Positions 1-64,000 of a stretch of 64,000 nucleotides of DNA are shown here, piece after piece. The DNA is from Mesoterricola sediminis (GTDB lineage Bacteria > Acidobacteriota > Holophagae > Holophagales > Holophagaceae): the NCBI RefSeq assembly GCF_030295425.1, contig NZ_AP027081.1:1922001-1986000 (forward strand), given 5' to 3'. The position numbers were made by a program, and so were the translations under genes. The notes below the pieces were generated by a model, which did not search any database, had not been told where the DNA came from, and worked only from the letters and a program-made list of their open reading frames with translations. How positions within the stretch are numbered: the stretch's first letter is position 1; the number at the start of each line of letters is the position of its first letter.

Positions 1-1
1 C

Positions 2-526
2 CGCGAGCTCGCCGGGAAGGACCCCGGTCCCTTCTGGAGCCGCTGGATCCAGGGGTGCGCCGAGCTCGACGCCGAGGCCATCTCCCGGGCCTACGGCCTC
101 ACCTTCACCGTGCGGTCCCCCTGGGAGGCCCTGCCCGCCGGGGAGGCCGGGGATCCCGACGCCCAGCGGCGCGCCCGCACCTGGGCCGGCCTGGCCTTCC
201 AGGGCGCGTCGCCCTCCGTCCAGAACGTCCTGCCCGGCTCGCCCGCGGCCCGGGCCGGCCTGGGCTACGGCATGGAGATCCTCGCGGTGGACGGGTGGCG
301 CACCGCCACCGCCCAGGAGGTCCAGGGCCGCATCGGCGACTTCGCCCCCGGGGACCGCGTGCGCGTCCTCGCCACCGACCGGGGCCGGGTGGAGGCCTAC
401 GACCTGATCCTCTCCGAGAGCCCCCACCGGACCACGTCCATCGGCGCGGATCCCCGCGCCGGCGCCGCCCAGCGGGCCGCCTTCGAGGCCTGGACGGGGC
501 AGCCCTTCCCGGGGAAGCGCCCATGA
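2..526 (+). CDS. M61-family (glycyl aminopeptidase-like) metallopeptidase, C-terminal part
   Basis: The reading frame is open from the first bases of the window, so the gene starts upstream and only about 174 C-terminal residues are seen. The visible part starts with the helical segment typical of the end of the M61 catalytic region (a 'FWSRWIQGCAELD' stretch). A PDZ domain follows, with VLPGSPAARAGL and a 'GMEILAVDGWR' strand. M61 enzymes are zinc aminopeptidases with a C-terminal PDZ domain; the HExxH site would lie outside the window. The stop overlaps the rnhB start (ATGA), suggesting co-transcription. The family call rests on the tail only; another PDZ-containing protease is possible. 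Confidence 0.7.
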   Translation, partial: RELAGKDPGPFWSRWIQGCAELDAEAISRAYGLTFTVRSPWEALPAGEAGDPDAQRRARTWAGLAFQGASPSVQNVLPGSPAARAGLGYGMEILAVDGWRTATAQEVQGRIGDFAPGDRVRVLATDRGRVEAYDLILSESPHRTTSIGADPRAGAAQRAAFEAWTGQPFPGKRP

Positions 527-1329
527 ACCCGCTCGACTGGGATCTGGGCAACCTCCCCCCGGGCCTGCCCTGGGGGGGCGTCGACGAGGCCGGCCGCGGG
601 GCCTGGGCCGGACCGGTGGTGGCGGCATGCGCCGTCCTCGACCCGGCCGCGGCCGCCAAGTGGGGCCATGTCCTGAGGGAGGCCAGGGACAGCAAGCTGG
701 TGCCTCCGGACAAGCGCAAGGCCCTGGCCGAGGAGCTCAAGATGGTGCTCCCCGCCTGGGGCGTCGCCGAGGTGGACAACCTCGCCATCGACCGGGACAA
801 CATCCTCGAGGCCTCCCTCCAGGCCATGCGGCTCGCCGTGGGGCGATGCGGCGTGAAGCCCCGGATCCTCCTCGTGGACGGCAACCGGGCCCCCCGGACC
901 GGGCTCCCGGAGCGCCTCGTGGTGGACGGGGACGCGCTCAGCTGCGCCGTGGCCTGCGCCTCCATCCTCGCCAAGGCCCACCGGGACGCCCTCATGGAGG
1001 CCCTCGACCAGGAGCACCCGGGCTACGCCTTCGCCGCCAACAAGGGCTACGGCACCCCCGCCCACCGGAAGGCCCTGGCCGGCCTCGGCGCCTCGCCCCT
1101 CCACCGCGTCAGCTACGCCCCCGTGGCCGCGCTCCTGAGGCCGGACGAGGATCTGCCCGCGGCCCTCTCGGCCGCGCTCGAGGCCTGCGCCACCGTCGCC
1201 GACCTGCAGGCCTGGGTCGAGGCCCGCCTGAGGCCCGCCTACGGCCGGCTCCGGCCGGCCTGGGTCGAGAGCCTCCGCTCCCGCTACGCGGAGCGCCTGG
1301 CCGTGCTCGCCGCGGAGGACCTCGGATGA
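523..1329 (+). CDS. rnhB: Ribonuclease HII
   Basis: The 268-residue product cleaves the RNA strand of RNA-DNA hybrids and starts removal of single ribonucleotides misincorporated in DNA. The family signature GVDEAGRG (Asp21, Glu22) is near the N terminus. A second acidic site follows in ILLVDGN, and the 'SCAVACASILAKAHRD' helix characteristic of RNase HII is present. The C terminus is longer than in E. coli RnhB (198 aa), with an extra helical tail of roughly 60 residues. The start overlaps the previous stop by 4 bp and the stop overlaps the next start by 4 bp, so the three genes look like one transcription unit. Confidence 0.95.
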   Translation: MNPLDWDLGNLPPGLPWGGVDEAGRGAWAGPVVAACAVLDPAAAAKWGHVLREARDSKLVPPDKRKALAEELKMVLPAWGVAEVDNLAIDRDNILEASLQAMRLAVGRCGVKPRILLVDGNRAPRTGLPERLVVDGDALSCAVACASILAKAHRDALMEALDQEHPGYAFAANKGYGTPAHRKALAGLGASPLHRVSYAPVAALLRPDEDLPAALSAALEACATVADLQAWVEARLRPAYGRLRPAWVESLRSRYAERLAVLAAEDLG

Positions 1330-1751
1330 CGCCCCTCCAGGTCTCCCTCGCCCTCGTCATCGACGGCGGGCGCTTCTTCGTGCAGCGCAGGGATCCCGCC
1401 GCCAGGCGGTTCCCGGGCCTCTGGGAATTCCCCGGCGGCAAGGCCGAGCCCGGCGAGACCCCCCGCGAGGCCCTCCTGCGGGAGCTCCGGGAGGAGCTGG
1501 ACTGGGAGCCGGCGGCCGTCGCGCCCCTGCCCACCGTCACCTACACCTACCCGGGCCTCCGGGTCGTCTTCAGCGTGTTCGCCTGCGCCGGGCCGGGAAG
1601 CCCCGCCACCCACCTCGGCTGGGCACGCCTGACGCGGGCCCAGGTGGCGGCCCTGCCCATGCCCGAGGCCAACCGGAACCTGCTCCCGCTGCTGGACCGC
1701 GCCGAGCAGGAGCTCCGGAAAATCTCGGCCGGCGCGGAAAATTGGCCCTGA
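1326..1751 (+). CDS. MutT-like Nudix hydrolase (8-oxo-dGTP diphosphatase type)
   Basis: A 141-residue single-domain Nudix protein. The Nudix box is visible at about residues 36-58 (GGKAEPGETPREALL then RELREEL), with the REXXEE metal-binding core intact. The FPGLWEFPGGK lead-in is typical of the MutT branch, which hydrolyses 8-oxo-dGTP to the monophosphate so it is not inserted opposite adenine. The last position of the box is Asp-Trp rather than Gly, a mild departure. It overlaps rnhB by ATGA. Substrate is inferred from sequence type; other Nudix substrates cannot be excluded. The window also carries mutY, the other arm of the 8-oxoguanine defence. Confidence 0.85.
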   Translation: MTPLQVSLALVIDGGRFFVQRRDPAARRFPGLWEFPGGKAEPGETPREALLRELREELDWEPAAVAPLPTVTYTYPGLRVVFSVFACAGPGSPATHLGWARLTRAQVAALPMPEANRNLLPLLDRAEQELRKISAGAENWP

Positions 1752-1779
1752 ACGCCGTTCCCGGGCGTATAGTGGGGGC

Positions 1780-3114
1780 ATGGCCGTTCCGGGTTTGATT
1801 GGAAACGTTGCAGGACGCGCACTCCTCGGGCTGATGCTCATGGCGGCACCGGTCCTCTGCGCACCCGCCCCGCAGAGCCAGGAGGTGGTGCTCGAGGCCT
1901 CCCTGGGCGCGAAGCTCGCCATCGCGGTGCCGCGCCCCGCCGCCAACGGCGTTCCGGAGGCGAAGGTCAGCGGGGACTTCCACGCCGTCCTGGCCCGGGA
2001 TCTCGCCGAGGCCGGCCCCTTCTCGGTCCTCAAGGACGGGCTCCCCTCCGCCACCGATCCGGCCTCGTACCGGCTCTGGGCCGACGCCGGCGCCGAGTGG
2101 CTCCTCACGACCGCCGTCAGCGCCACCGCCGACGGCATCGAGGTGGTCGCCCAGGTGGTCGACGTCAAGGCCGGGCAGGACAAGAAGGCCCGCACCGCCG
2201 TCTTCTCCAAGCGCTACACGGGGAAGGAGGCCGCCCTCCGCCGGATGGCCCACAAGCTCTCCGACGACCTCGTCTCCCGCCTGACGGGCCAGTCCGGCGC
2301 GGCCAGCACCTCCATCGTCTTCGTCCGCCAGCTGAGCCCAGGGATCAAGGAACTCTTCCAGATGGACCGGGACGGCGCGAACGCCGTGCCCCTCACCGCC
2401 TACCGCAGCCTCACCCTCTCCCCCTCCGTGGCCCCCGACGGCCGCCTGGCCTTCGTCACCTACAAGGGCGGGGGCCCCGAGATCTGGGGCCAGCGGACCG
2501 TGGGCGGCCCCATGGTCCGGCTCTTCCCCACCGCCGGCAAGGTCGACGGCCACTGCTTCTGCCCCGTCTGGAGCCCCGACGGCCGCCGCCTGGCCCTGGT
2601 GCAGGGGGATCGCCGCGGGAACACCGACATCATCGTCCTGGACGTCCCCACCGGGAAGGTCCGGCGCCTCACCGACAGCAACTGCCTGAACACCGACCCC
2701 AGCTGGAACCCCACCGGCACCCAGCTGGCCTTCACCTCCGACCGGGAGGGCAGCCCCCAGATCTACCTGATGGAGGAGGACGGCTCCAACGTCCGCCGCC
2801 TCACCCGGGAGGGGAACTACAACGGCAGCCCGGCCTGGAGCCCCGGCGGGTCCATGATCGCCTACGTGTCCCGGTTCGAGGGCAAATTCGACCTTTTCGT
2901 CTACAAACTGGGGGATGGCAAGTCCTACCAGATCACGACCGGCGTCGCCAGCTCGGAATCCCCCTGCTGGTCCCCTGACGAGCGCCGGATCATCTTCACC
3001 AGCGGGTCCAGGGGCGGAATGCAGCTTTATAGCACCGACCTCTCCGGCACCAACCTCCGGAAGCTCACCGAGCTCTCGGGGTGCCAAAGTCCCAAGTGGA
3101 TCCGTTCAAGATGA
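1780..3114 (+). CDS. tolB: Tol-Pal system protein TolB
   Basis: A 444-residue periplasmic beta-propeller protein. An N-terminal hydrophobic signal segment (about residues 10-28) is followed by the TolB N-terminal alpha/beta domain. The C-terminal propeller shows repeated blade motifs of the form 'SPDGRRLAL', 'NPTGTQLAFTSDREG' and 'SPDERRIIFTSGSRGG'. TolB binds Pal and links the inner-membrane Tol motor to peptidoglycan-associated Pal during cell division. The start at ATG 1780 lies 28 bp after the Nudix gene stop. Pal and CpoB follow in the usual order; TolQ, TolR and TolA are not in the window. Confidence 0.93.
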   Translation: MAVPGLIGNVAGRALLGLMLMAAPVLCAPAPQSQEVVLEASLGAKLAIAVPRPAANGVPEAKVSGDFHAVLARDLAEAGPFSVLKDGLPSATDPASYRLWADAGAEWLLTTAVSATADGIEVVAQVVDVKAGQDKKARTAVFSKRYTGKEAALRRMAHKLSDDLVSRLTGQSGAASTSIVFVRQLSPGIKELFQMDRDGANAVPLTAYRSLTLSPSVAPDGRLAFVTYKGGGPEIWGQRTVGGPMVRLFPTAGKVDGHCFCPVWSPDGRRLALVQGDRRGNTDIIVLDVPTGKVRRLTDSNCLNTDPSWNPTGTQLAFTSDREGSPQIYLMEEDGSNVRRLTREGNYNGSPAWSPGGSMIAYVSRFEGKFDLFVYKLGDGKSYQITTGVASSESPCWSPDERRIIFTSGSRGGMQLYSTDLSGTNLRKLTELSGCQSPKWIRSR

Positions 3115-3179
3115 GGAAATAATTGACTCCCGGAGTTCCCGGGGCGCGTTAAACTTAAAGCGTGTTGGAGGAACCAATC

Positions 3180-3773
3180 ATGCGCTTCGTTCGAAACCTC
3201 ATTCCTCTTTCCGTGGTGCTCACGCTGGGTGTCGGTGTGGCCTGCAAGAAGCCCGCGCCCGCTCCCGTCGAGCCCCCGAAGCCCGTCGCGCCCGCCGGTC
3301 CCTCGCAGGAAGAGCTGGACGCCCAGAAGCGCGCCGCTGAGGAAGCTGCCCGCCTGAAGGCCCAGGCCGAGGCCGAGGCCGCCCGCAAGGCCGCCGCCGC
3401 CGCCGCCGCCGAGAAGGAAGCCGCCTTCCGCCGCGCCGCCGAGGCCGCCCTGAAGAACATCAACTTCGACTTCGACAAGTCCGAGATCCGCGAGGCCGAC
3501 AAGGCCAAGCTCCAGGCGATCGCCGACTTCATGAAGGCCTATCCCCAGGCCAAGCTCCAGATCGAAGGCCACTGCGACGAGCGCGGCACGGTCGAGTACA
3601 ACCTCGCCCTCGGCGAGCGCCGCTCCCACGCCGCCCAGGCCTACCTGGTGGGCCTCGGCGTCGCTTCCGACCGCCTCTCCACGATCAGCTACGGCAAGGA
3701 GAAGCCGCTGGTCCAGGGCCACGACGAGAAGAGCTGGCTCGAAAACCGCCGCTGCGAGTTCAAGCTCCAGTAG
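3180..3773 (+). CDS. pal: Peptidoglycan-associated lipoprotein Pal
   Basis: A 197-residue lipoprotein. The first 24 residues form a signal peptide ending in a lipobox (VGVAC), so the mature protein starts at Cys and is lipid-anchored in the outer membrane. A Pro-rich linker and a long Ala/Glu/Lys-rich helix follow. The C-terminal OmpA-like domain (NINFDFDKSEIR, then IEGHCDERGTVEYN and LGERRSHAAQAYL) binds the meso-DAP stem of peptidoglycan. The ATG at 3180 is preferred over the in-frame GTG at 3162 because the GGAGGAA ribosome site lies between them. A TTGACT box at 3123-3128 may be part of its promoter, but the -10 element is unclear. Confidence 0.95.
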   Translation: MRFVRNLIPLSVVLTLGVGVACKKPAPAPVEPPKPVAPAGPSQEELDAQKRAAEEAARLKAQAEAEAARKAAAAAAAEKEAAFRRAAEAALKNINFDFDKSEIREADKAKLQAIADFMKAYPQAKLQIEGHCDERGTVEYNLALGERRSHAAQAYLVGLGVASDRLSTISYGKEKPLVQGHDEKSWLENRRCEFKLQ

Positions 3774-3797
3774 GAGCCTGGCCGCCATGTGACTCGG

Positions 3798-3834
3798 AAG
3801 GGCGGGGGACGCACATCCTCCGCCCTTTCTCTTT
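3798..3834 (+). terminator. Intrinsic terminator/attenuator between pal and cpoB
   Basis: An 11-bp stem (3798-3808 pairing with 3817-3827, one G-T wobble) with an 8-nt loop is followed by TTCTCTTT. It lies just before the cpoB ribosome site, so it probably reduces read-through from pal rather than ending the operon fully. Confidence 0.6.
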
Positions 3835-3846
3835 CGGAGTCGATCC

Positions 3847-4581
3847 ATGATCAGCAGGACCCTCATCACCTCCCTTGCCCTGGCCGGCCTGGCCCTGGGC
3901 GTCGGCTGCTCCTCCGAGGACCGCCTCAAGCGGGTGGAGGACCAAGTCACCGATCTCAAGGTCGAGATCTTCAAGCTCCGTTCCCAGGTCGAAGACGCCA
4001 ACAAGAAGGCCGACGAGGACCGCGAGGCCGGCGCCACCAGCCGGGCCCAGGAGACCCGTTTCCGGGCCGACCTGCAGGAAACGATGCGCCAGCTCCAGGA
4101 CGCCACCCGCGTCCTGAACAACCGCCTGGGCGACGCCGTCCAGCAGCGGCGCGCCGCCCCTCCGGCGCGTCCCGCGGCCCCCCAGGAGGACGCGGGCGCC
4201 ACGTCCGAGGACGAGAAGGCCTTCAACGCCGCCGTGCTGGACTACAACCGCGGCAACTACGCCCTGGCCGCCGACGGTCTGGCCCTCTTCCTCAAGAGCC
4301 GGCCCCAGAGCGCCCACGCGCCCGACGCCCTCTTCTACCTCGGTCTCGCCAACTACAACCAGAAGCTGTACAACCAGGCCCAGCCGGCTTTCGAACGGAT
4401 CATCAAGGAGTTCCCCAACTCCAACCAGTTCCTCCCGGCCAAGCTCAAGCGCGCCCAGTCCCTGCTCAAGCAGGGCCTCAAGCCCGCCGCGATCCGGGCC
4501 TTCAAGGAGATCACGGAGGCCTTCCAGGGCAGCCCTGAAGCCCGCACCGCCAAACAGGAACTGGACGACCTGGGACTCTAG
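3847..4581 (+). CDS. cpoB: Cell division coordinator CpoB/YbgF (Tol-Pal associated)
   Basis: A 244-residue protein. It has a signal peptide ending in a lipobox-like GVGC, a coiled-coil region (about residues 25-100) and a C-terminal TPR block with the pattern DYNRGNYALAADGLALFL and FYLGLANYNQKLYNQAQPAF. The coiled coil plus TPR order is that of YbgF/CpoB, a periplasmic protein that couples Tol function with peptidoglycan synthesis at the septum. The predicted lipid attachment is a difference from E. coli CpoB, which is soluble. Position right after pal supports the call. Confidence 0.88.
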   Translation: MISRTLITSLALAGLALGVGCSSEDRLKRVEDQVTDLKVEIFKLRSQVEDANKKADEDREAGATSRAQETRFRADLQETMRQLQDATRVLNNRLGDAVQQRRAAPPARPAAPQEDAGATSEDEKAFNAAVLDYNRGNYALAADGLALFLKSRPQSAHAPDALFYLGLANYNQKLYNQAQPAFERIIKEFPNSNQFLPAKLKRAQSLLKQGLKPAAIRAFKEITEAFQGSPEARTAKQELDDLGL

Positions 4582-4624
4582 TGCTTCACCCGGGAAGTCC
4601 CTTGAAAATTTGTTTCATACTTCC

Positions 4625-4660
4625 TTCTCAGCGTCCCACCAAACGATGGGACGCTGAGAA
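4625..4660. repeat. Perfect 14-bp inverted repeat next to the ISL3 left end
   Basis: The arms at 4625-4638 and 4647-4660 are perfectly complementary with an 8-nt loop. No T tract follows on either strand, so it is not a standard terminator for the tol genes. It sits directly outside the left end of the ISL3 element. The rest of 4582-4872 holds no gene; it is intergenic DNA and the IS leader. Confidence 0.6.
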
Positions 4661-6161
4661 TTCGCCTCCTCGCTGAATCGTGTGGGTAGCCCCTGCTGCT
4701 GACCGGCAAGGGGGCGATGTGGGAACCGCTTGCGGTTTCCAGCCGAAGGCCAGGGTGTGGGAGGGTTGCGGACCCGGAGGGCGGGCGGAGCCCGTTCCCC
4801 GGAGGGGAATCCGCGAGCTTTCCATGCCCGTGCATCGCCCCCGGGGTGGGTCGGGTCGAGGATCATGGAGGCATGGATACGAACGCCCTCTTCACCATGG
4901 CCCTCGGCCTCCAGGCTCCCTGGGAGGTCAAATCCCTCGACTTCAACCCCGCAGACAGGCGCCTGGATATCCTCGTGGACTTCCAGCGCGGCGCCTCCTT
5001 CCCGTGCCCGGTCTGTGGCCAGTCCAGCAAGGTCCACGACACCGAGGAGAAGACCTGGCGACATCTGGACTTCTTCCAGCACGCGGCCTATCTCACGGCC
5101 CGGGTGCCGCGTTGCAAGTGCGATGAGCACGGCGTGAAGCAGGTGCCGGTGCCCTGGGCCCGGGAGGGCTCCGGGTTCACCCTGCTGTTCGAGGCCCTGG
5201 CCATGACCCTGGTCCAGGCCATGCCGGTGGCGGCGGTGGCCCGGATCATGGGCGAGCACGACACCCGGCTTTGGCGCGTCCTCCACCATTACGTAAAGGA
5301 AGGGCGAAAGGCCAAGGACATGGCCGCCGTGACCCAGATCGGCGTCGATGATGAGACGCACTGCGTCGAATCATCCCGGCGCGGGCAGAACTACATCACC
5401 CTGTTCATGGACATGGCCACCCGGACTCTGCTGTTCGCCACCGAGGGCGGGGATACGGCCACCGCCAAGGCCTTCAAGGAGGACCTGATCGCCCACGGGG
5501 GCAAGCCCGAGAACATCGAGGAGGCCTGCATCGACATGCACCAGGCTTTCATCAACGGACTCCAGGCGTACTTCCCGAACATTCATCTGACCTTCGACCG
5601 GTTCCACGTCATGAAGATGGCCAATGAGGCCGTCGACCAGGTTCGGCGGATCGAGGCCAAGGAACACCCGGAACTCAAGCGCACTCGCTACTGCTGGCTC
5701 AAGAACCCCTCGAACCTTTCCCGCCGGCAGCGGGAGCGCCTCGACGACCTGAAGTGTTCCAACCTCCGGACTGCCGAAGCCTACCGGATGAAGCTCACGC
5801 TCCAGGACTTCTACGAGCAGGCAAACCCGACGGCCGCCGCCACCTTCCTGGAGGAATGGTGCGAGATGGCCACGGAGTCCGAGATGCTGCCGTTCGTGAA
5901 GTTCGCCCAGACCCTCCGGGACCATGCCGCCGGTGTCCTGCGCTGGTTCGTGAAGGGCCTGACCAACGGCATCCTGGAGGGCATCAACTCGCTCATCCAA
6001 GCCGCCAAGGCGAAGGCCCGAGGCTACCGGACCACCCGGAACATCATCGCCATGGCCTACCTCATCGCCGGGAAGCTCCGGTTCGATGGCCTGGAGCCCC
6101 TCTGGGGCTCGCCCCTGGGCTCGGCTACCCCGTCACCCACCTGAAACAGCGAGGAACCGAA
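4661..6161 (+). mobile_element. ISL3-family insertion sequence (complete copy)
   Basis: The terminal inverted repeats are about 27 bp and imperfect: 4661-4687 at the left and 6135-6161 at the right, sharing TTCG..TCCTCGCTG..TC..GTGGGT. Between them lies one intact transposase gene. No convincing 8-bp target duplication was seen, perhaps because a second ISL3 copy starts immediately after the right end. Confidence 0.75.
4873..6144 (+). CDS. ISL3-family transposase
   Basis: A 423-residue transposase. The N-terminal zinc-binding module has CPVCGQ and RCKCDEHG cysteine pairs. The DDE catalytic domain contains IGVDDETH, then CIDMHQAFINGL and, near the C terminus, GLTNGILEGINSLIQ carrying the last acidic residue. 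This layout and length match ISL3 transposases, which move DNA by cut-and-paste. ATG 4873 is chosen because the homologous copy at 6305 begins with the same MDT.. sequence. The in-frame upstream extension to 4717 lies in the IS leader. The frame looks intact, so the copy may be active. Confidence 0.9.
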   Translation: MDTNALFTMALGLQAPWEVKSLDFNPADRRLDILVDFQRGASFPCPVCGQSSKVHDTEEKTWRHLDFFQHAAYLTARVPRCKCDEHGVKQVPVPWAREGSGFTLLFEALAMTLVQAMPVAAVARIMGEHDTRLWRVLHHYVKEGRKAKDMAAVTQIGVDDETHCVESSRRGQNYITLFMDMATRTLLFATEGGDTATAKAFKEDLIAHGGKPENIEEACIDMHQAFINGLQAYFPNIHLTFDRFHVMKMANEAVDQVRRIEAKEHPELKRTRYCWLKNPSNLSRRQRERLDDLKCSNLRTAEAYRMKLTLQDFYEQANPTAAATFLEEWCEMATESEMLPFVKFAQTLRDHAAGVLRWFVKGLTNGILEGINSLIQAAKAKARGYRTTRNIIAMAYLIAGKLRFDGLEPLWGSPLGSATPSPT

Positions 6162-6678
6162 AGGGTCCGTCGCTGTTTCGTGTGGGTAATCGGCGGAATA
6201 GGCTGGCCAGAGACCCCGCATGTCCTTGAGGAGGAATGGGACCTCCGAGTCCAACCGGCCCGACTGGGTTTCCAGGAAAGAGAAGGGCCTGGGAAGATGG
6301 GTCCATGGATACGAAAGTGCTCTTCACCATGGCTCTGGGTCTGCAGGCCCCCTGGGAGGTCGTGGACCTCAAGTTCGACGAGGAGGCCCACCGGCTGGAC
6401 ATCCTCATCAACTTCCAGCGAGGCGCGGACTTCCCATGTCCGGTCTGCGGCCAGCCCTGCAAGGTTCACGACACCGAGGAGAGGACCTGGAGGCACATGA
6501 ACTTCTTCCATTACGCCTGCTACCTGACGGCCCGTGTCCCGCGCTGCAAGTGCGACAAGGACGGAGTCAAGCAGGTGCAGGTCCCGTGGGCGCGCCCAGG
6601 GTCCGGGTTCACCCTGATGTTCGAGGCCCTGCTGATGGTGCTGGTCCGGTCCATGACCGTGCGCGAGGCGGCGGTTGT
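6162..6678 (+). mobile_element. Truncated second ISL3 element
   Basis: The left inverted repeat (6162-6187) is closely related to that of the first ISL3 copy and lies back-to-back with the first copy's right repeat. Its transposase gene begins at 6305 and is broken near 6678, where IS256-type sequence starts. No 3' remainder of the transposase was found downstream, so the right half is deleted, not just interrupted. Confidence 0.7.
6305..6678 (+). pseudogene. ISL3 transposase, 5' fragment
   Basis: About 125 residues are clearly homologous to the N terminus of the transposase at 4873: MDTKVLFTMALGLQAPWEV, the CPVCGQ and RCKCDKDG cysteine pairs, and a FTLMFEALLMVL segment. Similarity ends after VREAAV. 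The frame then runs into IS256 end sequence and stops at 6730. It lacks the whole DDE catalytic core and cannot make a working transposase. The two copies differ at many residues, so they are related elements rather than a recent duplication. Confidence 0.85.
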
Positions 6679-7960
6679 GTATAAAAGCTTCTGTAAGTTA
6701 GCGCCCGCGCCATTCCCGGCGGCCGGGTAGCAAAGGGGCCACTGGCTCCAGTAGGTTTGAAGTTGCGAGCAAGCAAGCCTACGAAAGGAAACCAATGGCC
6801 GAGTTGAAGTTTGAGGTCCCCGAGGGGACTGTGGAAGGACTGTTTTCGCAACCGGGTGGGGAGGGCTTCCGGGTCCTGGTGGAAGCCGTGGCCCAGGCCC
6901 TGATCAATACGCAGGCCGACGCCCACTTCGGCGCCCCCTGGAACGCCCGCGGACTGGAGCGGCCCAACGGCTACCGGAACGGCTACAAGGCGCGGGGTTT
7001 TCAGACGGTGGCGGGCGCCCTGGACCTTTCGATCCCGCAGGCCAGGAACGGCGGCTTCCGGCCCACCCTCTTTGACCGCTGGCAGCGCTCCGAGCGGGCC
7101 CTGCTGGCGGCCTGCGGGGAGATGGTCCTGGCCGGCGTGTCGAACCGGAACGTGAGCCGCCTGGCCGAGGAGGCATTTGGCGCGGAGGTGAGCCCCAGTT
7201 TGGTCTCGCAGCTCGTGAAAGACCTGGAGCCTGCGGTGGAGGCATTCCGGACGCGGCCCCTGGAGACCTACCCATATCTCATTGTGGACGCCCGGTTTGA
7301 CAAGGTGCGCGAGGGGCACCGGGTGCGCAGCCGGGCCTTCCTCTGGGCCGCCGGAGTGAACGAGAAGGGTGAGCGGGAAGTCCTGGGCTGGCTGGATTGG
7401 GGCGGCGAGACGGAGGTGGCCTGGGAGGCCCTGTTCAAGGACCTGAAAGCCCGGGGCCTGAAAGGGGTGGATACCCTGGTCTCGGACGCCCACGAAGGCC
7501 TCTGTCAGGCGGCGACAAAGGCCTTCCCGGGTTCGAGTTGGCAGGAGTGCCAGGCCCACTTCCTGCGCAGGGCCATAGAGCAGGTGAAGATGGCGGATCA
7601 GAAGGCGTTCCGCGCCGACGTGAGGGCCGTTCTGCATGCCGCTGACCGGAAGCGGGCCGTTGAACTCCTGGACCTCCTCCGGGCCCACTGGGCGGAGAAA
7701 TCGCCCAAGGCGGTGGACTACGTCGAGGAGCACCTGGACAGCCTCCTGGCCGTCCTGGACCTGCCCGAGGGTCACCACAAGCGCCTACGGACCACCAACA
7801 TGGTCGAGCGCTTCAACCAGGAGCTGAAGCGAAAGAGCCGCCTGGTGCGGGTCTGGCCGAACGCCGAGAGCCGGGAGCGGATCTACGGCGCCCTCCTGAT
7901 GGAGCAGCACGAGGCCTGGACCGGCCTGGTCTGGATGCACATGGGGAGTCCTGCGTGATT
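6679..7960 (+). mobile_element. IS256-family insertion sequence (right end not resolved)
   Basis: The left boundary is the break in the ISL3 transposase at about 6678-6681, where an AT-richer end sequence begins. The transposase gene is complete. I could not find a convincing matching inverted repeat to the right of 7958, so the right boundary is only the end of the gene and the true end may lie further on or be deleted. Confidence 0.6.
6795..7958 (+). CDS. IS256-family (mutator-type) transposase
   Basis: A 387-residue transposase preceded by an AAGGAA ribosome site. It shows the family's course: an RPNGYRNGYKARGFQT region with a beta-rich N-terminal part; YLIVDARFDKV with the first catalytic Asp; TLVSDAHEGL with the second; a WQECQAHFLRR motif; and RLRTTNMVERFNQELKR with the last catalytic Glu. 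Length is typical for IS256 members. The frame is intact. It is inserted into an ISL3 transposase gene. Confidence 0.92.
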   Translation: MAELKFEVPEGTVEGLFSQPGGEGFRVLVEAVAQALINTQADAHFGAPWNARGLERPNGYRNGYKARGFQTVAGALDLSIPQARNGGFRPTLFDRWQRSERALLAACGEMVLAGVSNRNVSRLAEEAFGAEVSPSLVSQLVKDLEPAVEAFRTRPLETYPYLIVDARFDKVREGHRVRSRAFLWAAGVNEKGEREVLGWLDWGGETEVAWEALFKDLKARGLKGVDTLVSDAHEGLCQAATKAFPGSSWQECQAHFLRRAIEQVKMADQKAFRADVRAVLHAADRKRAVELLDLLRAHWAEKSPKAVDYVEEHLDSLLAVLDLPEGHHKRLRTTNMVERFNQELKRKSRLVRVWPNAESRERIYGALLMEQHEAWTGLVWMHMGSPA

Positions 7961-8481
7961 TGGTTGCGTTGGCTGCTCCAGGCCCTGAAGGCGCCGACCC
8001 ATGCTCTGTGGAGCGTACTCGGCCATGGAAAGCCTGTGGACTGCGCTGCGCGCACCGGCCCTGCGGGCCTGCCCACAAGCTTCCCACAGCCTCGGGCTAC
8101 GCCTGGAGACCGCTACGCGTTCTCCATGGGCCGCGCCCCAATTTCCTGGACCACCAGGAGGGGGTAATCAATGGAAGGCAATCAGGTGTCCGGCAGGGTG
8201 ATGCCGGAGGCGAGCCGCTGCGCAGCAGCCGGCGACAGGGGGCGGCTCATGGCATGCTGCTGCTCAAGGGCCCAGCGGCCCGTGTGGAGAACCCGGGCTT
8301 GGATGCTAACCAAAACCAGGCCGCTTCTGCTCTCCAGAAGCAGTCCACACCTGAAACAGGATCGGAATCCTGGGCGGATGGCAGCCATCAGCGAAACTCC
8401 GGGCCAGGGCAGCACTCGGGGCGGAGGCCGTAGGCCGGAGCGCCGAGTGCTGTCCTGGCCCGGGGTCTGGGGGCTCAGGGC
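7959..8481. other. Gene-free stretch between IS256 and IS21 genes
   Basis: I see no convincing gene here. The stretch should hold the right end of the IS256 element and the distal end of the IS21-type element. Short motifs at 8306-8343 (CCAAAACCAGGCC and CTGCTCTCCAGAAGCAG) recur inverted near 12101-12185 and mark the IS21 terminal repeats. A strong stem-loop lies at 8397-8465. Confidence 0.6.
8397..8465. repeat. Long stem-loop downstream of istB
   Basis: The arms 8400-8419 and 8443-8462 are complementary with one mismatch and can be extended by about three pairs on the outside. The loop is 23 nt. It lies between the istB stop and the terminal repeats and could end istA/istB transcription or be part of the transposon end; there is no T tract. 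Confidence 0.6.
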
Positions 8482-9207
8482 TCAGCCCTGTGGGTCACGC
8501 AGGGACACGCCGTTGATGCGCACCGTCTTGCACCGGTGCCGCAGCCGGCTCAGCAGGGCTTCCACCAGTCCCGGGTTGCCCAGGAAGTTCTGCCACTCAG
8601 GGAAGTCCAGGTTGGTGGTGATGATCGTGGGGTAGCGGTTGTAACGCTCCTCCATGAGCTTGAAAAAGATGTTGGTCTGCTCCGGCTTGATGTTCAGGTA
8701 GCCCAGTTCGTCGATCAGGAGGACCTGGATCCGGGACAGGCGTGTCAGGAGCTTGCGGGAGGACCTGTCCGCCAGGGAGGCGTACATCTCGTCGAACAGG
8801 TCCTGGGCGCGGATGAACAGGCCGCGGTGCCCGTTCTGCAGGGCCTTGAGGAGGATCCCGGACGCCAGCCCCGTCTTGCCCACCCCGGTCGGGCCGATGA
8901 ACACGATGTTCTCGGCCTTGGCGATGAAGTCCAGTTCACCGAAGGACCGGATCTGGCGCTGGTTGACGGAGGGCTGCTGCTTGTAGGGGAAGCTCTCCAG
9001 GGTCCAGTTCTCCGGAAGCCTGGCCTGCCGGATCCGGTAGGCCATCGCCGATTCCTGCTGGTGATGCCATTGCGCCCGCAGCAGCCGCGCCAGGAACTCC
9101 TCGTAGGAGGGCTCCTCCTTGGCGGCCTCCGCCAACTCCTGGTCCAGGATCTCGGCCATCCGCCCCAGATGCAGGTTTCTGAGCAGTTGCTCCAAGTCAT
9201 CCTTCAT
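8482..9207 (-). CDS. istB: IstB-like ATP-binding transposition helper (IS21 family)
   Basis: A 241-residue AAA+ protein. An N-terminal IstB helix region is followed by Walker A FIGPTGVGKTGLA, a Walker B-like VLLIDELGYL and a sensor region TIITTNLDFPEW. In IS21 systems IstB is the ATP-dependent helper that selects target DNA and activates the IstA transposase. Its ATG overlaps the istA stop by 11 bp, and AAGGAGG lies 6 bp upstream of the start, inside istA, so translation is probably coupled. Confidence 0.93.
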   Translation of the reverse strand: MKDDLEQLLRNLHLGRMAEILDQELAEAAKEEPSYEEFLARLLRAQWHHQQESAMAYRIRQARLPENWTLESFPYKQQPSVNQRQIRSFGELDFIAKAENIVFIGPTGVGKTGLASGILLKALQNGHRGLFIRAQDLFDEMYASLADRSSRKLLTRLSRIQVLLIDELGYLNIKPEQTNIFFKLMEERYNRYPTIITTNLDFPEWQNFLGNPGLVEALLSRLRHRCKTVRINGVSLRDPQG

Positions 9208-10630
9208 GGTCGTCCTCCTTGGGATCAGGGGTGGGGTCGCCGGCGGTGTCTCCGAGTACGAAGTACTCCCGGGCGATGTGCCGAAGCACCATCCGGTCCA
9301 GCCGCTCCAGGTCGAACAGGCCGTATTCCAGGGCGGTCCCGATGGCGGCCAGCAGCGGGGCGCGGGGGTAGTCCCGGACCATGGCCTGCAGCCGCCTCAG
9401 CATGCGCAGCATCCGGCCCGGATGCCGGACCCGGAAGGCGGCGACGTACCCGGCCAGGGCCGGCTCTGCCAGCAGCAGGTCCACCTCCTCAGGGCTGGTG
9501 GTTCGTTTGCTCCGGCCCTGGCCGCGAGGGGCCCGGTGGGCGGGATCGATCACCCGCTGGCCGGAGGCGTCCAGCACCTTGCGGTGGGTAGCCACCTGCC
9601 TTGGACCAACAAAGACCTCGATCTGGTCGCGGGTCTCCCGCACTTCGAGCTGGTGGCCGATCAGCGCATAGGGGATGGAGTAGCGGTTGCCTCCGATGCT
9701 GACGAAGCCCTGGATGTCCCCGATCCTCTGGTGGAGCTGGTAGACGGTGGGGACCCAGATGGGCAGCGGCCTGAGCTGGGTCCGCTCCTCCAGGAACAGC
9801 TCCCTCGGGCTGGCCTGGAGGCTGCGCTTGCGGGTGGCGTTGACCTTCTCGCACCAGTCCCGGGCCTGCCGGTTGAGATCGTCCCAGTCCCGGAATTCGC
9901 GGCCGGCCAGGAAGTTGTTCTCGATGTAATCGAATGGCCGCTCCACCCGGGCGCTGCGGTTGGCATGGCCCAGCGCATGGGCGCGGAACTCGAATCCGAA
10001 CCGCTCGGCGAATGCCGCCATCTCCGGCGCGGGGATCATGGACGCCCCCGTGCCCTGGGACACCACCACGTGGGTGTTGTCGATCATGCAGCGGGCGCAG
10101 GCCCCACCAAAGAACTGCAGGGCTTCCGTGAGGAACACCTTGCACCAGAAGCGGTTGAAGGTCGGGTAGTACTGGTGGAACAGCATCCGGGAATGGCAGA
10201 GCACCAGGCTTGCGTCCTGGATGAGGAGCATCCGCTCCCCGATCCGCACCCGGTGCGGACTGGTGTCGTGCTGCATCTCCTCGCCGGGTTGGAAATGGTA
10301 TTCCCCGGAGGGCTGGGGTCCCGGGTGGCCGATGCCGTGGCGGCGGCAGAACCCCGTCAGCGCCTGGTAGGACAGGTCGGCGCCGCGTTCGCGCAGGATC
10401 TCGTGGACCCGGATCAGGTTGCCCTTGCAGGCCGGGAACAGTTCCAGGATCTCCTCCCGGTGCGGCTCGGCCTTCTCCGGCCGCTGGTTTTCGGGGATCG
10501 TCGGGGCCCCTGCCGCCAGCACCCGGCCCACGGTGTCCCGCGAGGCCCTCACGGCCCGGGCGATGCCCCGGATCGTGTGCCCCTGCTCGCGGAGCACCAG
10601 GATGGCGGTCCGTTTCGACTCGTCAAGCAT
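9197..10630 (-). CDS. istA: IS21-family transposase IstA
   Basis: A 477-residue DDE transposase. The N-terminal helix-turn-helix (ILVLREQGHTIRGIARA.. and a second SRDTVGRVL helix) is followed by a catalytic core in which LLIQDASLVL and CMIDNTHVVV supply acidic residues and ARVERPFDYIENNFL the final Glu. The C-terminal beta-barrel region (FVSIGGNRYSIPYAL) is typical of IstA. The start at 10630 overlaps the upstream ParB-like stop by 8 bp; the frame is open further upstream but only as a shadow of that gene. The chain looks intact. Confidence 0.92.
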   Translation of the reverse strand: MLDESKRTAILVLREQGHTIRGIARAVRASRDTVGRVLAAGAPTIPENQRPEKAEPHREEILELFPACKGNLIRVHEILRERGADLSYQALTGFCRRHGIGHPGPQPSGEYHFQPGEEMQHDTSPHRVRIGERMLLIQDASLVLCHSRMLFHQYYPTFNRFWCKVFLTEALQFFGGACARCMIDNTHVVVSQGTGASMIPAPEMAAFAERFGFEFRAHALGHANRSARVERPFDYIENNFLAGREFRDWDDLNRQARDWCEKVNATRKRSLQASPRELFLEERTQLRPLPIWVPTVYQLHQRIGDIQGFVSIGGNRYSIPYALIGHQLEVRETRDQIEVFVGPRQVATHRKVLDASGQRVIDPAHRAPRGQGRSKRTTSPEEVDLLLAEPALAGYVAAFRVRHPGRMLRMLRRLQAMVRDYPRAPLLAAIGTALEYGLFDLERLDRMVLRHIAREYFVLGDTAGDPTPDPKEDDHEG

Positions 10631-11504
10631 GGGGCAGCTCTCGCTCGCTGCGCTGGAACAGGGCCTGGCAGTCGCCGGCGGCCTGGCGCAGGGCGGCGCT
10701 GGCCTCCTGGACCTCCGACGCGGAGTGGTGCAGGACCAGCGCCCCGCGGCCCAGGTGCTGCTTGGCCCTGCGGGCCACCGCCGCCAGGGTGCCCAGGTCC
10801 TCCAGCCAGAGATGGAACGGGTTGGCCAGGCCCTCCGGGGCCGCCAGGGCCCGCTGGGAGCGGAGGAACAGCACGGGATCGGCCAGGAGGCGTTCACGGG
10901 CCTCGGCCCGGCTTTGCTGCCAGGCGGCCTTGAGGGCCACGGCCTCCCGGGTGGTGAACGGGGCCTTCAGCAGGGCCGTGCACAGGTTCAGGCAGTCCCG
11001 GCGGTTGGCGCGCGCCAACGGGACCAGGACCTTCATGGCGGTGTGGGCGGAAAGCCGGCCGAATAGCACGTGCTCCTGCACCTCGCCGGGCAGTTCCTCC
11101 ACCAGGGCCAGCCGCCGGGATACCCAGCTCGGGGTGCGCCCGAAACGCCTGGCCAGTTCCTCGGGCGGCATCTGGAACCGGTCCCGCAGCTCGCACAGGA
11201 ACCATGCCTCCTCCAGGGCGCTGTCCGGCTCAGAGGTCCGCATCATCCGCTCCAGCAGCAGGGCATCGACCTCGCCCAGGTACCAGAGGGCGGCCTCCAG
11301 CGTGTCCCGCTTCAGGCGGCGCAGGGCCCGGAAACGCTTGTAGCCGTCCAGGAGGGCGTAACGGTCCTGCCCCAGGGCCAGCACCACCACCGGCACCTTC
11401 TGGCCATCCGCGGCCAGGGAGGCCAGCAGTTGACGCTCGCCCTGGGGATCACGGCGACGCAGATGCTCGTAGCGGAGATCGATCTGGTGGAATTCGAGGT
11501 CCAT
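10623..11504 (-). CDS. ParB-like nuclease/HTH-domain protein carried by the IS21 element
   Basis: A 293-residue protein. The N-terminal ParB/Srx fold has a VPVVVL..DRYALLDGYKRFRAL segment (the GYKR-type motif replaces the usual GERR/GHRR). The central helix-turn-helix block reads MPPEELARRFGRTPSWVSRR. The C-terminal part is helical and unlike chromosomal ParB. ATG 11504 is preferred over TTG 11528. It is translationally coupled to istA (8-bp overlap), so it is likely part of the transposition unit. Its role is unknown: it may bind the repeated ends, regulate istAB, or influence target choice. No parA lies nearby, so a normal partition role is unlikely. Confidence 0.8.
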   Translation of the reverse strand: MDLEFHQIDLRYEHLRRRDPQGERQLLASLAADGQKVPVVVLALGQDRYALLDGYKRFRALRRLKRDTLEAALWYLGEVDALLLERMMRTSEPDSALEEAWFLCELRDRFQMPPEELARRFGRTPSWVSRRLALVEELPGEVQEHVLFGRLSAHTAMKVLVPLARANRRDCLNLCTALLKAPFTTREAVALKAAWQQSRAEARERLLADPVLFLRSQRALAAPEGLANPFHLWLEDLGTLAAVARRAKQHLGRGALVLHHSASEVQEASAALRQAAGDCQALFQRSERELPHA

Positions 11505-11677
11505 GGCGCCACCCGAAAGGACGGCCAACAGGGTAGGAAACCCCGGGGGAGCCTTTCGAGGTCGTCTCGCAGGTGGAGGGGGGGAAGTATGTCTTTATTT
11601 TATTGATTCCATAGGAGGTTGGGCGGAAGCTGCGTCTCGCGGCCGGGAAATATCATGTTTGTCGATACCTCGTGATT

Positions 11678-12022
11678 TCATTTGAGTTGCACGAGAACTG
11701 CGTCTCGCGCCTGGCGCAGGAGGACTTTGCCGCTCTCCTCGACCAGGGCGCTGATTTCCAGCCCGACCACCTTCCGGGCGTAGCGCCAGTCGATGGCCTC
11801 CGCAGGCACCGTCCCCTTTCCCCCGGCCCCCACCTGCACCAACTTGGCGGTGAACCGGGTGTGGCGGTCGTAGTCCGGGTCCCGGTCATGGAACCGGGCG
11901 CAGGCCCGCCGGTGCCGCTCCTTCTGGCAGGAGGGGGCCCCGCAGACGCGCTGCCGCTCCCCAACCATCCGGTCTGGGTGGAACCATTTCCTGCAAATAA
12001 GGCAGGGCCGAGCCTTGAGCAT
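11678..12022 (-). CDS. Small zinc-ribbon-like protein, first gene of the IS21-type element
   Basis: A 114-residue protein with a clear CxxC...CxxxxC pattern in its first 40 residues (CLIC, then CGAPSC), followed by a basic RHRRACARFHDRD region. This suggests a zinc-binding, possibly nucleic-acid-binding, domain. The start at ATG 12022 is set by AAGGAGG 5-6 bp upstream. It lies inside the inverted terminal repeats, 173 bp before the ParB-like gene and in the same direction. I do not recognise the family. Regulator of the element or accessory transposition factor are guesses only. Confidence 0.65.
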   Translation of the reverse strand: MLKARPCLICRKWFHPDRMVGERQRVCGAPSCQKERHRRACARFHDRDPDYDRHTRFTAKLVQVGAGGKGTVPAEAIDWRYARKVVGLEISALVEESGKVLLRQARDAVLVQLK

Positions 12023-12289
12023 GCCGGGCCTCCTTGGAAAGGGGGTGCTCAAGCCTGTCCGGCCTCCACGCTCGGGACCAGGGGGAACAAGGAGAGGTGG
12101 CCGATTCTGGAGAGCAGGGATGCTCAGGTCTCAGCCGCCGATGGCCTGGTTTTGGAGAGCAGGCCTATGCCGATTCTGGAGAGCGTCGAAGACCAAGTAG
12201 AGCATCCTCCTGGTGGAGTTCACTACCACGCAGCAGCAGCGAGCAACACCGCCAGTGCCTTTCCTACGGGAACGATCCAGGGCAGCAGC

Positions 12290-12317
12290 CATGAAAAAGC
12301 CCCGGCGAACCGGGGCT
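12290..12317 (-). terminator. Intrinsic terminator for the 12341-12808 gene
   Basis: On the minus strand a perfect 8-bp AGCCCCGG/CCGGGGCT stem with a 4-nt loop is followed by a run of five or more T. It lies 24 bp past the stop of the leftward gene and outside the IS21 repeats. Confidence 0.8.
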
Positions 12318-12340
12318 GGGAGTGCTCATAAGAGTATTGC

Positions 12341-12808
12341 CTACTGCAATGGCTGGAGTTGGACAGGACCATAAGTGGCGCTAGGCAACCCCTCGATCAT
12401 CTTGATTGAAAGCTCGGATCGACCGGCTTTTGAGCTGACCTTGCCCCAGAAAAAGAAGTCATTTGCATTGTCGAAAATAACTTCGTTCTCTGGTTGTGAC
12501 TGGGAGTCTAGGACCTCCACCGTCCAGGACTTCGCACGATAAAAGCTCTTGTCCTTTTCTGCGCGATCCTTGAACTCGCTGAACTGCCAGAGACTAAATA
12601 TGTATAGGTTGGCGGTGCGTTGCCTAACGCTATAAAACCACATGCCTCCCCGAGATGGCATCTTCCCGCGAATGTGCGCAAACCTACCATCGAACCGAAT
12701 ATCCTCGCCATGGAGCGCCACGGCTGGAGCTGATGTAGCTTGCCCCATCAGGCAAGGATGAATCAGTCCAACCGCGACGATCAATGCAAGACGCTTCAAT
12801 ACAACCAT
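12341..12808 (-). CDS. Secreted protein of unknown function, possible immunity protein of the adjacent toxin tip
   Basis: A 155-residue protein with a clear signal peptide (residues 1-23, cleavage near LMGQATSA) and no other membrane segment, so it should be periplasmic. The rest is a mixed beta-rich chain without a motif I recognise. It starts 12 bp after the stop of the toxin-tip-like ORF at 12821 and is followed by its own terminator, making a two-gene unit. In polymorphic toxin loci the immunity gene directly follows the tip. A periplasmic immunity protein would fit a wall-active toxin. This role is inferred from position. Confidence 0.6.
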   Translation of the reverse strand: MVVLKRLALIVAVGLIHPCLMGQATSAPAVALHGEDIRFDGRFAHIRGKMPSRGGMWFYSVRQRTANLYIFSLWQFSEFKDRAEKDKSFYRAKSWTVEVLDSQSQPENEVIFDNANDFFFWGKVSSKAGRSELSIKMIEGLPSATYGPVQLQPLQ

Positions 12809-12820
12809 TACCTACTCCGT

Positions 12821-13360
12821 TCAGAAGAAATCCGTGTTGCCAATAACCAAAGAATTTTTTCTGAGCTGATGCCCTGGGTTACTTGGTCCGTAGCTTCGCC
12901 ACTGATCTCTTGTCCCGACATCATAGAGCTTGGTATTCCCGTTCCATATTTGGCGGAATGCTTCGCGGGTAGTTTTACCATCGTTAAAGCTCGCTAACTT
13001 TTGGGTTGCATAGCCATACTCGGAGCTATTGACCTTACCCGCCAAAATATTGCTGATCCTATTGGGGTTGATCGCCAGTGCCGTGAACTGGTTCGGAGAA
13101 CTGATTAGCTGAAGCATCAAATTATTGGTAAGCCCTGGCTGGGAAACGCCTTGCTTTTGCCCCCAATTCGCTCCTTCCTCCTGCACTTGGGCAACTCGGT
13201 TGGCGAAAGCAATGGCACCAGCCTGAACGGCGGCGGCGCCTTCATCGCGGAACTCTTGAGCAAGAACCGCACCGACCAACTGCACGGCAGTCACCTTCAA
13301 GTCAGTCGAAAGCCCTAGCTTCTTCAACGTATCCTTGGAAAGAAAATCTGTTTGCGACAA
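12821..13360 (-). pseudogene. Orphan C-terminal toxin-tip-like domain, no proper N terminus
   Basis: About 180 residues of clear coding quality with no usable ATG; a TTG at 13360 is the only nearby start and lacks a good ribosome site. The chain has an LVGAVLAQEFRDEGAAAVQ helix, an AFANRVAQVQ helix and an SSPNQFTALAINP segment. This course loosely recalls SleB-type cell-wall hydrolases, but the resemblance is weak. The frame stays open upstream to 13765, yet that part is the shadow of another gene. It looks like the tip of a larger (RHS-like) toxin left behind after recombination, with its candidate immunity gene still attached. Confidence 0.55.
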
Positions 13361-13380
13361 CGCAGCACCCCACCGCGGTT

Positions 13381-13527
13381 CCCATCCGCGCAGGGCGATT
13401 CCCCTTGTACCGCAACGCTTTTCAAAGACCGATCCGCCATTGTAGCGCCGGAGACCCCCTGACGCGCTTTTCCCGCCGCGCCGAGGGCGGCAGCCTGGAT
13501 GAGCGGCTAAAGAAGGAACAACGCTGA
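13381..13527 (+). pseudogene. 3' fragment of an unidentified rightward gene
   Basis: A short open frame ending at TGA 13525-13527 shows strong GC-rich third-codon bias over its last 26 codons (ending GGSLDERLKKEQR). It is joined to, and partly antisense of, the toxin-tip remnant. No upstream part of the gene is visible. It may be the leftover end of a gene cut by insertion of the toxin cassette. I do not recognise it. Confidence 0.3.
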
Positions 13528-13557
13528 GGGGAGGCACCCCTGTAGGGTAACCTCCCC
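13528..13557 (+). terminator. Hairpin after the rightward fragment
   Basis: A perfect 7-bp stem GGGGAGG/CCTCCCC (13528-13534 and 13551-13557) encloses a smaller ACCC/GGGT stem. It follows the TGA at 13527 directly and lies between convergent coding stretches. No T tract is present, so termination is only probable. Confidence 0.45.
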
Positions 13558-13575
13558 GTCGGTGGTTCCGCGGCC

Positions 13576-14121
13576 TCAATCCTTGCTCCCTCCGGTTGCC
13601 TCGGAGGCGGGCTCCTCTTCCGTCATGTCCCTCGCCCCGACATCGAATGCGCGATTGAGGAGCTGGGCAAATAGCTTTTTCGGGACTTCGCCTTCCTTCC
13701 TCTGGATCACCTTGTGGGGATTGAGGAGCAGGACGTATTGGTAGTCGTGGGTCCCCTCCTCGCACATGATGAACCCGTGCTCCTTCAGGGCCTTCATGCG
13801 TTGCCGCCAGGTGGAAACGGCACGCTCCCCCGAGAATCCGGATTCAGCAGCCAGGTCCGCGGGATGAGGAATGTCGATCACCTGCGCGTCGAAACTCCTG
13901 CACCACAGGCAGAAGTACGTGTATCCGGCAGCCGCGTTCTTGGTGAGGGCGTCAATGATGTTGACGATGATCGGCATGGTCCTGGGAATGGTGGTGAATC
14001 CCTTCTGCTTCAGCCGGAGCCACAGTTCCTCATCGGGCACGTCAGCCCAGAGCTTCTCCCGGAGCTTCAGGTTCTTCGCCTGCATCTTCTTGCCCCTGGC
14101 GTACTGCTGTTTGACATTCAT
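13576..14121 (-). CDS. Winged-helix-like protein of unknown function
   Basis: A 181-residue basic protein. After a Lys/Arg-rich N terminus comes a helical region and then a segment resembling a winged helix (DLAAESGF.., AVSTWRQRMKALKEHGFI, and a YQYVLLLNPHKVI beta wing). Such chains occur in replication or regulatory proteins of plasmids and integrative elements, but I cannot assign a family. It reads in the same direction as the tyrosine recombinase and primase upstream, separated from them by a 358-bp gap. Its end abuts the mosaic junction near 13.5 kb. Confidence 0.6.
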   Translation of the reverse strand: MNVKQQYARGKKMQAKNLKLREKLWADVPDEELWLRLKQKGFTTIPRTMPIIVNIIDALTKNAAAGYTYFCLWCRSFDAQVIDIPHPADLAAESGFSGERAVSTWRQRMKALKEHGFIMCEEGTHDYQYVLLLNPHKVIQRKEGEVPKKLFAQLLNRAFDVGARDMTEEEPASEATGGSKD

Positions 14122-14479
14122 TGGAGCCCCCCTGAAAGGAGGGGACCGTGGTCAGAAGGTTGGAATTCCTGACCCACCAGGTCGCGAGCTCTGGTGTCGG
14201 TCCCCAATTCAAGTATCGTGTCGTAAGTCAAACCACTCCATGAAATACGCAATAATGTTTAGCCGGGCGATGCCCAGGAATCCATCAACCCACGCCACGA
14301 ATCATAGGCAGCTAAAGCAATCCGGCAACCGGGCTACACAATTCCGTGCATTGAATTTTTATAAATCATGCAGTTCGAACACTTGTCCCAGACCCTCCAG
14401 TGCTCCCATGTGCTAAGGGTTATCCCTGGTGGTCATCGGTGCTCCCAGTGCTCCTGGGCTCGGGGCAGCCTCCCCCTGG
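14122..14479. other. Gene-free stretch between winged-helix gene and recombinase
   Basis: No gene seen. GC content is lower than in the neighbours (for example 14200-14370). Short direct repeats GTGCTCCCA occur at about 14400 and 14439, and a small AGGGTTATCCCT dyad lies between them. This is a possible place for a recombination site next to the recombinase gene, but no second copy of an att core was recognised. Confidence 0.4.
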
Positions 14480-15544
14480 TCAGCCCTCGTCTTCCTCTTC
14501 CGCCTCGCGCTCCAGCGCCTCCAGCAGGTCCTCCGCAGTGGGCTCCTCGTCATGCTCCCCCACCTCGGGCAGCCGTCCCGGGTGGGTGGCGGCGTGGACG
14601 CTCTTGAGCAGGCGGATGCTCACCTGCGTGTAGATCTGCGTCGTGCTCAGTTCCACGTGGCCGAGCATGGCCTGGATGAACCGGATGTCCGCGCCACCCT
14701 CCAGCATCAGCGTCGCCATCGTGTGCCGGAACAGGTGGCAGGCGCCCTTCTTGCCGACCCCCGACTTCTCCACGTAGACCCGCACCAGCCGCGTCATGGC
14801 GTTGGGCGTGAACGCCTCACCCCATTCGGACAGGAACAGCGTGCCGTCGTCCCTGGCGGCCACCAGGTCCGGCCTGGCGCTCTCCTTGTAGCGCTGGACC
14901 CAGGCCAGGGCCCGCTCCCCGATCGGGATCATCCGGTCCTTGCGGCCCTTGCCCTGGCGGATCATCACCGTCCCGCGCTCGGCGTCGATGCTGTGCACCG
15001 TGAGGTTGATCAGCTCCAGCCGGCGCATCCCGGTGCTGTAGAAGGTCTCCAGGATGGCCCGGTCGCGTAGGCCGGAGGCGTTGCCCAGGTCCGGCACCGC
15101 CAGCACCGTCTCCGCCTCCCGGGCGCTGAGGATGGCCTTGGGCAGCCGCTTCTCCAGCCGGGGCAGCTCCAGGTCCGTGGCCGGGCTGTAGAGCAGGTGC
15201 CCCTTCTTCACCAACCAGGAGAACCAATGCCGGATCGGGATGATCCGGCTGTGCTGGCTGCGCGTCGAGAGCGGCTCGCCGTCGGCCTTGCGGTAGTAGA
15301 ACAGGTAGCGCTGGTAGCGCTCCAGGATGGGCCGGTCGATCTCCTGGGGCTTGGTCAGGCCCCGGTCGTCGCACCAGGCGATGAGATAGCGCAGGTAGCT
15401 TTCCCGGGTTTCGATGGTGCGCGGGCTGTAGTTCTTCTCGGCCAAGTGCTCCAGGTAGCGGAGCATGTGGTGATACAGGCTGTCCGGATCCCGGACATCC
15501 CCCACCGGGGGCTTCACGGCGCGTTTCTGGCCCTTCTTCGGCAT
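14480..15544 (-). CDS. Tyrosine recombinase (XerC/XerD-like phage-type integrase)
   Basis: A 354-residue site-specific recombinase. The N-terminal SAM-like DNA-binding domain (residues 20-125) is followed by the catalytic domain with the expected residues: Arg174 in TGMRRLEL, Lys199 in QGKGRKDR, His270 and Arg273 in HLFRHTMAT, His296 in LGHVELS and nucleophile Tyr305 in TQIYTQ. A Glu-rich acidic tail of about 40 residues ends the protein. It starts 18 bp after the primase stop in the same direction, so the two are probably co-transcribed. This position points to integration/excision of a mobile element rather than chromosome dimer resolution. Confidence 0.9.
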   Translation of the reverse strand: MPKKGQKRAVKPPVGDVRDPDSLYHHMLRYLEHLAEKNYSPRTIETRESYLRYLIAWCDDRGLTKPQEIDRPILERYQRYLFYYRKADGEPLSTRSQHSRIIPIRHWFSWLVKKGHLLYSPATDLELPRLEKRLPKAILSAREAETVLAVPDLGNASGLRDRAILETFYSTGMRRLELINLTVHSIDAERGTVMIRQGKGRKDRMIPIGERALAWVQRYKESARPDLVAARDDGTLFLSEWGEAFTPNAMTRLVRVYVEKSGVGKKGACHLFRHTMATLMLEGGADIRFIQAMLGHVELSTTQIYTQVSIRLLKSVHAATHPGRLPEVGEHDEEPTAEDLLEALEREAEEEDEG

Positions 15545-15562
15545 GAGGCTACGGCTCCTGGA

Positions 15563-18500
15563 CTACGACAGGGTCTTCTTCGAAGGCGGTACCGTGCGTT
15601 TTCCCGCCTGCGAGGACCGCCTGAACCGCAAACCCGCCAGCAGCCTCACGTTCATCGGGTCCGAACCGCTCCGACCACCCCCCGACACCCCCCCGACCAC
15701 CCCCCGACCGGGGGCCGCGAAGTGGTCCGCCCCACCCCGCGAAGTCACCGTCGTAGCCAAAGCCGCGAGGGCCTCGGCGTCAATCAGACCCAGGCGCCGC
15801 GCCCGGCCCTCGGCGTCCTCCCCCTGGTAGAGCAGCTCGTACAGGAACGTCTGGCCCTGGCGGCCCTTGTGCGCCACCACGAACTCCATCTCCTGCAGCC
15901 GGGCCAGGTGGATCTTCATCTGGGTGTCCCCCCAGCCGCAGGCCTCCCGCGCCTGCCGGCGGGTGAACTGGAAGTCCGCCTGGGCCACGCCCTGGCGCTC
16001 GCACTCCGCCTGCACCCAGGCATGGAGCAGGGTCAGCAGCTTGCGGGTCTGTGGCAGCAGCTCGTCCACGGTCCGGTAGAACACCTCCTGGGCCAGGTCG
16101 TTGGCCAGCGCGATGTCGTCCTTGGTGACCTCGATGTAGCGCAGGCCGTCCCGCACCTTCACCTCCCGCTGGAACTGGTGCAGCAGGGCGATGGACCGGA
16201 TCAGGGTCAGGTACTTCACGTGGTCGCGCCGGCTCCGGGTCTGGTCGTCCCGGAAACTCAGCTGGTCGGCGTAGGGGTTCACCACCGCCAGCGGCTGCAG
16301 CAGGCGCTGGGCGTTGCGGTGCAGCTTCTGCAGCCGCTCCCGCTCGGGCTTGGCGATCAGCCCTTCCAGCGTCTCCCGCCGCCGCTGCAGGGCGTGGATG
16401 GCCCGGGTCTGCTCCCGGCTCTCGTTCACCGTCAGCACCAGACAGCGGTTCAGCAGTTCCTCGTCCAGGTCGATCGCCGTGGTGGTCAGGCACAGCATCA
16501 CTGGGCCTTCCACGGTGTAGTCGTGGGTCGTGAGCATCCCCGTTTGGGGGTCCTTGCCGGTGGAAGCCATGGTGACCCGGCCTTCGGACTGGAGCAGCTT
16601 CAGGGCATAGGCGGCCTGTTTGGCGCCCTCCTCCTCGGCGATGGCGAGGATCTTGTGCCTTAGCGCCCGGTCGCCCATGTAGAACAGGCTCTGCCCGGAC
16701 ATGGCCGAATAGCGCACCACGTCCTCCTCGGGCATCAGGTCCAGCATGGCGTCCATCAGGCTGGACTTGCCGGCGGCGCTGGCCGACTGGATCAGCAGGG
16801 CCAGGGGCCGGTCCAGCAGCCGCGAGACGGCGGCCAGGTAGCCGGTGAGCTTGTTGGGCTCCTCCCCGACGATCCCCATCCGCTCGAAGTGCCGGAGGAC
16901 GAGCTGGGTCAGGTCCGGCGCCTTGAGCAGTTCCAGGGCCTCCACGTGCTCCTCCCGGCTGAGCTCGGGCTTCTTCTCCTTCTCCGCCAGGGCCTCGGCC
17001 AACTGGTCGGCCTGGACCTCCTCGACCTTGCGCAGGATCTTCCCCAGGTCCTGCTTCAGCCGGTCCTCGGCCTCGGACAGCTCCAGGCTGGCTTGGCGGA
17101 TGAACGCCACCCGGGCCTTGGCCTGGTAGAGGTCCAGGGTGTCCACAAAGAAGTGCTCACCCCGGGTCACCATCAGGTTCACCTTCAGGGTCTCGGGGTT
17201 CAGCGGCTTCTCCCAGCCGCGGACCCGGTACTGGCGGTCCTCCAGGGTCAGCAGCAGGTCCTTGCCCTGGGCCTCGGCCGGAACCTCGCCGCTGGGCGCC
17301 GGCGGCACCGGCGACGCCGGCAGCGCCACCGCGTCCAGCGACACAGCCGGGGCCGGTTCGGCGGCTAAAGGAGGAAGCACCGGGGACTCCGGTTCCGCCG
17401 GGGCGGGTTCGGGAGCCTGGTGGCTGGTTTCTTCCGGCGCGACCAGCACCGGCTCCGGCCGCGCCGGCGCCTTCCCCTGGCCCAGCCATTCCGCGCTCCG
17501 GATCGCCAGGCCCAGGCTTTTGGCGGCCGGAGCCACTTTCAGGGCGTACTCGTTGGCGTCCATGCCCTTCGGGAACTGGATCCGGTAGCAGGCGATCCCG
17601 TGCGCCATCAGCTTGGCGGCGAGCTTCTCCGCGGCGCGGTCCCCGGCCTCGTCCCGGTCGTAGGCGATCAGCACCCGCTCCGTCCCGTAGCGCTGGAACG
17701 CGGCCAGGTGGTCCGGGGTGAACCCCTCCACCCCGTAGGCCGCGGTGACATTGCGATACCCGGCGCACCAGAACGTCAGCGCGTCGATCAGCGCCTCGCA
17801 CAGGATGATCTCCTTGCTCTCGGCCAGCGCCGCCACGTTCCACACGCCCTTGTGCGGCCCCGGCAGGTACATGTGATAGGGCGTGCCCTTGCGCAGGTTG
17901 TCCAGGAGCTTGCGGCCGTAGACCTCGGTGACGTTGCCGGCCTCGTCCAGGATCGGGATCACCAGGCTGCCGTTGAAATGCTCGTGGCCAGACTCCCGGT
18001 AGATGCCGAGCTTCGCCAGCTGGCCGCGGATCCTGCCGCCCTCCTTCCAGGCCTTGCCCGGGAGGCCATAGCTCAGCGTCCGGTTCGCGTAGCCCAGCTG
18101 GAACCTCGTCACCGCCTCCGGATGCGCGATCCCGCGGGTCTTGAGGTAGTCCAGGGCCTCGGCGCTGCGCTTGAGGGTGTCGTGGTAGTAGCCGATCACC
18201 TGCCGCAGCAGGGCCTGGTCGTCGGCGTCGAAAGCCACGGCTGGCGGTAGCTTGCGCAGGGCGCTCGAGGCCACCGGGCCCGACGCCGGGGCGCCCGGGG
18301 CGAGGTCCGCCCGCAGCTGCTCCACCGCATGCCGGAAGCTGATGCCCTGGAGCTTCATCACCCAGTCGATCGGACCGCCGCCGGTCCCGCAGCCAAAGCA
18401 GTGGAACAGGTTCTTGGCGGGTGTCACCACCAGCGAGGCCTCGCCGTCGGCATGGAAAGGGCACTTGCCGAGCCGGTCCTTGCCGTTCCGGGTCAGCTCG

Positions 18501-18580
18501 ATCCCGGCCGCCTCCACCAGCCGCTCCACCGAAACCTCGGCCTTCAACCGCTCCAGCTCGGCATCGGCAATACGGGCCAT
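15563..18580 (-). CDS. Large primase-helicase: CHC2 zinc finger, Toprim and AAA+ ATPase in one chain
   Basis: A 1005-residue protein with three units. (1) A CHC2 zinc finger: Cys40, His43, Cys61, Cys64. (2) A primase Toprim core: Glu262 in CEALIDAL and Asp308/Asp310 in AYDRDEAG. (3) After a Pro/Ala-rich linker (about 370-440) and a coiled segment, an AAA+ domain with Walker A SASAAGKSS (Lys605), Walker B-like ILAIAEEE and sensor/arginine-finger region DLDEELLNRCL. It resembles replication proteins of plasmids, ICEs and phage satellites that prime and unwind their own DNA. The last 60 residues are low-complexity. ATG 18580 begins MARIADAEL; the frame stays open to 19393 but the upstream part is shadow. 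Confidence 0.88.
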   Translation of the reverse strand: MARIADAELERLKAEVSVERLVEAAGIELTRNGKDRLGKCPFHADGEASLVVTPAKNLFHCFGCGTGGGPIDWVMKLQGISFRHAVEQLRADLAPGAPASGPVASSALRKLPPAVAFDADDQALLRQVIGYYHDTLKRSAEALDYLKTRGIAHPEAVTRFQLGYANRTLSYGLPGKAWKEGGRIRGQLAKLGIYRESGHEHFNGSLVIPILDEAGNVTEVYGRKLLDNLRKGTPYHMYLPGPHKGVWNVAALAESKEIILCEALIDALTFWCAGYRNVTAAYGVEGFTPDHLAAFQRYGTERVLIAYDRDEAGDRAAEKLAAKLMAHGIACYRIQFPKGMDANEYALKVAPAAKSLGLAIRSAEWLGQGKAPARPEPVLVAPEETSHQAPEPAPAEPESPVLPPLAAEPAPAVSLDAVALPASPVPPAPSGEVPAEAQGKDLLLTLEDRQYRVRGWEKPLNPETLKVNLMVTRGEHFFVDTLDLYQAKARVAFIRQASLELSEAEDRLKQDLGKILRKVEEVQADQLAEALAEKEKKPELSREEHVEALELLKAPDLTQLVLRHFERMGIVGEEPNKLTGYLAAVSRLLDRPLALLIQSASAAGKSSLMDAMLDLMPEEDVVRYSAMSGQSLFYMGDRALRHKILAIAEEEGAKQAAYALKLLQSEGRVTMASTGKDPQTGMLTTHDYTVEGPVMLCLTTTAIDLDEELLNRCLVLTVNESREQTRAIHALQRRRETLEGLIAKPERERLQKLHRNAQRLLQPLAVVNPYADQLSFRDDQTRSRRDHVKYLTLIRSIALLHQFQREVKVRDGLRYIEVTKDDIALANDLAQEVFYRTVDELLPQTRKLLTLLHAWVQAECERQGVAQADFQFTRRQAREACGWGDTQMKIHLARLQEMEFVVAHKGRQGQTFLYELLYQGEDAEGRARRLGLIDAEALAALATTVTSRGGADHFAAPGRGVVGGVSGGGRSGSDPMNVRLLAGLRFRRSSQAGKRTVPPSKKTLS

Positions 18581-18634
18581 GAAATCCTCCGTCCGCGAAA
18601 AACCTGTCAAGTGCTTTTTGAAAAAATGTCCACG

Positions 18635-18663
18635 TTGCAGACTACCCGCATTACGAGTATCGT
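18635..18663 (+). promoter_or_regulatory. Candidate promoter of the XRE regulator
   Basis: TTGCAG at 18635-18640, a 17-bp spacer, then TATCGT at 18658-18663. It lies in the 114-bp divergent region between the primase and XRE genes, where the regulator could act on both. The -35 match is good, the -10 match moderate. Confidence 0.4.
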
Positions 18664-18694
18664 CAAGCCTGCCCCGAAAGGAGTCCCTACGCTC

Positions 18695-19084
18695 ATGGCT
18701 GGAGTCATTCAGAACAGGACGACCGTGAACAGCCACGAGCAGCAGTTCTTCAAAGCCATGGGCGCGCGCATCGCCCAGGCCCGGAAAAAGCGGGGCCTGA
18801 CCCAGCAGCAGATGGCCGACCAGCTCGGCATCGCCCAGCAGACCTACGCGCACTACGAGGTGGGCGACGTGCGCATCCCGACCTTCGCGCTGCCCGCCCT
18901 GGGCGCACTGCTCGGCATGACCCCGAACGAACTGCTGGGCCAGACCACCAACCCCCGAAAGGCCAAACCCGGCCCCATTTCCAAGCTCGATCAGCAATTC
19001 GAACGCATCCGCCAGCTCCCCCGCGCCCGCCAGCAGGTCCTCATGGACATGCTCGACGGCGTCCTGGCCCAGGCGGTCCACTGA
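18695..19084 (+). CDS. XRE-family transcriptional regulator
   Basis: A 129-residue protein with a Cro/C1-type helix-turn-helix at about residues 17-72 (RIAQARKKRGLTQQQMADQ, LGIAQQTYAHYEVG). A basic linker and a short C-terminal helix (LDQQFERIRQLPRARQQVL) follow, probably for dimerisation. The start is ATG 18695 with GAAAGGAG upstream; earlier in-frame ATGs lie in the promoter or antisense to the primase. It is divergent from the primase-recombinase pair, the usual place for the repressor of an integrative element. Confidence 0.9.
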   Translation: MAGVIQNRTTVNSHEQQFFKAMGARIAQARKKRGLTQQQMADQLGIAQQTYAHYEVGDVRIPTFALPALGALLGMTPNELLGQTTNPRKAKPGPISKLDQQFERIRQLPRARQQVLMDMLDGVLAQAVH

Positions 19085-19390
19085 TCCTGCCGGTTCGCTC
19101 GTCGTTTTTTCTTTAGCAGCTAAAAGCCAAGCAGCCCCCACCTGGACGCTGGGGGTTGGGGGCCGCTTCTTCTGTACGTACCAAGGAAACGGCGCGCCGG
19201 CAGCGGCCTTCCTGCTGCGGGGTTCGGCTCGGAGCCCTCTCCCGCAGGCCATCCCGGGGCCCCTCCCCGAATCGATCCTGCTGCGTCCGTCCCGGCCCAT
19301 CACCCCCTCGCGGCCTGGGGGGATGGGCCGGGCGCGAGCGCTACGCCGCGTCTGGGCGGTCCCTGACGGGCCGGGTGGGTCGGCGCCTTC

Positions 19391-19468
19391 CACGGGCGCC
19401 CTCGCTGCCAGGGGCGTGCTGCAGCGCAGCGGAGGCGCGGCCCTGGCCGAGGGCGAGCCGGCCGGCGC
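19391..19468. repeat. Imperfect direct repeat, copy A
   Basis: It starts CACGGGCGCCCT and ends AGGGCGAGCCGGCCGGCGC. Copy B lies at 19806-19898 in the same orientation with a ~15-bp insertion. Both contain a GGCGCCCT..AGGGGCG-type foldback and the stretch GAGGCGCGGCC. The copies bracket the palindrome at 19641. Confidence 0.7.
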
Positions 19469-19554
19469 GACCGAGCATCAGCGCCAGGCCGCTAATGCCC
19501 AACCCCTGCGTCGGGTGTTCGCCCAAACGGAGCCGATGAGCCAGCCGCGGCGGG

Positions 19555-19577
19555 AGACATAGCGAACCGTTATGTCT
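19555..19577. repeat. Stem-loop with 10-bp arms
   Basis: AGACATAGCG at 19555-19564 pairs with CGTTATGTCT at 19568-19577 with one mismatch around a 3-nt loop. No T tract follows. Confidence 0.5.
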
Positions 19578-19640
19578 AGGCAGGCGGCGGGAGTTCGATG
19601 AAGCGCTCGGCGGCGTAGCCGACGAGGGGTTCAGCAGAAC

Positions 19641-19670
19641 CATTTTTGATAATCATGATTATCGAAAATG
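19641..19670. repeat. 30-bp near-perfect palindrome
   Basis: The two 15-bp arms meet without a loop at 19655/19656 and differ at one position; the centre is GATAATCATGATTATC. The AT-rich core stands out in GC-rich surroundings. It could bind a dimeric regulator or serve as a recombination site. It has some likeness to Fur-box half sites (GATAAT/ATTATC), but spacing differs. Confidence 0.6.
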
Positions 19671-19805
19671 CGCCGCCTGCCGACCGCCGCGGCTGGCGGC
19701 GATGACTGCTGCCACGGCGAACTGGAGGGACCCGTTGGGCTCTCGGCGTTGCCGCCGTCTCGGCCGCCGCTTACCCTCTGCACGACCGGATGGGACGCGC
19801 TGCGT

Positions 19806-19898
19806 CACGGGCGCCCTGCAGCAAAGGGCGTGACGCAGCGCAGCGACAACGGAGCGGAGCGGAGGCGCGGCCGTTGCCCAGGGCGAGCCGGCCGGCGC
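19806..19898. repeat. Imperfect direct repeat, copy B
   Basis: Second copy of the repeat at 19391-19468, with an extra segment near 19853-19860 that breaks up the GCGCAGCG..GGAGGCGCGG part. It ends just before the sharp fall in GC content at about 19915. Confidence 0.7.
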
Positions 19899-19915
19899 CC
19901 GAGAAGGATGTAATC

Positions 19916-20245
19916 ACAAAAAAAATCCAGAACAAACATAATAATCAGCGAGCCAAAGAACATATTCCAAAACCCACCAGGTAAATGACAAAAGCAACGC
20001 GAGTTATAAATAGAGCAATGCGCAGGGCCGGGACGTGCAATTCTGTTTTTCCAGAGCTTGGAATAAAATAGGTGAATGGATTCAAATATGACAATAAATA
20101 TGGCAAAAGGCCATTTTTATTTTTTGAAGAAACGATAGCGGCTAGACACTCTATTAAAGAAAAAGAAAAAAAAGCAACTTCAAGCCATCGACAACTCGTC
20201 AATTTACACACCAAATCCATACTAATACCATGGCTATATATCATA
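19916..20245. other. AT-rich gene-free stretch after the CPBP gene
   Basis: About 330 bp of strongly AT-rich sequence downstream of the leftward CPBP gene. No ORF with recognisable features and no clear terminator. The base composition matches the immunity-like genes to its right, not the GC-rich repeats to its left. Confidence 0.5.
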
Positions 20246-20887
20246 TCATTTCAAAATTACTAAAAAATTGAAAACAGAATGCAGAACGCATGAAATCCAA
20301 ATTTTGCCAGAATACAAGTACACCAATGACAAACAAATTCCCAAAAAGAACGCCATCACAATATTTCCGCTGGAGACATGAGCCATGGCAAATATAATTG
20401 ATCCACCCAAGCAATAAAATATTTTTCCATTGAATAAGCCCAGAAACATGCGCCTGAAATACAACTCCTCAACAATCGGCCCAATTAGCATAGAAATCAA
20501 AAACCCCGATAAAACAAATATTTTCGGAATCTCCGCGCTATCAACAATCCGGCCTTCTATAAAATCCGTTAACGGTTTTGAATTCGCTAGACAGGGCCAT
20601 TGGGGGGCCGCCCATCTTGAAAGCAGGTATAATGCCAATACGGCCCCAGCGGCAGAAATTAAAGATCTTCCGAATGTGCCTTTTGGCACACCATACATTC
20701 CTTTGTGGGCCATCCAAAAAACTAGTGCCAGAACCAAATAAAACACAACGGGATAGCATAAATACCACAATAAATATCGCTGAGACCGAAAGGCAATGCC
20801 AAATGAGCCAAAAAGAATGACCAAAGCTGGCTGCAGGAAACAAGGCAACAACCAAAGCAATATCCGCCTAGAGCCAAATGTATACAT
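20246..20887 (-). CDS. CPBP-family intramembrane metalloprotease
   Basis: A 213-residue multi-pass membrane protein with the three CPBP (Abi/Rce1-like) motifs: EELYFRR (Glu140, Glu141), FAMAH (His170) and HSVFN (His203, Asn207). These are the metal-binding and catalytic residues of intramembrane proteases. In bacteria the family is often linked to bacteriocin or toxin self-immunity. ATG 20887 lies directly after a run of eight G (minus strand) that may act as ribosome site. It is the last gene of the RHS locus. Codon use is AT-rich compared with core genes. Confidence 0.8.
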   Translation of the reverse strand: MYTFGSRRILLWLLPCFLQPALVILFGSFGIAFRSQRYLLWYLCYPVVFYLVLALVFWMAHKGMYGVPKGTFGRSLISAAGAVLALYLLSRWAAPQWPCLANSKPLTDFIEGRIVDSAEIPKIFVLSGFLISMLIGPIVEELYFRRMFLGLFNGKIFYCLGGSIIFAMAHVSSGNIVMAFFLGICLSLVYLYSGKIWISCVLHSVFNFLVILK

Positions 20888-20909
20888 ACCCCCCCCAAAA
20901 AAAGGAACA

Positions 20910-21332
20910 TCAGTCAGGTTTGGAATCTGGCAAAGAGTCCTTTTCAGCAGCACGTGTAGCCTTTGCATTATTACTGGCACTACTCGTGGAAACACCAATT
21001 GCAGAGAAAACCATTTCTTTCATCTTTTCGACAAGAGTTTTCCCGGTTGAAGCCGCAACGCCTAATTGTTTTTTACCGGACTCAGCAATCGCCCTATCCG
21101 CCTTCTCTTCTTCGTCATTATTGCCAGAATCCTGATGCCGCTCGGCTTCTCTCGCTTCAGCTCGTAAGGCATCACCCTTCTTTAAGCCTTTTGTACCCTC
21201 GACGACAAACTCAACACCTGCCTTTGCGGCAGCTGTTCTCGGCATTTTGGAACTAAAAATGCTGCCCAAGACCGCCTTGAAAGCCTTTGCGATTTTGCTT
21301 CCAATTCCGTTCCCCTTACCTGCTTGTGACAA
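20910..21332 (-). CDS. Charged protein of unknown function in the RHS operon
   Basis: About 140 residues; Lys/Glu/Ala-rich with a strongly charged middle (GLKKGDALRAEAREAERHQD, then NNDEEEKADRAIAES) and no clear signal peptide or membrane segment. The start is uncertain: the frame begins at TTG 21332, and an ATG begins MPRTAAAKAG at residue 30. It lies 3 bp after the previous stop and 22 bp before the CPBP gene, so it is part of the operon. I do not recognise a family; it may be a remnant linker of a toxin or an immunity factor. Confidence 0.55.
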   Translation of the reverse strand: MSQAGKGNGIGSKIAKAFKAVLGSIFSSKMPRTAAAKAGVEFVVEGTKGLKKGDALRAEAREAERHQDSGNNDEEEKADRAIAESGKKQLGVAASTGKTLVEKMKEMVFSAIGVSTSSASNNAKATRAAEKDSLPDSKPD

Positions 21333-21335
21333 ATA

Positions 21336-21788
21336 TCAAAGATCTGGAGAAGTAACCGGGGGCACTAGAGAAGGAGGATGCGGAGGTGGAGGAGGCGGAC
21401 GAAGTTGCCATCCAGGACGCTTCAATTCTTTCTGGATATTATATTTTTTACCGCATAGCTTGAACTGAAACCCACGAACGATAAATAAACTCATTGATGA
21501 ACGGATTTCAATCCCATGTGCTTTAAACCAAACATATAAAGGGTCGTCCTCCTTTGCAAGCCATTTCCCTTCGATCCAATCGGGGAGCCGATATTGCATG
21601 ATAGCAGTTGGATCCTTTCTGATCTCATTTAACTGAGAACGAGAAAACATTGCATAGACCTTCTCTATGCCAACTGAAGCGCTTGACGGTGATGCCGCAT
21701 CAACACTGCCTTCAAATTCTCTACGGTCACCGCCCAAGGCAAATGAATAAGCCACAAAGGCAACAAGGCAAGCAGTTACCCAACGCAT
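21336..21788 (-). CDS. Secreted DUF6794-like protein, candidate immunity protein of the RHS toxin
   Basis: A 150-residue protein. It has a signal peptide (residues 1-18), then a helical domain with RLPDWIEGKWL, a YVWFKAHGI segment and an SSMSLFIVRGF helix, and a proline-rich tail with six consecutive Pro. The Trp/Gly pattern resembles DUF6794, a domain I associate with polymorphic-toxin neighbourhoods; this is memory, not a search. The start lies 1 bp after the RHS stop, the classic place for an immunity gene. The signal peptide suggests protection in the periplasm. Confidence 0.6.
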   Translation of the reverse strand: MRWVTACLVAFVAYSFALGGDRREFEGSVDAASPSSASVGIEKVYAMFSRSQLNEIRKDPTAIMQYRLPDWIEGKWLAKEDDPLYVWFKAHGIEIRSSMSLFIVRGFQFKLCGKKYNIQKELKRPGWQLRPPPPPPHPPSLVPPVTSPDL

Positions 21789-21789
21789 C

Positions 21790-24700
21790 TTAAAATCTCC
21801 AATCGTATTTCACATTGGCGTCATTGAAGATTTCAGTCGGTTTACCTGGGTACCTGTATGCAAGAATCCCCTGATCCCCAACTCGCCAAACGTTCCCGTG
21901 ATAACCAGGATCAACCTTATAGCCATACAGGCTTTGCCCATGGGTTGCCTTGTATCTCATGTTGGCAACTCCCAACAAATCGTTGCCTGATAGCCCCGTG
22001 CCTGAAGCCTTCGGATGGGTATGGAATCCTGCAACCAGGGTCGCTCCCTTCGGGATGCCCTTGAGAGCATCCTTGGAGAAGATCTCTACCGTTGCTTGAC
22101 CGTCCTTTGACTCTTTGGCAGTAATTCCTCTCTGGATCGTACCGTAATGGAATTTGCCCTCAGAGGAATATATCTGGGCTCCGTACTCCCGTTCGCTCAC
22201 GTCTTTGTGGTCAGCTACGATTTGATCCCTGAGCCCCTTGACCGCATCTTCAAACTTGGTGAACCCGGTCGTATTGTTCTCTTTTGTTTGCGACGCCTCT
22301 TTCTTTTTTGCCACACTGGCTTCTAGATCAGTATTTTCACCACCCACGACCGTGGCGGAAGTCGCGCTTGGTGATGTTCCATCTGTATTTATTTCAGTAT
22401 TTCCCGATGGCATCTTTGGGGTCTCCCCGGCCAACAGTCCAGTGGGATCAATGCCAGTAACAGGATTATTACGGACGTAAGAGTATATATTCCAGCTCTG
22501 TGTCAGCTCAAAATGCTGGTCCCGCGCCGGGTCGGGACTGGCGAAACGTCCATACATGGGCAGGTAGAATCGCGCCTGCATGTAGATCAGCCCCGAGATA
22601 TCGGTCTGCTCGTGGTTGGTATACCCCTTGGCCGTCTTGTAGGCCATGGAGCTTTCCAGCAGTTCACCGAACGGCATGAACTTCTGCCGTCCCTCCAAGG
22701 CACCGGTCGGTCCGGTCACCACCCGCGGACTCCCCAAGTGGTCCACCTGTGTCACATGCAAGCCATTCGCATCGAACTCCCCAGCCTCCCGGGTTCCAAG
22801 GTAGAGGATATCTCGTTCCCACGTCCACGGGCCCCCAGGGACCCGCTCGTACTGACAGACAAGCTGCCTTGCATCGTTGTAGATCTGGAGGCGGGACTTC
22901 TGAAGCACAGTTCCTTGGTATTCATGAATAAGGGTTCGCAGGCCATCTGCTCTGTATTGGTAGACCTCCGCGTAATTTCTCCCTGGCTGCTCCATCACGA
23001 CCACGCGGGCCAGCGCGTCATAGGTCAAGGAGATGGACCGCCCTGAAGCGCCCGGTGCTTCGAAAACCTGCGTGAGGTTCCCCTGGAAATCATAGCTCGC
23101 GCCCGTGTCCGCCCCGTTGGTGCCCGTTGCCGGCAACCGATTGGACTGGAACAGGGCGGGATCGTCCGGAGAGAACGAAACGTTGATCAAATTCGAAGGC
23201 ACCGTTCCGGGACTGGTCGTCTGAGACAAAATCCGGTTCCCGAAACCATCGTAGTCAAAGGATTGGTGCTGCTCGCCGTAGGTCTGACTGCGGATGACGG
23301 CGGCGGTCAGTCGATCCAGCTCGTCGTAGCCGAAGGTATCGGAAACGCCAAGCTGAAGGTCGCGCACCTCTTTGATCCTCCCGATTCCGTCATACCCGTA
23401 CTCCCAACTCTCGAGGGACGTGTTCGATGCGCCGAAATGCTTGATGGATGCGAATCTCGCCTGGTCCGCGTCATAGGTGAAACGAGAGTAGGCCCCATTG
23501 CCATAGTCAATGCCCGTAGGCTGGCCGCTGACCGCGTCATAGTTCGGCGCGGGCATGGAGGCAACGATGGTCGAGCCTCTCAACAGGATGTTCGGAAGAC
23601 CCAGGACCGTATGGTAGCTTTGGGTCCATCCTGAATGGCTGGTCGTGCCGGAAGTCCGGTTCCCGTATCCATCATGGCCGAACGTCTGAGTGAAGGATTC
23701 ACCGCCCACCGTCGTCACCAGGGATTCCAGGCGGCCCGTACCCGTGTTGTAGCCATAGGTCGTGAGGATGTCACCATCGGTGCTGGCCAGAAGCTTGCCG
23801 CGTCCACCGGCGGGATCGTAGGTGAAGGTCTGGCTATTGACGCCGCTGCCATCAAACCTCAAAGCCGTAGGCCGGCCCAGGTCGTCATAATCGGTCACGA
23901 CAGAACGGCCGTTGTAGCTGGTCGCGCGTGGTTTCCCCATCAGGGTCCAGGAGGCGTACGTCGTGACGCCACTTTCGGGCTGGGACAGGCTGGCCAACCA
24001 TCCAAGGGCATTGTAGGCCCAGGTCCTGACCTGCGTATGACCCCTGAGGTCCGACTGCTGAACCACGGAGATCCTGTTCGAGGCATCGTACCCGTACCGC
24101 GTCTGCTGCCCCTTGGCGTCGATGACGGCCTTGAGCCGGCCCTCCGAGTCGTACTGGAACCGGGTCGTTTGGGTATCCCCTACCGTGACCTGTTTCTGGA
24201 ACCCATCCCCGACAGGGTACGACGTGACGGTCTTGATCCCCACGGGCGTGAGGGCCTTGATCACCCGGCCACGAGCGTCCAGGGAGACGCCAGAACCCGG
24301 GTAGAGCCGCGGGAGCGTGGTGGTCACGGTCGTTTCCGGTGTCGTTTGCCACTGAAGGCACTCGCGGGTTCCCGTCTCCGGATCTGCTGGCCCCCATTTC
24401 TTGCATACCGAGGTACCAGGGATGGTGACCGTCTGCACAACCTCGAGGACGAGGTTCGGTATCATCCATCGCGCCTCGTCGTCAGCTCCCATTCCAGACA
24501 ACCAGACGGATTCTCCTGTCTGGCGCCCCATGATGTCCCTGCCGTAGACCTTGTGGGAATAATCTCCTCCCACGGTTCGGCGCCGTTCCAGGATCAGTTC
24601 GCCAAACCCATTGAAACGGTATTCGGTCCACTGGTCGCCACGGGTCACCTGGACGCCGCGGTGGTCAGAATCCGAATAGGTGATGGTCATGCCCACATCC

Positions 24701-27303
24701 CCGCCTGGCGGCAGAATGCTGGCGAGGCGTCCGGCGCTGTCCCAATCGATCGTCGTCTTCCGCTGATCAGGGTCGTACTGCCCCGTAGGCCGTCCAATTT
24801 CATCCTGGTCCTGCCGATACGTCAGCGTGCTCGTTCCGGAGGGCTTGACCGTGATGCTGTTGATGAATCCGTTGCTGTCATAGCCATACGCGCTTACACC
24901 CACGCGGTTGCCCGAGGCGGAATCCTGGTCGCTGGACAGGAAGGCTTTGTTTAATTTATAGCCATCCAGGCCCGACTCGCCGGCGTGTTCAAGGGTCGTG
25001 GTCACCCCTAGGGTGGCAGGATCACCGGACACCTGGCTGAGGAGGGTATTCAAGGTCTGGTGATACGTACGGGTGATTGGAGCCGGTCCGCCTGTGGCCA
25101 CACTCAACCCTGTATTGTCCTGCGACCGGGCCTGCGACTCAGAGGTGACACGGCCAAAAAGCCATTCGCCCACGAGGTTGCTGAACGCCTTGGTCGTAAG
25201 CGTTTCTGTGCCCATCGTCGCCCCCGGGGAAGCGTAGGATCGTCCGTTTTGGGCCAACCCGAGGAGGTCGAAATCCAGCGTGAATGATGGAGAAATGGCG
25301 GTCGTCCGGTGACTAAGCGTCCAGGCGTACTGGCTGGGGCTCCAGCCATCCATTTCTTCGGTGACGAGGGTTCGCGAATCCCTGTCCCAGGTGCGTGTCC
25401 GGGTCGGGTATGGGGTGGAGTACCGATCTGCGGTTCCCGAGACATCAGGGGTGGACCTTAATTCCAACCGATCCTTGAGGACAACCTTGTAGGCCGAGGT
25501 TCCACTGGGGCTTGTCGTCGCCAAATCGCTGGCCCACGCTGCGCCAGGCTCGTAAAAGCGCACTTCCCGTTCGATATGCTTCAAGTAACCGAGCGTCCGC
25601 ATGTAGGCACCGGCCGCGGTTCCGCCGCTGGTGTCAGGTTCCACGAAGCGGTGCACAACCACTTGTCCATCCGGCTGTGTGATGGCCGTGTGAAAACTCG
25701 TCGATACCCAGTATTCACTGCCTGGCGCGTCACACGAGGCCGCATCAGTGCCCCAGTTCATTTGGGGCACCGTGCGGTCGTGAACCGTCTTTCGGGTGAC
25801 ACCATCTGCGGTGTCGGCGATTTCAGTGACGCCGTAGGCGAAGGAGGGACGCTTGCGAGACCCCGGCAGGGGGCCCCAGGCGTTGGGTTCATAATTCGGC
25901 TGGTATTTATAGGGCTTCCACGTCAGGGATACCTCTCGCGTCGGATAGGTGACGCGGTAAAGGACTGTCGGCTGTACCGTAAAGCTGTCCCAAGTGACGG
26001 GAACGCCCTTGGTGTACCAGAAGGCAATAGACTCCTGAGTTTCTTCCTGAACCACGCTCACCGGTTGTAAATTGGCGATTTCTGAGCCCCAGGAGTCGTC
26101 CTTCATCGGCCATCCGTTCACGGCCAGAGAGAGAGAACTGGTCGGCCCCCCGATGGAGGCTCCTGTGAGCGTTCCGCCGTTCTGGGTGGTGGCAACGTCC
26201 AGATGATAGGTGGAAACGGGTTTGCTCAGACCTTGGTAACTGACCACGATCCGCTTGGGAGGATTCATAGAAAAATCAGACCGACCCAGCAGCGGCATGG
26301 AAGGTGTCGGAAGATTGCCGGGCTGAGCCTGAACTCGGATTTTTACCGCGTTGTTGGTGCTCCAAGTCGCGGTGTATCCAACCCCATCCGGATCATAAGT
26401 AAATCCGATGGATTCACCAAAACGGTTCATCATTCGTGTAATTACATAGTGCCCACCAATGAGGGGCGTTCTTGAAGAATAGGTGATGTATGGAACATAT
26501 TTTGATATGTATTTATGGCTTGTATATGAGAATTCGTAAGCCAGATCACCTGCAACCACAAGAATTCGCCTAGGCATACGCTGTTGGCCGATCAGGGATC
26601 CCGTCAAACTCTCATCTGACCATGTCTGGACCTCATCGGTCCCGAAAATATTGTTGCCAGGATTAGCCAACCCGATAATCAAATGTCCGCTTGATCCGAT
26701 CCGAATGAAAAGGCCACCATTATTGTCAGCCTGACCCGACATGCGGGAAATGTCTCCCGCGACTCCGAATCGCGTCAAGAGTGATCTGGCCTCTGCTGGC
26801 CCCATCCCAGAGGGGACTTCACCATGCATGGTCCCCCCACCCCCCCCTGGCAGTGAATAATTACTCAATGTCGTACCGCCACCAGGCATGGATAGGTCAA
26901 ACGTTCCTGGAGAGAAACTGGCCGAGCCAGAGGCACGTTCATAAAGCGTGTCCACGCTGTTGGTAAGATAGAGCGGCGTTTCACCGAGGTAGGAAGTGAT
27001 ATTGCGCTCCAAGGTGCTGCTGATGCTCACCTGAGGCGATAGCCGCATCGACAGAAGAGGTCTGAACCGAAGTCCCCTTTCACCAATTCCTGGCCCAAAA
27101 GGTACTTCCATGCTTACCGCACCGGATGCGGCATCCACCTGGATGCCTGCCGCAAAGGTCGCAGGCCCTTTTGTTCGATCGAATTTCACCTCCGAAAAGC
27201 TGGATTGGTAGGTTTGGGCACCCAAGGGCCCTGCAACGAGCAGGGCAATTGGAACGATCATTCGAGCAACGACTAGCCAGCGCGAGAAGACGTTTGGAAC
27301 CAT
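21790..27303 (-). CDS. Secreted RHS-repeat protein with C-terminal JAMM-like (DUF4329-type) toxin tip
   Basis: A 1837-residue protein. It has a Sec signal peptide (residues 1-29, ending LGAQ), a long N-terminal beta region, then many YD/RHS repeats of the type RYDYDSEGRL/FGYDELDRL. The RHS-associated core follows (VTQVDHLGSPRVVTG, YMQARFYLPMYGRFASPDP, SYVRNNPVTGIDPTG), ending near residue 1622. The last 215 residues are a Ser/Thr-rich linker and a tip with a metal-site pattern HxHPx7SxxD (His1761, His1763, Ser1772, Asp1775), as in JAMM/DUF4329 domains. RHS shells encase and release the tip. No VgrG, PAAR or TcB partner is visible, so export is probably Sec-based. Confidence 0.88.
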   Translation of the reverse strand: MVPNVFSRWLVVARMIVPIALLVAGPLGAQTYQSSFSEVKFDRTKGPATFAAGIQVDAASGAVSMEVPFGPGIGERGLRFRPLLSMRLSPQVSISSTLERNITSYLGETPLYLTNSVDTLYERASGSASFSPGTFDLSMPGGGTTLSNYSLPGGGGGTMHGEVPSGMGPAEARSLLTRFGVAGDISRMSGQADNNGGLFIRIGSSGHLIIGLANPGNNIFGTDEVQTWSDESLTGSLIGQQRMPRRILVVAGDLAYEFSYTSHKYISKYVPYITYSSRTPLIGGHYVITRMMNRFGESIGFTYDPDGVGYTATWSTNNAVKIRVQAQPGNLPTPSMPLLGRSDFSMNPPKRIVVSYQGLSKPVSTYHLDVATTQNGGTLTGASIGGPTSSLSLAVNGWPMKDDSWGSEIANLQPVSVVQEETQESIAFWYTKGVPVTWDSFTVQPTVLYRVTYPTREVSLTWKPYKYQPNYEPNAWGPLPGSRKRPSFAYGVTEIADTADGVTRKTVHDRTVPQMNWGTDAASCDAPGSEYWVSTSFHTAITQPDGQVVVHRFVEPDTSGGTAAGAYMRTLGYLKHIEREVRFYEPGAAWASDLATTSPSGTSAYKVVLKDRLELRSTPDVSGTADRYSTPYPTRTRTWDRDSRTLVTEEMDGWSPSQYAWTLSHRTTAISPSFTLDFDLLGLAQNGRSYASPGATMGTETLTTKAFSNLVGEWLFGRVTSESQARSQDNTGLSVATGGPAPITRTYHQTLNTLLSQVSGDPATLGVTTTLEHAGESGLDGYKLNKAFLSSDQDSASGNRVGVSAYGYDSNGFINSITVKPSGTSTLTYRQDQDEIGRPTGQYDPDQRKTTIDWDSAGRLASILPPGGDVGMTITYSDSDHRGVQVTRGDQWTEYRFNGFGELILERRRTVGGDYSHKVYGRDIMGRQTGESVWLSGMGADDEARWMIPNLVLEVVQTVTIPGTSVCKKWGPADPETGTRECLQWQTTPETTVTTTLPRLYPGSGVSLDARGRVIKALTPVGIKTVTSYPVGDGFQKQVTVGDTQTTRFQYDSEGRLKAVIDAKGQQTRYGYDASNRISVVQQSDLRGHTQVRTWAYNALGWLASLSQPESGVTTYASWTLMGKPRATSYNGRSVVTDYDDLGRPTALRFDGSGVNSQTFTYDPAGGRGKLLASTDGDILTTYGYNTGTGRLESLVTTVGGESFTQTFGHDGYGNRTSGTTSHSGWTQSYHTVLGLPNILLRGSTIVASMPAPNYDAVSGQPTGIDYGNGAYSRFTYDADQARFASIKHFGASNTSLESWEYGYDGIGRIKEVRDLQLGVSDTFGYDELDRLTAAVIRSQTYGEQHQSFDYDGFGNRILSQTTSPGTVPSNLINVSFSPDDPALFQSNRLPATGTNGADTGASYDFQGNLTQVFEAPGASGRSISLTYDALARVVVMEQPGRNYAEVYQYRADGLRTLIHEYQGTVLQKSRLQIYNDARQLVCQYERVPGGPWTWERDILYLGTREAGEFDANGLHVTQVDHLGSPRVVTGPTGALEGRQKFMPFGELLESSMAYKTAKGYTNHEQTDISGLIYMQARFYLPMYGRFASPDPARDQHFELTQSWNIYSYVRNNPVTGIDPTGLLAGETPKMPSGNTEINTDGTSPSATSATVVGGENTDLEASVAKKKEASQTKENNTTGFTKFEDAVKGLRDQIVADHKDVSEREYGAQIYSSEGKFHYGTIQRGITAKESKDGQATVEIFSKDALKGIPKGATLVAGFHTHPKASGTGLSGNDLLGVANMRYKATHGQSLYGYKVDPGYHGNVWRVGDQGILAYRYPGKPTEIFNDANVKYDWRF

Positions 27304-28116
27304 GACAATGCCTCTGGGCGAAGGGCTGGAATGGGCTTTACCTCAAGATGAGGTATATGGCTCGCCCGCAGGGTGATAACCCTGCGAGAGGAACCGGCCT
27401 GATGTTATGAAATAAGCTAATGGTACAGATGATCACCCACTATGGCATGGGCCCAAATATCCGCAAAGCAGGAAATTGAAGGAGGATGTATTTTAAGTGC
27501 CACAATGGGTTAGAAGCGTAGATGTTCATATGTTTCTTGAACTTGGTTTGGATCCAACATCCTAGAAATGCGATCTTGTCACCTAATTTGAACGTTGACT
27601 TTAAAATAGACATATAAAAATGTTCTGCTTATATTGGGCGAGAATTTCTCTCGGTTCAGCATCTGATCTAGGCGATCCGGCGTGGAAGACCCCTCATCAG
27701 TAGGAACAAGCTGAAGGGTTTATCACAACCCAGATCAGAGTTCGGCTAACCCTGGCGCTTGGGTGGCGGGTTTGGTGCAGGAGGAGATCGAAGCCTGGGG
27801 TTCCATGCGGGGCGTTGTCGTCGCTCAAAGGTCGCGACGCGTTGAGCGCAGGCAGCCCCCAGGGCGCGGGAGGGCTGCGGCTGCCCACGACCCCTTCCGG
27901 AAGGCGGCGAGCCTGTTCGCCGCGGCCTTGCAGGGCCCGCCATCTCAAGCGGCCCAGGCCTGCCGCGCCGGAGCGTTACAATGTCACAACCGGCCGAAGG
28001 TGTGACGAAGGACCGAACAGGCATCGGTAAGATGGCGTTGCAGGCGGTGCGTGTCCATGCAAAGGTGCGCCCGCATTGAATTTCAGACGATCCGGTCCTG
28101 AGCCGGGGGAGCCTCC
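27304..28116. other. Gene-free stretch between the RHS gene and the AspT-like transporter
   Basis: About 810 bp without a supported gene. Near the RHS start there is a perfect 8-bp stem-loop (27368-27387, CGCAGGGT/ACCCTGCG, 4-nt loop) in the presumed 5' leader. 27400-27680 is AT-richer, then composition returns to GC-rich, marking the right border of the island. Before the transporter gene there is a GTCACA..TGTGAC dyad (27983-27988 and 28001-28006) that might be an operator. Confidence 0.5.
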
Positions 28117-29793
28117 ATGTCCTTTCTCGTCCACCTGCTGGCCCATAATCCCCTCCTCCTCCTCTTCGCGGTCGTCGCCCTGGGGTACCCGATCTCCAAG
28201 ATCAAGATCGCCGGGGCCTCCTTCGGCATCGCGAGCATCCTCTTCGCGGGCATCGCGCTGGGCGCGCTCGTGGTGACCCCGGACCTGGATCCGGCCCTCA
28301 AGAAGGACGTCTCCCGCGAGATGAAGCTCATCTACGAGCTCGGCCTGGCCGTGTTCGTCTACGCCATGGGCCTCGCCATCGCCCACAGCTTCTGGGCCTC
28401 CTTCAGCAAGGAGGGCATCAAGAAGAACCTCACCGTGGCGGCCGTGATGCTCACCGGAACCGTCCTGGTGATCGGCCTCTCGCGGCTGCTCCACTTCGAC
28501 GGGCGCTACGCCGCGGGCCTCCTGGCCGGCACCTTCACGAACATGCCGGCCCTCGCCGGCGTCATCGAGGCCGTGAAGCGCACCACGTCCGACACCATGG
28601 CCATCGCGCAGCCCACCGTGGCCAGCGCCATTGCCTATCCCATCGGCGTGCTGGTGCCCATGCTGAGCATCCCCCTCAGCCGCCGCCTGTTCAAGGTCGA
28701 CGTCCAGAAGGAGGCCGAGGGCCTCCGCGGCTACAACGCGGGCTGCTCCCGGCTCCTGGCGCGCACCATCGAGGTGACCGAGCGCGGGGAAGGGAAGACC
28801 CACGTGGACCTGCGGGAGCAGGCCAACTGCAAGGTCGTGTTCAACCGCCTGAAGCGGAACGACCACTTCATCATGGCGCCCCTGGACCTGGCCCTGCGCA
28901 GCGGCGACCTCCTCGTCATCGTCGGCGCCCCCGAGGACATCGACCGCGCCATCGCCTTCCTCGGCCGGGACGCGGACGTGGCCCTCCAGCACGACATCAG
29001 CGAATACGATTCCACCCGCGTGTTCGTGAGCAACCACGACATGATCGGCCGGCCCCTGCGCGACCTTCAGCTGCCGGAACGCCACAACTGCATGATCAGC
29101 CGCCTCCGCCGCGGGGACGTGTGGTCCGTGCCCGACGCCGACACCGTCCTCGAGCTGGGGGACCGCATCCGCGTCATGACCGCCCGCGACAACATCCCCG
29201 CCGTGGAGGAGCTCTTCGGGGACAGCTACCGCGAGCTCTCCGAGGCCAGCTTCCTCACCTTCGCCATGGGCCTGGCCCTGGGCCTCGCAGTCGGGCAGAT
29301 CCCCTTCCCCCTGGGCCACGGCATCGTCTTCAAGCTCGGCTTCGCCGGAGGTCCGCTCGTGGTGGGCCTCATCCTCGGGCGCTTCCACCGGCTCGGCCAC
29401 TTCATCTGGAACATCCCCTACAGCGCCAACCACACCGTCCGGCAGTTCGGCCTGGTGCTCTTCGCGGCGGGCATCGGCGTCATCTCCGGCGAGGGGTTCC
29501 GGCAGATTCTCTCCCGCAACCTCGCCTGGCTCCCCATCTTCCTCGGTGGGGCGTTCATCGTGGCCACCGTGGCGGACGCCCTGGCCTACTGGATCGGCCA
29601 CAAGCTCTTCCGCATCCCCCTCAACGTCCTCTTCGGGATCGTCGCCGGCACCCACACCCAGCCCGTCGTGCTGGGCTACGCCACCCAGCAGTCCCGCAAT
29701 GATCTGCCCAACGTGGGCTTCGCCGCGGTCTACCCCCTGGCCACGATCCTGAAGATCGTTCTGGCCCAGGCCCTGCTGGTCCTCGCGGGCTGA
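28117..29793 (+). CDS. AspT/YidE/YbjL-family membrane transporter with two TrkA-C domains
   Basis: A 558-residue membrane protein. About five to six helices at each end flank a soluble middle part (about residues 200-375) that reads as two regulatory TrkA-C-like domains (MAPLDLALRSGDLLVIVG; VPDADTVLELGDRIRVM). Each membrane half carries the family's Asn/Pro or His/Pro-rich signature (LAGTFTNMPALAG; GIVAGTHTQPVVLG). This is the layout of aspartate:alanine exchangers and of YidE/YbjL. Substrate cannot be told from sequence. It is the first core-like gene right of the island. Confidence 0.85.
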   Translation: MSFLVHLLAHNPLLLLFAVVALGYPISKIKIAGASFGIASILFAGIALGALVVTPDLDPALKKDVSREMKLIYELGLAVFVYAMGLAIAHSFWASFSKEGIKKNLTVAAVMLTGTVLVIGLSRLLHFDGRYAAGLLAGTFTNMPALAGVIEAVKRTTSDTMAIAQPTVASAIAYPIGVLVPMLSIPLSRRLFKVDVQKEAEGLRGYNAGCSRLLARTIEVTERGEGKTHVDLREQANCKVVFNRLKRNDHFIMAPLDLALRSGDLLVIVGAPEDIDRAIAFLGRDADVALQHDISEYDSTRVFVSNHDMIGRPLRDLQLPERHNCMISRLRRGDVWSVPDADTVLELGDRIRVMTARDNIPAVEELFGDSYRELSEASFLTFAMGLALGLAVGQIPFPLGHGIVFKLGFAGGPLVVGLILGRFHRLGHFIWNIPYSANHTVRQFGLVLFAAGIGVISGEGFRQILSRNLAWLPIFLGGAFIVATVADALAYWIGHKLFRIPLNVLFGIVAGTHTQPVVLGYATQQSRNDLPNVGFAAVYPLATILKIVLAQALLVLAG

Positions 29794-29833
29794 TCGGGAG
29801 TACCCTGGGGTCCTGGCACGAAAGGAGGGACCC

Positions 29834-30277
29834 ATGCGCATCCTCGCTGTGGCGGTGCTCGCTCTGGGGCTGCAGCTCCAGGCCGGGAGCCTGGACGAAT
29901 TCCTGAACAACCTGAACGTGCGGGCGCAGGCGGACCGGAATGGGTTCGCCATGCAGGTCGCCAGCCAGTTCCATGTGGGGGACGCGGCGGTGCGGCTGGT
30001 CCTGGGCGACGTGCGCGAGCCGGCCGATGCCTTCATGGTCTTCCAGATGGCCGAGATGACGGGCCGCCCCCACCGGGAGGTCCTGGACGTGTACCGCAGC
30101 CGCCGTGGCAAGGGCTGGGGCGAGCTGGCCAAGGAACTGGGCATCAAGCCCGGCTCCGCCGCCTTCCACCGCCTGAAGAACGGCGACTTCCGGCTCTCCG
30201 GCGAAGCCGGCGCCCCCGATGACCGCCCGGGCCGCGGCCGCGGCAAGGGCCACGGCAAGGGGCACGGTCGCGACTGA
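29834..30277 (+). CDS. Small secreted protein of unknown function
   Basis: A 147-residue protein with an AAAGGAGG ribosome site, a signal peptide (residues 1-17) and a helical body. It contains an MTGRPHREVLDVYRSRRGKG segment followed by WGELAKELGIKPGSAAFHRL, a motif that recurs in uncharacterised secreted proteins. The tail is Gly/His/Lys-rich (GKGHGKGHGRD) and could bind metal or be unstructured. It lies 40 bp after the transporter gene in the same direction. No function is assigned. Confidence 0.65.
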   Translation: MRILAVAVLALGLQLQAGSLDEFLNNLNVRAQADRNGFAMQVASQFHVGDAAVRLVLGDVREPADAFMVFQMAEMTGRPHREVLDVYRSRRGKGWGELAKELGIKPGSAAFHRLKNGDFRLSGEAGAPDDRPGRGRGKGHGKGHGRD

Positions 30278-30385
30278 CCCCGGATCTCCGGACGCCGGTC
30301 CCGAAGCCCTCGCCACCGCCTCCGCGTCTGGCTTTTCGCCAGCTCCGGCGGCGCCCCCGGGGCCCGCGCGCCCCAGGAACCGGCG

Positions 30386-31480
30386 CTAACCCAACCCGAG
30401 CAACCCGAGCAGCGCCTTCCAGGTCTCCCCATCGGGCGGCAGGAGGCCCACGGGGCCCTCCAGGAGGCCCCGCAGGCGCTGGTCGCGGCGGCCCATGGGC
30501 AGGGTTCCCAGGCGCTCGGCGGGGACCCAGGCGAAGCCCTGGGGGGCCGCCAGCTCCGGGGCCCGCACGAGGAGGGGGCGGACGCGCTCGCGGCGGTGGG
30601 TGTAGACCTGGGTCCAGCCGGGCAGGAGGGTGGCCTCCCAGCCCATCGGCGGCGTGGGCGACGGGCCGTCCCCGGCCGCGATGGGCGCGGCGGGCCAGCT
30701 CCACAGACCGGCGAGGAGGCCCCGGGCCGCGGGAGGGCGCAGCAGCCAGGCGTCGCCGTGGCGGATGGCCGCCAGGACCAGGTCCACCTCGGTGACCTTG
30801 GCCTTGGGCTGGGCGGGGGGAATGACGGCCTGGAGGCCCAGGCGCCGGGCCTCGCAGGCCTCCGCCAGGGGGCAGGCGCCACAGCGGGCGGCTGGGACGC
30901 ACACGGTGGCGCCCAGTTCCATGAGGGCCTGGGTCATGCGGGAGGGGCCGTGGGCCTCCAGGGCGGGGATGAGCCAGGCGCGGAGCTCAGCGGCCAGCCG
31001 ACGCGGGTCCTCCCGGAGTCCAAGCAGACGAGCGGTGACGCGGAAGGCGTTGCCGTCCAGGGCCGGCGCGGGGAGCTGGAAGGCCTGGGCGGCCACGGCG
31101 GCGGCGGTGTAGGGGCCGAGGCCCGGGAGGGCCTGGAGCCCCGCCAGGTCGCGGGGAAAACCGCCCTCGGCCACGGCGCGGGCCGCCGCCTGGAGGTTGC
31201 GGGCGCGGCGGTAGTAGCCGAGGCCGGCCCAGAGGGCGTGCACCGCCTCCTCGGAGGCGCCGGCCAGGGCCTGGGCGTCCGGGAACCGCGCCATCCAGCG
31301 CTCGAAGTACGGGATCACCGTGGCCACCTGCGTCTGCTGGAGCATGAGCTCCGAAACCAGCACGGCGTAGGGATCGGGATGGGGCGCGTCCAGGTCGCCG
31401 GCGCGCCAGGGCAGGGGCCGCCGCACCGCGTCGAACCAGGGCGCGAGAGGAGCTAACAGGCTGGCGGCTGAGGGTTCCAT
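30386..31480 (-). CDS. mutY: A/G-specific adenine DNA glycosylase MutY
   Basis: A 364-residue enzyme that removes adenine mispaired with 8-oxoguanine. The helix-hairpin-helix segment is LQALPGLGPYTAAAVAAQAF with catalytic Asp just after (PALDGNAFR). The ELMLQQTQVATVIPYF helix is typical of MutY. An iron-sulphur cluster loop is present: CVPAARCGACPLAEAC. The C-terminal Nudix-like domain (LLAGLWSWP) that recognises 8-oxoG is present but short. ATG 31480 (AGGA 5-8 bp upstream) is preferred over ATG 31489, which sits almost on the terminator of the upstream tRNA. Confidence 0.94.
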   Translation of the reverse strand: MEPSAASLLAPLAPWFDAVRRPLPWRAGDLDAPHPDPYAVLVSELMLQQTQVATVIPYFERWMARFPDAQALAGASEEAVHALWAGLGYYRRARNLQAAARAVAEGGFPRDLAGLQALPGLGPYTAAAVAAQAFQLPAPALDGNAFRVTARLLGLREDPRRLAAELRAWLIPALEAHGPSRMTQALMELGATVCVPAARCGACPLAEACEARRLGLQAVIPPAQPKAKVTEVDLVLAAIRHGDAWLLRPPAARGLLAGLWSWPAAPIAAGDGPSPTPPMGWEATLLPGWTQVYTHRRERVRPLLVRAPELAAPQGFAWVPAERLGTLPMGRRDQRLRGLLEGPVGLLPPDGETWKALLGLLGLG

Positions 31481-31495
31481 GGCGTCCATCCTGAT

Positions 31496-31524
31496 AAAAA
31501 AACAGCGCTCCGAAGAGCGCTGTT
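31496..31524 (-). terminator. Intrinsic terminator after tRNA-Leu
   Basis: On the minus strand a perfect 10-bp stem AACAGCGCTC/GAGCGCTGTT with a TTCG loop runs directly into a T tract. It ends the secG-tRNA transcript just before mutY. Confidence 0.9.
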
Positions 31525-31529
31525 CCGAC

Positions 31530-31615
31530 TGGTGCCCGCGAGCAGACTCGAACTGCTACGGCTTGTGGCCACCACCCCCTCAAGATGGCGTGTCTACCAA
31601 TTTCACCACGCGGGC
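31530..31615 (-). tRNA. tRNA-Leu (anticodon GAG)
   Basis: Complete class II cloverleaf on the minus strand. The acceptor stem GCCCGCG/CGCGGGC is followed by A and encoded CCA. There is a D-arm with GGTAGACAC, an anticodon stem CCATC/GGTGG with loop TTGAGGG giving anticodon GAG, a long variable arm, and a T-arm AGCAG/CTGCT with TTCGAGT. It reads CUC/CUU leucine codons. It lies 42 bp after secG. The same order, secG followed by a Leu-GAG tRNA (leuU), is known from E. coli. Confidence 0.96.
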
Positions 31616-31657
31616 CGGAAATTCAAGCTTGCCACAGCTTGAGCCGGGCGTCAATCC

Positions 31658-32002
31658 TCACTTTTTGGCGGGATCGACCGGCGCGGGAACGGCGGGGACC
31701 GGAACCGGGGCCGGAGCGGCCTTGGTGGCCGGCGCCTTGGAGGAGGTGCGGTCCAGGACGGAGCGGTTCTGGCGCACGATCAGCACCTCGATGACAAGGC
31801 AGACGACCATGAAGATGCCTGCCAGCCAGTAGGTGAACTTGGCGAGGAAAGGCGCGGCGCCGCGGGCGCCGAACGCGGAGTTGGCTCCCCCGCCGCCGAA
31901 GGTCGCGCCCAGGCCGCCGCCCTTGGATCCGGGCTGGAGGAGGATCACGCCGATGAGCAGCAGGCTCACGATCACATAGAGGGTCAGGAGGAATCCGTTC
32001 AT
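31658..32002 (-). CDS. secG: Protein-export membrane protein SecG
   Basis: A 114-residue inner-membrane protein with two transmembrane helices (about 3-21 and 52-73). The conserved cytoplasmic loop between them contains VILLQPGSKGGGLGATFGGG and the FGARGAAPFLAKFTYWLA segment. SecG assists SecYE translocation. The Pro/Ala-rich C-terminal tail (about 30 residues) is an extension beyond the core fold. GGAG lies 6 bp before ATG 32002. The tRNA-Leu and terminator follow. Confidence 0.95.
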   Translation of the reverse strand: MNGFLLTLYVIVSLLLIGVILLQPGSKGGGLGATFGGGGANSAFGARGAAPFLAKFTYWLAGIFMVVCLVIEVLIVRQNRSVLDRTSSKAPATKAAPAPVPVPAVPAPVDPAKK

Positions 32003-32026
32003 GCAAGCTCCGAACCCCCAATCCTA

Positions 32027-33559
32027 TCAGGAACCGGGCGCGGGGTCACGCTCCAGCCAACGGCGGATGGTGTCATCTCCAACACCCAGCTTCGCCAGGT
32101 GCTCCGTGGCCATCTTGAGGCTCTGGCCCTCGTCCCGGCAGATGAGGAGGCGCCGCTTCCAGGCCTCGGTGGCGCGCTCCCGCAGCCCGGCCTCGCCGGC
32201 GGCCATCCGCTTCTCGAGCAGGAAGCCGAGGTTGTTGGCGGCCTTGCGGTGCATGGGGAAGAGCGCGAGGGAGCGCTCGTAGGCCTCGGTGGCCTCCACG
32301 TTGCGGCCGGCCACTTCCAGGGCCACCCCCCGGGCGTTCCACACGTCCGGATCCTCCGGCGCCAGTTCCATGGCGCGGGCCACCATCTGGAGCTGGTCCT
32401 CGCCGCGTCCGAGGGCGCGGTAGCACTCGGAGAGGCCCAGGAAGGCGCTGTACTCGCCCGGGTCGGCCTGGAGCGCGGCCTGGAAATCGGCCACGGCCTC
32501 GTCGTGGCTGGCCAGGTGGAGGTGGGCGTACCCGCACTGCACCCGCAGATCCGCGGCGCCGGGACGGCGCTTGAGGGCCTCGCCGTAGCAGGTCAGGGCC
32601 TCGTCCCAGCGGGAGGCGGCCCGGGCCATGTCGCCCAGGGCGGCCCAGGGCTCGGCGGAGGCCGGCGACGTCTCGGTGGCCAGGGAGAAGTACGAGGTGG
32701 CGCCTTCCGCGTCGCCCAGGTCGCGGCGGAGCTCGCCCAGCATGGCGTAGGCCTCGCCGAGCACTTCCGGGGGCGCGGTCATGGAGGTGAGCTGGTGCAG
32801 CTCGCCCTGGGCCAGCTCGAGGTGCCCCTGCTCGGAGAACAGTTCCGCGAGGATGAAGTAGCTGGCGGGCTCGCGGGGCGTGATGGAGCGGGCGCGGTGG
32901 ATGCACCGCATGCCCTCCTCCAGCTCCCCGCGCTTGAGGAGCAGTTCGCCGAGGCTGTGCCAGCCCCAGAAGTACTCGCGCTCCTGCTCGAGGGCCGCGA
33001 GGAACTGCGTCTCCGCCGTCTTCAGGTCGCCCAGGTCCATGCAGGTCAGGCCCAGGAGGCGCAGGGTGCGGGGATCCCGGGGCTGGAGGGTGAGGGCCTT
33101 GAGGAGCCAGGCCTTGCCCTCCTGCGGATTCTCCTGCTGGATGCACAGGAGCCCCAGGAGCTCGAGGGTCTTGGCGTCCGCGCCGTCCGCGGCCAGGGCC
33201 TGGCGCAGCAGCCTCTCCGCGTCCTCCATGCGCTGCTGGAGGATGCGGACGAAGCCCATGTTGCGCATCACCGCGGCGTCGCGGGGCCGTTCGGTGCAGA
33301 GGACGGCCAGTTCCTTGTAGAGGGCCTCGAGGTCGGCGGGGGTGCCGTGGTCGCCCTGGGCCATGACCCGTTCGAACCACAGGTCGCCGTCCGTCCTTTC
33401 GAGGGCGAGGGCGCGGTCCAGGACCTCCTGGGCGTCCTCGTGGACGCTCCTGAAGTTCAGGGCGCGGCCGTAGTGCAGGCTTGCGGATATCGACTTGCCT
33501 TCTTCCTGACGCAGCTCGTGGATTTCAGGGTCCAGCAGCCGGAGCCATTGACGGGGCAT
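32027..33559 (-). CDS. Tetratricopeptide-repeat protein
   Basis: A 510-residue soluble protein without signal peptide. From about residue 50 to 480 it consists of some twelve TPR units, e.g. AAVMRNMGFVRILQQRMEDA, TLRLLGLTCMDLGDLKTAE and PWAALGDMARAASRWDEAL. TPR superhelices bind other proteins; no catalytic domain is present. It starts 18 bp after the stop of the dehydrogenase gene and is followed by secG, so it may be co-transcribed with either. Partner unknown. Confidence 0.85.
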   Translation of the reverse strand: MPRQWLRLLDPEIHELRQEEGKSISASLHYGRALNFRSVHEDAQEVLDRALALERTDGDLWFERVMAQGDHGTPADLEALYKELAVLCTERPRDAAVMRNMGFVRILQQRMEDAERLLRQALAADGADAKTLELLGLLCIQQENPQEGKAWLLKALTLQPRDPRTLRLLGLTCMDLGDLKTAETQFLAALEQEREYFWGWHSLGELLLKRGELEEGMRCIHRARSITPREPASYFILAELFSEQGHLELAQGELHQLTSMTAPPEVLGEAYAMLGELRRDLGDAEGATSYFSLATETSPASAEPWAALGDMARAASRWDEALTCYGEALKRRPGAADLRVQCGYAHLHLASHDEAVADFQAALQADPGEYSAFLGLSECYRALGRGEDQLQMVARAMELAPEDPDVWNARGVALEVAGRNVEATEAYERSLALFPMHRKAANNLGFLLEKRMAAGEAGLRERATEAWKRRLLICRDEGQSLKMATEHLAKLGVGDDTIRRWLERDPAPGS

Positions 33560-33577
33560 TTGGAACCTCCAGCGGTA

Positions 33578-34516
33578 TCACCCCAGCTTACCTCCCAGGG
33601 TCCGGGCGATGCCATCGCAAAGAAGCCGGGCCATGGCCTCCCGGGTCTCCCGGGTGGCGCTGCCGAGGTGGGGGAGGAGGACCGTGCGCGGGGCCTTCAG
33701 CCACCCCGTGTTGATGGCCGGCTCCCCCTCGTAGACGTCCAGCCCCACGCCTCCGAGGCGGCCCTGGTGCAGCAACTGGATGGCGGCCTCCTCGTCCAGG
33801 ATGCCGCCCCGGGCGGTGTTGAGGATGAAGGCGCCCTCCGGGAGCCGCAGGAGCATGGGCATCGTGAGGAGGCCCCGGGTCTCGGGCGTCAGGGGGCAGT
33901 GGAGGGAGAGCACGGCGCTCTGGGGCAGCAGGTCGGCCAGGGGCAGGCGCCGCGCGAGGCCGGCCCCGAAATCCACGGGGGTCCCCTTGTTCTCGCGGTC
34001 CCAGAACACCGGGCGCATGCCCAGGGCCCAGGCGCGGCGGGCGAAGGCCTTGCCGGTCGGGCCGCCTCCCAGGATGCCGCAGGTCTTGCCGGCCAGGGAG
34101 GTCCCCAGGAGCTGGTCCGGAGCCCAGCCCTTCCAACCGCCGGACCGGGCCAGGAGCTCCCCCTCCCGCACGCGGCGGGTGAGGGAGAGCAGGAGGGTCA
34201 GGGCCAGGTCCGCGGTGGCGTCGGCCAGGACCCCCGGGGTGTTCACCACCTCGATGCCCCGGCGGCGGCAGGCCTCCACCGGGAGGTGGTTCACGGCCAC
34301 GGAGAAGGTGCCCACGGCCTTCAGCCTGGGCGCGAGGTCCAGGTCCGCCTCGGTCAGGGGCTCGGAGAGGAGGAGGACCAGGGCCTCGGCGTGGGCGAGG
34401 CTCATCTTCCACGCGATGGAGCGGAAGGGGGCGATGGTCAGCTCGGGGAACCGGGCGCCGAGCTCCTGCAGCGCGTTGCCCACGAGGGGGGAGGTGGCCA
34501 GGATCCGGGTGTTCAT
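33578..34516 (-). CDS. D-isomer-specific 2-hydroxyacid dehydrogenase
   Basis: A 312-residue NAD(P)-dependent oxidoreductase. The cofactor-binding loop is degenerate GILGGGPTGKAFARRA (GxGxxG replaced by GGGPTG). The catalytic set is present: Arg in ILNTARGGILDEEA, Glu in DVYEGEPAI and His in VLLPHLGSAT. The family reduces 2-ketoacids such as glyoxylate, hydroxypyruvate or phosphoglycerate precursors. The exact substrate is open. ATG overlaps the ruvA stop (ATGA), so both are one unit. Confidence 0.88.
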   Translation of the reverse strand: MNTRILATSPLVGNALQELGARFPELTIAPFRSIAWKMSLAHAEALVLLLSEPLTEADLDLAPRLKAVGTFSVAVNHLPVEACRRRGIEVVNTPGVLADATADLALTLLLSLTRRVREGELLARSGGWKGWAPDQLLGTSLAGKTCGILGGGPTGKAFARRAWALGMRPVFWDRENKGTPVDFGAGLARRLPLADLLPQSAVLSLHCPLTPETRGLLTMPMLLRLPEGAFILNTARGGILDEEAAIQLLHQGRLGGVGLDVYEGEPAINTGWLKAPRTVLLPHLGSATRETREAMARLLCDGIARTLGGKLG

Positions 34517-35103
34517 CGCTGGAGGGCCTTGAGGGCGAGGCGGAGGGCCTGGGGCAGGGGGGCCTTCTCGGCCGCGAGTTCCTTCACCACGGGCCGCACG
34601 ACCTCGTCCTTGAAGCCCAGGTTGGTGAGGGCGGAGAGGAGGTCGGATTCCCAGGCGTCCTTCGGGCCGGCGGCCTCGCCGAGCCCGTCCAGGCCCACGA
34701 TGCCGCCCAGCTTCTCCGACAGTTCGAAGCAGAGCTTCTCCGCGGTCTTCTTGCCCACCCCGGGGATGCGGGTCAGGGCCTTGACGTCCCGCCCGCGCAC
34801 GGCCTGGACGAGGTCCGCCAGGGGCAGGGCCCCCAGGGCGGCCAGGGCCAGCTTGGGGCCGACGCCCTCCACCTTCACGAGGAGCCGGTAGAACTGGCGC
34901 TCCTCCCGGGTGGCGAAGCCCAGCAGGCTCAGGTCGTTCTCCCGCAGCAGGGTCTCCACGTGGAGCACCGCCTCCTGGCCCTCCTCGGGCAGCAGGCCGT
35001 ACGTGCCCAGGGAGATGGCGCAGACGTAGCCCACGCCGCCGCATTCCACCAGGGCCGAGCCGGTGGTCTTCTGGATGAGCAGTCCTCTCAGGCGTCCGAT
35101 CAT
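34513..35103 (-). CDS. ruvA: Holliday junction branch-migration protein RuvA
   Basis: A 196-residue protein with the three RuvA domains. The N-terminal OB fold starts MIGRLRGLLIQK. Tandem helix-hairpin-helix motifs follow (LVKVEGVGPKLALAAL; LTRIPGVGKKTAEKL). The C-terminal RuvB-binding domain contains DLLSALTNLGFKDE. It binds four-way junctions and loads RuvB. ruvB and ruvC are not adjacent. ATG 35103 fits the family N terminus better than the ATG six codons upstream. Confidence 0.95.
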   Translation of the reverse strand: MIGRLRGLLIQKTTGSALVECGGVGYVCAISLGTYGLLPEEGQEAVLHVETLLRENDLSLLGFATREERQFYRLLVKVEGVGPKLALAALGALPLADLVQAVRGRDVKALTRIPGVGKKTAEKLCFELSEKLGGIVGLDGLGEAAGPKDAWESDLLSALTNLGFKDEVVRPVVKELAAEKAPLPQALRLALKALQR

Positions 35104-35151
35104 GCCCCTAGGATAGCCCAAGGGAAGTAGGATCTAGGGGGAGGGGGTTGC

Positions 35152-36462
35152 ATGAGGATCCTGATCGTGGGTTCGGGGGGACGGGAGCACGCCATGGCGC
35201 TCAGGCTCGTCTCGGGGGACAGGCCCGTCGAGCTGTTCGCCGCGCCGGGGAGCGACGCCATCGCGGCGCTCGGGACCTGCCTGCCCTTCGGGGCCGAGGA
35301 CGTGGCGGGCATCGCCGCCTGGTGCGGGGAGCACCGGCCCGGCCTTGTCGTCGTCGGGCCCGAGGCGCCCCTGGTGGCGGGCCTGGCCGACGCCGTCCGG
35401 GCCCTGGGGATTCCCGTCTTCGGGCACGACGCCGCCACGGCCCGCCTGGAGGGGAGCAAGGCCTTCGCCAAGGCCTTCATGGAAGCCCACCGCATCCCCT
35501 GCGCCCGCAGCCTGACCTTCTCCGAGCCCGGGCCCGCCCGCGCCGCCGTGGAGGCCTGGGAATGGGGCCTCCCCATCGTCCTGAAGGCCGACGGCCTCGC
35601 CGCGGGCAAGGGCGTCGTCCTCGCCGCCTCCCGGGAGGAGGCCCTGGCCACCCTCGACGCCTTCATGGCGGGCCAGTTCGGCGACGCCTCCCGCACCGTC
35701 GTGCTTGAGGAGCCCCTCACGGGCATGGAGCTCAGCCTCCACGTCCTGGTGGACGCGGGCCCGGACCGGGCCGCCTACGCGATGCTGCCGCCCTGCCAGG
35801 ACCACAAGCGCATCGGCGACGGGGACCAGGGCCCCAACACGGGCGGCATGGGGGCCTTCGGGCCGATCCCGTTCCTGGCCCCGGAGGACCTGGAGCGCAT
35901 GCGCGCGGAGCTGGTGGAGCCCACCGTCCGCGGCCTGCGGGCCGAGGGCCTCGCCGGGCGCGGCGTGCTCTTCCTCGGGGTGATGTGGACCCCCGCGGGG
36001 CCGAAGCTCCTGGAATACAACGTGCGGTTCGGCGATCCCGAGACCCAGGTGCTCATGCAGCTCCTGGACGAGGACCTGGCGGGCCTCCTCCTGGAGGTCG
36101 CCGAGGGAAGGCTGGAGGGCCGGGCCCTCCGCCTGCGGCCGGGCTGCGCGATCTCCGTGGTCCTCGCCGCCGAGGGCTATCCCGGCACGCCCCGCAAGGG
36201 GGTGCCCATCGACCTGGGCGCGCCGGAGGGCGTGACGGTCATCCACGCCGGCACCCGCCGCACCCCCCAGGGGTGGGTGACGGATGGCGGACGGGTGCTC
36301 AATCTGGCCACCACCGCACCGGATCTGGCCGCCGCCCGGGCCCGAATCGCCGCCGCCCTCGCCGAGGTCCGATGGCCCGGCATGCAGGTCCGGTCGGACA
36401 TCGGCCTCCGGGCCCTGAACCACGCCCAGGCCGGGCGCACGGTGGCCGACCCCTTCCGCTGA
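35152..36462 (+). CDS. purD: Phosphoribosylamine-glycine ligase (GARS)
   Basis: A 436-residue ATP-grasp enzyme that joins glycine to phosphoribosylamine in purine synthesis. Seen are the N-terminal MRILIVGSGGREHAMA loop, the ATP-grasp segment PIVLKADGLAAGKGVVLA, the substrate motif KRIGDGDQGPNTGGMGAFGP and the metal-binding EYNVRFGDPETQ. Length is typical. It is divergent from ruvA with only 48 bp between, so their promoters overlap. Confidence 0.96.
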   Translation: MRILIVGSGGREHAMALRLVSGDRPVELFAAPGSDAIAALGTCLPFGAEDVAGIAAWCGEHRPGLVVVGPEAPLVAGLADAVRALGIPVFGHDAATARLEGSKAFAKAFMEAHRIPCARSLTFSEPGPARAAVEAWEWGLPIVLKADGLAAGKGVVLAASREEALATLDAFMAGQFGDASRTVVLEEPLTGMELSLHVLVDAGPDRAAYAMLPPCQDHKRIGDGDQGPNTGGMGAFGPIPFLAPEDLERMRAELVEPTVRGLRAEGLAGRGVLFLGVMWTPAGPKLLEYNVRFGDPETQVLMQLLDEDLAGLLLEVAEGRLEGRALRLRPGCAISVVLAAEGYPGTPRKGVPIDLGAPEGVTVIHAGTRRTPQGWVTDGGRVLNLATTAPDLAAARARIAAALAEVRWPGMQVRSDIGLRALNHAQAGRTVADPFR

Positions 36463-36512
36463 ACCGTCCCGGGGCCGGACGGGGCATACTGGGGGCATCC
36501 CCGGAGCCGCCC

Positions 36513-37457
36513 ATGATCCGCCTCGCCCTCCTGCTCCTCGCCGGCGCCCTGGCCTTCGCCCAGGCCCCCTTCGGCCTCGTCGTCCACGGCGGGGCCGGGA
36601 GCGTCACCGCCCAGCGCTACCCCCCGCCGGCGGACAAGCCCTACCGCGACGGGCTCGAGCGGGCCCTGGCCGCGGGCTACGCCATCCTGGAGAAGGGCGG
36701 CAGCGCCGTGGACGCGGTGGAGGCCGCGGTGCGGGTGCTCGAGGAGGATCCCCACTTCAACGCCGGCATCGGCGCCACCGTCACCCGCGCGGGCACCCAC
36801 GAGCTGGACGCCGCCATCATGGACGGGGCCACCCTCAAGGCCGGCGCGGTGGCGGGCCTCCAGCACGTGAAGAGCCCCATCGGGCTGGCCCGCCTCGTCA
36901 TGGACCGCACGCCCCATGTGCTCCTGATCGGGGAGGGGGCCGAGGCCTTCGCCCGGAGCCAGGGCCTGGAGCCGGTGCCCAACACCTTCTTCCGCACGCC
37001 GGCGCAGTGGGAGGCCTACCAGAAGGCCCACAAGCCCGTGACCCGGGACACCGTGGGGGCCGTGGCCCTGGACCGGAAGGGGAACCTGGCCGCGGCCACC
37101 TCCACCGGCGGGATGCTGGACAAGCTGCCGGGACGGGTGGGGGACGCGCCGCTCATCGGGGCCGGCACCTACGCCGACAACCGCACCTGCGCCGTCTCCT
37201 GCACGGGCTGGGGGGAGTTCTTCATCCGCGCCGCCGTGGCCCACGATGTGTCGGCCCGCATGGAGTACAAGGGCGACGCCCTCGCCAAGGCCGCGGCGGA
37301 CGCCCTGGACAAGGCGACCCGCATGGGCGGCCCGGGCGGCCTCATCGCCCTGGACGCCCAGGGGCATTACACCCTCCCCTTCACGACCCCCGGCATGTTC
37401 CGGGCGGTGCGCCTGAGCACCGGCGTGCACGAGGTGAAGCTGTTCGGGGGGGCGTGA
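36513..37457 (+). CDS. Isoaspartyl peptidase/L-asparaginase (N-terminal nucleophile type), secreted
   Basis: A 314-residue precursor with a signal peptide (residues 1-16). It belongs to the Ntn-hydrolase asparaginase 2 family: LVVHGGAGS at the N terminus, AVEAAVRVLEEDPHFNAG, and the autocleavage site before the catalytic Thr in RDTVGAVALD (about residue 178), followed by TSTGGM and IGAGTYAD. The precursor splits itself into alpha and beta chains. It removes isoaspartyl residues from peptides or hydrolyses asparagine. It follows purD by 50 bp. Confidence 0.92.
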   Translation: MIRLALLLLAGALAFAQAPFGLVVHGGAGSVTAQRYPPPADKPYRDGLERALAAGYAILEKGGSAVDAVEAAVRVLEEDPHFNAGIGATVTRAGTHELDAAIMDGATLKAGAVAGLQHVKSPIGLARLVMDRTPHVLLIGEGAEAFARSQGLEPVPNTFFRTPAQWEAYQKAHKPVTRDTVGAVALDRKGNLAAATSTGGMLDKLPGRVGDAPLIGAGTYADNRTCAVSCTGWGEFFIRAAVAHDVSARMEYKGDALAKAAADALDKATRMGGPGGLIALDAQGHYTLPFTTPGMFRAVRLSTGVHEVKLFGGA

Positions 37458-37482
37458 GCGGGCCGGCTCCGGGCGATCCCGA

Positions 37483-37710
37483 TCAGCCGCCGCTCACCGG
37501 GGGCATGAGCGCCACCTCGTCCCCATCCCGGAGCGGGGCGGTCCTCGGCGCGAAGGACTGGTTGACCGCCAGCAGGGCGTCCGCGGGCAGCGGGGCCAGG
37601 CGGGGGTGGGCCAGGAGGGCCTCCAGGGTGGGCGGCTCGGGCAGGGGGAAGGCCTCGGCCTGGAAGCCCAGGAGGCCGCGGTAACGGGCGAAGGCTTGGA
37701 CCTGGATCAT
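37483..37710 (-). CDS. MoaD/ThiS-family sulphur-carrier protein
   Basis: A 75-residue ubiquitin-like protein ending in the required Gly-Gly (ALMPPVSGG), which is activated and thiocarboxylated in molybdopterin (MoaD) or thiamine (ThiS) synthesis. The MIQVQAFARYRGLLG start and FAPRTAPLRDGDEVALMPPV end fit MoaD. ATG 37710 overlaps the tamB stop as ATGA, the common arrangement here; an ATG four codons upstream is also possible. No other molybdopterin gene is nearby, and being joined to tamB is unusual. Confidence 0.8.
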   Translation of the reverse strand: MIQVQAFARYRGLLGFQAEAFPLPEPPTLEALLAHPRLAPLPADALLAVNQSFAPRTAPLRDGDEVALMPPVSGG

Positions 37711-40700
37711 TTGGGCGTCCATGTGTAGCGGATTTCACCGGAGGGCTGGACGCCCTGGTTCGACGTGTCGCCCAGGGTGCCGCCCGTGGTCTGCCGGGCG
37801 CCGAGCTGGAGGACCAGGTTGCCGAAGCGCCACTCCACGTTGCCGGTGATGATGGTCTGGTTGCCTTCCTGCTTGTACATCCCGATGAGGGGCACCCGCC
37901 GCCCCAGGAGGCTGAAGCTCTTCTCCAGGGTCACGCTGACGTTGGTGGTGCCGGTGTACGCGAAGTTCACCCGGTCCAGGAAGAGGGTCTTGCGCAGGCG
38001 CTCCAGCTGGCTCGAGAGGACCAGGGAGGTCAGGAGGCCCGCGCCCTGGTTGAAGAGGCCCGTGTTGACGGAGGCCTGCGACGGGTTGCCCTGGGAGCTG
38101 CCCACCTTGGAGACCGCGGACGGATCCAGGAGGATGGCGAAGATCTCGTCGGAGCGCAGGGCGGGGGTGGAGCTGGGCCGGGCGTTGATGGCGTCGAGGC
38201 TCCCGGTGATGTCCAGGTTGACCAGGTAGGGGTCCACGTCCACGTGGCCGTGCACGTCGAAGACGGGATTGAACACGCCGGGGTCGGGGAAGCTGATGGA
38301 CCCGCGCTCCAGGATGACGTCGCCCGCGGGGACGACGTTCGTGATCCGCCCGCCGGGAAGCAGCTCCATGCGCCCCCGGAGGCCGGGCCGCGCGAGGCTG
38401 CCGGCGATGCGGAAGGCGCCGGAGGGCCGGCCCTGGAGCTTCAGGAGGTTGGTGTCGCACTCCCACGGCTGGTTCATCTGGAGATCGAGGTCGAGCTCGA
38501 TGCGGGTCAGGGGGTCCGACGGATCCAGGCTCAGCGGCGTCCCGCCCATGGCCCCCGCGAGCACCAGGTCCGTGAAATTGAGGTCGGCCTGGTAGAGCAT
38601 GCTCTTGGCCTTGATGGTCCCCTTCAGGAGACCGCCGTCCCGGTCGTTGCCGCGGAGGAAGCCGTTGAAGGAGCCATTGATCTCGAAGCCCTCGGGGAGG
38701 TCGCGGAACTGGGCATCGGCCAGGCTCGCGTTCAGGTCGTACGAGGTGAGGCCCTCGAACCCCCAGCTCACGCGGCCCCAGGCCGCGAGGGCCCCCTGGG
38801 CCAGCACGCCGCGGAGGGGCGCGTCCTGGGGGATGGTCACGTCCCGGCCCTTGAAGTGGGCCGTGAAATCCAGGTTCTCGATGCTCTGGGGGTAGGTGCG
38901 CTCCGAGAGGCGGCCCCCCGTGAGGGTGAGGTGGCCGTCGAGGGTCGGGGCGGAGGGGGAGCCGCCCACCAGCAGGTCCAGGGTGGCGTTCCCGGCGGGT
39001 TTCATGTCCGCCAGCAGGCCATACTGGCCCGGTTCGGCCAGGTGATCGACGAGGGCCTTGACGCTCCCCAGCTCGGCCTCGCCCTCCAGGCGCAGGCCCA
39101 GCTCCCCGGACGGGGAGAAGGGGACGCGCCCGCCGAGGCGGAGGCGGGTGGCCTTGGCGGAGGGGTCGCCCTGGGGGCTGAGGGTCCGGCCTTCCAGGTC
39201 CAGGGTGGCCTTCAGGCCCCGGGCGTCGCCCGTGGCGGTGCCGGGGGCGGCCTGGGCCAGCTGGAACCCCTCGAAGGTCCCCTGGAAGCGGTCCAGGGAC
39301 CCGTTCCAGGCGAGGCCCTTGGGCGTCCAGTCCGCGGTGCCCCGGAAGGCCAGGTCGAGGTTCTTCACGAAGCCCTGGGCATAGCGCCGGGCCAGGGCGG
39401 GGATATCCACGCTGTCATGGGAGACGACCACGTCCATCTCCGCCGACAGGCGGTCCTGGCCCACCTGGTTGGCCTGGACCATGAGCACCGGCAGGGTGGC
39501 CCCGTCCAGGCCGATCTGCGCGTCGAGCCGGCCGTCGCGGAACTGGATGCCCGCCTCGAGGCCTTCGAGGGCCTGGGCGCCCAGGGCCACCCGCCCGCCG
39601 GCAAGGGAGACGACCCCTTCCGGGGCCTGGCTGGGACCCAGGGGGGCCGTCAGGGGCCCATCCAGCCGGGCGGTGACCCGGCCTGTCGTGGGGGGACCTG
39701 GCAGGCCAAGGGCCGACGTGTCCAGGGCCCCGTTCATGTCCACGGTCCAGGTCGCCCGGGAGGCGTCCAGGGTCATGGCGCCCCGGAGGTCCAGGTGGCT
39801 GTCGTCGGGGGTGCCCCCCGGCCCCAGCTCGGTGACCCGGATGTTGGAGGCGCGCATGCGCAGGCTGTTGATGTCGAGGCTGTAGTCGCCTTCCGCCCGG
39901 GGGATGGTCAGGCCGTAGACCCGCCCGTCCTCCACGGTGAAGTGGGCGTCCAGGGTGAGGGCGCCGAGGGGGCCGTGGAGGCGGGTCCAGCCGGTGGCGG
40001 TGCCCTCCAGGTCCAGGTCGCCCTGGTCCGCCGCGCGCAGGCCCTCCTTGACGGGAAGGCGCTCCGCCTGGAAGCACATGTCGATGGCGTCCTCCTCCGG
40101 GTGCGCCTTGGACCAGGAGATCCAGATGTCGCCGCTGCCCCGGCCCTCGCCCTTCTCCAGCTGGATGCCGGAGATGGTGATGGCGTCCTCCCGGATGGCC
40201 ACGGCGGCCCGGACGCGGTCGGCGTTGGCGCCATGCCAGCGCGGCTTCGTGACGTCCACCTGCCCTTCGAGGACGAGGCCCTCCGCGGGCGTCCAGGTGA
40301 GGGTGGTGCGGGCCTGGGTGGGGCCCGACATGTCCAGGTCGGTCACCTTCCAGGCCCGGAGGGTCTTGGCCACGTCGGCGGCGTCCGTGCGGACCTCGCC
40401 CTCGGCCTCGAGGCTGCCCAGCCCCTTGCGGGTGAGCCGGGCCGAGGCGCGGCCCCGGAACCCGCCCTCGGGCAGCTGCAGTTCCACATGCTCCGCCCGG
40501 AGCTGCCGGTCCGCGACCTCCAGGGAGACGGTGCCGATGGCATGGCCGTCCTTGAGGAACTCCCCGGAGCCCCGGAAGGTCGTGCGCTCCAGGTCGGGCG
40601 CCGCCCAGGGGGGGCCGGGGAAGGCCGCCGTGCCCTTGAACCGGCCCGTGAGGCCCTGCAGGAGCTCGTTCCGGGCGTAGACCGCGGCGGGGGCGAGGGA

Positions 40701-41777
40701 GACCCCCTCGGCGGACAGGTCCACGCGGGTGCCGCCCTGGCGGGTCCAGGCGCCTTCCCCCGTGATCCGGCCGTCGGCGGATTCCCAGGCGATGCGGGTG
40801 AGGGCCAGGTGCCCGGGGGCGCCGTTGGCGGCGGCCCGGAGGGTCCCGGGATGGAGGGGGGAGCCGGAGACCGCGATCTGGCGCCCGTCCAGGGTGAGGG
40901 TCCAGGCCGGATCCTTCACGGGGCCCTGGATGCGTCCCTTGACCTCCAGGAAGCCCGAGGCCGGGGGCGGCCCGGGCTGGGCCCCTGGCACCAGGCGCAG
41001 GGCTTCGGCCAGGTTGAGGCTGCCGCTGGCCTCGGCGTTGACGACCCGGGTGGGGAAGGCGTACGAGCCCAGCACCGACAGGGCCGAGTCCCCCAGGCGC
41101 ACCCGGATGTTGGCCGTGTCGAGGCCCTTGTCCGTGGCGCGGAACTTGAACGAGGCGTCCCCCTTCAGCCGCGCCGGGCCCTTGCCGGTGGCGAAGGTGG
41201 GCACCCGGACGTCCAGCCAGATCTGGTTGGGGAGGCGGCCCCGGCCGTCCACGGAAAAGGCCGCCGAGGTCTGTTCCAGGCCCCAGGCGGGTTCGTGGAC
41301 CTGGACGCTCCCGTCCAGGATCTCCAGGCGGTCGATGCGGAAGGAGGTCTCCTTGCCGCTGGGGGGCCGATCCCGGAGGCGGATGGCGGCGAGCCGCGCG
41401 GCGTCGACCACCAGGGCGGGCCGGTCCACGAGGATCCGGCGCACGTGGGGGGTGCGGAGGAGGGAGCTGTACTCCACCTCCACCTCGACCCGGCGGGCCT
41501 GGAAGAGGTCGCCCCCCAGGGTGGGGGCGTGGAGGATGAAGCGGCCCTGGAAGGGATGGACCTCCAGGCGCTCCGCGGTGAAGGCCAGGGCGGTCTCGCG
41601 GCGGATGGCCTCGTCCAGGCGGGCCACGATCCACCGGTCCACGCTGGGCCGGGTGATGAGGAAGGCCCCCAGGCCCGCCAGCCCCGCGCCCGAGACCAGG
41701 AGGTAGGTGAGGCGGCGGACCCAGCGTCGGGACCAGGCGCGTCGGAGGGCGGATGGGGGGTTCGGTGCCTCGTTCAA
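37707..41777 (-). CDS. TamB-like translocation and assembly module protein
   Basis: A 1356-residue protein with one N-terminal membrane helix (about residues 22-42). A very long beta-rich body follows, of the AsmA/TamB repeated type (many units like TLDGRQIAVSGSPLHPGTL and LDLEGRTLSPQG). The C-terminal TamB domain (DUF490) contains PSSTPALRSDEIFAILL and FAYTGTTNVSVTLEKSFSLL. TamB-type proteins span the periplasm as a grooved beta structure and move lipids or assist outer-membrane protein assembly. No tamA is visible. The start is TTG 41777, overlapping the kinase stop as TTGA; no ATG gives the membrane helix. Confidence 0.87.
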   Translation of the reverse strand: MNEAPNPPSALRRAWSRRWVRRLTYLLVSGAGLAGLGAFLITRPSVDRWIVARLDEAIRRETALAFTAERLEVHPFQGRFILHAPTLGGDLFQARRVEVEVEYSSLLRTPHVRRILVDRPALVVDAARLAAIRLRDRPPSGKETSFRIDRLEILDGSVQVHEPAWGLEQTSAAFSVDGRGRLPNQIWLDVRVPTFATGKGPARLKGDASFKFRATDKGLDTANIRVRLGDSALSVLGSYAFPTRVVNAEASGSLNLAEALRLVPGAQPGPPPASGFLEVKGRIQGPVKDPAWTLTLDGRQIAVSGSPLHPGTLRAAANGAPGHLALTRIAWESADGRITGEGAWTRQGGTRVDLSAEGVSLAPAAVYARNELLQGLTGRFKGTAAFPGPPWAAPDLERTTFRGSGEFLKDGHAIGTVSLEVADRQLRAEHVELQLPEGGFRGRASARLTRKGLGSLEAEGEVRTDAADVAKTLRAWKVTDLDMSGPTQARTTLTWTPAEGLVLEGQVDVTKPRWHGANADRVRAAVAIREDAITISGIQLEKGEGRGSGDIWISWSKAHPEEDAIDMCFQAERLPVKEGLRAADQGDLDLEGTATGWTRLHGPLGALTLDAHFTVEDGRVYGLTIPRAEGDYSLDINSLRMRASNIRVTELGPGGTPDDSHLDLRGAMTLDASRATWTVDMNGALDTSALGLPGPPTTGRVTARLDGPLTAPLGPSQAPEGVVSLAGGRVALGAQALEGLEAGIQFRDGRLDAQIGLDGATLPVLMVQANQVGQDRLSAEMDVVVSHDSVDIPALARRYAQGFVKNLDLAFRGTADWTPKGLAWNGSLDRFQGTFEGFQLAQAAPGTATGDARGLKATLDLEGRTLSPQGDPSAKATRLRLGGRVPFSPSGELGLRLEGEAELGSVKALVDHLAEPGQYGLLADMKPAGNATLDLLVGGSPSAPTLDGHLTLTGGRLSERTYPQSIENLDFTAHFKGRDVTIPQDAPLRGVLAQGALAAWGRVSWGFEGLTSYDLNASLADAQFRDLPEGFEINGSFNGFLRGNDRDGGLLKGTIKAKSMLYQADLNFTDLVLAGAMGGTPLSLDPSDPLTRIELDLDLQMNQPWECDTNLLKLQGRPSGAFRIAGSLARPGLRGRMELLPGGRITNVVPAGDVILERGSISFPDPGVFNPVFDVHGHVDVDPYLVNLDITGSLDAINARPSSTPALRSDEIFAILLDPSAVSKVGSSQGNPSQASVNTGLFNQGAGLLTSLVLSSQLERLRKTLFLDRVNFAYTGTTNVSVTLEKSFSLLGRRVPLIGMYKQEGNQTIITGNVEWRFGNLVLQLGARQTTGGTLGDTSNQGVQPSGEIRYTWTPK

Positions 41778-42745
41778 TTCTTCTCGCCGCAGGCCGGGCA
41801 GGTCACCGCGGTCCTCGAAAGGGGACGATAGCAGAACCGGCAGAGCCGCGGGTGGGTCACGCCCGGAAGGCGCTGGCGGCCCGCGGGCGCAGGGATCGCG
41901 CCGGCCAGGACGGCTGTTCCGACGGGCCGGGTCTCCCGGGCCACGCCCTCCCGCAGGGGGCGCAGGGTCTTCAGGAATTCCTGGGCCGACAAATAGCGGT
42001 CGCCCAGGTTGACGGCCAGGGCCCTCATCACCGCCTCGCTGAGGGGGCGGGGGACCTGGGCGTTCCGGAGATGGGGGGGAACGATGGGGGTGCTCTGGAA
42101 GGCCTGGGCGATCTTCACGGGGTCGGCGTCGTAGAAGGGGACGGTGCCCGTGAGCATCTCGTAGATGGTGATCCCCAGCGACCACAGGTCGCTCTGGAAG
42201 ACGGCCCGCCCCCGGAAGTGCTCCGGAGCCATGTAGGGCGGGGAGCCGATCCGGGTCCGGGCGAAGCCCTCCTTCTGGAGTTCCAGGATCCGGCTGGTGC
42301 CGAAGTCGGTGACCTTGGCCACCCCGTCCCGGGTGATGAGGATGTTGGCGGGCCGCAGGTCGCGGTGGAGGACCTGCTGGGAGTGGGCGAAGCCGATGGC
42401 GGCGCACACGTCCATGGCGATCTCGAGGGCCCGGGAGGGGGCGAGGCAGCGCTCGCGGCGGATGAGCTTGTCGAGGCTCTCGCCGTCCACGTACTCGAGG
42501 ACCATGAAGAAGGTGTCGTCCTTCTTCTCGACGGTGATCAGCTCGACGATGTTGGGGTGCTTGAGGGCCGCCATGATGCGGGGCTCCAGCAGGAGGCCCT
42601 GCTCGTCGCCCTGGTGATGGGGCACCTTGAGGGCCACCTTCCGGTGCAGGAGCTTGTCCATGGCCAGGTAGACCGTTCCGAAGCCGCCGGCACCCAGGCG
42701 GTCGAGAATCTGGTATTTCCCCAGCATCTGGTCTTTCGAAAGCAC
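41774..42745 (-). CDS. Serine/threonine protein kinase with C-terminal zinc ribbon
   Basis: A 323-residue soluble Hanks-type kinase. The glycine loop is LGAGGFGTVYLA, with Lys in VALKV, a catalytic loop HRDLRPANI, DFG in VTDFGTSR, an activation segment IGSPPYMAPEHF and a DLWSLGITIYEM helix. A ~45-residue tail ends in a zinc ribbon (CRFC..CPAC). HRDLRPAN instead of HRDLKPAN replaces the usual Lys by Arg. It has no membrane helix or sensor domain. The GTG start at 42745 has GGAAAGAGG 6 bp upstream; an ATG lies six codons further. It is coupled to tamB. Confidence 0.9.
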   Translation of the reverse strand: MLSKDQMLGKYQILDRLGAGGFGTVYLAMDKLLHRKVALKVPHHQGDEQGLLLEPRIMAALKHPNIVELITVEKKDDTFFMVLEYVDGESLDKLIRRERCLAPSRALEIAMDVCAAIGFAHSQQVLHRDLRPANILITRDGVAKVTDFGTSRILELQKEGFARTRIGSPPYMAPEHFRGRAVFQSDLWSLGITIYEMLTGTVPFYDADPVKIAQAFQSTPIVPPHLRNAQVPRPLSEAVMRALAVNLGDRYLSAQEFLKTLRPLREGVARETRPVGTAVLAGAIPAPAGRQRLPGVTHPRLCRFCYRPLSRTAVTCPACGEKN

Positions 42746-42842
42746 GGTGGGCCTCTTTCCTTGAGCGTCCCGTGCCGGGCGCCGGAAGTCAACCGGCAAG
42801 GCCCCGGCTGGTCGAAACCGGCTTCCGGGGGGGCCGTTCCCT

Positions 42843-42871
42843 GAAAAAACGCCGCCCGATCGGGCGGCGTT
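42843..42871 (-). terminator. Intrinsic terminator after rpoD
   Basis: On the minus strand a perfect ~11-bp stem with core CGCCGCCCGATCGGGCGGCG runs into six T. It lies 18 bp past the rpoD stop and separates it from the kinase gene. Confidence 0.9.
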
Positions 42872-42888
42872 GGCGGAGGCTCCGGGGG

Positions 42889-44601
<1,713 letters not shown>

Positions 44602-44718
44602 TCAAACCTCAAAGAACCAAGGGATCGCGTCGATCCAAGGTGTCAGCCGCTTATGGAAAACCTCAGTGTCGAGTCGAGGGCAGAGTACACCCATCATGCA
44701 AGGCACCTAGAACTACCC

Positions 44719-44746
44719 AGTATAAGTAATGTGTTCCCCCACGCAA
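44719..44746 (-). promoter_or_regulatory. Promoter of rpoD, with the -35 box in a hairpin loop
   Basis: On the minus strand TTGCGT (44746-44741), a 16-bp spacer and TATACT (44724-44719). The -35 box lies in the 6-nt loop of a perfect 8-bp dyad GTTCCCCC/GGGGGAAC (44733-44754). The dyad could be a repressor site or a weak terminator for dnaG. Confidence 0.55.
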
Positions 44747-44787
44747 GGGGGAACGCCAAAATTAGATGCGCTTTCCAGGGAGAACGT

Positions 44788-46530
44788 TTACCGGGCCAGG
44801 GCCCGGCGCCGCAGATCCTTGAGGCTGGCCCGGAGCTGGGCCCCCCGCGCCAGCAGGCCGGCGACCTTCTCCGTGATCCGGGCGGTGAGGTCGGGATCCG
44901 TGGCCACGGCCGGGTCCTGAAGCTGTCGGGCAAGCGTCTGTTTTTCACGCTCCACATAGGCCATCTCCAGCTTGAGGAGGACCAGGTCGGGCACCAGTTC
45001 GGCGTCGTCCTTGGCGGACCAGCCGGCCTCGATGGCCCGGATCTGGGCGAGGGCCCCCTCGGGGATCTGGAAGTCGTCCCCGCCGGCGTCCAGCACGCAC
45101 TGGACGAGGGGGGCGCCCCGCAGGGCCTCCCACCAGGCCGGGGGCGCCTGCGCCAGCTGGGCGAGAAAGGCGGGATCCTTGGCCAGGCGCAGCACGGGCC
45201 GGACCAGGTCGTCCACCTCGGCCGGGGGCGGGGCCAGGGCGGCGGGCTCCTCCGCGGGGGCCTGGAACCGGGCCTTCACGGCCTTGTCCAGCTCCTCCAG
45301 GGGCACCCGGAGTTCGTGGGCGAGGCTGGCGAACAACTCCCGTTGTTCCGGGCTGGCGGGCAGGTAGGTGAGGAACCCGGCCAGGTCCCGGAGGGCCTCC
45401 ATCCGGTCCGTGGTCCGGCGCAGGTCCTTGCCCTCCAGGGCCCGGCCGATGATGAAATCCGTCCAGCCCGGGGCCCGGCTGATCAGCTCCCGGAAGGCGT
45501 CGCGCCCGAGGGTCATGCACCAGGTGTCCGGGTCCTCGCCCTGGGGGAGGAGGAGGAGCCGCACGTCGAAGCCCAGGGGCAGGGCGAGGCGGAGGCTCTT
45601 CTCCATGGCGCGCAGGCCGGCCGCGTCCCCGTCGAAGCAGAGGATGAGGCGCTTGGTGAACCGCCCCACCATCTGCAGGTGGGCCTCGGTGAGGGCCGTG
45701 CCGAGGGGGGCCACGGCCTGGTGGATGCCCTCCTGGTGGAGCTGGAGCACGTCGAAGTAGCCCTCCACGACGAGGGCGCCGTCCCGGAGCTGCCCCTTGG
45801 CCCGGTGGAATCCGAAGAGCACGGAGCCCTTCTGGAAGACCGCCGTCTCACGCGTGTTGAGATACTTGGGCTTGGCGTCCCCGAAGGCCCGGCCGCCAAA
45901 GGCGATGGTGCGGCCGCGGGCGTCGAGGATGGGGATCACGAGCCGGTCCCGGAGGAAGTCCAGGTGGCTGCCCCGCTCGCTGCGGGAGGCGAGGCCGGCC
46001 TGCTCCAGGACCTCCAGGGAGAACCCCTGGGTCTTCAAGTGGGTGACGAGGGCCTCCCAGGCGTCCGGGGCGTAGCCCAGGTGGGCCTCCCGGATGAAGT
46101 CGGGGGTCATGCCGCGGCCGCGCAGGTAGTCCAGGGCCTTGGGCGTGTCCGCCAGGCGGCGCTCGTAGAAGGCCTGGGCGGTCTCCAGGGCCAGGCGGAC
46201 CCGGGCCTCCAGGTCCAGTTCCGCGGCGGGGCGCTCCCGCTGGCGGGGCAGATCGATGCCCGCGGCCCGGGCCAGCTGCTCGAGGGCCTCGGGGAAGGTC
46301 AGCCCCTCCCGCTCCATAATCCAAGTGAAGACATCGCCGTGCTTGCCGCACCCGAAGCAGTGGTAGAAGCCCCGGTCGGCCACCACCTGGAAGCTGGGGG
46401 TGCGTTCGCTGTGGAAGGGGCAGAGGCCGCTCCAGGCCGAGCCCTGGCGGCGAAGCTTGACCGCTTGTCCGACCAGCGCCACCAGGTCCGTGGCGTCCTT
46501 GACGCGCTGCACCAGCTCCCTGTCCCGCAT
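44788..46530 (-). CDS. dnaG: DNA primase DnaG
   Basis: A 580-residue primase that makes RNA primers at the replication fork. The CHC2 zinc finger reads CPFHSERTPSF and FYHCFGCGKHGD. The RNA polymerase core contains FGGRAFGDAKPKYLN and a Toprim site with Glu in VVEGYFDVLQLHQ and acidic ILCFDGDAAGL. The C-terminal helicase-binding domain is present. ATG 46530 (GGAAG upstream) gives the standard N terminus. The dnaG-rpoD order is that of the macromolecular synthesis operon, but rpsU is missing upstream. Divergent from pepA. Confidence 0.96.
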   Translation of the reverse strand: MRDRELVQRVKDATDLVALVGQAVKLRRQGSAWSGLCPFHSERTPSFQVVADRGFYHCFGCGKHGDVFTWIMEREGLTFPEALEQLARAAGIDLPRQRERPAAELDLEARVRLALETAQAFYERRLADTPKALDYLRGRGMTPDFIREAHLGYAPDAWEALVTHLKTQGFSLEVLEQAGLASRSERGSHLDFLRDRLVIPILDARGRTIAFGGRAFGDAKPKYLNTRETAVFQKGSVLFGFHRAKGQLRDGALVVEGYFDVLQLHQEGIHQAVAPLGTALTEAHLQMVGRFTKRLILCFDGDAAGLRAMEKSLRLALPLGFDVRLLLLPQGEDPDTWCMTLGRDAFRELISRAPGWTDFIIGRALEGKDLRRTTDRMEALRDLAGFLTYLPASPEQRELFASLAHELRVPLEELDKAVKARFQAPAEEPAALAPPPAEVDDLVRPVLRLAKDPAFLAQLAQAPPAWWEALRGAPLVQCVLDAGGDDFQIPEGALAQIRAIEAGWSAKDDAELVPDLVLLKLEMAYVEREKQTLARQLQDPAVATDPDLTARITEKVAGLLARGAQLRASLKDLRRRALAR

Positions 46531-46706
46531 GTACCTTCCCCGTTCAAGGGTGCAGGAGAAGGGGCCGGGAGGCAAGGGGAGGGGAGGTGGCGTCCGATAA
46601 TGGCACGCTAAAATTTTGGGTTTCGAGGGCTGTTAACCCCCAAAAAAGTGGCAATGGGGCCCTGGAGCGGTTATTAATAGGGGGACCGGTTCCAGGGAGG
46701 AGCGTA

Positions 46707-48176
46707 ATGCCCAGTATCGATATCAGTTCCCAGACGGGAAAAGACTTTTCCGGAGACGTGCTCATCGTGCCCGTCTTTTCGGGCCGCGAACGTCATCGTC
46801 TGCCACTTGCCATCAGCAAAGTCGCGCGTCAGGTCATGGATGAGAACGACTTCAAGGCCGACTATCTTGAAGTTGTCCCGCTTCATCATCCCAATGGCGT
46901 GAAGGAATGCCGCTGGATGCTTCTCGTCGGACTCGGCGAGGAAGAGGCGGTTACCCACAACAAAATCCGCAAGGCAGTCGGAACTGCCGCCCGTTTCGCC
47001 CTCAAGAAGAAGTGGCGGAAGGTGGGGATCGTCTCCCCGTCGACCTCCGGGCTGGACCATGACGAGGTCCAGGTGGCCGTCCTCGAGGGGATCCTCCTGG
47101 CCGACTACGATTTCGTGACCTACAAGGGCAAGCCCGAGCCCAAGCGGTTCGAGTCCGTCGAGGTGTTCACGAACGGCGACGACACCCGCAAGGCCCGCCG
47201 CCGCCTGCCCCAGATCGAGGCCGGCGTCGCCGCCTGCCACCGGGTGCGGGACCTGGCCAACACCCCCCCCGCCGACCTGTACCCCGAATCCTTCGCCGCC
47301 GAGGCCCAGAAGATCGCCAAGCAGCACAAGCTGGGCATCGAGATCCTCGGCCCCGACGAACTGGCCAAGGGCAACTTCAACGCCGTGCTCGCCGTGGGCC
47401 GCGGCTCCGCCCGCACCCCCCGCGTCGTGAAGCTCGAGTACAAGCCCAAGGAGAAGGCCAAGCGCCACATCGTCCTCGTGGGCAAGGGCGTCACCTTCGA
47501 CTCCGGCGGCCTCTCCCTGAAGGACGCGGCCAACATGGAGACGATGAAGGACGATATGACCGGCGCGGCCATCGTCCTCGCCACCCTCGCGGCCTGCGCC
47601 CAGACCGAGGCCCCCGTCCAGGTCACGGGCCTCCTCGGCCTCGTCGAGAACATGCCCGGCGGCGCCAGCTACAAGCCCGGCGACGTGCTCCGCAGCCGCA
47701 GCGGCAAGACCATCGAAGTGCTCAACACGGACGCCGAGGGCCGCCTCGTGCTCGCCGACCTCCTGGACTGGGCGTCCGGGATGGAGGCGGACCACATCGT
47801 GGACCTGGCCACCCTGACCGGCGCCTGCGTCGTGGCGCTGGGCGACGGCGTCTCGGGCGTCATGGGCACGGACCAGAAGCTCGTGGAGCGGCTCCTCGAC
47901 GCCGGCTCCCGCACCGGCGAGTACCTCTGGCAGCTGCCCCTGGTGGAGGACTACAAGGAGGGCCTGCGCAGCAAGGTCGCCGACGTGAAGAACATCACCG
48001 GCACCCGCTACGGCGGCGCCATCACCGCGGGCCTCTTCCTCAACGAGTTCGTCACGCTCCACAGCTGGGCCCACGTGGACCTCGCGGGCGGCTGGTCCTC
48101 CTCCGAACGGGACTACCGGCCCCATGGCGCCACGGGCGAGGGACCGCGCTGGCTGCTGGACTGGATTCTGGGGTAG
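46707..48176 (+). CDS. pepA: Leucyl aminopeptidase (M17)
   Basis: A 489-residue cytosolic dizinc aminopeptidase. The C-terminal catalytic domain shows Lys and Asp in VGKGVTFDSGGLSLK, the MKDDMTGAA segment and the signature NTDAEGRLVLADLL. The N-terminal domain is less conserved. It releases N-terminal residues from peptides; in some bacteria PepA also binds DNA. GGGAGG lies 6 bp before ATG 46707. The terminator at 48215 ends it. The 176-bp region shared with dnaG holds both promoters. Confidence 0.94.
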   Translation: MPSIDISSQTGKDFSGDVLIVPVFSGRERHRLPLAISKVARQVMDENDFKADYLEVVPLHHPNGVKECRWMLLVGLGEEEAVTHNKIRKAVGTAARFALKKKWRKVGIVSPSTSGLDHDEVQVAVLEGILLADYDFVTYKGKPEPKRFESVEVFTNGDDTRKARRRLPQIEAGVAACHRVRDLANTPPADLYPESFAAEAQKIAKQHKLGIEILGPDELAKGNFNAVLAVGRGSARTPRVVKLEYKPKEKAKRHIVLVGKGVTFDSGGLSLKDAANMETMKDDMTGAAIVLATLAACAQTEAPVQVTGLLGLVENMPGGASYKPGDVLRSRSGKTIEVLNTDAEGRLVLADLLDWASGMEADHIVDLATLTGACVVALGDGVSGVMGTDQKLVERLLDAGSRTGEYLWQLPLVEDYKEGLRSKVADVKNITGTRYGGAITAGLFLNEFVTLHSWAHVDLAGGWSSSERDYRPHGATGEGPRWLLDWILG

Positions 48177-48214
48177 ACGGTCCGAAATAGTTCATACCTA
48201 CGTATGAATAAATT

Positions 48215-48241
48215 AGAGGGGGTTTCCCCCTCTTTTTTTTT
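48215..48241 (+). terminator. Intrinsic terminator after pepA
   Basis: A perfect 8-bp stem AGAGGGGG/CCCCCTCT with a 3-nt loop is followed by eight or more T. A second dyad (TTCATAC/GTATGAA, 48191-48207) sits between the pepA stop and this terminator. Confidence 0.9.
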
Positions 48242-48263
48242 GGATGCCTCATCATTTGGGCTA

Positions 48264-48293
48264 TTGACGTTCTTTCCCGTTAGGGGATCTTAT
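48264..48293 (+). promoter_or_regulatory. Candidate promoter of the HU/IHF gene
   Basis: TTGACG at 48264-48269, an 18-bp spacer and TCTTAT at 48288-48293. The -35 box is near consensus, the -10 box weaker. It lies between the pepA terminator and the start at 48330. Confidence 0.5.
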
Positions 48294-48329
48294 TTGTGGC
48301 ACGTATACTAGGCGCGCCCGGAGTCTCGA

Positions 48330-48629
48330 ATGGAAACGATGGAAACCCTCACGAAGGCCGACCTCTCCAAGCATCTCATCGAGAATCTGGAGCTCCCGAA
48401 GAAGGACGCGGACCTGCTCGTCAATTCATTCCTCGAGAGCATCGTGGAGTCGCTGCACCGGGGCGAGGGCGTGGAACTCCGCGGGTTCGGATCGTTCCGC
48501 CTGAGGGACCGCAAGGCGCGCCAGGGCCGGAACCCGCGCAGCGGCCAGTCCATCCAGGTGCCCCCCAAGCGGGTCGTCTACTTCAAGCTCGGCAAGGAGC
48601 TGCGCAGCCGCCTCATCGACGAGGCGTAG
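48330..48629 (+). CDS. HU/IHF-family DNA-binding protein
   Basis: A 99-residue histone-like protein with the family pattern: an N-terminal helical dimer part (TKADLSKHLIENLELPKKDA), then VELRGFGSFRLRDRKARQGRNPRSGQ, and the arm with the intercalating Pro region (IQVPPKRVVYFKLGKEL). RNPRSGQ and the PPKR arm look more IHF-like than HU-like, but assignment to a subunit is not safe. It bends DNA and organises the nucleoid. Its stop overlaps the end of the convergent hydrolase gene by 17 bp. Confidence 0.93.
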   Translation: METMETLTKADLSKHLIENLELPKKDADLLVNSFLESIVESLHRGEGVELRGFGSFRLRDRKARQGRNPRSGQSIQVPPKRVVYFKLGKELRSRLIDEA

Positions 48630-49584
48630 TCCAGGCGCGCACGGCGTCGGCAAGGGCCCGGTCGTAGGCCGGCCCCAGGGTTTCCGCGCAGTGGAGGTGC
48701 CACGTGGGCGCCTCCACGACGCGGATCTCCGCGAAGCGGGCCGCGAGGGCGCGCTGGACCCGCGGGGGGGCCAGGCGATCCTGGGCGGCGATGAAGCAGA
48801 GGGAGGGCGTCGCCAGGCGCATGCCCGCCGTGCGCGCCAGGAGATCCGTGTCGTCCCGGTCGTAGCCCGCCCACCGCGCGGCCAGGGCGCTGGCGACCTG
48901 GCCCACCGCGGGGGCCACCCAGGGGTGCCAGAAGCGGTCCACAGGCCCCTCCACGAGGCGCTGGGCGAAGTCCCGGCTGCTGGCGGGGGCGCCCTCCCAG
49001 ATGATCCCGCCCAGGGGGCCGCGGCCCTCGGCCTCGAGGCGGGCCAGGGCCAGCAGCCCCACCGAGGCCCCCAGGCTCCGGCCCAGCAGGATTACCCGGT
49101 TCCGGGGCACCCCGCGGGCCTCCAGGGCGTGGACGACCTCGACCACCTCCCGCGCTTCCCGGGCGCCGAAGGTGACCATGGGCGCGGGTCCGCCGGCCCG
49201 CATCGCATCGTCCCGGCCCAGGTACGTGAAGATCGCCGCGTCCAGGGCGGGGAACCACTTGAGCGCGGGGCTCGTGCCCCAGCGGTCGTCGCCGAAGCCG
49301 TGGAGCATCAGCACGGTCCACTGGGCGGGAACGCGCCTCCGGAGGAGCCACACCTGGCGCTCACCGGCCCGGAAGGTCTCCCAGGCGCCGCCGGGATCGG
49401 CGCCCGGGGTGCCCGCGGCCAGCTCGCGGTAGGTGGCCTCCACCCGGGCCAGGGGCTGGGGATGGTAGAAGGGCGGGTCGGTCAGCTCGCGGGCCACGGC
49501 GCGGGAACGGACCCCGACGAAGCCGGCCCACGCGGCCAGGACCGCGGCGGCCGCGGCCAGGGCGCCCTTGGCCGCGCGGCGCAT
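48613..49584 (-). CDS. Alpha/beta hydrolase, membrane-anchored or secreted
   Basis: A 323-residue protein. A hydrophobic N-terminal helix (residues 7-26) is followed by an alpha/beta-hydrolase fold: VLMLHGFGDDRWG (oxyanion loop), the nucleophile elbow LLGRSLGASVGLL with catalytic Ser, Asp in CFIAAQDRLAPP and His in APTWHLHC. It is of the bacterial ABHD-like serine hydrolase type; substrate unknown. It starts at the end of the lipoprotein gene (TGATG, 1-bp overlap), so both form an operon, and converges on the HU gene. Confidence 0.85.
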   Translation of the reverse strand: MRRAAKGALAAAAAVLAAWAGFVGVRSRAVARELTDPPFYHPQPLARVEATYRELAAGTPGADPGGAWETFRAGERQVWLLRRRVPAQWTVLMLHGFGDDRWGTSPALKWFPALDAAIFTYLGRDDAMRAGGPAPMVTFGAREAREVVEVVHALEARGVPRNRVILLGRSLGASVGLLALARLEAEGRGPLGGIIWEGAPASSRDFAQRLVEGPVDRFWHPWVAPAVGQVASALAARWAGYDRDDTDLLARTAGMRLATPSLCFIAAQDRLAPPRVQRALAARFAEIRVVEAPTWHLHCAETLGPAYDRALADAVRAWTTPRR

Positions 49585-50015
49585 CAGGGCTCGAGCCGGG
49601 CCACCACCCCGGGGATGCCCTCGGCCACGGGCGTGGGCTCGGGCTTGCCGTAGAGCACCGCGTTGAACTGCTGGGCGAAGAGGACCTGGAAGTGCCCCTT
49701 GCCCTCCTTGAGCTCCACCTCGACCTGGTCGGGCCCGAAGGCGTCCAGGGGGCTCAGGAGCACGAGCCGGTGCCGGCCGAGGGCGAGGCCCGAGATCGTC
49801 AGGTGGCGGCCCTTCTTCGCGGTCTTGGCCACGGGGATCCGCACGCCGTCGATGGTCAGGTCGATGGGACCCTCGACCTTCGTGGTGAACTGGAACTGCA
49901 CCGTGCCCTGGGGAACCGGCTTGCGCGGCTGGATGGCCTTGGGCTTGCGGCAGCCCACCGCGAATGCCAGAACGGCGAAGGCCGCCAACGCCATCCTGAG
50001 AACCGGAAACCTCAT
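49584..50015 (-). CDS. Small lipoprotein of unknown function
   Basis: A 143-residue protein. The signal peptide ends in a lipobox (LAFAVGC), and the mature part is beta-rich (VQFQFTTKVEGPIDLTIDG, VEVELKEGKGHFQVLF), perhaps a small carbohydrate- or PEGA-like beta domain. ATG 50015 is preferred to ATG 50030 because it gives a normal signal peptide. It is coupled to the hydrolase gene. No specific function is seen. Confidence 0.7.
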   Translation of the reverse strand: MRFPVLRMALAAFAVLAFAVGCRKPKAIQPRKPVPQGTVQFQFTTKVEGPIDLTIDGVRIPVAKTAKKGRHLTISGLALGRHRLVLLSPLDAFGPDQVEVELKEGKGHFQVLFAQQFNAVLYGKPEPTPVAEGIPGVVARLEP

Positions 50016-50095
50016 GGAAACCTCCAGCAACGAGCCTACCCATTTTGAGCGGCCCCCGCCACAGGCTATGCTGGTTGTTTGACCCGAGGTGAACC

Positions 50096-50563
50096 ATGAC
50101 CCGCGTGAAACTCCAGACCAGCAAGGGCGACATCAATCTCGAGCTCTTCCCGAAGGAAGCCCCGGGCACCGTGGCCAACTTCGTCAAGCTCAGCAAGGAA
50201 GGCTTCTACGACGGCCTCGCCTTCCACCGCGTGATCCCCCAGTTCGTCATCCAGGGCGGCTGCCCCAACACCCGCGAGGGCGCCGGCGGCATTCCCGGGA
50301 CCGGCGGCCCCGGCTACCGGATCAAGTGCGAGACCGCGGGCAACCCCCACACGCACGAGCTGGGCGCCCTCTCCATGGCCCACGCCGGCAAGGACACCGG
50401 CGGGAGCCAGTTCTTCATCGTCAACGGCGACCGCCGCAACGTCGCCCACCTGGACGGGGTCCACACCGTGTTCGGGAAGTGCGTGGGCGAGGAGGACGTG
50501 AAGGTCGTCCAGACCATCCAGGCCAACGACCGCATCATCAAGGCCGAAGTCACCGAGGAGTAG
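50096..50563 (+). CDS. Peptidyl-prolyl cis-trans isomerase, cyclophilin type
   Basis: A 155-residue cytoplasmic cyclophilin (no signal peptide) that speeds proline isomerisation in folding. Visible are [13 protein letters not shown] with the catalytic Arg, [17 protein letters not shown], and [12 protein letters not shown]. Length matches PpiB. The gene ends 2 bp before the GTG start of metG; both probably belong to one transcript. Confidence 0.95.
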
Positions 50564-50565
50564 TC

Positions 50566-52539
50566 GTGTCGGAACGCTGTTACATCACCACCCCCATCTA
50601 TTACGTGAACGACCGGCCCCACATCGGGCACACGTACACCACCGTGCTGGCCGACGTCATGGCGAGGCACCGGCGGATGATGGGGGAGGAGGTGTACTTC
50701 CTCACCGGCACCGACGAGCACGGTCAGAAGATCGAGAAGGCCGCCGCGGCCAGGGGCATCACGCCCCTGGCCCTCGCCGACGAGGTGGTGCCCAATTTCG
50801 AGAACCTGTGGAAGCGCATGGGCCTGACCCACGACCACTTCGTGCGGACCACCCACGCCTCCCACAAGGCCGTCGTCCAGGCCAAGTTCCAGCAGCTCCT
50901 GGCCTCCGGCGACATCTTCAAGGCCACCTACAAGGGCCTCTACTCCGTCAGCGACGAGGCCTACGTCACCGAGACCCAGGCCAAGGAGATGCAGGCCCAG
51001 GGCCTGGCCCACCAGCTCATCGAGCTGGAGGAGGAGAGCTACTTCTTCCGCCTCTCGGCCTACGAGAACTGGCTGATCCAGCTCTACGAGAAGTACCCCG
51101 AGTTCGTGCAGCCTGAGTTCCGGCTCAACGAGGTCCGGCAGTTCGTGGCCCCCGGCGGCGCCCGGGGCAACCTCCAGGACCTCAGCATCAGCCGCACCAG
51201 CATCACCTGGGGCATCCCCGTCCCCGGCGACGAGAAGCACGTCGTCTACGTGTGGTTCGACGCCCTGCTGAACTACCTCTCCGCGGGCCGGGAGGGCTTC
51301 TGGCCCCCCACGTTCCAGCTGGTGGGCAAGGACATCCTGCGCTTCCACGCCGTGTACTGGCCGGCCTTCCTCATGGCCATGCACCGCCAGGACGGCGACG
51401 ACCTCCAGGGCGAGCTCCCCGCGCGCATCCGGGCCCTGCTGCCCCGCACGATCCTGGCCCACGGCTGGTGGCTGATGGGCGAGGACAAGATGTCCAAGTC
51501 CAAGGGCAACGTGGTGCGCCCCGACCAGCTCCTGGCCTTCGGCAACGACGCCGTGCGCTTCTTCTTCATGCGCGACATGACCGTGGGCCTGGACCGCAGC
51601 TTCTCCTTCGAGGGATTCATGGACCGCCTGAACGCCGACCTCGCCAACGGCCTCGGCAACCTGGCCTCCCGCACCCTGAGCATGATCGCCCGGTACCGGG
51701 AGGGCCGCGTGCCCGTGCCCGCCGTGCTGGACGCGGCCGACCAGGAGGTGCTGGACGCGGGCCGCGCCGCCGTGGCGGCCTACCTGGAGAAGGCCGCCGC
51801 CAACGACTTCCACGCCGCCCTGGAGGGCCTCTGGGCCTACCTGCGGCAGCTGGACGGCTACATCGTGAAGGCCGAGCCCTGGAAGCTCGCCAAGCGCGAG
51901 GACGCCCAGGACAAGCTGGACGCCGTCCTCTGCCAGCTCTGGCGGGCCCTGCGCGCCACCGCCGTCCTGGTCTCCCCGGTCATGCCCGGCATGGCCCAGC
52001 TCCTCTGGAAGGGCCTGGGCCTGCCCGGCGAGGTCGCCGCCCAGCGCTTCGCGGGCTTCGACTTCGAGGCCCCCGCCCCCGGCCCCGTGGGGGCCCCCGA
52101 ACCCCTGTTCCAACGCATCGACAAGGAAGCCGTCATGACCGAGCTGGACAACAAGGCCGCCGCCGAGGCCCCCGCCCCCGCCGAGCAGCCCCTGGACGTT
52201 CCCCCCCTCCGCGAGGTGATCGACTACGACACCTTCGCCCGCACCGATCTCCGGGTGGGCCTGGTGCTGGACGCCGAGGCCGTGCCCAAGAGCAAGAAAC
52301 TCATCAAGATGACCGTGGACCTGGGCTTCGAGAAGCGCACCATCCTCGGCGGCATTGCCGCGGCCTACACCCCCGAGGAGCTCGTCGGCCGCCGGGTGGT
52401 CGTCGTGGCCAACCTGGCCCCCCGGGCCCTCATGGGCATCGAGAGCCACGGCATGCTCCTGGCGGCCAGCGACAACGCCTCCAAGCCCTACCTCATCGCC
52501 CCCCCCGATGACGCCCGCCCGGGCTTCATCGTCAAGTAG
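50566..52539 (+). CDS. metG: Methionine-tRNA ligase with C-terminal tRNA-binding domain
   Basis: A 657-residue class I synthetase. The Rossmann core has HIGH (PHIGHTYTTVLAD) near residue 20 and KMSKS in GEDKMSKSKGNVV. The anticodon-binding helical domain follows. After an Ala/Pro linker, the last ~100 residues are a Trbp111/EMAP-like OB domain (FARTDLRVGLVLDAEAVPKS). The zinc-knuckle cysteines of the E. coli type are not obvious, as in the T. maritima-like type. The start is GTG 50566 directly after the cyclophilin stop; the longer open frame upstream is shadow. Confidence 0.95.
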   Translation: MSERCYITTPIYYVNDRPHIGHTYTTVLADVMARHRRMMGEEVYFLTGTDEHGQKIEKAAAARGITPLALADEVVPNFENLWKRMGLTHDHFVRTTHASHKAVVQAKFQQLLASGDIFKATYKGLYSVSDEAYVTETQAKEMQAQGLAHQLIELEEESYFFRLSAYENWLIQLYEKYPEFVQPEFRLNEVRQFVAPGGARGNLQDLSISRTSITWGIPVPGDEKHVVYVWFDALLNYLSAGREGFWPPTFQLVGKDILRFHAVYWPAFLMAMHRQDGDDLQGELPARIRALLPRTILAHGWWLMGEDKMSKSKGNVVRPDQLLAFGNDAVRFFFMRDMTVGLDRSFSFEGFMDRLNADLANGLGNLASRTLSMIARYREGRVPVPAVLDAADQEVLDAGRAAVAAYLEKAAANDFHAALEGLWAYLRQLDGYIVKAEPWKLAKREDAQDKLDAVLCQLWRALRATAVLVSPVMPGMAQLLWKGLGLPGEVAAQRFAGFDFEAPAPGPVGAPEPLFQRIDKEAVMTELDNKAAAEAPAPAEQPLDVPPLREVIDYDTFARTDLRVGLVLDAEAVPKSKKLIKMTVDLGFEKRTILGGIAAAYTPEELVGRRVVVVANLAPRALMGIESHGMLLAASDNASKPYLIAPPDDARPGFIVK

Positions 52540-52542
52540 GTC

Positions 52543-52875
52543 ATGAAGACACCCGTATTCCGATTCCAGGAGGAAGTCCTGACGGACGCCCCCCTGGCCC
52601 TGGTCAAGGCGCGCCTGGAGGCGGGGCTGCCCTGCCTCAAGGCCTGCCCGGGGCTCCAGCCGGCCCAGGACTGCGGGGAGGGCCTCGCCCTCCGGTGGCA
52701 GCACCATCTCCTCGGCGCCGTCGAGGAGGGCACCCTGCGGGCCGAGCCCCACCCCATGGGGGCCCACCTGAAGCTCGACGGCCGCCTTCGCGGCTGGACC
52801 GCCTTCCTGGTGGTGGCCTGGACCCGCCTGCGCACGGACCGCCTCCTGGATCGCATCGTCAAGGAGCTGGAATGA
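52543..52875 (+). CDS. Hypothetical protein between metG and exonuclease III
   Basis: A 110-residue soluble protein with no recognised motif. The predicted course is beta-rich at the start (FRFQEEVLTDAPLALVKARL) with two Cys (CLKACPG), and helical at the end (TRLRTDRLLDRIVKELE). The length and pattern could fit a small START/SRPBCC-like fold, but this is a guess. It starts 3 bp after the metG stop and overlaps xth by 4 bp (ATGA), so it is translated with them. Confidence 0.6.
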   Translation: MKTPVFRFQEEVLTDAPLALVKARLEAGLPCLKACPGLQPAQDCGEGLALRWQHHLLGAVEEGTLRAEPHPMGAHLKLDGRLRGWTAFLVVAWTRLRTDRLLDRIVKELE

Positions 52876-53648
52876 AATTCTTCAGCTGGAACGTCAACGG
52901 GTTCCGGGCCGTCCTCAAGAACGGCTTCATGGACTGGCTCGAGAAGGCCGATCCCGACGTCCTCTCCCTCCAGGAGATCCGCGCGGACTGGGAGCAGGTG
53001 GACCTGGGCGTGCGCCGCGAGCTGGAATCGGCCTACGACGTGGCCTGGTTCCCCTCCACCTCCAAGAAGGGCTACGCCGGCAGCGCCACCCTCTCCCGCA
53101 AGGAGCTGGGCTTCACCCACACCCGGGGCCTGGGGATCGAGGCCTACGACCAGGAAGGGCGGATGATCGTCAGCACCCGGGGCGACCTCACCTTCATCGC
53201 CGGGTACTTCCCCAACGCGTCCGCGGGCCTGGCGCGCCTCCCCTTCAAGCGCCGGTTCGCCCAGGACCTGGCCGGCATCCTGCGGGAGCGCCGCGCCCGG
53301 GGCGAGCGCATCATCCTCACCGGCGACATGAATGTCGCCCCCGAGGAGATCGACCTGGCCCGGCCCAAGGACAACCGCGCGAATCCCGGCTTCACCGACG
53401 AGGAGCGGGAGGACTTCCGCCTGTACCTCCAGGCCGGCATGGTGGACGTCCTGCGCCAGCGCAACCCCGGCGTCCCCGGCCTCTACACCTGGTGGACGGC
53501 GCGGGGCGGCGCCCGCGAGAAGAACGTGGGGTGGCGCATCGATCTCTTCCTGGTGGGCGAGGACCTGGTCCCCCAGGTGGAGGACGCGCGGATCCTGGCC
53601 GACGTGCTGGGCTCGGACCACTGCCCCATCAGCCTCAGGCTGGCGTAG
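52872..53648 (+). CDS. Exodeoxyribonuclease III / AP endonuclease
   Basis: A 258-residue member of the Xth/ExoA family that nicks DNA at abasic sites and trims 3' blocks. Motifs: FFSWNVNGFRAVLK (Asn), LSLQEIRA (metal-binding Glu), GYAGSATLSRK, LTGDMNVAPEEIDLARP and the end GWRIDLFLVG with LGSDHCPISLRL (catalytic Asp-His). It looks complete. It converges with the histidine kinase gene, with a 14-bp tail overlap. Confidence 0.93.
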   Translation: MKFFSWNVNGFRAVLKNGFMDWLEKADPDVLSLQEIRADWEQVDLGVRRELESAYDVAWFPSTSKKGYAGSATLSRKELGFTHTRGLGIEAYDQEGRMIVSTRGDLTFIAGYFPNASAGLARLPFKRRFAQDLAGILRERRARGERIILTGDMNVAPEEIDLARPKDNRANPGFTDEEREDFRLYLQAGMVDVLRQRNPGVPGLYTWWTARGGAREKNVGWRIDLFLVGEDLVPQVEDARILADVLGSDHCPISLRLA

Positions 53649-55620
53649 CGGGCCCCGCGTCCAGGGTGTCGCGCACGGCGCCCAGGAGCCGCGCCCGGTC
53701 GAAGGGCTTGGTGATGAGGACCGCGCCGGCCGGGCCCTCGGCTTCGGCGGCCTGGGCGATGTCCGGGTAGCCCGACATGAAGAGCACCCGAATCTCCGGC
53801 CGCAGCGCCGTCACCCGCTCCGCGAGCTCCCGGCCGCACATGCCCGGCATCACCATGTCCGTGAGCAGGAGGTGGACCGGCTCCGGATGGGACCGCAGCG
53901 CCTCCAGGGCGGAGGGGCCGTCCGGGGCCTCCAGCACCTGGTAGCCGGAGGCCACCAGGTGGTGGGCGGTGAGGTGGCGGACCCCCGCGTCGTCCTCCAC
54001 CAGGAGGAGGGTCTCGCTCCCCAGCTCCCGGTCCGCGTTCCGGGGGCTCTCCCGGGGCGCCAGGATGCCCTCCGCCCGGGGCAGCACCACCGTGAAGGTG
54101 GTGCCTTCGCCGGGTCGGCTCGCGACCTCCAGGGAACCGCCGCTCTGCTCGACGATCCCGAGGGCCGTGCTCAGGCCCAGGCCCGTCCCTTTCCCCACGC
54201 CCTTGGTCGTGAAGAAGGGCTCGAAGACCCGGGCCGCCACCTCCGGCGTCATGCCCTCCCCGGTGTCGCTGACGGACAGCTGGATGCTGGCGCCGGCGCA
54301 GGCGGTCCGCAGGGTCAGGACGCCCCCCTTCGGCATGGCGTCCTTGGCGTTGGAAACCAGGTTCATGATGACCTGCTGGAGCTGGCCCGGGTCGGCCTCC
54401 ACCAGGCAGAGGTCCGGATGCAGGTCGAAGGCCAGCCGGATGTCCTCCTTGAGCACGCGCTGGAAGAACATCTCCATGTCGCCGACGAGGGTGTTCAGGT
54501 CCAGGATTTCCGGCGCGAGCACCTGCTTGCGGCTGAAGGCCAGCAGCTGGCGCGTCAGGGAGGCCCCCTTCTGGCCCGCCCGTTGGATGGTCTCCAGGAG
54601 CCCCCGGATGGGATGGTCGGCCTCCACCTTCTCCAGGGCCATCTCCGAATAGCCCGAGATCACCTGGAGGAGGTTGTTGAAGTCGTGGGCGACGCCGCCG
54701 GCGAGGGTGCCGATGGCCTCCATCTTCTGGACGTGCCGCAGCTTCTCCTCGCTGCGCCGCAGGGCCTCCTCGGCCCGGTCCCGGTCCAGGATCCGCGCGG
54801 TGAGCTCCTCGTTGGCGCGGACGAGGTCCTTGGTGCGCTCCTGGACCCGCTGCTCCAGCTCGTCGTTGAGGCGCTGGAGGTGCAGGGAGGTCACCCGGAG
54901 GGCCTCCTGGGCCCGCCGCTCCGATTCCCGGAGGCGGAGGGTCAGGATGCCCCGGGCCAGCCCTTCGGCCAGCTCGTCCAGCACCCGCACGTGGGCCTCC
55001 CCGAAGGCGTCCGGCTCGGAGGCGTACACGGCCAGGACACCGAAGGCCTCGCGCCCGTCCATGAGGGGGAGGCCGACGGAGGACCCGAGGTCCCGGAACT
55101 TGGCCTCCTTGCGCCAGGGGCCGAAGGTGGGGTCCGCGGCCAGGTCGTTGAAGAGGCTTGGCTTGCCCGTGCGGATGGCCTGGCCCGCGGGCCCCTGGCC
55201 CCGGGGGTCCTCACCCCAGGTGACGACGAGGGTCCGCATGTAGGCCGAGGCGACCCCGGCCCAGGCGACCGGGTCGATGCGGCGCGCGGCCCCCTGGCTC
55301 CGGAACCCGACCCAGGCCAGGTTGCAGCCGCAGTCCTCCACCACGATGCGGCACACCTCGTCCAGGTAATCCGCCTCGCTGGTGGCGCGGGCCATGGCTT
55401 GGCTCGCGCGGCTGAGGGCCTGGACCATGCGGCTGAGCTTTTGAAGGCCCTTCTCCCGCGCCCGCCGTTCCGATTGCTCCCGGAAGCGCTGGACCGTGCC
55501 TTTGAGGTGCCCCTTGGCTTCCCCATGGCCCCGGGCGGCGCTCGTTGGCTCGTCAGCCGACTCGGATGCGCCTGTTTTTCCCCTGTCGATCTGCGTGTCT
55601 GCTTGACTTCGACTGGCCAT
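53635..55620 (-). CDS. Hybrid sensor histidine kinase: GAF, HisKA, HATPase, receiver
   Basis: A 661-residue cytosolic kinase without membrane helix. A GAF domain occupies about residues 78-225, with GSSVGLPLMDGREAFGVL. A coiled coil spans 230-300. HisKA carries phospho-acceptor His312 in GGVAHDFNNLLQ. The HATPase_c domain has an N box IMNLVSNAKDAM, then SDTGEGM and GKGTGLGL. The C-terminal receiver domain (from about 535) has Asp588 in LLLTDMVMPGM. This is a signalling protein sensing a cytosolic ligand or redox cue. No cognate output regulator is adjacent. ATG 55620 follows the small ORF at 55659. Confidence 0.88.
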   Translation of the reverse strand: MASRSQADTQIDRGKTGASESADEPTSAARGHGEAKGHLKGTVQRFREQSERRAREKGLQKLSRMVQALSRASQAMARATSEADYLDEVCRIVVEDCGCNLAWVGFRSQGAARRIDPVAWAGVASAYMRTLVVTWGEDPRGQGPAGQAIRTGKPSLFNDLAADPTFGPWRKEAKFRDLGSSVGLPLMDGREAFGVLAVYASEPDAFGEAHVRVLDELAEGLARGILTLRLRESERRAQEALRVTSLHLQRLNDELEQRVQERTKDLVRANEELTARILDRDRAEEALRRSEEKLRHVQKMEAIGTLAGGVAHDFNNLLQVISGYSEMALEKVEADHPIRGLLETIQRAGQKGASLTRQLLAFSRKQVLAPEILDLNTLVGDMEMFFQRVLKEDIRLAFDLHPDLCLVEADPGQLQQVIMNLVSNAKDAMPKGGVLTLRTACAGASIQLSVSDTGEGMTPEVAARVFEPFFTTKGVGKGTGLGLSTALGIVEQSGGSLEVASRPGEGTTFTVVLPRAEGILAPRESPRNADRELGSETLLLVEDDAGVRHLTAHHLVASGYQVLEAPDGPSALEALRSHPEPVHLLLTDMVMPGMCGRELAERVTALRPEIRVLFMSGYPDIAQAAEAEGPAGAVLITKPFDRARLLGAVRDTLDAGPATPA

Positions 55621-55658
55621 GGATCCTGCCTGGGGCCTCCTCCGGCCCCAAGGCTCCG

Positions 55659-55886
55659 TCACCCGCGGCGGGGTGTCCAGTCTTTTTCTCGACCGGGGCC
55701 GGCCGGTCCCAGGGGAACGGTCCGCCGAATGCCCGCCGGCAGGGCCTCGCCCGGCGGCCGCGGCTCCCCGAGCCGGACCGGGATCATGCGCGCCAGGCGC
55801 TTCAGGCGTGGGCCGTACAGTTCTTCCTCGGCATAGAGCACCAGGTTGGGTGCCAACACGAACGGCGACGGCCGGGGAGGGAGCAT
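55659..55886 (-). CDS. Possible small protein upstream of the hybrid kinase
   Basis: A 75-residue ORF preceded by GGAGGT four bases before its ATG. The sequence has VLYAEEELYGPRLKRLARMI followed by a Pro/Gly-rich tail. It lies 38 bp upstream of the kinase in the same direction and may be a leader gene. Coding bias is modest and no family is recognised. It could be spurious. Confidence 0.35.
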   Translation of the reverse strand: MLPPRPSPFVLAPNLVLYAEEELYGPRLKRLARMIPVRLGEPRPPGEALPAGIRRTVPLGPAGPGREKDWTPRRG

Positions 55887-56016
55887 CCATACCTCCGGAA
55901 ACGGGACACAGGGCGATTGAAGGGCACTCCTCCCATGCGCCGAACGATCCGCCGGTTCCTATGAAAATGGCAAGAAAACCTGGGATCCATGGTTTTTCCA
56001 TGGGCCTGCTATGAAT

Positions 56017-56043
56017 CAAAAGGGCGGCCCCGAAGGGCCGCCC
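56017..56043 (-). terminator. Intrinsic terminator of the small gene at 56067
   Basis: On the minus strand a perfect 9-bp stem GGGCGGCCC/GGGCCGCCC with a TTCG loop is followed by four T. Confidence 0.85.
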
Positions 56044-56066
56044 GGCATGTTCGAAGGGTGGGAAGC

Positions 56067-56258
56067 TCAGGAGGCCTGGTCGACCTTCCAGCGGGCCAGG
56101 GGCCGGTTCGCCAGGTCCCAGACCTGGAGGCCCCAGGGAAGGCGGCGGACCCCCAGCCGGCGCCGGATCTCGGCCCGGGCCAGGTCTTCGCTCTCGGCCT
56201 GGATGGGCCCGTATTCCATGAAGTAACCGGGAAGCTTGTATCCAAAGGACTTGGCCAT
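56067..56258 (-). CDS. Small protein of unknown function with own terminator
   Basis: A 63-residue protein with a strong GGAGGT ribosome site 5 bp before ATG 56258 and a dedicated terminator. The chain starts MAKSFGYKLPGYFMEYGPIQ, has a basic amphipathic helix (LARAEIRRRLG) and a Trp-containing end (GLQVWDLANRPLARWKVD). It is monocistronic. I do not recognise it. The start-stop-terminator set argues that it is a real gene. Confidence 0.7.
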   Translation of the reverse strand: MAKSFGYKLPGYFMEYGPIQAESEDLARAEIRRRLGVRRLPWGLQVWDLANRPLARWKVDQAS

Positions 56259-56429
56259 CGAACACCTCCGCTCAAGTTCCAGCTCTGGAACCTTCGATGC
56301 ACCAATTTCGCTTTTTGTGCGTCTTTCGTCAAGGGGTGGAGTCGAAAATTTCGAAAAAACGGAACGGATTTTCGGGAGAAGTGGAAAAACCAGAACGGAA
56401 GCTCGGGGTCTCCAACCCGGGAGGGTGGC

Positions 56430-56588
56430 ATCAAATCTGGCAAGGGGGTGCCGGATCTGGACCAACCTGCGGGGAACCGCCTGGTTCTTGTCGCGTTCCC
56501 GAGTGAGAGGTCCAGGGGGTGGAATCGAATCCGGATCTGGGATGGACGACTGGACCAGGGTGCGGGAGACGAGGGAGAAATTCGGGAC
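56430..56588 (+). repeat. ~160-bp direct repeat, copy 1 (upstream of the TPR gene)
   Basis: Begins ATCAAATCTGGCAAGGGGGTG and ends GACGAGGGAGAAATTCGGGA. An imperfect copy lies at 58074-58230 in the same orientation, sharing GGAATCGAATCCGG and CTGGACCAGGG. Each copy precedes a different gene, so it may carry a promoter or regulatory leader, or mark duplication junctions. Confidence 0.75.
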
Positions 56589-56726
56589 AGGTTTCACGGA
56601 CCCGGCAGGAACTCGAATGATTGGTTCGAGATGGGGTAGGGGAAATGGGCCATGTCGGGAAAGCTGGCCGTGGCCCTGGAGGACCGGTAGGCTAGAACCC
56701 CTCCATCTGCCATCAAAGGGTTCCTC

Positions 56727-57410
56727 ATGTTCGTAAGGCCTGCCTTGGTTGCTTACCTGCTATGCATCGGCGCCCCATCGCTCTTCGGCCAGTCCTATGG
56801 ATCCTACGATCTGGTTCCCCTGGTCAGTAGAACCGGAGGCGGGCCTGACACGGATCCGAGCGCGAAGCTGAAGCTACTCGATCAGGTTCTGGATGACCTG
56901 GCCCGGCACGCCATCGATTACCCCGTTCATTTTGAAGAGGGAGGAGCCAAGGACCGAGCCGCTAAGGATGTCGTCAAGCTCTCGGCCTGGCTGGACACCC
57001 TCATCGACGTACCGAATCCCCCGGTCTACTTCATGAAGAGGGCCGCCATGGTGGGATCCATTGGGCACAACTTGGATATCCCGGGGATGGCCCAGAAGGC
57101 GGATGCGATTTTCCAGAAGTGGTTGTCGATGAGGCCAGATGATCCGGCAGGGAATCAGATGTACGGGGCCTTCTTGGGTGGGGTGGGAAAAGCGAAGGAA
57201 GCCATTCCCTTCCTGGAAAAGGCCTTAGCCCTGGGCGTTCCGCAGGCACCTTACTCCTTGGGGATTGCCTACCTGCACGTGGGAGACAAGGAGAAAGCCA
57301 CCAAGAACCTCAAGGCCTACCTCGACAAGAACCCCGACGACAAGAAGACCAGGGATCTTTATGATGCGATCGCTTCTGGCCGGGTCAGGATTCGTACGGT
57401 GACCAAGTGA
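56727..57410 (+). CDS. Secreted TPR protein
   Basis: A 227-residue protein with a signal peptide (residues 1-22, ending LFGQS). The C-terminal half holds about three TPR units (AGNQMYGAFLGGVGKAKEAI, APYSLGIAYLHVGDKEKATK). The N-terminal half is helical and unassigned. GC content is lower than in neighbouring core genes. It probably acts in the periplasm as a binding protein. A decayed copy of its 3' part lies at 58733-58838. Confidence 0.75.
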   Translation: MFVRPALVAYLLCIGAPSLFGQSYGSYDLVPLVSRTGGGPDTDPSAKLKLLDQVLDDLARHAIDYPVHFEEGGAKDRAAKDVVKLSAWLDTLIDVPNPPVYFMKRAAMVGSIGHNLDIPGMAQKADAIFQKWLSMRPDDPAGNQMYGAFLGGVGKAKEAIPFLEKALALGVPQAPYSLGIAYLHVGDKEKATKNLKAYLDKNPDDKKTRDLYDAIASGRVRIRTVTK

Positions 57411-57552
57411 AGATCCTGCCGGTTCCGGGGGGTGGCGCAAGGTGCGAATGGAGAGGGAGGAAATCCTCGGATGGAGGAAGCCTTCCTGGACAACAGCGGC
57501 AAGTGGGTTCCGACGTTGTCAGAGAAGGTGCTACAGGAGAAGCCTGCCATGA

Positions 57553-57729
57553 ACCAGGCCCGGCCACGGGAATTGGATTGGGGATGGAGAACATCATCAA
57601 AATGGTTTTCTCACCTATCATGTGATCTGTTACCTGAAGCTCCTGCAAGGAATCCGGGTCATCCGCTTGCGCAAGGCGAATGAACGTGAAAGGAGGGTGT
57701 ATGACCAAGCGCAAGCCCCTCACCCATGA
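57553..57729 (+). pseudogene. Remnant of a BrnT-type toxin gene
   Basis: After a stop at 57550-57552 the frame stays open to TGA 57727-57729. Its end (GIRVIRLRKANERERRVYD) matches the C-terminal signature of BrnT RNase toxins, in which a basic ARKA..RE helix ends the chain. The N-terminal half expected for BrnT (FEWD..K..N..KH) is absent in all frames upstream. It overlaps the brnA start by 29 bp, the normal brnT-brnA arrangement. The toxin is therefore broken. Confidence 0.6.
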
Positions 57730-57985
57730 GGAGGGGGACGTTCGGGAAATCACTGCCGAGGACCTGAAACACTTCAAGCCGTTCAAGGACCTTCCACTGG
57801 AAATGCAGGAGACCTTGAAGTCGGTACGACGTCCGCGCGGCCCCCAGGTGGAGCCGACCAAAAAGCGGATCACGATCCGGCTGTCCCAGGAGGTCCTGGA
57901 CCATTTCCGAAGCGGTGGGAAAGGGTGGCAGACCCGGTTGGACCAGGTACTGCTGGACGTGGTGCACGGGAAGAAGCCCGCTTAG
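57701..57985 (+). CDS. brnA: BrnA-type antitoxin
   Basis: A 94-residue protein with AAAGGAGG 5 bp before ATG 57701. The C-terminal half has the BrnA ribbon-helix-helix: KKRITIRLSQEVLDHFRSGG followed by KGWQTRLDQVLLDVV. BrnA dimers bind their own promoter and neutralise BrnT. The N-terminal half contains the linker that clasps the toxin. Only a fragment of the toxin gene remains upstream, so this antitoxin is orphaned and might act only as a DNA-binding protein. Confidence 0.8.
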   Translation: MTKRKPLTHEEGDVREITAEDLKHFKPFKDLPLEMQETLKSVRRPRGPQVEPTKKRITIRLSQEVLDHFRSGGKGWQTRLDQVLLDVVHGKKPA

Positions 57986-57989
57986 CCTG

Positions 57990-58049
57990 AGGCCCAGGAA
58001 TGGGTGGAGACCAACCTGCCGAGCGCGGTTCGGTCTATCGGTGAACCGA
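57990..58049 (+). pseudogene. Duplicated tail of a UPF0158-type gene
   Basis: This short piece matches the end of the intact UPF0158 gene (58650-58713): GAATGGGTGGAGACCAACCT versus CAATGGGTGGAGGACAACCT, continuing to the stop region. It would encode ..EWVETNLPSAV. It is followed by copy 2 of the 160-bp repeat. Confidence 0.6.
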
Positions 58050-58073
58050 TGTCATTCCCGGTCCCATGGATGA

Positions 58074-58230
58074 GATCAAATCAGGCAAAGGGGTGCAGCT
58101 CAGGACCCAACTGCGGGTACGTCCTGATTCGTGTCGAGTTCCCATGCGGGCGAGCAGGGGGCGGAATCGAATCCGGCATGAGATTCTTCAGCTGGACCAG
58201 GGAACGTGGGACGAGGGAGAATTCGGGAGA
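58074..58230 (+). repeat. ~160-bp direct repeat, copy 2 (upstream of the UPF0158 gene)
   Basis: Second copy of the repeat at 56430-56588. It ends about 20 bp before the start of the gene at 58250, whereas copy 1 ends about 140 bp before the TPR gene. Confidence 0.75.
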
Positions 58231-58249
58231 CGATCCAAGGAGCAGGTCC

Positions 58250-58705
58250 ATGTCTGAATCCGCTCGGGCGTTTGCTCACCTGACCATCAGCGCCCAGGAC
58301 CTCATGGCGGCGCTTGAGGCCAATCCCATGCAGGAGTACTGGCTCGCGGACCTGGAAACCGGCGAACTCATCCGCCGTCCGGAGGACGAGGGTTTCCTGG
58401 ATGAGGATGAAGATCCGGAGGCCTACGATGATCCGGACCGATACATGACGGTGGAACCCATGGGTTCACCTGAATGCTTCCAGGTCATGGCCTCCTACGT
58501 GGAAAGTCTGCCGGATGGAGAGGCCGCCCGAAGCCTGGATCGGTCCCTTCGCATGCGCCGCCCCTTCCGTGCCTTCAAGGACACCCTCCTGGACTTTCCC
58601 GAGGAGCGGCAGAAGTGGTTCAAGTTCCACGATGCCGTCATGCTGGGATGGGCTCAGCAATGGGTGGAGGACAACCTGCCCGGTGCGGTTCTGGTCTTCC
58701 CCTGA
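58250..58705 (+). CDS. UPF0158-family protein
   Basis: A 151-residue soluble, acidic protein. It has the UPF0158 pattern: LMAALEANPMQEYWLADLET near the N terminus, a DEDEDPEAYDDPDRYM acidic stretch, and a C-terminal helical part with FPEERQKWFKFHDAVM and WAQQWVEDNLPGA. The function of the family is unknown to me. ATG 58250 has AAGGAG upstream; the frame extends to 58004 only through the repeat. A duplicated piece of its tail lies at 57990. Confidence 0.75.
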   Translation: MSESARAFAHLTISAQDLMAALEANPMQEYWLADLETGELIRRPEDEGFLDEDEDPEAYDDPDRYMTVEPMGSPECFQVMASYVESLPDGEAARSLDRSLRMRRPFRAFKDTLLDFPEERQKWFKFHDAVMLGWAQQWVEDNLPGAVLVFP

Positions 58706-58732
58706 ACCGGACGGTTCGCGTTCCCGCTTCTT

Positions 58733-58838
58733 GTTCCGCAGGCGCCTTGCGCTTTGGGGATGGCCTGCTTCCACCTGGGAGACAAGGCGAAGGCGACGAA
58801 GCGCCCCAAGGCCGACCACGACAAGCATCGTGACGACA
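58733..58838 (+). pseudogene. Decayed copy of the TPR gene 3' part
   Basis: Matches 57237-57345 in the secreted TPR gene: GTTCCGCAGGC, CTTGGGGATTGCCTACCTGC versus CTTTGGGGATGGCCTGCTTC, then GTGGGAGACAAGG. It would encode LGMACFHLGDKAKATK. The region is mutated and lacks start and end. Confidence 0.65.
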
Positions 58839-58921
58839 GGTGGCCCTGTCCAAGGCGGTCCGGGCCCCGCGGTCCTGAAACCCCCTCGCCGGGAGGCGGG
58901 GCGGGGTGTTCAATGGGGGGC

Positions 58922-59659
58922 ATGCGCGAAGCCTCCGCCCCCTGGTCCCTCCTCGCCTCCCATTGGGAGGACCTGTTCCCGCTCCGCCCGGCCCGGGTGG
59001 AGATGGCCCTCCGGCTGGCGCCGGAGGGAACCCGCTGTCTGGACGCGGGGTGCGCCACGGGCAGCCTGTGCCGGGCCCTGGCGGCCCGGGGCCGCGAGGC
59101 CCACGGCCTGGACCTGGAGCCGGCCTTCCTGGAGGCGGGCCGGGCCCGGGCCGCGGCGGAGGGGACGCCCGTGGTCTGGCACGAGGCCGGGCTGCTGGAC
59201 CTGGCCCGGGCGGCGGGAGACCTGCGCTTCCGCCTCGTGACCTGCCTGGGGCAGACGCTGCCCCACCTCCTGGAGGACGCGGCGTGGCTGGACTTCTTCC
59301 GGCAGGCGCGGTCCGTGCTGGAGCCCGGGGGGACCCTCGCGGTCCAGGTGGTCAGCGACGCGGGGTTGGCCGTGGGGGCCGGGCGGGACCTGCCGCCGCT
59401 CCGGTGCGGGGGCGGGATCCTCGCGCGCCGCAGGACCCGGGTCTCGGAGACGGAGGCGGCCTTCGAGACGGTGTTCACCGCCGACGACGGCCGGGAGGCC
59501 CGGGGCAGGGTGCGCCACCGGGTGATGGACCCCGCCGGGGCCGCGGCCCTCCTGCGGGAGGCGGGCCTGGCCCCGGGCGGGCCCTGGGCGGACGAGTCGG
59601 GAGCGCCGTTCACGGCGGCGTCGGCGGGCTGGATCCTGGCGGGGGTCCGGGAGGCCTGA
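58922..59659 (+). CDS. Class I SAM-dependent methyltransferase
   Basis: A 245-residue soluble enzyme. The SAM-binding motif I is CLDAGCATGSLCRALAARG; motif II/acidic loop AHGLDLEPAF; motif IV LVTCLGQTLPHL; and a post-I strand LEPGGTLAVQVV. Substrate unknown. ATG 58922 (or 58913) follows a G-rich stretch; the frame upstream belongs to the decayed TPR copy. Its stop abuts the stop of the convergent M20 peptidase gene. Confidence 0.85.
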   Translation: MREASAPWSLLASHWEDLFPLRPARVEMALRLAPEGTRCLDAGCATGSLCRALAARGREAHGLDLEPAFLEAGRARAAAEGTPVVWHEAGLLDLARAAGDLRFRLVTCLGQTLPHLLEDAAWLDFFRQARSVLEPGGTLAVQVVSDAGLAVGAGRDLPPLRCGGGILARRRTRVSETEAAFETVFTADDGREARGRVRHRVMDPAGAAALLREAGLAPGGPWADESGAPFTAASAGWILAGVREA

Positions 59660-60766
59660 TCAGGCGGAGCGGCGGAAGATCTCCACGATCATGGCCACGG
59701 CGCGCTCCATGTCCTCCACGTGGATGTGCTCCTCGGTGGAGTGCTCCTGGCGGGCGCCGATGCCGACCACGGCCATCTCGATGCCGTGGTTGTTGTAGAT
59801 GGAGGCGTCGGTGAAGCCGCACATGTGACCGGCGGAAGCCTCGATGCCCTGGACGGACAGGGCGGCCTGGGCGGTCTTGACGGTCCAGGCGGTCTCGGGA
59901 TCGATGCTGCTGGCCTTGCAGAGGTTGTTGACGGCGATCTCGGCGCGGGCGCCGGCGCCCTCCACCTCGCGCCGGATGATGGCGACCATCTCGTCGGCCA
60001 GGGCCTGGCCCTTGGCGTGGTCGAGGCTCCGGCATTCGGCCAGGAAGGTGCAGGCGTCGGGCACGCCGTTCCGGATCAGGCCGCCGCTGATCACGCCGAC
60101 GTTGGACGTGGTCTCGGCGTCGAGCCGCCCCAGGGGCAGGGCGGCGACGGCGCGGGAGGCGGCGACGATGGCGTTGATGCCCTTCTCCGGCTCCATACCG
60201 GCGTGGGCGGCCTTGCCCTGCACGGTCACGTCGATGGCGAAGTAGGAAGGCCCGCCCGTGATGATGGTGTCGAGGGTGTCGTTGTCGAGGAGGAAGCCGC
60301 GGCGCGCGGTGATGCGGGAATAGTCGAGGTTCTTGACGCCCAGGAGGCCGACCTCCTCCTGGCGGCTGATGGCGATCTCGAGGGGGGGATGCACGGGCGC
60401 GACCCGGATCGCCTCGAGCATCTCGGCGATGCCGGCCTTGTCGTCGGCGCCCAGGATCGTGTCGCCGCCGCTCCGGACGACGCCGTCGAGCAGGACGGGG
60501 CGGATGCCCTTCCCGGGCCTGACGGTGTCCCCGTGGCAGGAGAGGAGGATCGGTTCGGCGGTGCTGCCCTTGGCGGGGACGGTCGCGATCAGGTTCCCGT
60601 ACTCGTCCAGGCCGGCCTCGGCGCCCAGATCGCGCAGGACGGGAAGCAGCCACTGCATGAAGGCGGCCTCATCGCCGCTCTCGCTGTCGATGCGGACCAT
60701 GTCCATGAACTGGGAAACCATGCGGTCTGTATCCATCTCCGCGCCGAACCGCGCCTGCTGGGCCAT
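59660..60766 (-). CDS. M20-family peptidase (peptidase T-like)
   Basis: A 368-residue cytosolic dizinc aminopeptidase. Metal site residues: His-Asp in LLSCHGDTVRPG, Asp in ILGADDKAGIAEML, Glu-Glu in ISRQEEVGLLG, Asp in LLDNDTLDTI. The lid/dimer domain has AAHAGMEPEKGINAI. This is the tripeptidase/PepT-like branch. GGAGGT lies 5 bp before ATG 60766. It ends next to the methyltransferase stop. Confidence 0.88.
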   Translation of the reverse strand: MAQQARFGAEMDTDRMVSQFMDMVRIDSESGDEAAFMQWLLPVLRDLGAEAGLDEYGNLIATVPAKGSTAEPILLSCHGDTVRPGKGIRPVLLDGVVRSGGDTILGADDKAGIAEMLEAIRVAPVHPPLEIAISRQEEVGLLGVKNLDYSRITARRGFLLDNDTLDTIITGGPSYFAIDVTVQGKAAHAGMEPEKGINAIVAASRAVAALPLGRLDAETTSNVGVISGGLIRNGVPDACTFLAECRSLDHAKGQALADEMVAIIRREVEGAGARAEIAVNNLCKASSIDPETAWTVKTAQAALSVQGIEASAGHMCGFTDASIYNNHGIEMAVVGIGARQEHSTEEHIHVEDMERAVAMIVEIFRRSA

Positions 60767-60824
60767 GGGGCACCTCCGTGATCATCAGGGAAGATCTGAT
60801 GATACCCCATGCGGCCACCGGGCA

Positions 60825-61145
60825 TCAGGCGCCGGAGTCCCTGCCGGCGAGATGGGACGTCTGGGCCCGCTCGATGAGCTCCTTGATGCGCAGGGCGTCC
60901 TGCTTGCGGTGGCCGTGGCTCGTCAGGGGATCGGTCCCGCCGGTGGATTCGACGAGGATGTCGGACCAGAGGAGGCCGGTGTCGATGCGCACGCTGGCCA
61001 CGCGCAGGAGATGGATGGTCATCTCGTTGCGGGTGAGCCAGGACCGCTTGCGCCGGGTGACCGCGGTGTCCGTGATCTCGATCTCGGTGGGAAAGAGATG
61101 GTTGCCCTTGGTCCATCGGCTGGCCTTGAACACTTCGGCGGTCAT
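60825..61145 (-). CDS. Small PH-domain-like protein
   Basis: A 106-residue protein whose first 80 residues read like a bacterial PH domain (FPTEIEITDTAVTRRKRSWL, then EMTIHLLRVASVRIDTGLLW) with a helical end (QDALRIKELIERAQ). No membrane helix. It starts 9 bp after the tag stop behind GAGGAGGG, so it is co-transcribed with tag. Function unknown. Confidence 0.65.
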   Translation of the reverse strand: MTAEVFKASRWTKGNHLFPTEIEITDTAVTRRKRSWLTRNEMTIHLLRVASVRIDTGLLWSDILVESTGGTDPLTSHGHRKQDALRIKELIERAQTSHLAGRDSGA

Positions 61146-61154
61146 GCGCCCTCC

Positions 61155-61742
61155 TCAGTCCCGGGCCGCCGCGCCGCGGCGCCAGCAGCCCTCGATGTGG
61201 TCGTCCACGAGGCCCGCGGCCTGCATGAACGCGTACATGATGGTCGGTCCCACGAACTTGAACCCCCTCCGCTTGAGGTCCTTCGAGAGGGCGCGGGACT
61301 CGGGCGTCTCCGCGGGCACCTCGGCGAGGGCGCGCCTGACGGGGCGCAGCTGGCGCCCGCCCACGAAGGACCAGAGGTAGGCGGCGAAGCTGCCGTATTC
61401 CCGCTGGAGGTCGAGGACGCCTCTGGCGTTGGACACGGCGGAGGCGAGCTTGGCCCGGTTCCGGACGAGGCCGGGATCCTGGAGCATGGCCTCGATGCGC
61501 TCGGGCCCGAAGGCGGCGACCTTCGCGGGATCGAAGCCCTCGAAGGCCCTGCGGTAGGCCTCGCGCTTCCGCAGCACGGTGATCCAGCTCAGTCCTGCCT
61601 GCGCCCCCTCCAGCACGAGCAGCTCGAACAGGTGCCGGTCGTCCCGGGAGGGCACGCCCCACTCCTCGTCGTGGTAGGCGCGGTAGAGCGGATCCTCTCC
61701 GCACCACGGACAGCGGACGCGGCCTGCGGGGGAAACTGCCAT
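61155..61742 (-). CDS. tag: DNA-3-methyladenine glycosylase I
   Basis: A 195-residue base-excision enzyme. The N-terminal zinc-binding CPWCGEDPLYRAYHDEEWG is typical of Tag, as are LFELLVLEGAQAGLSW with the catalytic Glu, ITVLRKREAYRRAF, and a C-terminal zinc ligand region KFVGPTIMYAFMQA with DDHIEGC. It removes 3-methyladenine. AGGAGG lies 4 bp before the ATG. Confidence 0.95.
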   Translation of the reverse strand: MAVSPAGRVRCPWCGEDPLYRAYHDEEWGVPSRDDRHLFELLVLEGAQAGLSWITVLRKREAYRRAFEGFDPAKVAAFGPERIEAMLQDPGLVRNRAKLASAVSNARGVLDLQREYGSFAAYLWSFVGGRQLRPVRRALAEVPAETPESRALSKDLKRRGFKFVGPTIMYAFMQAAGLVDDHIEGCWRRGAAARD

Positions 61743-61763
61743 CGGGCCTCCTGGGGAATCAGA

Positions 61764-61793
61764 TTTCCATATCCCGTGCTTGGATTATACAAT
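61764..61793 (+). promoter_or_regulatory. Candidate promoter of the beta-barrel gene
   Basis: TTTCCA at 61764-61769, an 18-bp spacer and TACAAT at 61788-61793 (one mismatch to TATAAT), about 45 bp before the TTG start at 61836. Confidence 0.45.
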
Positions 61794-61835
61794 AGCGGAC
61801 GACCGGATATCCCGGTCCTTTCCTGGAGATGCACC

Positions 61836-62339
61836 TTGAAAGCTCTCGCGATCCTTCCCGCCATGCTGGTGCTTGCCGCCTCCCCCGCAGCCCTCCGCGC
61901 CGCCGATCCCCCGGCCCTCGGGGTGCAGGCCGCCATCGCCATCCCCGTGGGCGACCTGCCCGACGTCGCCAAGCCCGGCATCCTCCTGGGCGGCCACGGC
62001 CGCTGGGACTTCGGTGGCGGCCACGGCCTGATGGCCCGGGCCGACCTGGGGCTCTACGCCTCCAAGGACGGCGCCAGCACCAACAGCTTCGGCGCGGCCG
62101 CCGACTACACGTACCACGTCGACCACAACCGTCGGGGCCTCTACCTCCTGGTCGGCGTGTCCTTCATGAACTACAGTATCAGCCGCGGCGCTTCGGCCTC
62201 CCGCAGCGGGTTCGGGCCCGATCTCGGCATCGGCTACGACCTGAACCGGAACCTGGGCCTCCAGGCCCGCTACACCACCCACAGCCTGGACGGGGCGACC
62301 ATGGGCAGCCTCAACCTCGGCGCCACCTGGACCTTCTGA
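61836..62339 (+). CDS. Outer-membrane beta-barrel protein
   Basis: A 167-residue protein with a signal peptide (about residues 1-22, ending LRAAD). The body has alternating amphipathic strands and glycine turns (GGHGLMARADLGLYASKD, FGPDLGIGYDLNRNLGLQAR) and ends in a Phe-terminated strand (LNLGATWTF), the recognition signal for BAM. It is the size of an eight-stranded OmpX/OmpW-like barrel. The start is TTG 61836 with CTGGAG upstream; the first ATG would cut into the signal peptide. Confidence 0.75.
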   Translation: MKALAILPAMLVLAASPAALRAADPPALGVQAAIAIPVGDLPDVAKPGILLGGHGRWDFGGGHGLMARADLGLYASKDGASTNSFGAAADYTYHVDHNRRGLYLLVGVSFMNYSISRGASASRSGFGPDLGIGYDLNRNLGLQARYTTHSLDGATMGSLNLGATWTF

Positions 62340-62388
62340 TCCGATCCAGGCAGCCAGTCCATGGGGCCGGCCTCTCCGGGGGCCGGCC

Positions 62389-63168
62389 TCAGCCCTGCAG
62401 GAGGCCCGACCGCACCGCCTCCACGAGATCATCGGGGCGGACGGGCTTGAACAGGACCTCCACGCCGCCCAGGGGCACGAGGAGGGTCTGGATCTCGTCG
62501 GCGCGGTGGGCGGTGACGACGAGCACCGGGACGCCCTGCAGGGCCTCCCGGGCGCGGATGGCCCGGATGAGCGCGTCGCCGTTGAACTCGGTCATGAGGT
62601 AGTCGACCACGAGCAGGTCGGGCTGCTCGGCCTCGATGGCGACCACGGTCTCCAGGAGGCCGCCGGGCTCGATGGGCACCGGCCGGAACCCGGCCTTGCG
62701 CAGCACCGCGGCATGGAAGGCGCGGCTGAGATGGCTGTCGTCCACCACGGCGATGGTCCCCCTGCAGGCCAGGGACCACCCGGGATCGGGCTCGGTGCCC
62801 GGTGCCAGCACCTGGTCCACGCACTCGGCGAGCATGGTGGGGGACACGGGCTTGGCCAGGTAGTGGGTCCCGCCCATCTGCTGGAGGAAGAGCCCCAGGG
62901 CGGCGTCCCCATGGGCGGTCAGCAGGAGGATGCGCACGTCGCGGAGATGGGCATCCTCCCGGCAGAGCCGGATGAGGGTGTGCCCGGGGCAATCGGGCAT
63001 GACCAGGTCCGTGATCAGGAGGTCGGGGGGATCCTCGTGGAGGGCCTTGAAGACCTCGAAGAGGCAGGTGGGCTCCAGTTCCCGGGCCTCGTGGCCGCCC
63101 TTGGCCAGGGCCGCCAGGATGAAGGCGCGGGTCCCGGGGCTGTCGTCGACGACGGCGATGCGGGCCAT
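62389..63168 (-). CDS. Protein with two tandem receiver domains
   Basis: A 259-residue protein made of two CheY-like domains. The first starts ARIAVVDDSPGTRAF with acceptor Asp54 in LLITDLVMPD and Lys in LAKPVSP. The second starts GTIAVVDDSHLSRAF with Asp189 in LLVVDYLMTEF and Lys in LFKPVRP. There is no output domain, so it must signal by protein contact. No kinase is adjacent; the hybrid kinase at 53.6 kb is one of possibly many candidates. Confidence 0.88.
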   Translation of the reverse strand: MARIAVVDDSPGTRAFILAALAKGGHEARELEPTCLFEVFKALHEDPPDLLITDLVMPDCPGHTLIRLCREDAHLRDVRILLLTAHGDAALGLFLQQMGGTHYLAKPVSPTMLAECVDQVLAPGTEPDPGWSLACRGTIAVVDDSHLSRAFHAAVLRKAGFRPVPIEPGGLLETVVAIEAEQPDLLVVDYLMTEFNGDALIRAIRAREALQGVPVLVVTAHRADEIQTLLVPLGGVEVLFKPVRPDDLVEAVRSGLLQG

Positions 63169-63303
63169 GGTCAGGATGCCCCGTGGCCGCGGGGCGCAGC
63201 GGGTCGGCGGGCTGGCGTGAGCCGGGGAAGGCGGTGCATGGGAGGAACCTCGGGCCGGAATTCCCAGTATGACGGTTTGCAGACGGGACGGCGAGGGAAC
63301 GGT

Positions 63304-64000
63304 CTACTTGGGCCGGCCGGCTCCGGCCTGCGGGCGGCCGGTTGGAAAGTCCAGAGAGTCACCAAGGCGGGCGATGGCCCGAAGCGCTCGCTCCCACGGA
63401 GCCTCGGCCGGAGCCAGGTCCAGGAGGGGGCGGGGCCGGGGCGGCGCGTCCCCCTGGCGGCGCTCCAGTTCCTCCAGGTCGGTGGCAGGCCAGGCGAGGG
63501 GAAGGCCCTCGCAGGCCTGGCGGGCGGCAGTCAGGAAGGCAGGGGGCACGGGTTCCCCGCCCAGGTGGGCCGCGCAGGCGGCGAGGGCCTGGGCCAGGGG
63601 GCCGAGGCCCGCGGGGGGCGGCGTGCCGAGCACCGGGCCCGGCGCGCCGTCCAGGACGGTGCAGAGGCGGAGCAGGAGGGCGCCCAGCGGCCCTGTGCGG
63701 GCGGCCGCTTCCGCCTGGCGGCGCGCGAGGGCCGGGGCCTGGGCCCGGCGGGACCCCAGGAGGGCGAGGATGTGGAAGGGGGCGTGCAAGGGGGGCAGGG
63801 GGCCTGAGCTCCGGTCCAGGGCCTCCTGGTAGCGGGCGGCGGCTTCGGCCGGCTCCCCCGCGGCCAGGGCCGCGAGGCCTTCCAGGGCGGGCCACCCGGC
63901 ATGGCGGCGCGCGGCCTCGGGTTGGGCGCCCATCCAGGCGCGGGCGGCGTCCAGGCGGCCCTGGAGGACGAGGAAGGCGATGAGGGCGGGGGCGAGGGGC
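63304..64000 (-). CDS. TPR-like protein, C-terminal part (runs off the window)
   Basis: The frame is open to the right edge, so the N terminus lies beyond 64000; at least 231 residues are visible. Ala/Leu/Arg-rich paired helices (ALEGLAALAAGEPAEAAARY; LAPALIAFLVLQGRLDAARAW) read like degenerate TPRs. The tail is Pro/Arg-rich. No catalytic motif. An internal ATG at 63933 is not needed as a start. Confidence 0.6.
   Translation of the reverse strand, partial: PLAPALIAFLVLQGRLDAARAWMGAQPEAARRHAGWPALEGLAALAAGEPAEAAARYQEALDRSSGPLPPLHAPFHILALLGSRRAQAPALARRQAEAAARTGPLGALLLRLCTVLDGAPGPVLGTPPPAGLGPLAQALAACAAHLGGEPVPPAFLTAARQACEGLPLAWPATDLEELERRQGDAPPRPRPLLDLAPAEAPWERALRAIARLGDSLDFPTGRPQAGAGRPK

Follow-up and report, generated by a model that had tools for sequence, protein, structure and literature searches.

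Genes and ends of the element

The window, a 64,000-bp stretch of the Mesoterricola sediminis chromosome, carries a mobile element of 3894 bp (8298 to 12191, minus strand) whose four genes all lie on one strand between 12022 and 8482, in the order zinc-ribbon gene, ParB-like gene, istA, and istB. The zinc-ribbon gene (11678 to 12022, minus strand) encodes 114 aa from an ATG at 12022 behind AAGGAGG, or 124 aa from a TTG at 12052, and its protein has four invariant cysteines; no Pfam or NCBIfam model matched it, and comparison with the PDB gave no match. The ParB-like gene (10623 to 11504, minus strand; 293 aa) encodes ParB N and ParB HTH domains and a C-terminal part outside the ParB matches. 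The start of istA (9200 to 10630, minus strand; 477 aa, DDE transposase) overlaps parB by 8 bp (ATGCTTGA), and the start of istB (8482 to 9207, minus strand; 241 aa, AAA+ helper ATPase) overlaps istA by 11 bp. An earlier note on this DNA had placed the zinc-ribbon gene first and given the ParB/istA overlap as 8 bp, and both descriptions are exact.

The transposition proteins are of the IS21 type. IstA matched the transpos_IS21 model above its cut-off (NF033546, 1.4e-48) as well as the IS5376 IstA structures (3.8e-51), and it conserves the catalytic residues D122, D184, and E230. IstB, encoded directly downstream, matched IS21_help_AAA above its cut-off (NF038214, 1.3e-67). No sigma-70-like promoter was recognised, and no known RNA family reached its gathering score. 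Elsewhere in the window are a tyrosine recombinase gene near the element (14480 to 15544) and a pile-up of insertion sequences (4873 to 7958) comprising an ISL3-type transposase, a truncated second ISL3 copy (6305 to 6730), and a Mutator-type (IS256-like) transposase at the broken end of the latter.

The termini of the element are CTTGGATGCT (left) and AGCGTCGAAG (right), and a second copy defines them as those of a complete unit. The chromosome (4.52 Mb, one contig) holds this one other copy (L041, 3950 to 7843; G000:C1, about 2808949 to 2812842), which is 100% identical to the window copy across 3894 bp, diverges at 8298 and 12191, and has unrelated flanks. The span of 8306 to 12190 proposed earlier was therefore right as a single mobile unit and is corrected by copy 2 at both ends. 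Each end carries GCTCTCCARAAYCRGGCC-type units in inverted order, as the earlier note had proposed for its multi-copy terminal repeats: three at the zinc-gene end (12100 to 12191, minus strand; GCTCTCCARAAYCRGGC repeats starting at 12184, 12160, and 12115) and two at the istB end (8298 to 8345, plus strand; GCTAACCAAAACCAGGCC and GCTCTCCAGAAGCAG). All four genes lie within the ends of both copies and, in agreement with the same note, no parA lies between them.

Copy 2 sits inside a gene for an NHLP-type bacteriocin export ABC transporter and is bracketed by a 7-bp target duplication, gccgcga. When its flanks are joined with one repeat, an open frame is regained that matches NHLM_micro_ABC1 across the junction; because the exporter frame is restored once copy 2 is removed, the four-gene unit inserted as one piece. 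Despite the identity of the two copies, we found no target duplication in the flanks of the window copy (8280 to 8297 and 12192 to 12210), which deletion or recombination beside it likely explains. We regard it as nearly certain that the element is a real transposon, related to IS21 and carrying four genes.

Relatives and the ParB-like partner

We surveyed 396 Acidobacteriota genomes for close IstA proteins (E below 1e-30) and covered other phyla through plasmid records only. Close IstA proteins occur in 8 of the 396 genomes, and in all 8 parB stands directly upstream; the ParB gene is a fixed partner of this IstA clade. The four-gene order, which the earlier note had suggested seeking in other genomes, recurs within matching ends elsewhere in the Acidobacteriota and on a Desulforapulum plasmid. 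Contigs of metagenome-assembled genomes may be chimeric. Two such genomes, of Holophagaceae, carry copies that are about 93% alike mutually and about 80% identical in DNA to that of the window (L026 and L028); the ends of both enclose all four genes, and L028 has a 7-bp duplication, AACCGGC. Matching ends also surround the four genes in L030, L032, L033, L036, and L054, and the L032 contig starts and stops exactly at the 10-bp ends of its element. Among elements with visible ends, none excluded the ParB-like and zinc-ribbon genes, the counterexample named in the earlier note.

The Desulforapulum unit, from another phylum, occupies 4.7 kb of pHRM2a (L042, 3063 to 7799), with ends CTATGGCGCTCA and an 8-bp duplication, GTGGAGGC. 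Besides the zinc protein, ParB, IstA, and IstB, it encodes a CHC2 zinc-ribbon protein; identity is 24 to 30% for ParB and IstA. Target duplications thus measure 7 bp (copy 2 and L028), 8 bp (L042), or 5 bp (L036), and none was found at L026, L030, or the window copy. Every element with a target duplication has the termini 5'-CT...AG-3'. These comparisons bear on the simplest alternative, an ordinary IS21 that captured neighbouring genes by chance once in this lineage. Its IstA and IstB are indeed bona fide IS21-type proteins; however, the same order is found in two phyla between which the proteins are 24 to 30% identical and the ends and duplications independent, and since gene order is conserved across phyla a single chance capture is contradicted and, in our view, highly improbable.

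In a tree of IstA that contains several long branches, 13 ParB-linked sequences fall on one side of a branch with 100/100 support. A divergent ParB-linked element (L039) falls on the classical IS21 side and has a NinG-like zinc-finger ORF upstream; the ParB link may thus be older or may have been gained a second time. In ten plasmid IS21 loci that we compared, istA had no annotated ParB gene in front of it, ParB searches of plasmids found none in an IS21 context besides Desulforapulum, and no relatives were found in phages and viral contigs. Among open-licence papers, we found none that describes an IS21 with ParB or zinc-ribbon genes, and an earlier naming elsewhere (e.g., ISfinder) is possible.

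The ParB-like protein resembles ParB/Spo0J/Noc proteins by profile in its N-terminal ParB domain and its HTH domain. It scored above the Pfam cut-off with HTH_ParB (2.7e-06), below the cut-off with parB_part (4.4e-12), and at 4.8e-19 with the Spo0J profile in hmmsearch (profile positions 9 to 195). It differs from those proteins in having no parA, in a C-terminal part unlike ParB, and in the fixation of its gene to a transposase operon. The positions that align with the ENxxR motif of ParB, moreover, are not conserved, and a CTP-driven clamp is for that reason doubtful. No sign was found that the protein binds the end repeats. A structure model built from a six-row alignment was of low confidence (mean pLDDT 61), too poor for a structure search.

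The iteron array and the zinc-ribbon gene

Between the zinc-ribbon and ParB-like genes lies an array of three GCGCGAGACGC-type iterons (11562 to 11710, minus strand; copies at 11700 to 11710, 11632 to 11642, and 11562 to 11572, spaced 68 and 70 bp). The iteron at 11700 to 11710 falls inside the 3' end of the zinc gene, from which the array extends toward parB. Across elements the motif is 11 to 14 bp long and occurs in three copies about 68 to 71 bp apart, with a first interval of 78 to 81 bp in the Desulforapulum type. Three-copy arrays are present in the window element and in L026, L028, L029, L030, L031, and L036, with a variant form in L054; L042 has three GATTGCAAAGATGG copies, 81 and 71 bp apart; and L032 and L033 have two copies of a different motif, GGTCACGCGCCGGC, 70 bp apart. 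No array was found in L034, and L035 has one clear copy only. In dinucleotide shuffles of each of six elements, a pair at 67- to 70-bp spacing arose in 0 to 0.3% and two pairs in 0 of 3000. The possibility of a CRISPR-like or guide array was rejected because in L029 and the window the stretches between iterons themselves recur in part from one unit to the next, and so are not unique spacers.

Our first idea was that the ParB-like protein reads the three iterons as parS-like sites and forms with them a complex that is autoregulatory or resembles a partition complex. In favour of this, repeated sites are common targets of ParB families; the N domain and HTH of the protein are of ParB type and are recognised by the Spo0J profile; and in the Acidobacteriota elements the array immediately precedes parB. 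Two comparisons disfavour this idea. L032 and L054 have ParB proteins that are 74% identical and IstA proteins that are 79% identical, yet their zinc proteins share 22% identity and their iteron motifs are wholly different; DNA similarity between the two begins exactly at the parB start codon. Conversely, zinc proteins like that of L042 (36 to 39% identity) are encoded on plasmids of Methylibium, Variovorax, and Paraburkholderia (L065 to L067; Burkholderiales, Betaproteobacteria), where the same GATTGCAAAGA motif occurs three times, spaced 78 to 81 and 68 to 71 bp, while the ParB-type proteins encoded there show no significant BLAST similarity to the L042 ParB. With the ENxxR region also not conserved, we consider an array-reading ParB unlikely.

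By sequence comparison, then, the array moves together with the zinc gene rather than with ParB, and the zinc gene is an exchangeable cassette that occurs also without ParB or without IstA/IstB. The tight coupling described in the earlier note accordingly holds for the parB-istA overlap and fails for the zinc gene, which stands 163 bp from parB. In the zinc branch of the L042/L065-L067 type, the first two iterons lie in frame within the zinc gene and are preserved down to their synonymous bases, a pattern that speaks for selection acting on the nucleic acid itself. In L065 to L067 the zinc gene precedes a serine recombinase gene and two ParB-type genes. As a separate observation, these zinc gene-serine recombinase-ParB-RepB-C clusters, with their three GATTGCAAAGATGG-type iterons, are possibly an undescribed type of mobile element.

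A zinc-protein gene can also accompany IS21 without ParB. In three IS21 elements (L068, L069, and L070), an ORF for a zinc protein of a further type, mostly unannotated, lies immediately before istA, and two of the three (L068 and L070) also have a small ORF that overlaps the end of istB; these ParB-free elements have no iteron array. The statement that classic IS21 has only istA and istB, taken up by the earlier note and consistent with the published description of what lies between its ends (PMC10122671), therefore needs a caveat for several plasmid elements.

Proposed working, known systems, and fifth genes

Our preferred reading, to which we assign a probability of roughly 0.6 as a whole, is that the window element is a complete, recently active IS21-related transposon with a zinc/iteron control cassette and a ParB-like transposition cofactor, and that it belongs to a deep sub-branch within the IS21-like elements, one whose fixed third gene encodes a ParB-like protein. 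IstA would cut and join the element ends with the assistance of IstB, as in IS21. The ParB-like protein, translated just ahead of istA and overlapping it, would probably be a DNA-organising cofactor of the transposition complex that holds the ends or the target, or restrains IstA/IstB. Because no parA is present, it would not serve replicon partitioning. The zinc protein would most likely bind the iterons and set transcription of the parB-istA-istB operon. From position and co-variation, we infer that zinc protein and array most probably control the operon behind them; the array could instead be recognised by RNA polymerase, by a host factor, or by a different protein of the element, or it could function as RNA. 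The earlier suggestion that the zinc-ribbon and ParB-like genes take part in transposition, target choice, or regulation is thus plausible.

IS21, the textbook example of a two-gene transposon assisted by an AAA+ protein, also serves as a structural model for Mu and Tn7; target duplications in its family are short, about 4 to 8 bp. With the IS21 family (IS21 and IS5376) the window element shares overlapping istA and istB, the DDE residues, an IstB AAA+ helper, inverted ends of repeated units, and short target duplications. It differs in having two further genes always inside the ends and an internal three-iteron array, in an IstA that belongs to a separate deep branch, and in ends of the form CT...AG rather than the CA of IS5376 (typical of the family, not strictly defining). 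Since four genes, five in some relatives, lie inside the ends, we regard it as an IS21 variant and not a standard member. The chemistry of IstA and IstB in IS5376, the catalytic CA dinucleotide at its ends, and the inverted ends of two or more repeated units in the IS21 family are established (PMC10122671, PMC11208146).

The control cassette may reach beyond this family. The Betaproteobacterial clusters share with the Desulforapulum element a homologous zinc protein and GATTGCAAAGATGG iterons, and they too have ParB-type genes; they differ in a serine recombinase in place of IstA/IstB and in ParB proteins not detectably related to that of L042. We suggest tentatively, at somewhat under even odds, that zinc gene and array form a portable control module that has entered mobile elements of unrelated mechanism, DDE transposons with IstA/IstB as well as serine-recombinase elements, in several phyla, and that together with the ParB-like and optional primase genes it would constitute an undescribed regulatory layer of transposition. 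If true, a zinc protein with evenly spaced iterons would be a general mobile-DNA switch. Bacteriophage Mu and Tn7 likewise combine a DDE transposase and an AAA+ partner (MuB/TnsC-like) with additional element-encoded control. No MuA, TnsA-D, or TniQ homologue was recognised in the element, and a zinc-ribbon/array cassette would represent a different type of control. That one branch has kept a ParB-like third protein in two phyla suggests that an additional subunit, architectural or regulatory, can belong to the transposition complex. The ParB-like protein and the exchangeable zinc gene with its three iterons point to a larger and apparently undescribed set of controls within a well-known transposon family. 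New here are the three-iteron array, its travelling with the zinc gene, and a primase-type gene in some relatives.

That last gene is one of several found after istB in relatives, inside the ends wherever these are visible, so that L030, L032, L042, and L054 are five-gene elements. It encodes a RepB-type primase in L030 (3810 to 4601) and L031 (3746 to 4531), with matches to 3h25 (5.5e-10) and Pfam RepB_primase_C; a winged-helix protein weakly similar to initiators in L054; a CHC2, DnaG-type zinc ribbon in L042; and a short protein of no assigned kind in L032 and L033. Because these products resemble plasmid replication proteins, the zinc-ribbon, ParB-like, and fifth genes might together be passengers derived from the partition, primase, and initiator genes of replicons, serving plasmid-like maintenance and dispensable for transposition. 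We think this improbable: ParB accompanies all close IstA relatives in overlapping reading frames, unlike cargo, and the fifth gene is missing from the window element and variable elsewhere. The fifth genes of some relatives, whether for a RepB-type primase, a DnaG zinc ribbon, or an initiator-like protein, offer a testable link from transposition to replication priming.

At the position of the fifth gene, the window element has a very stable hairpin with arms of about 34 bp (8396 to 8466, minus strand), terminator-like but without a T run; L026 and L028 have a hairpin there with a different arm sequence. A special priming site at this hairpin is disfavoured, as L038 has an ordinary T-run terminator at that place and several other relatives have hairpins.
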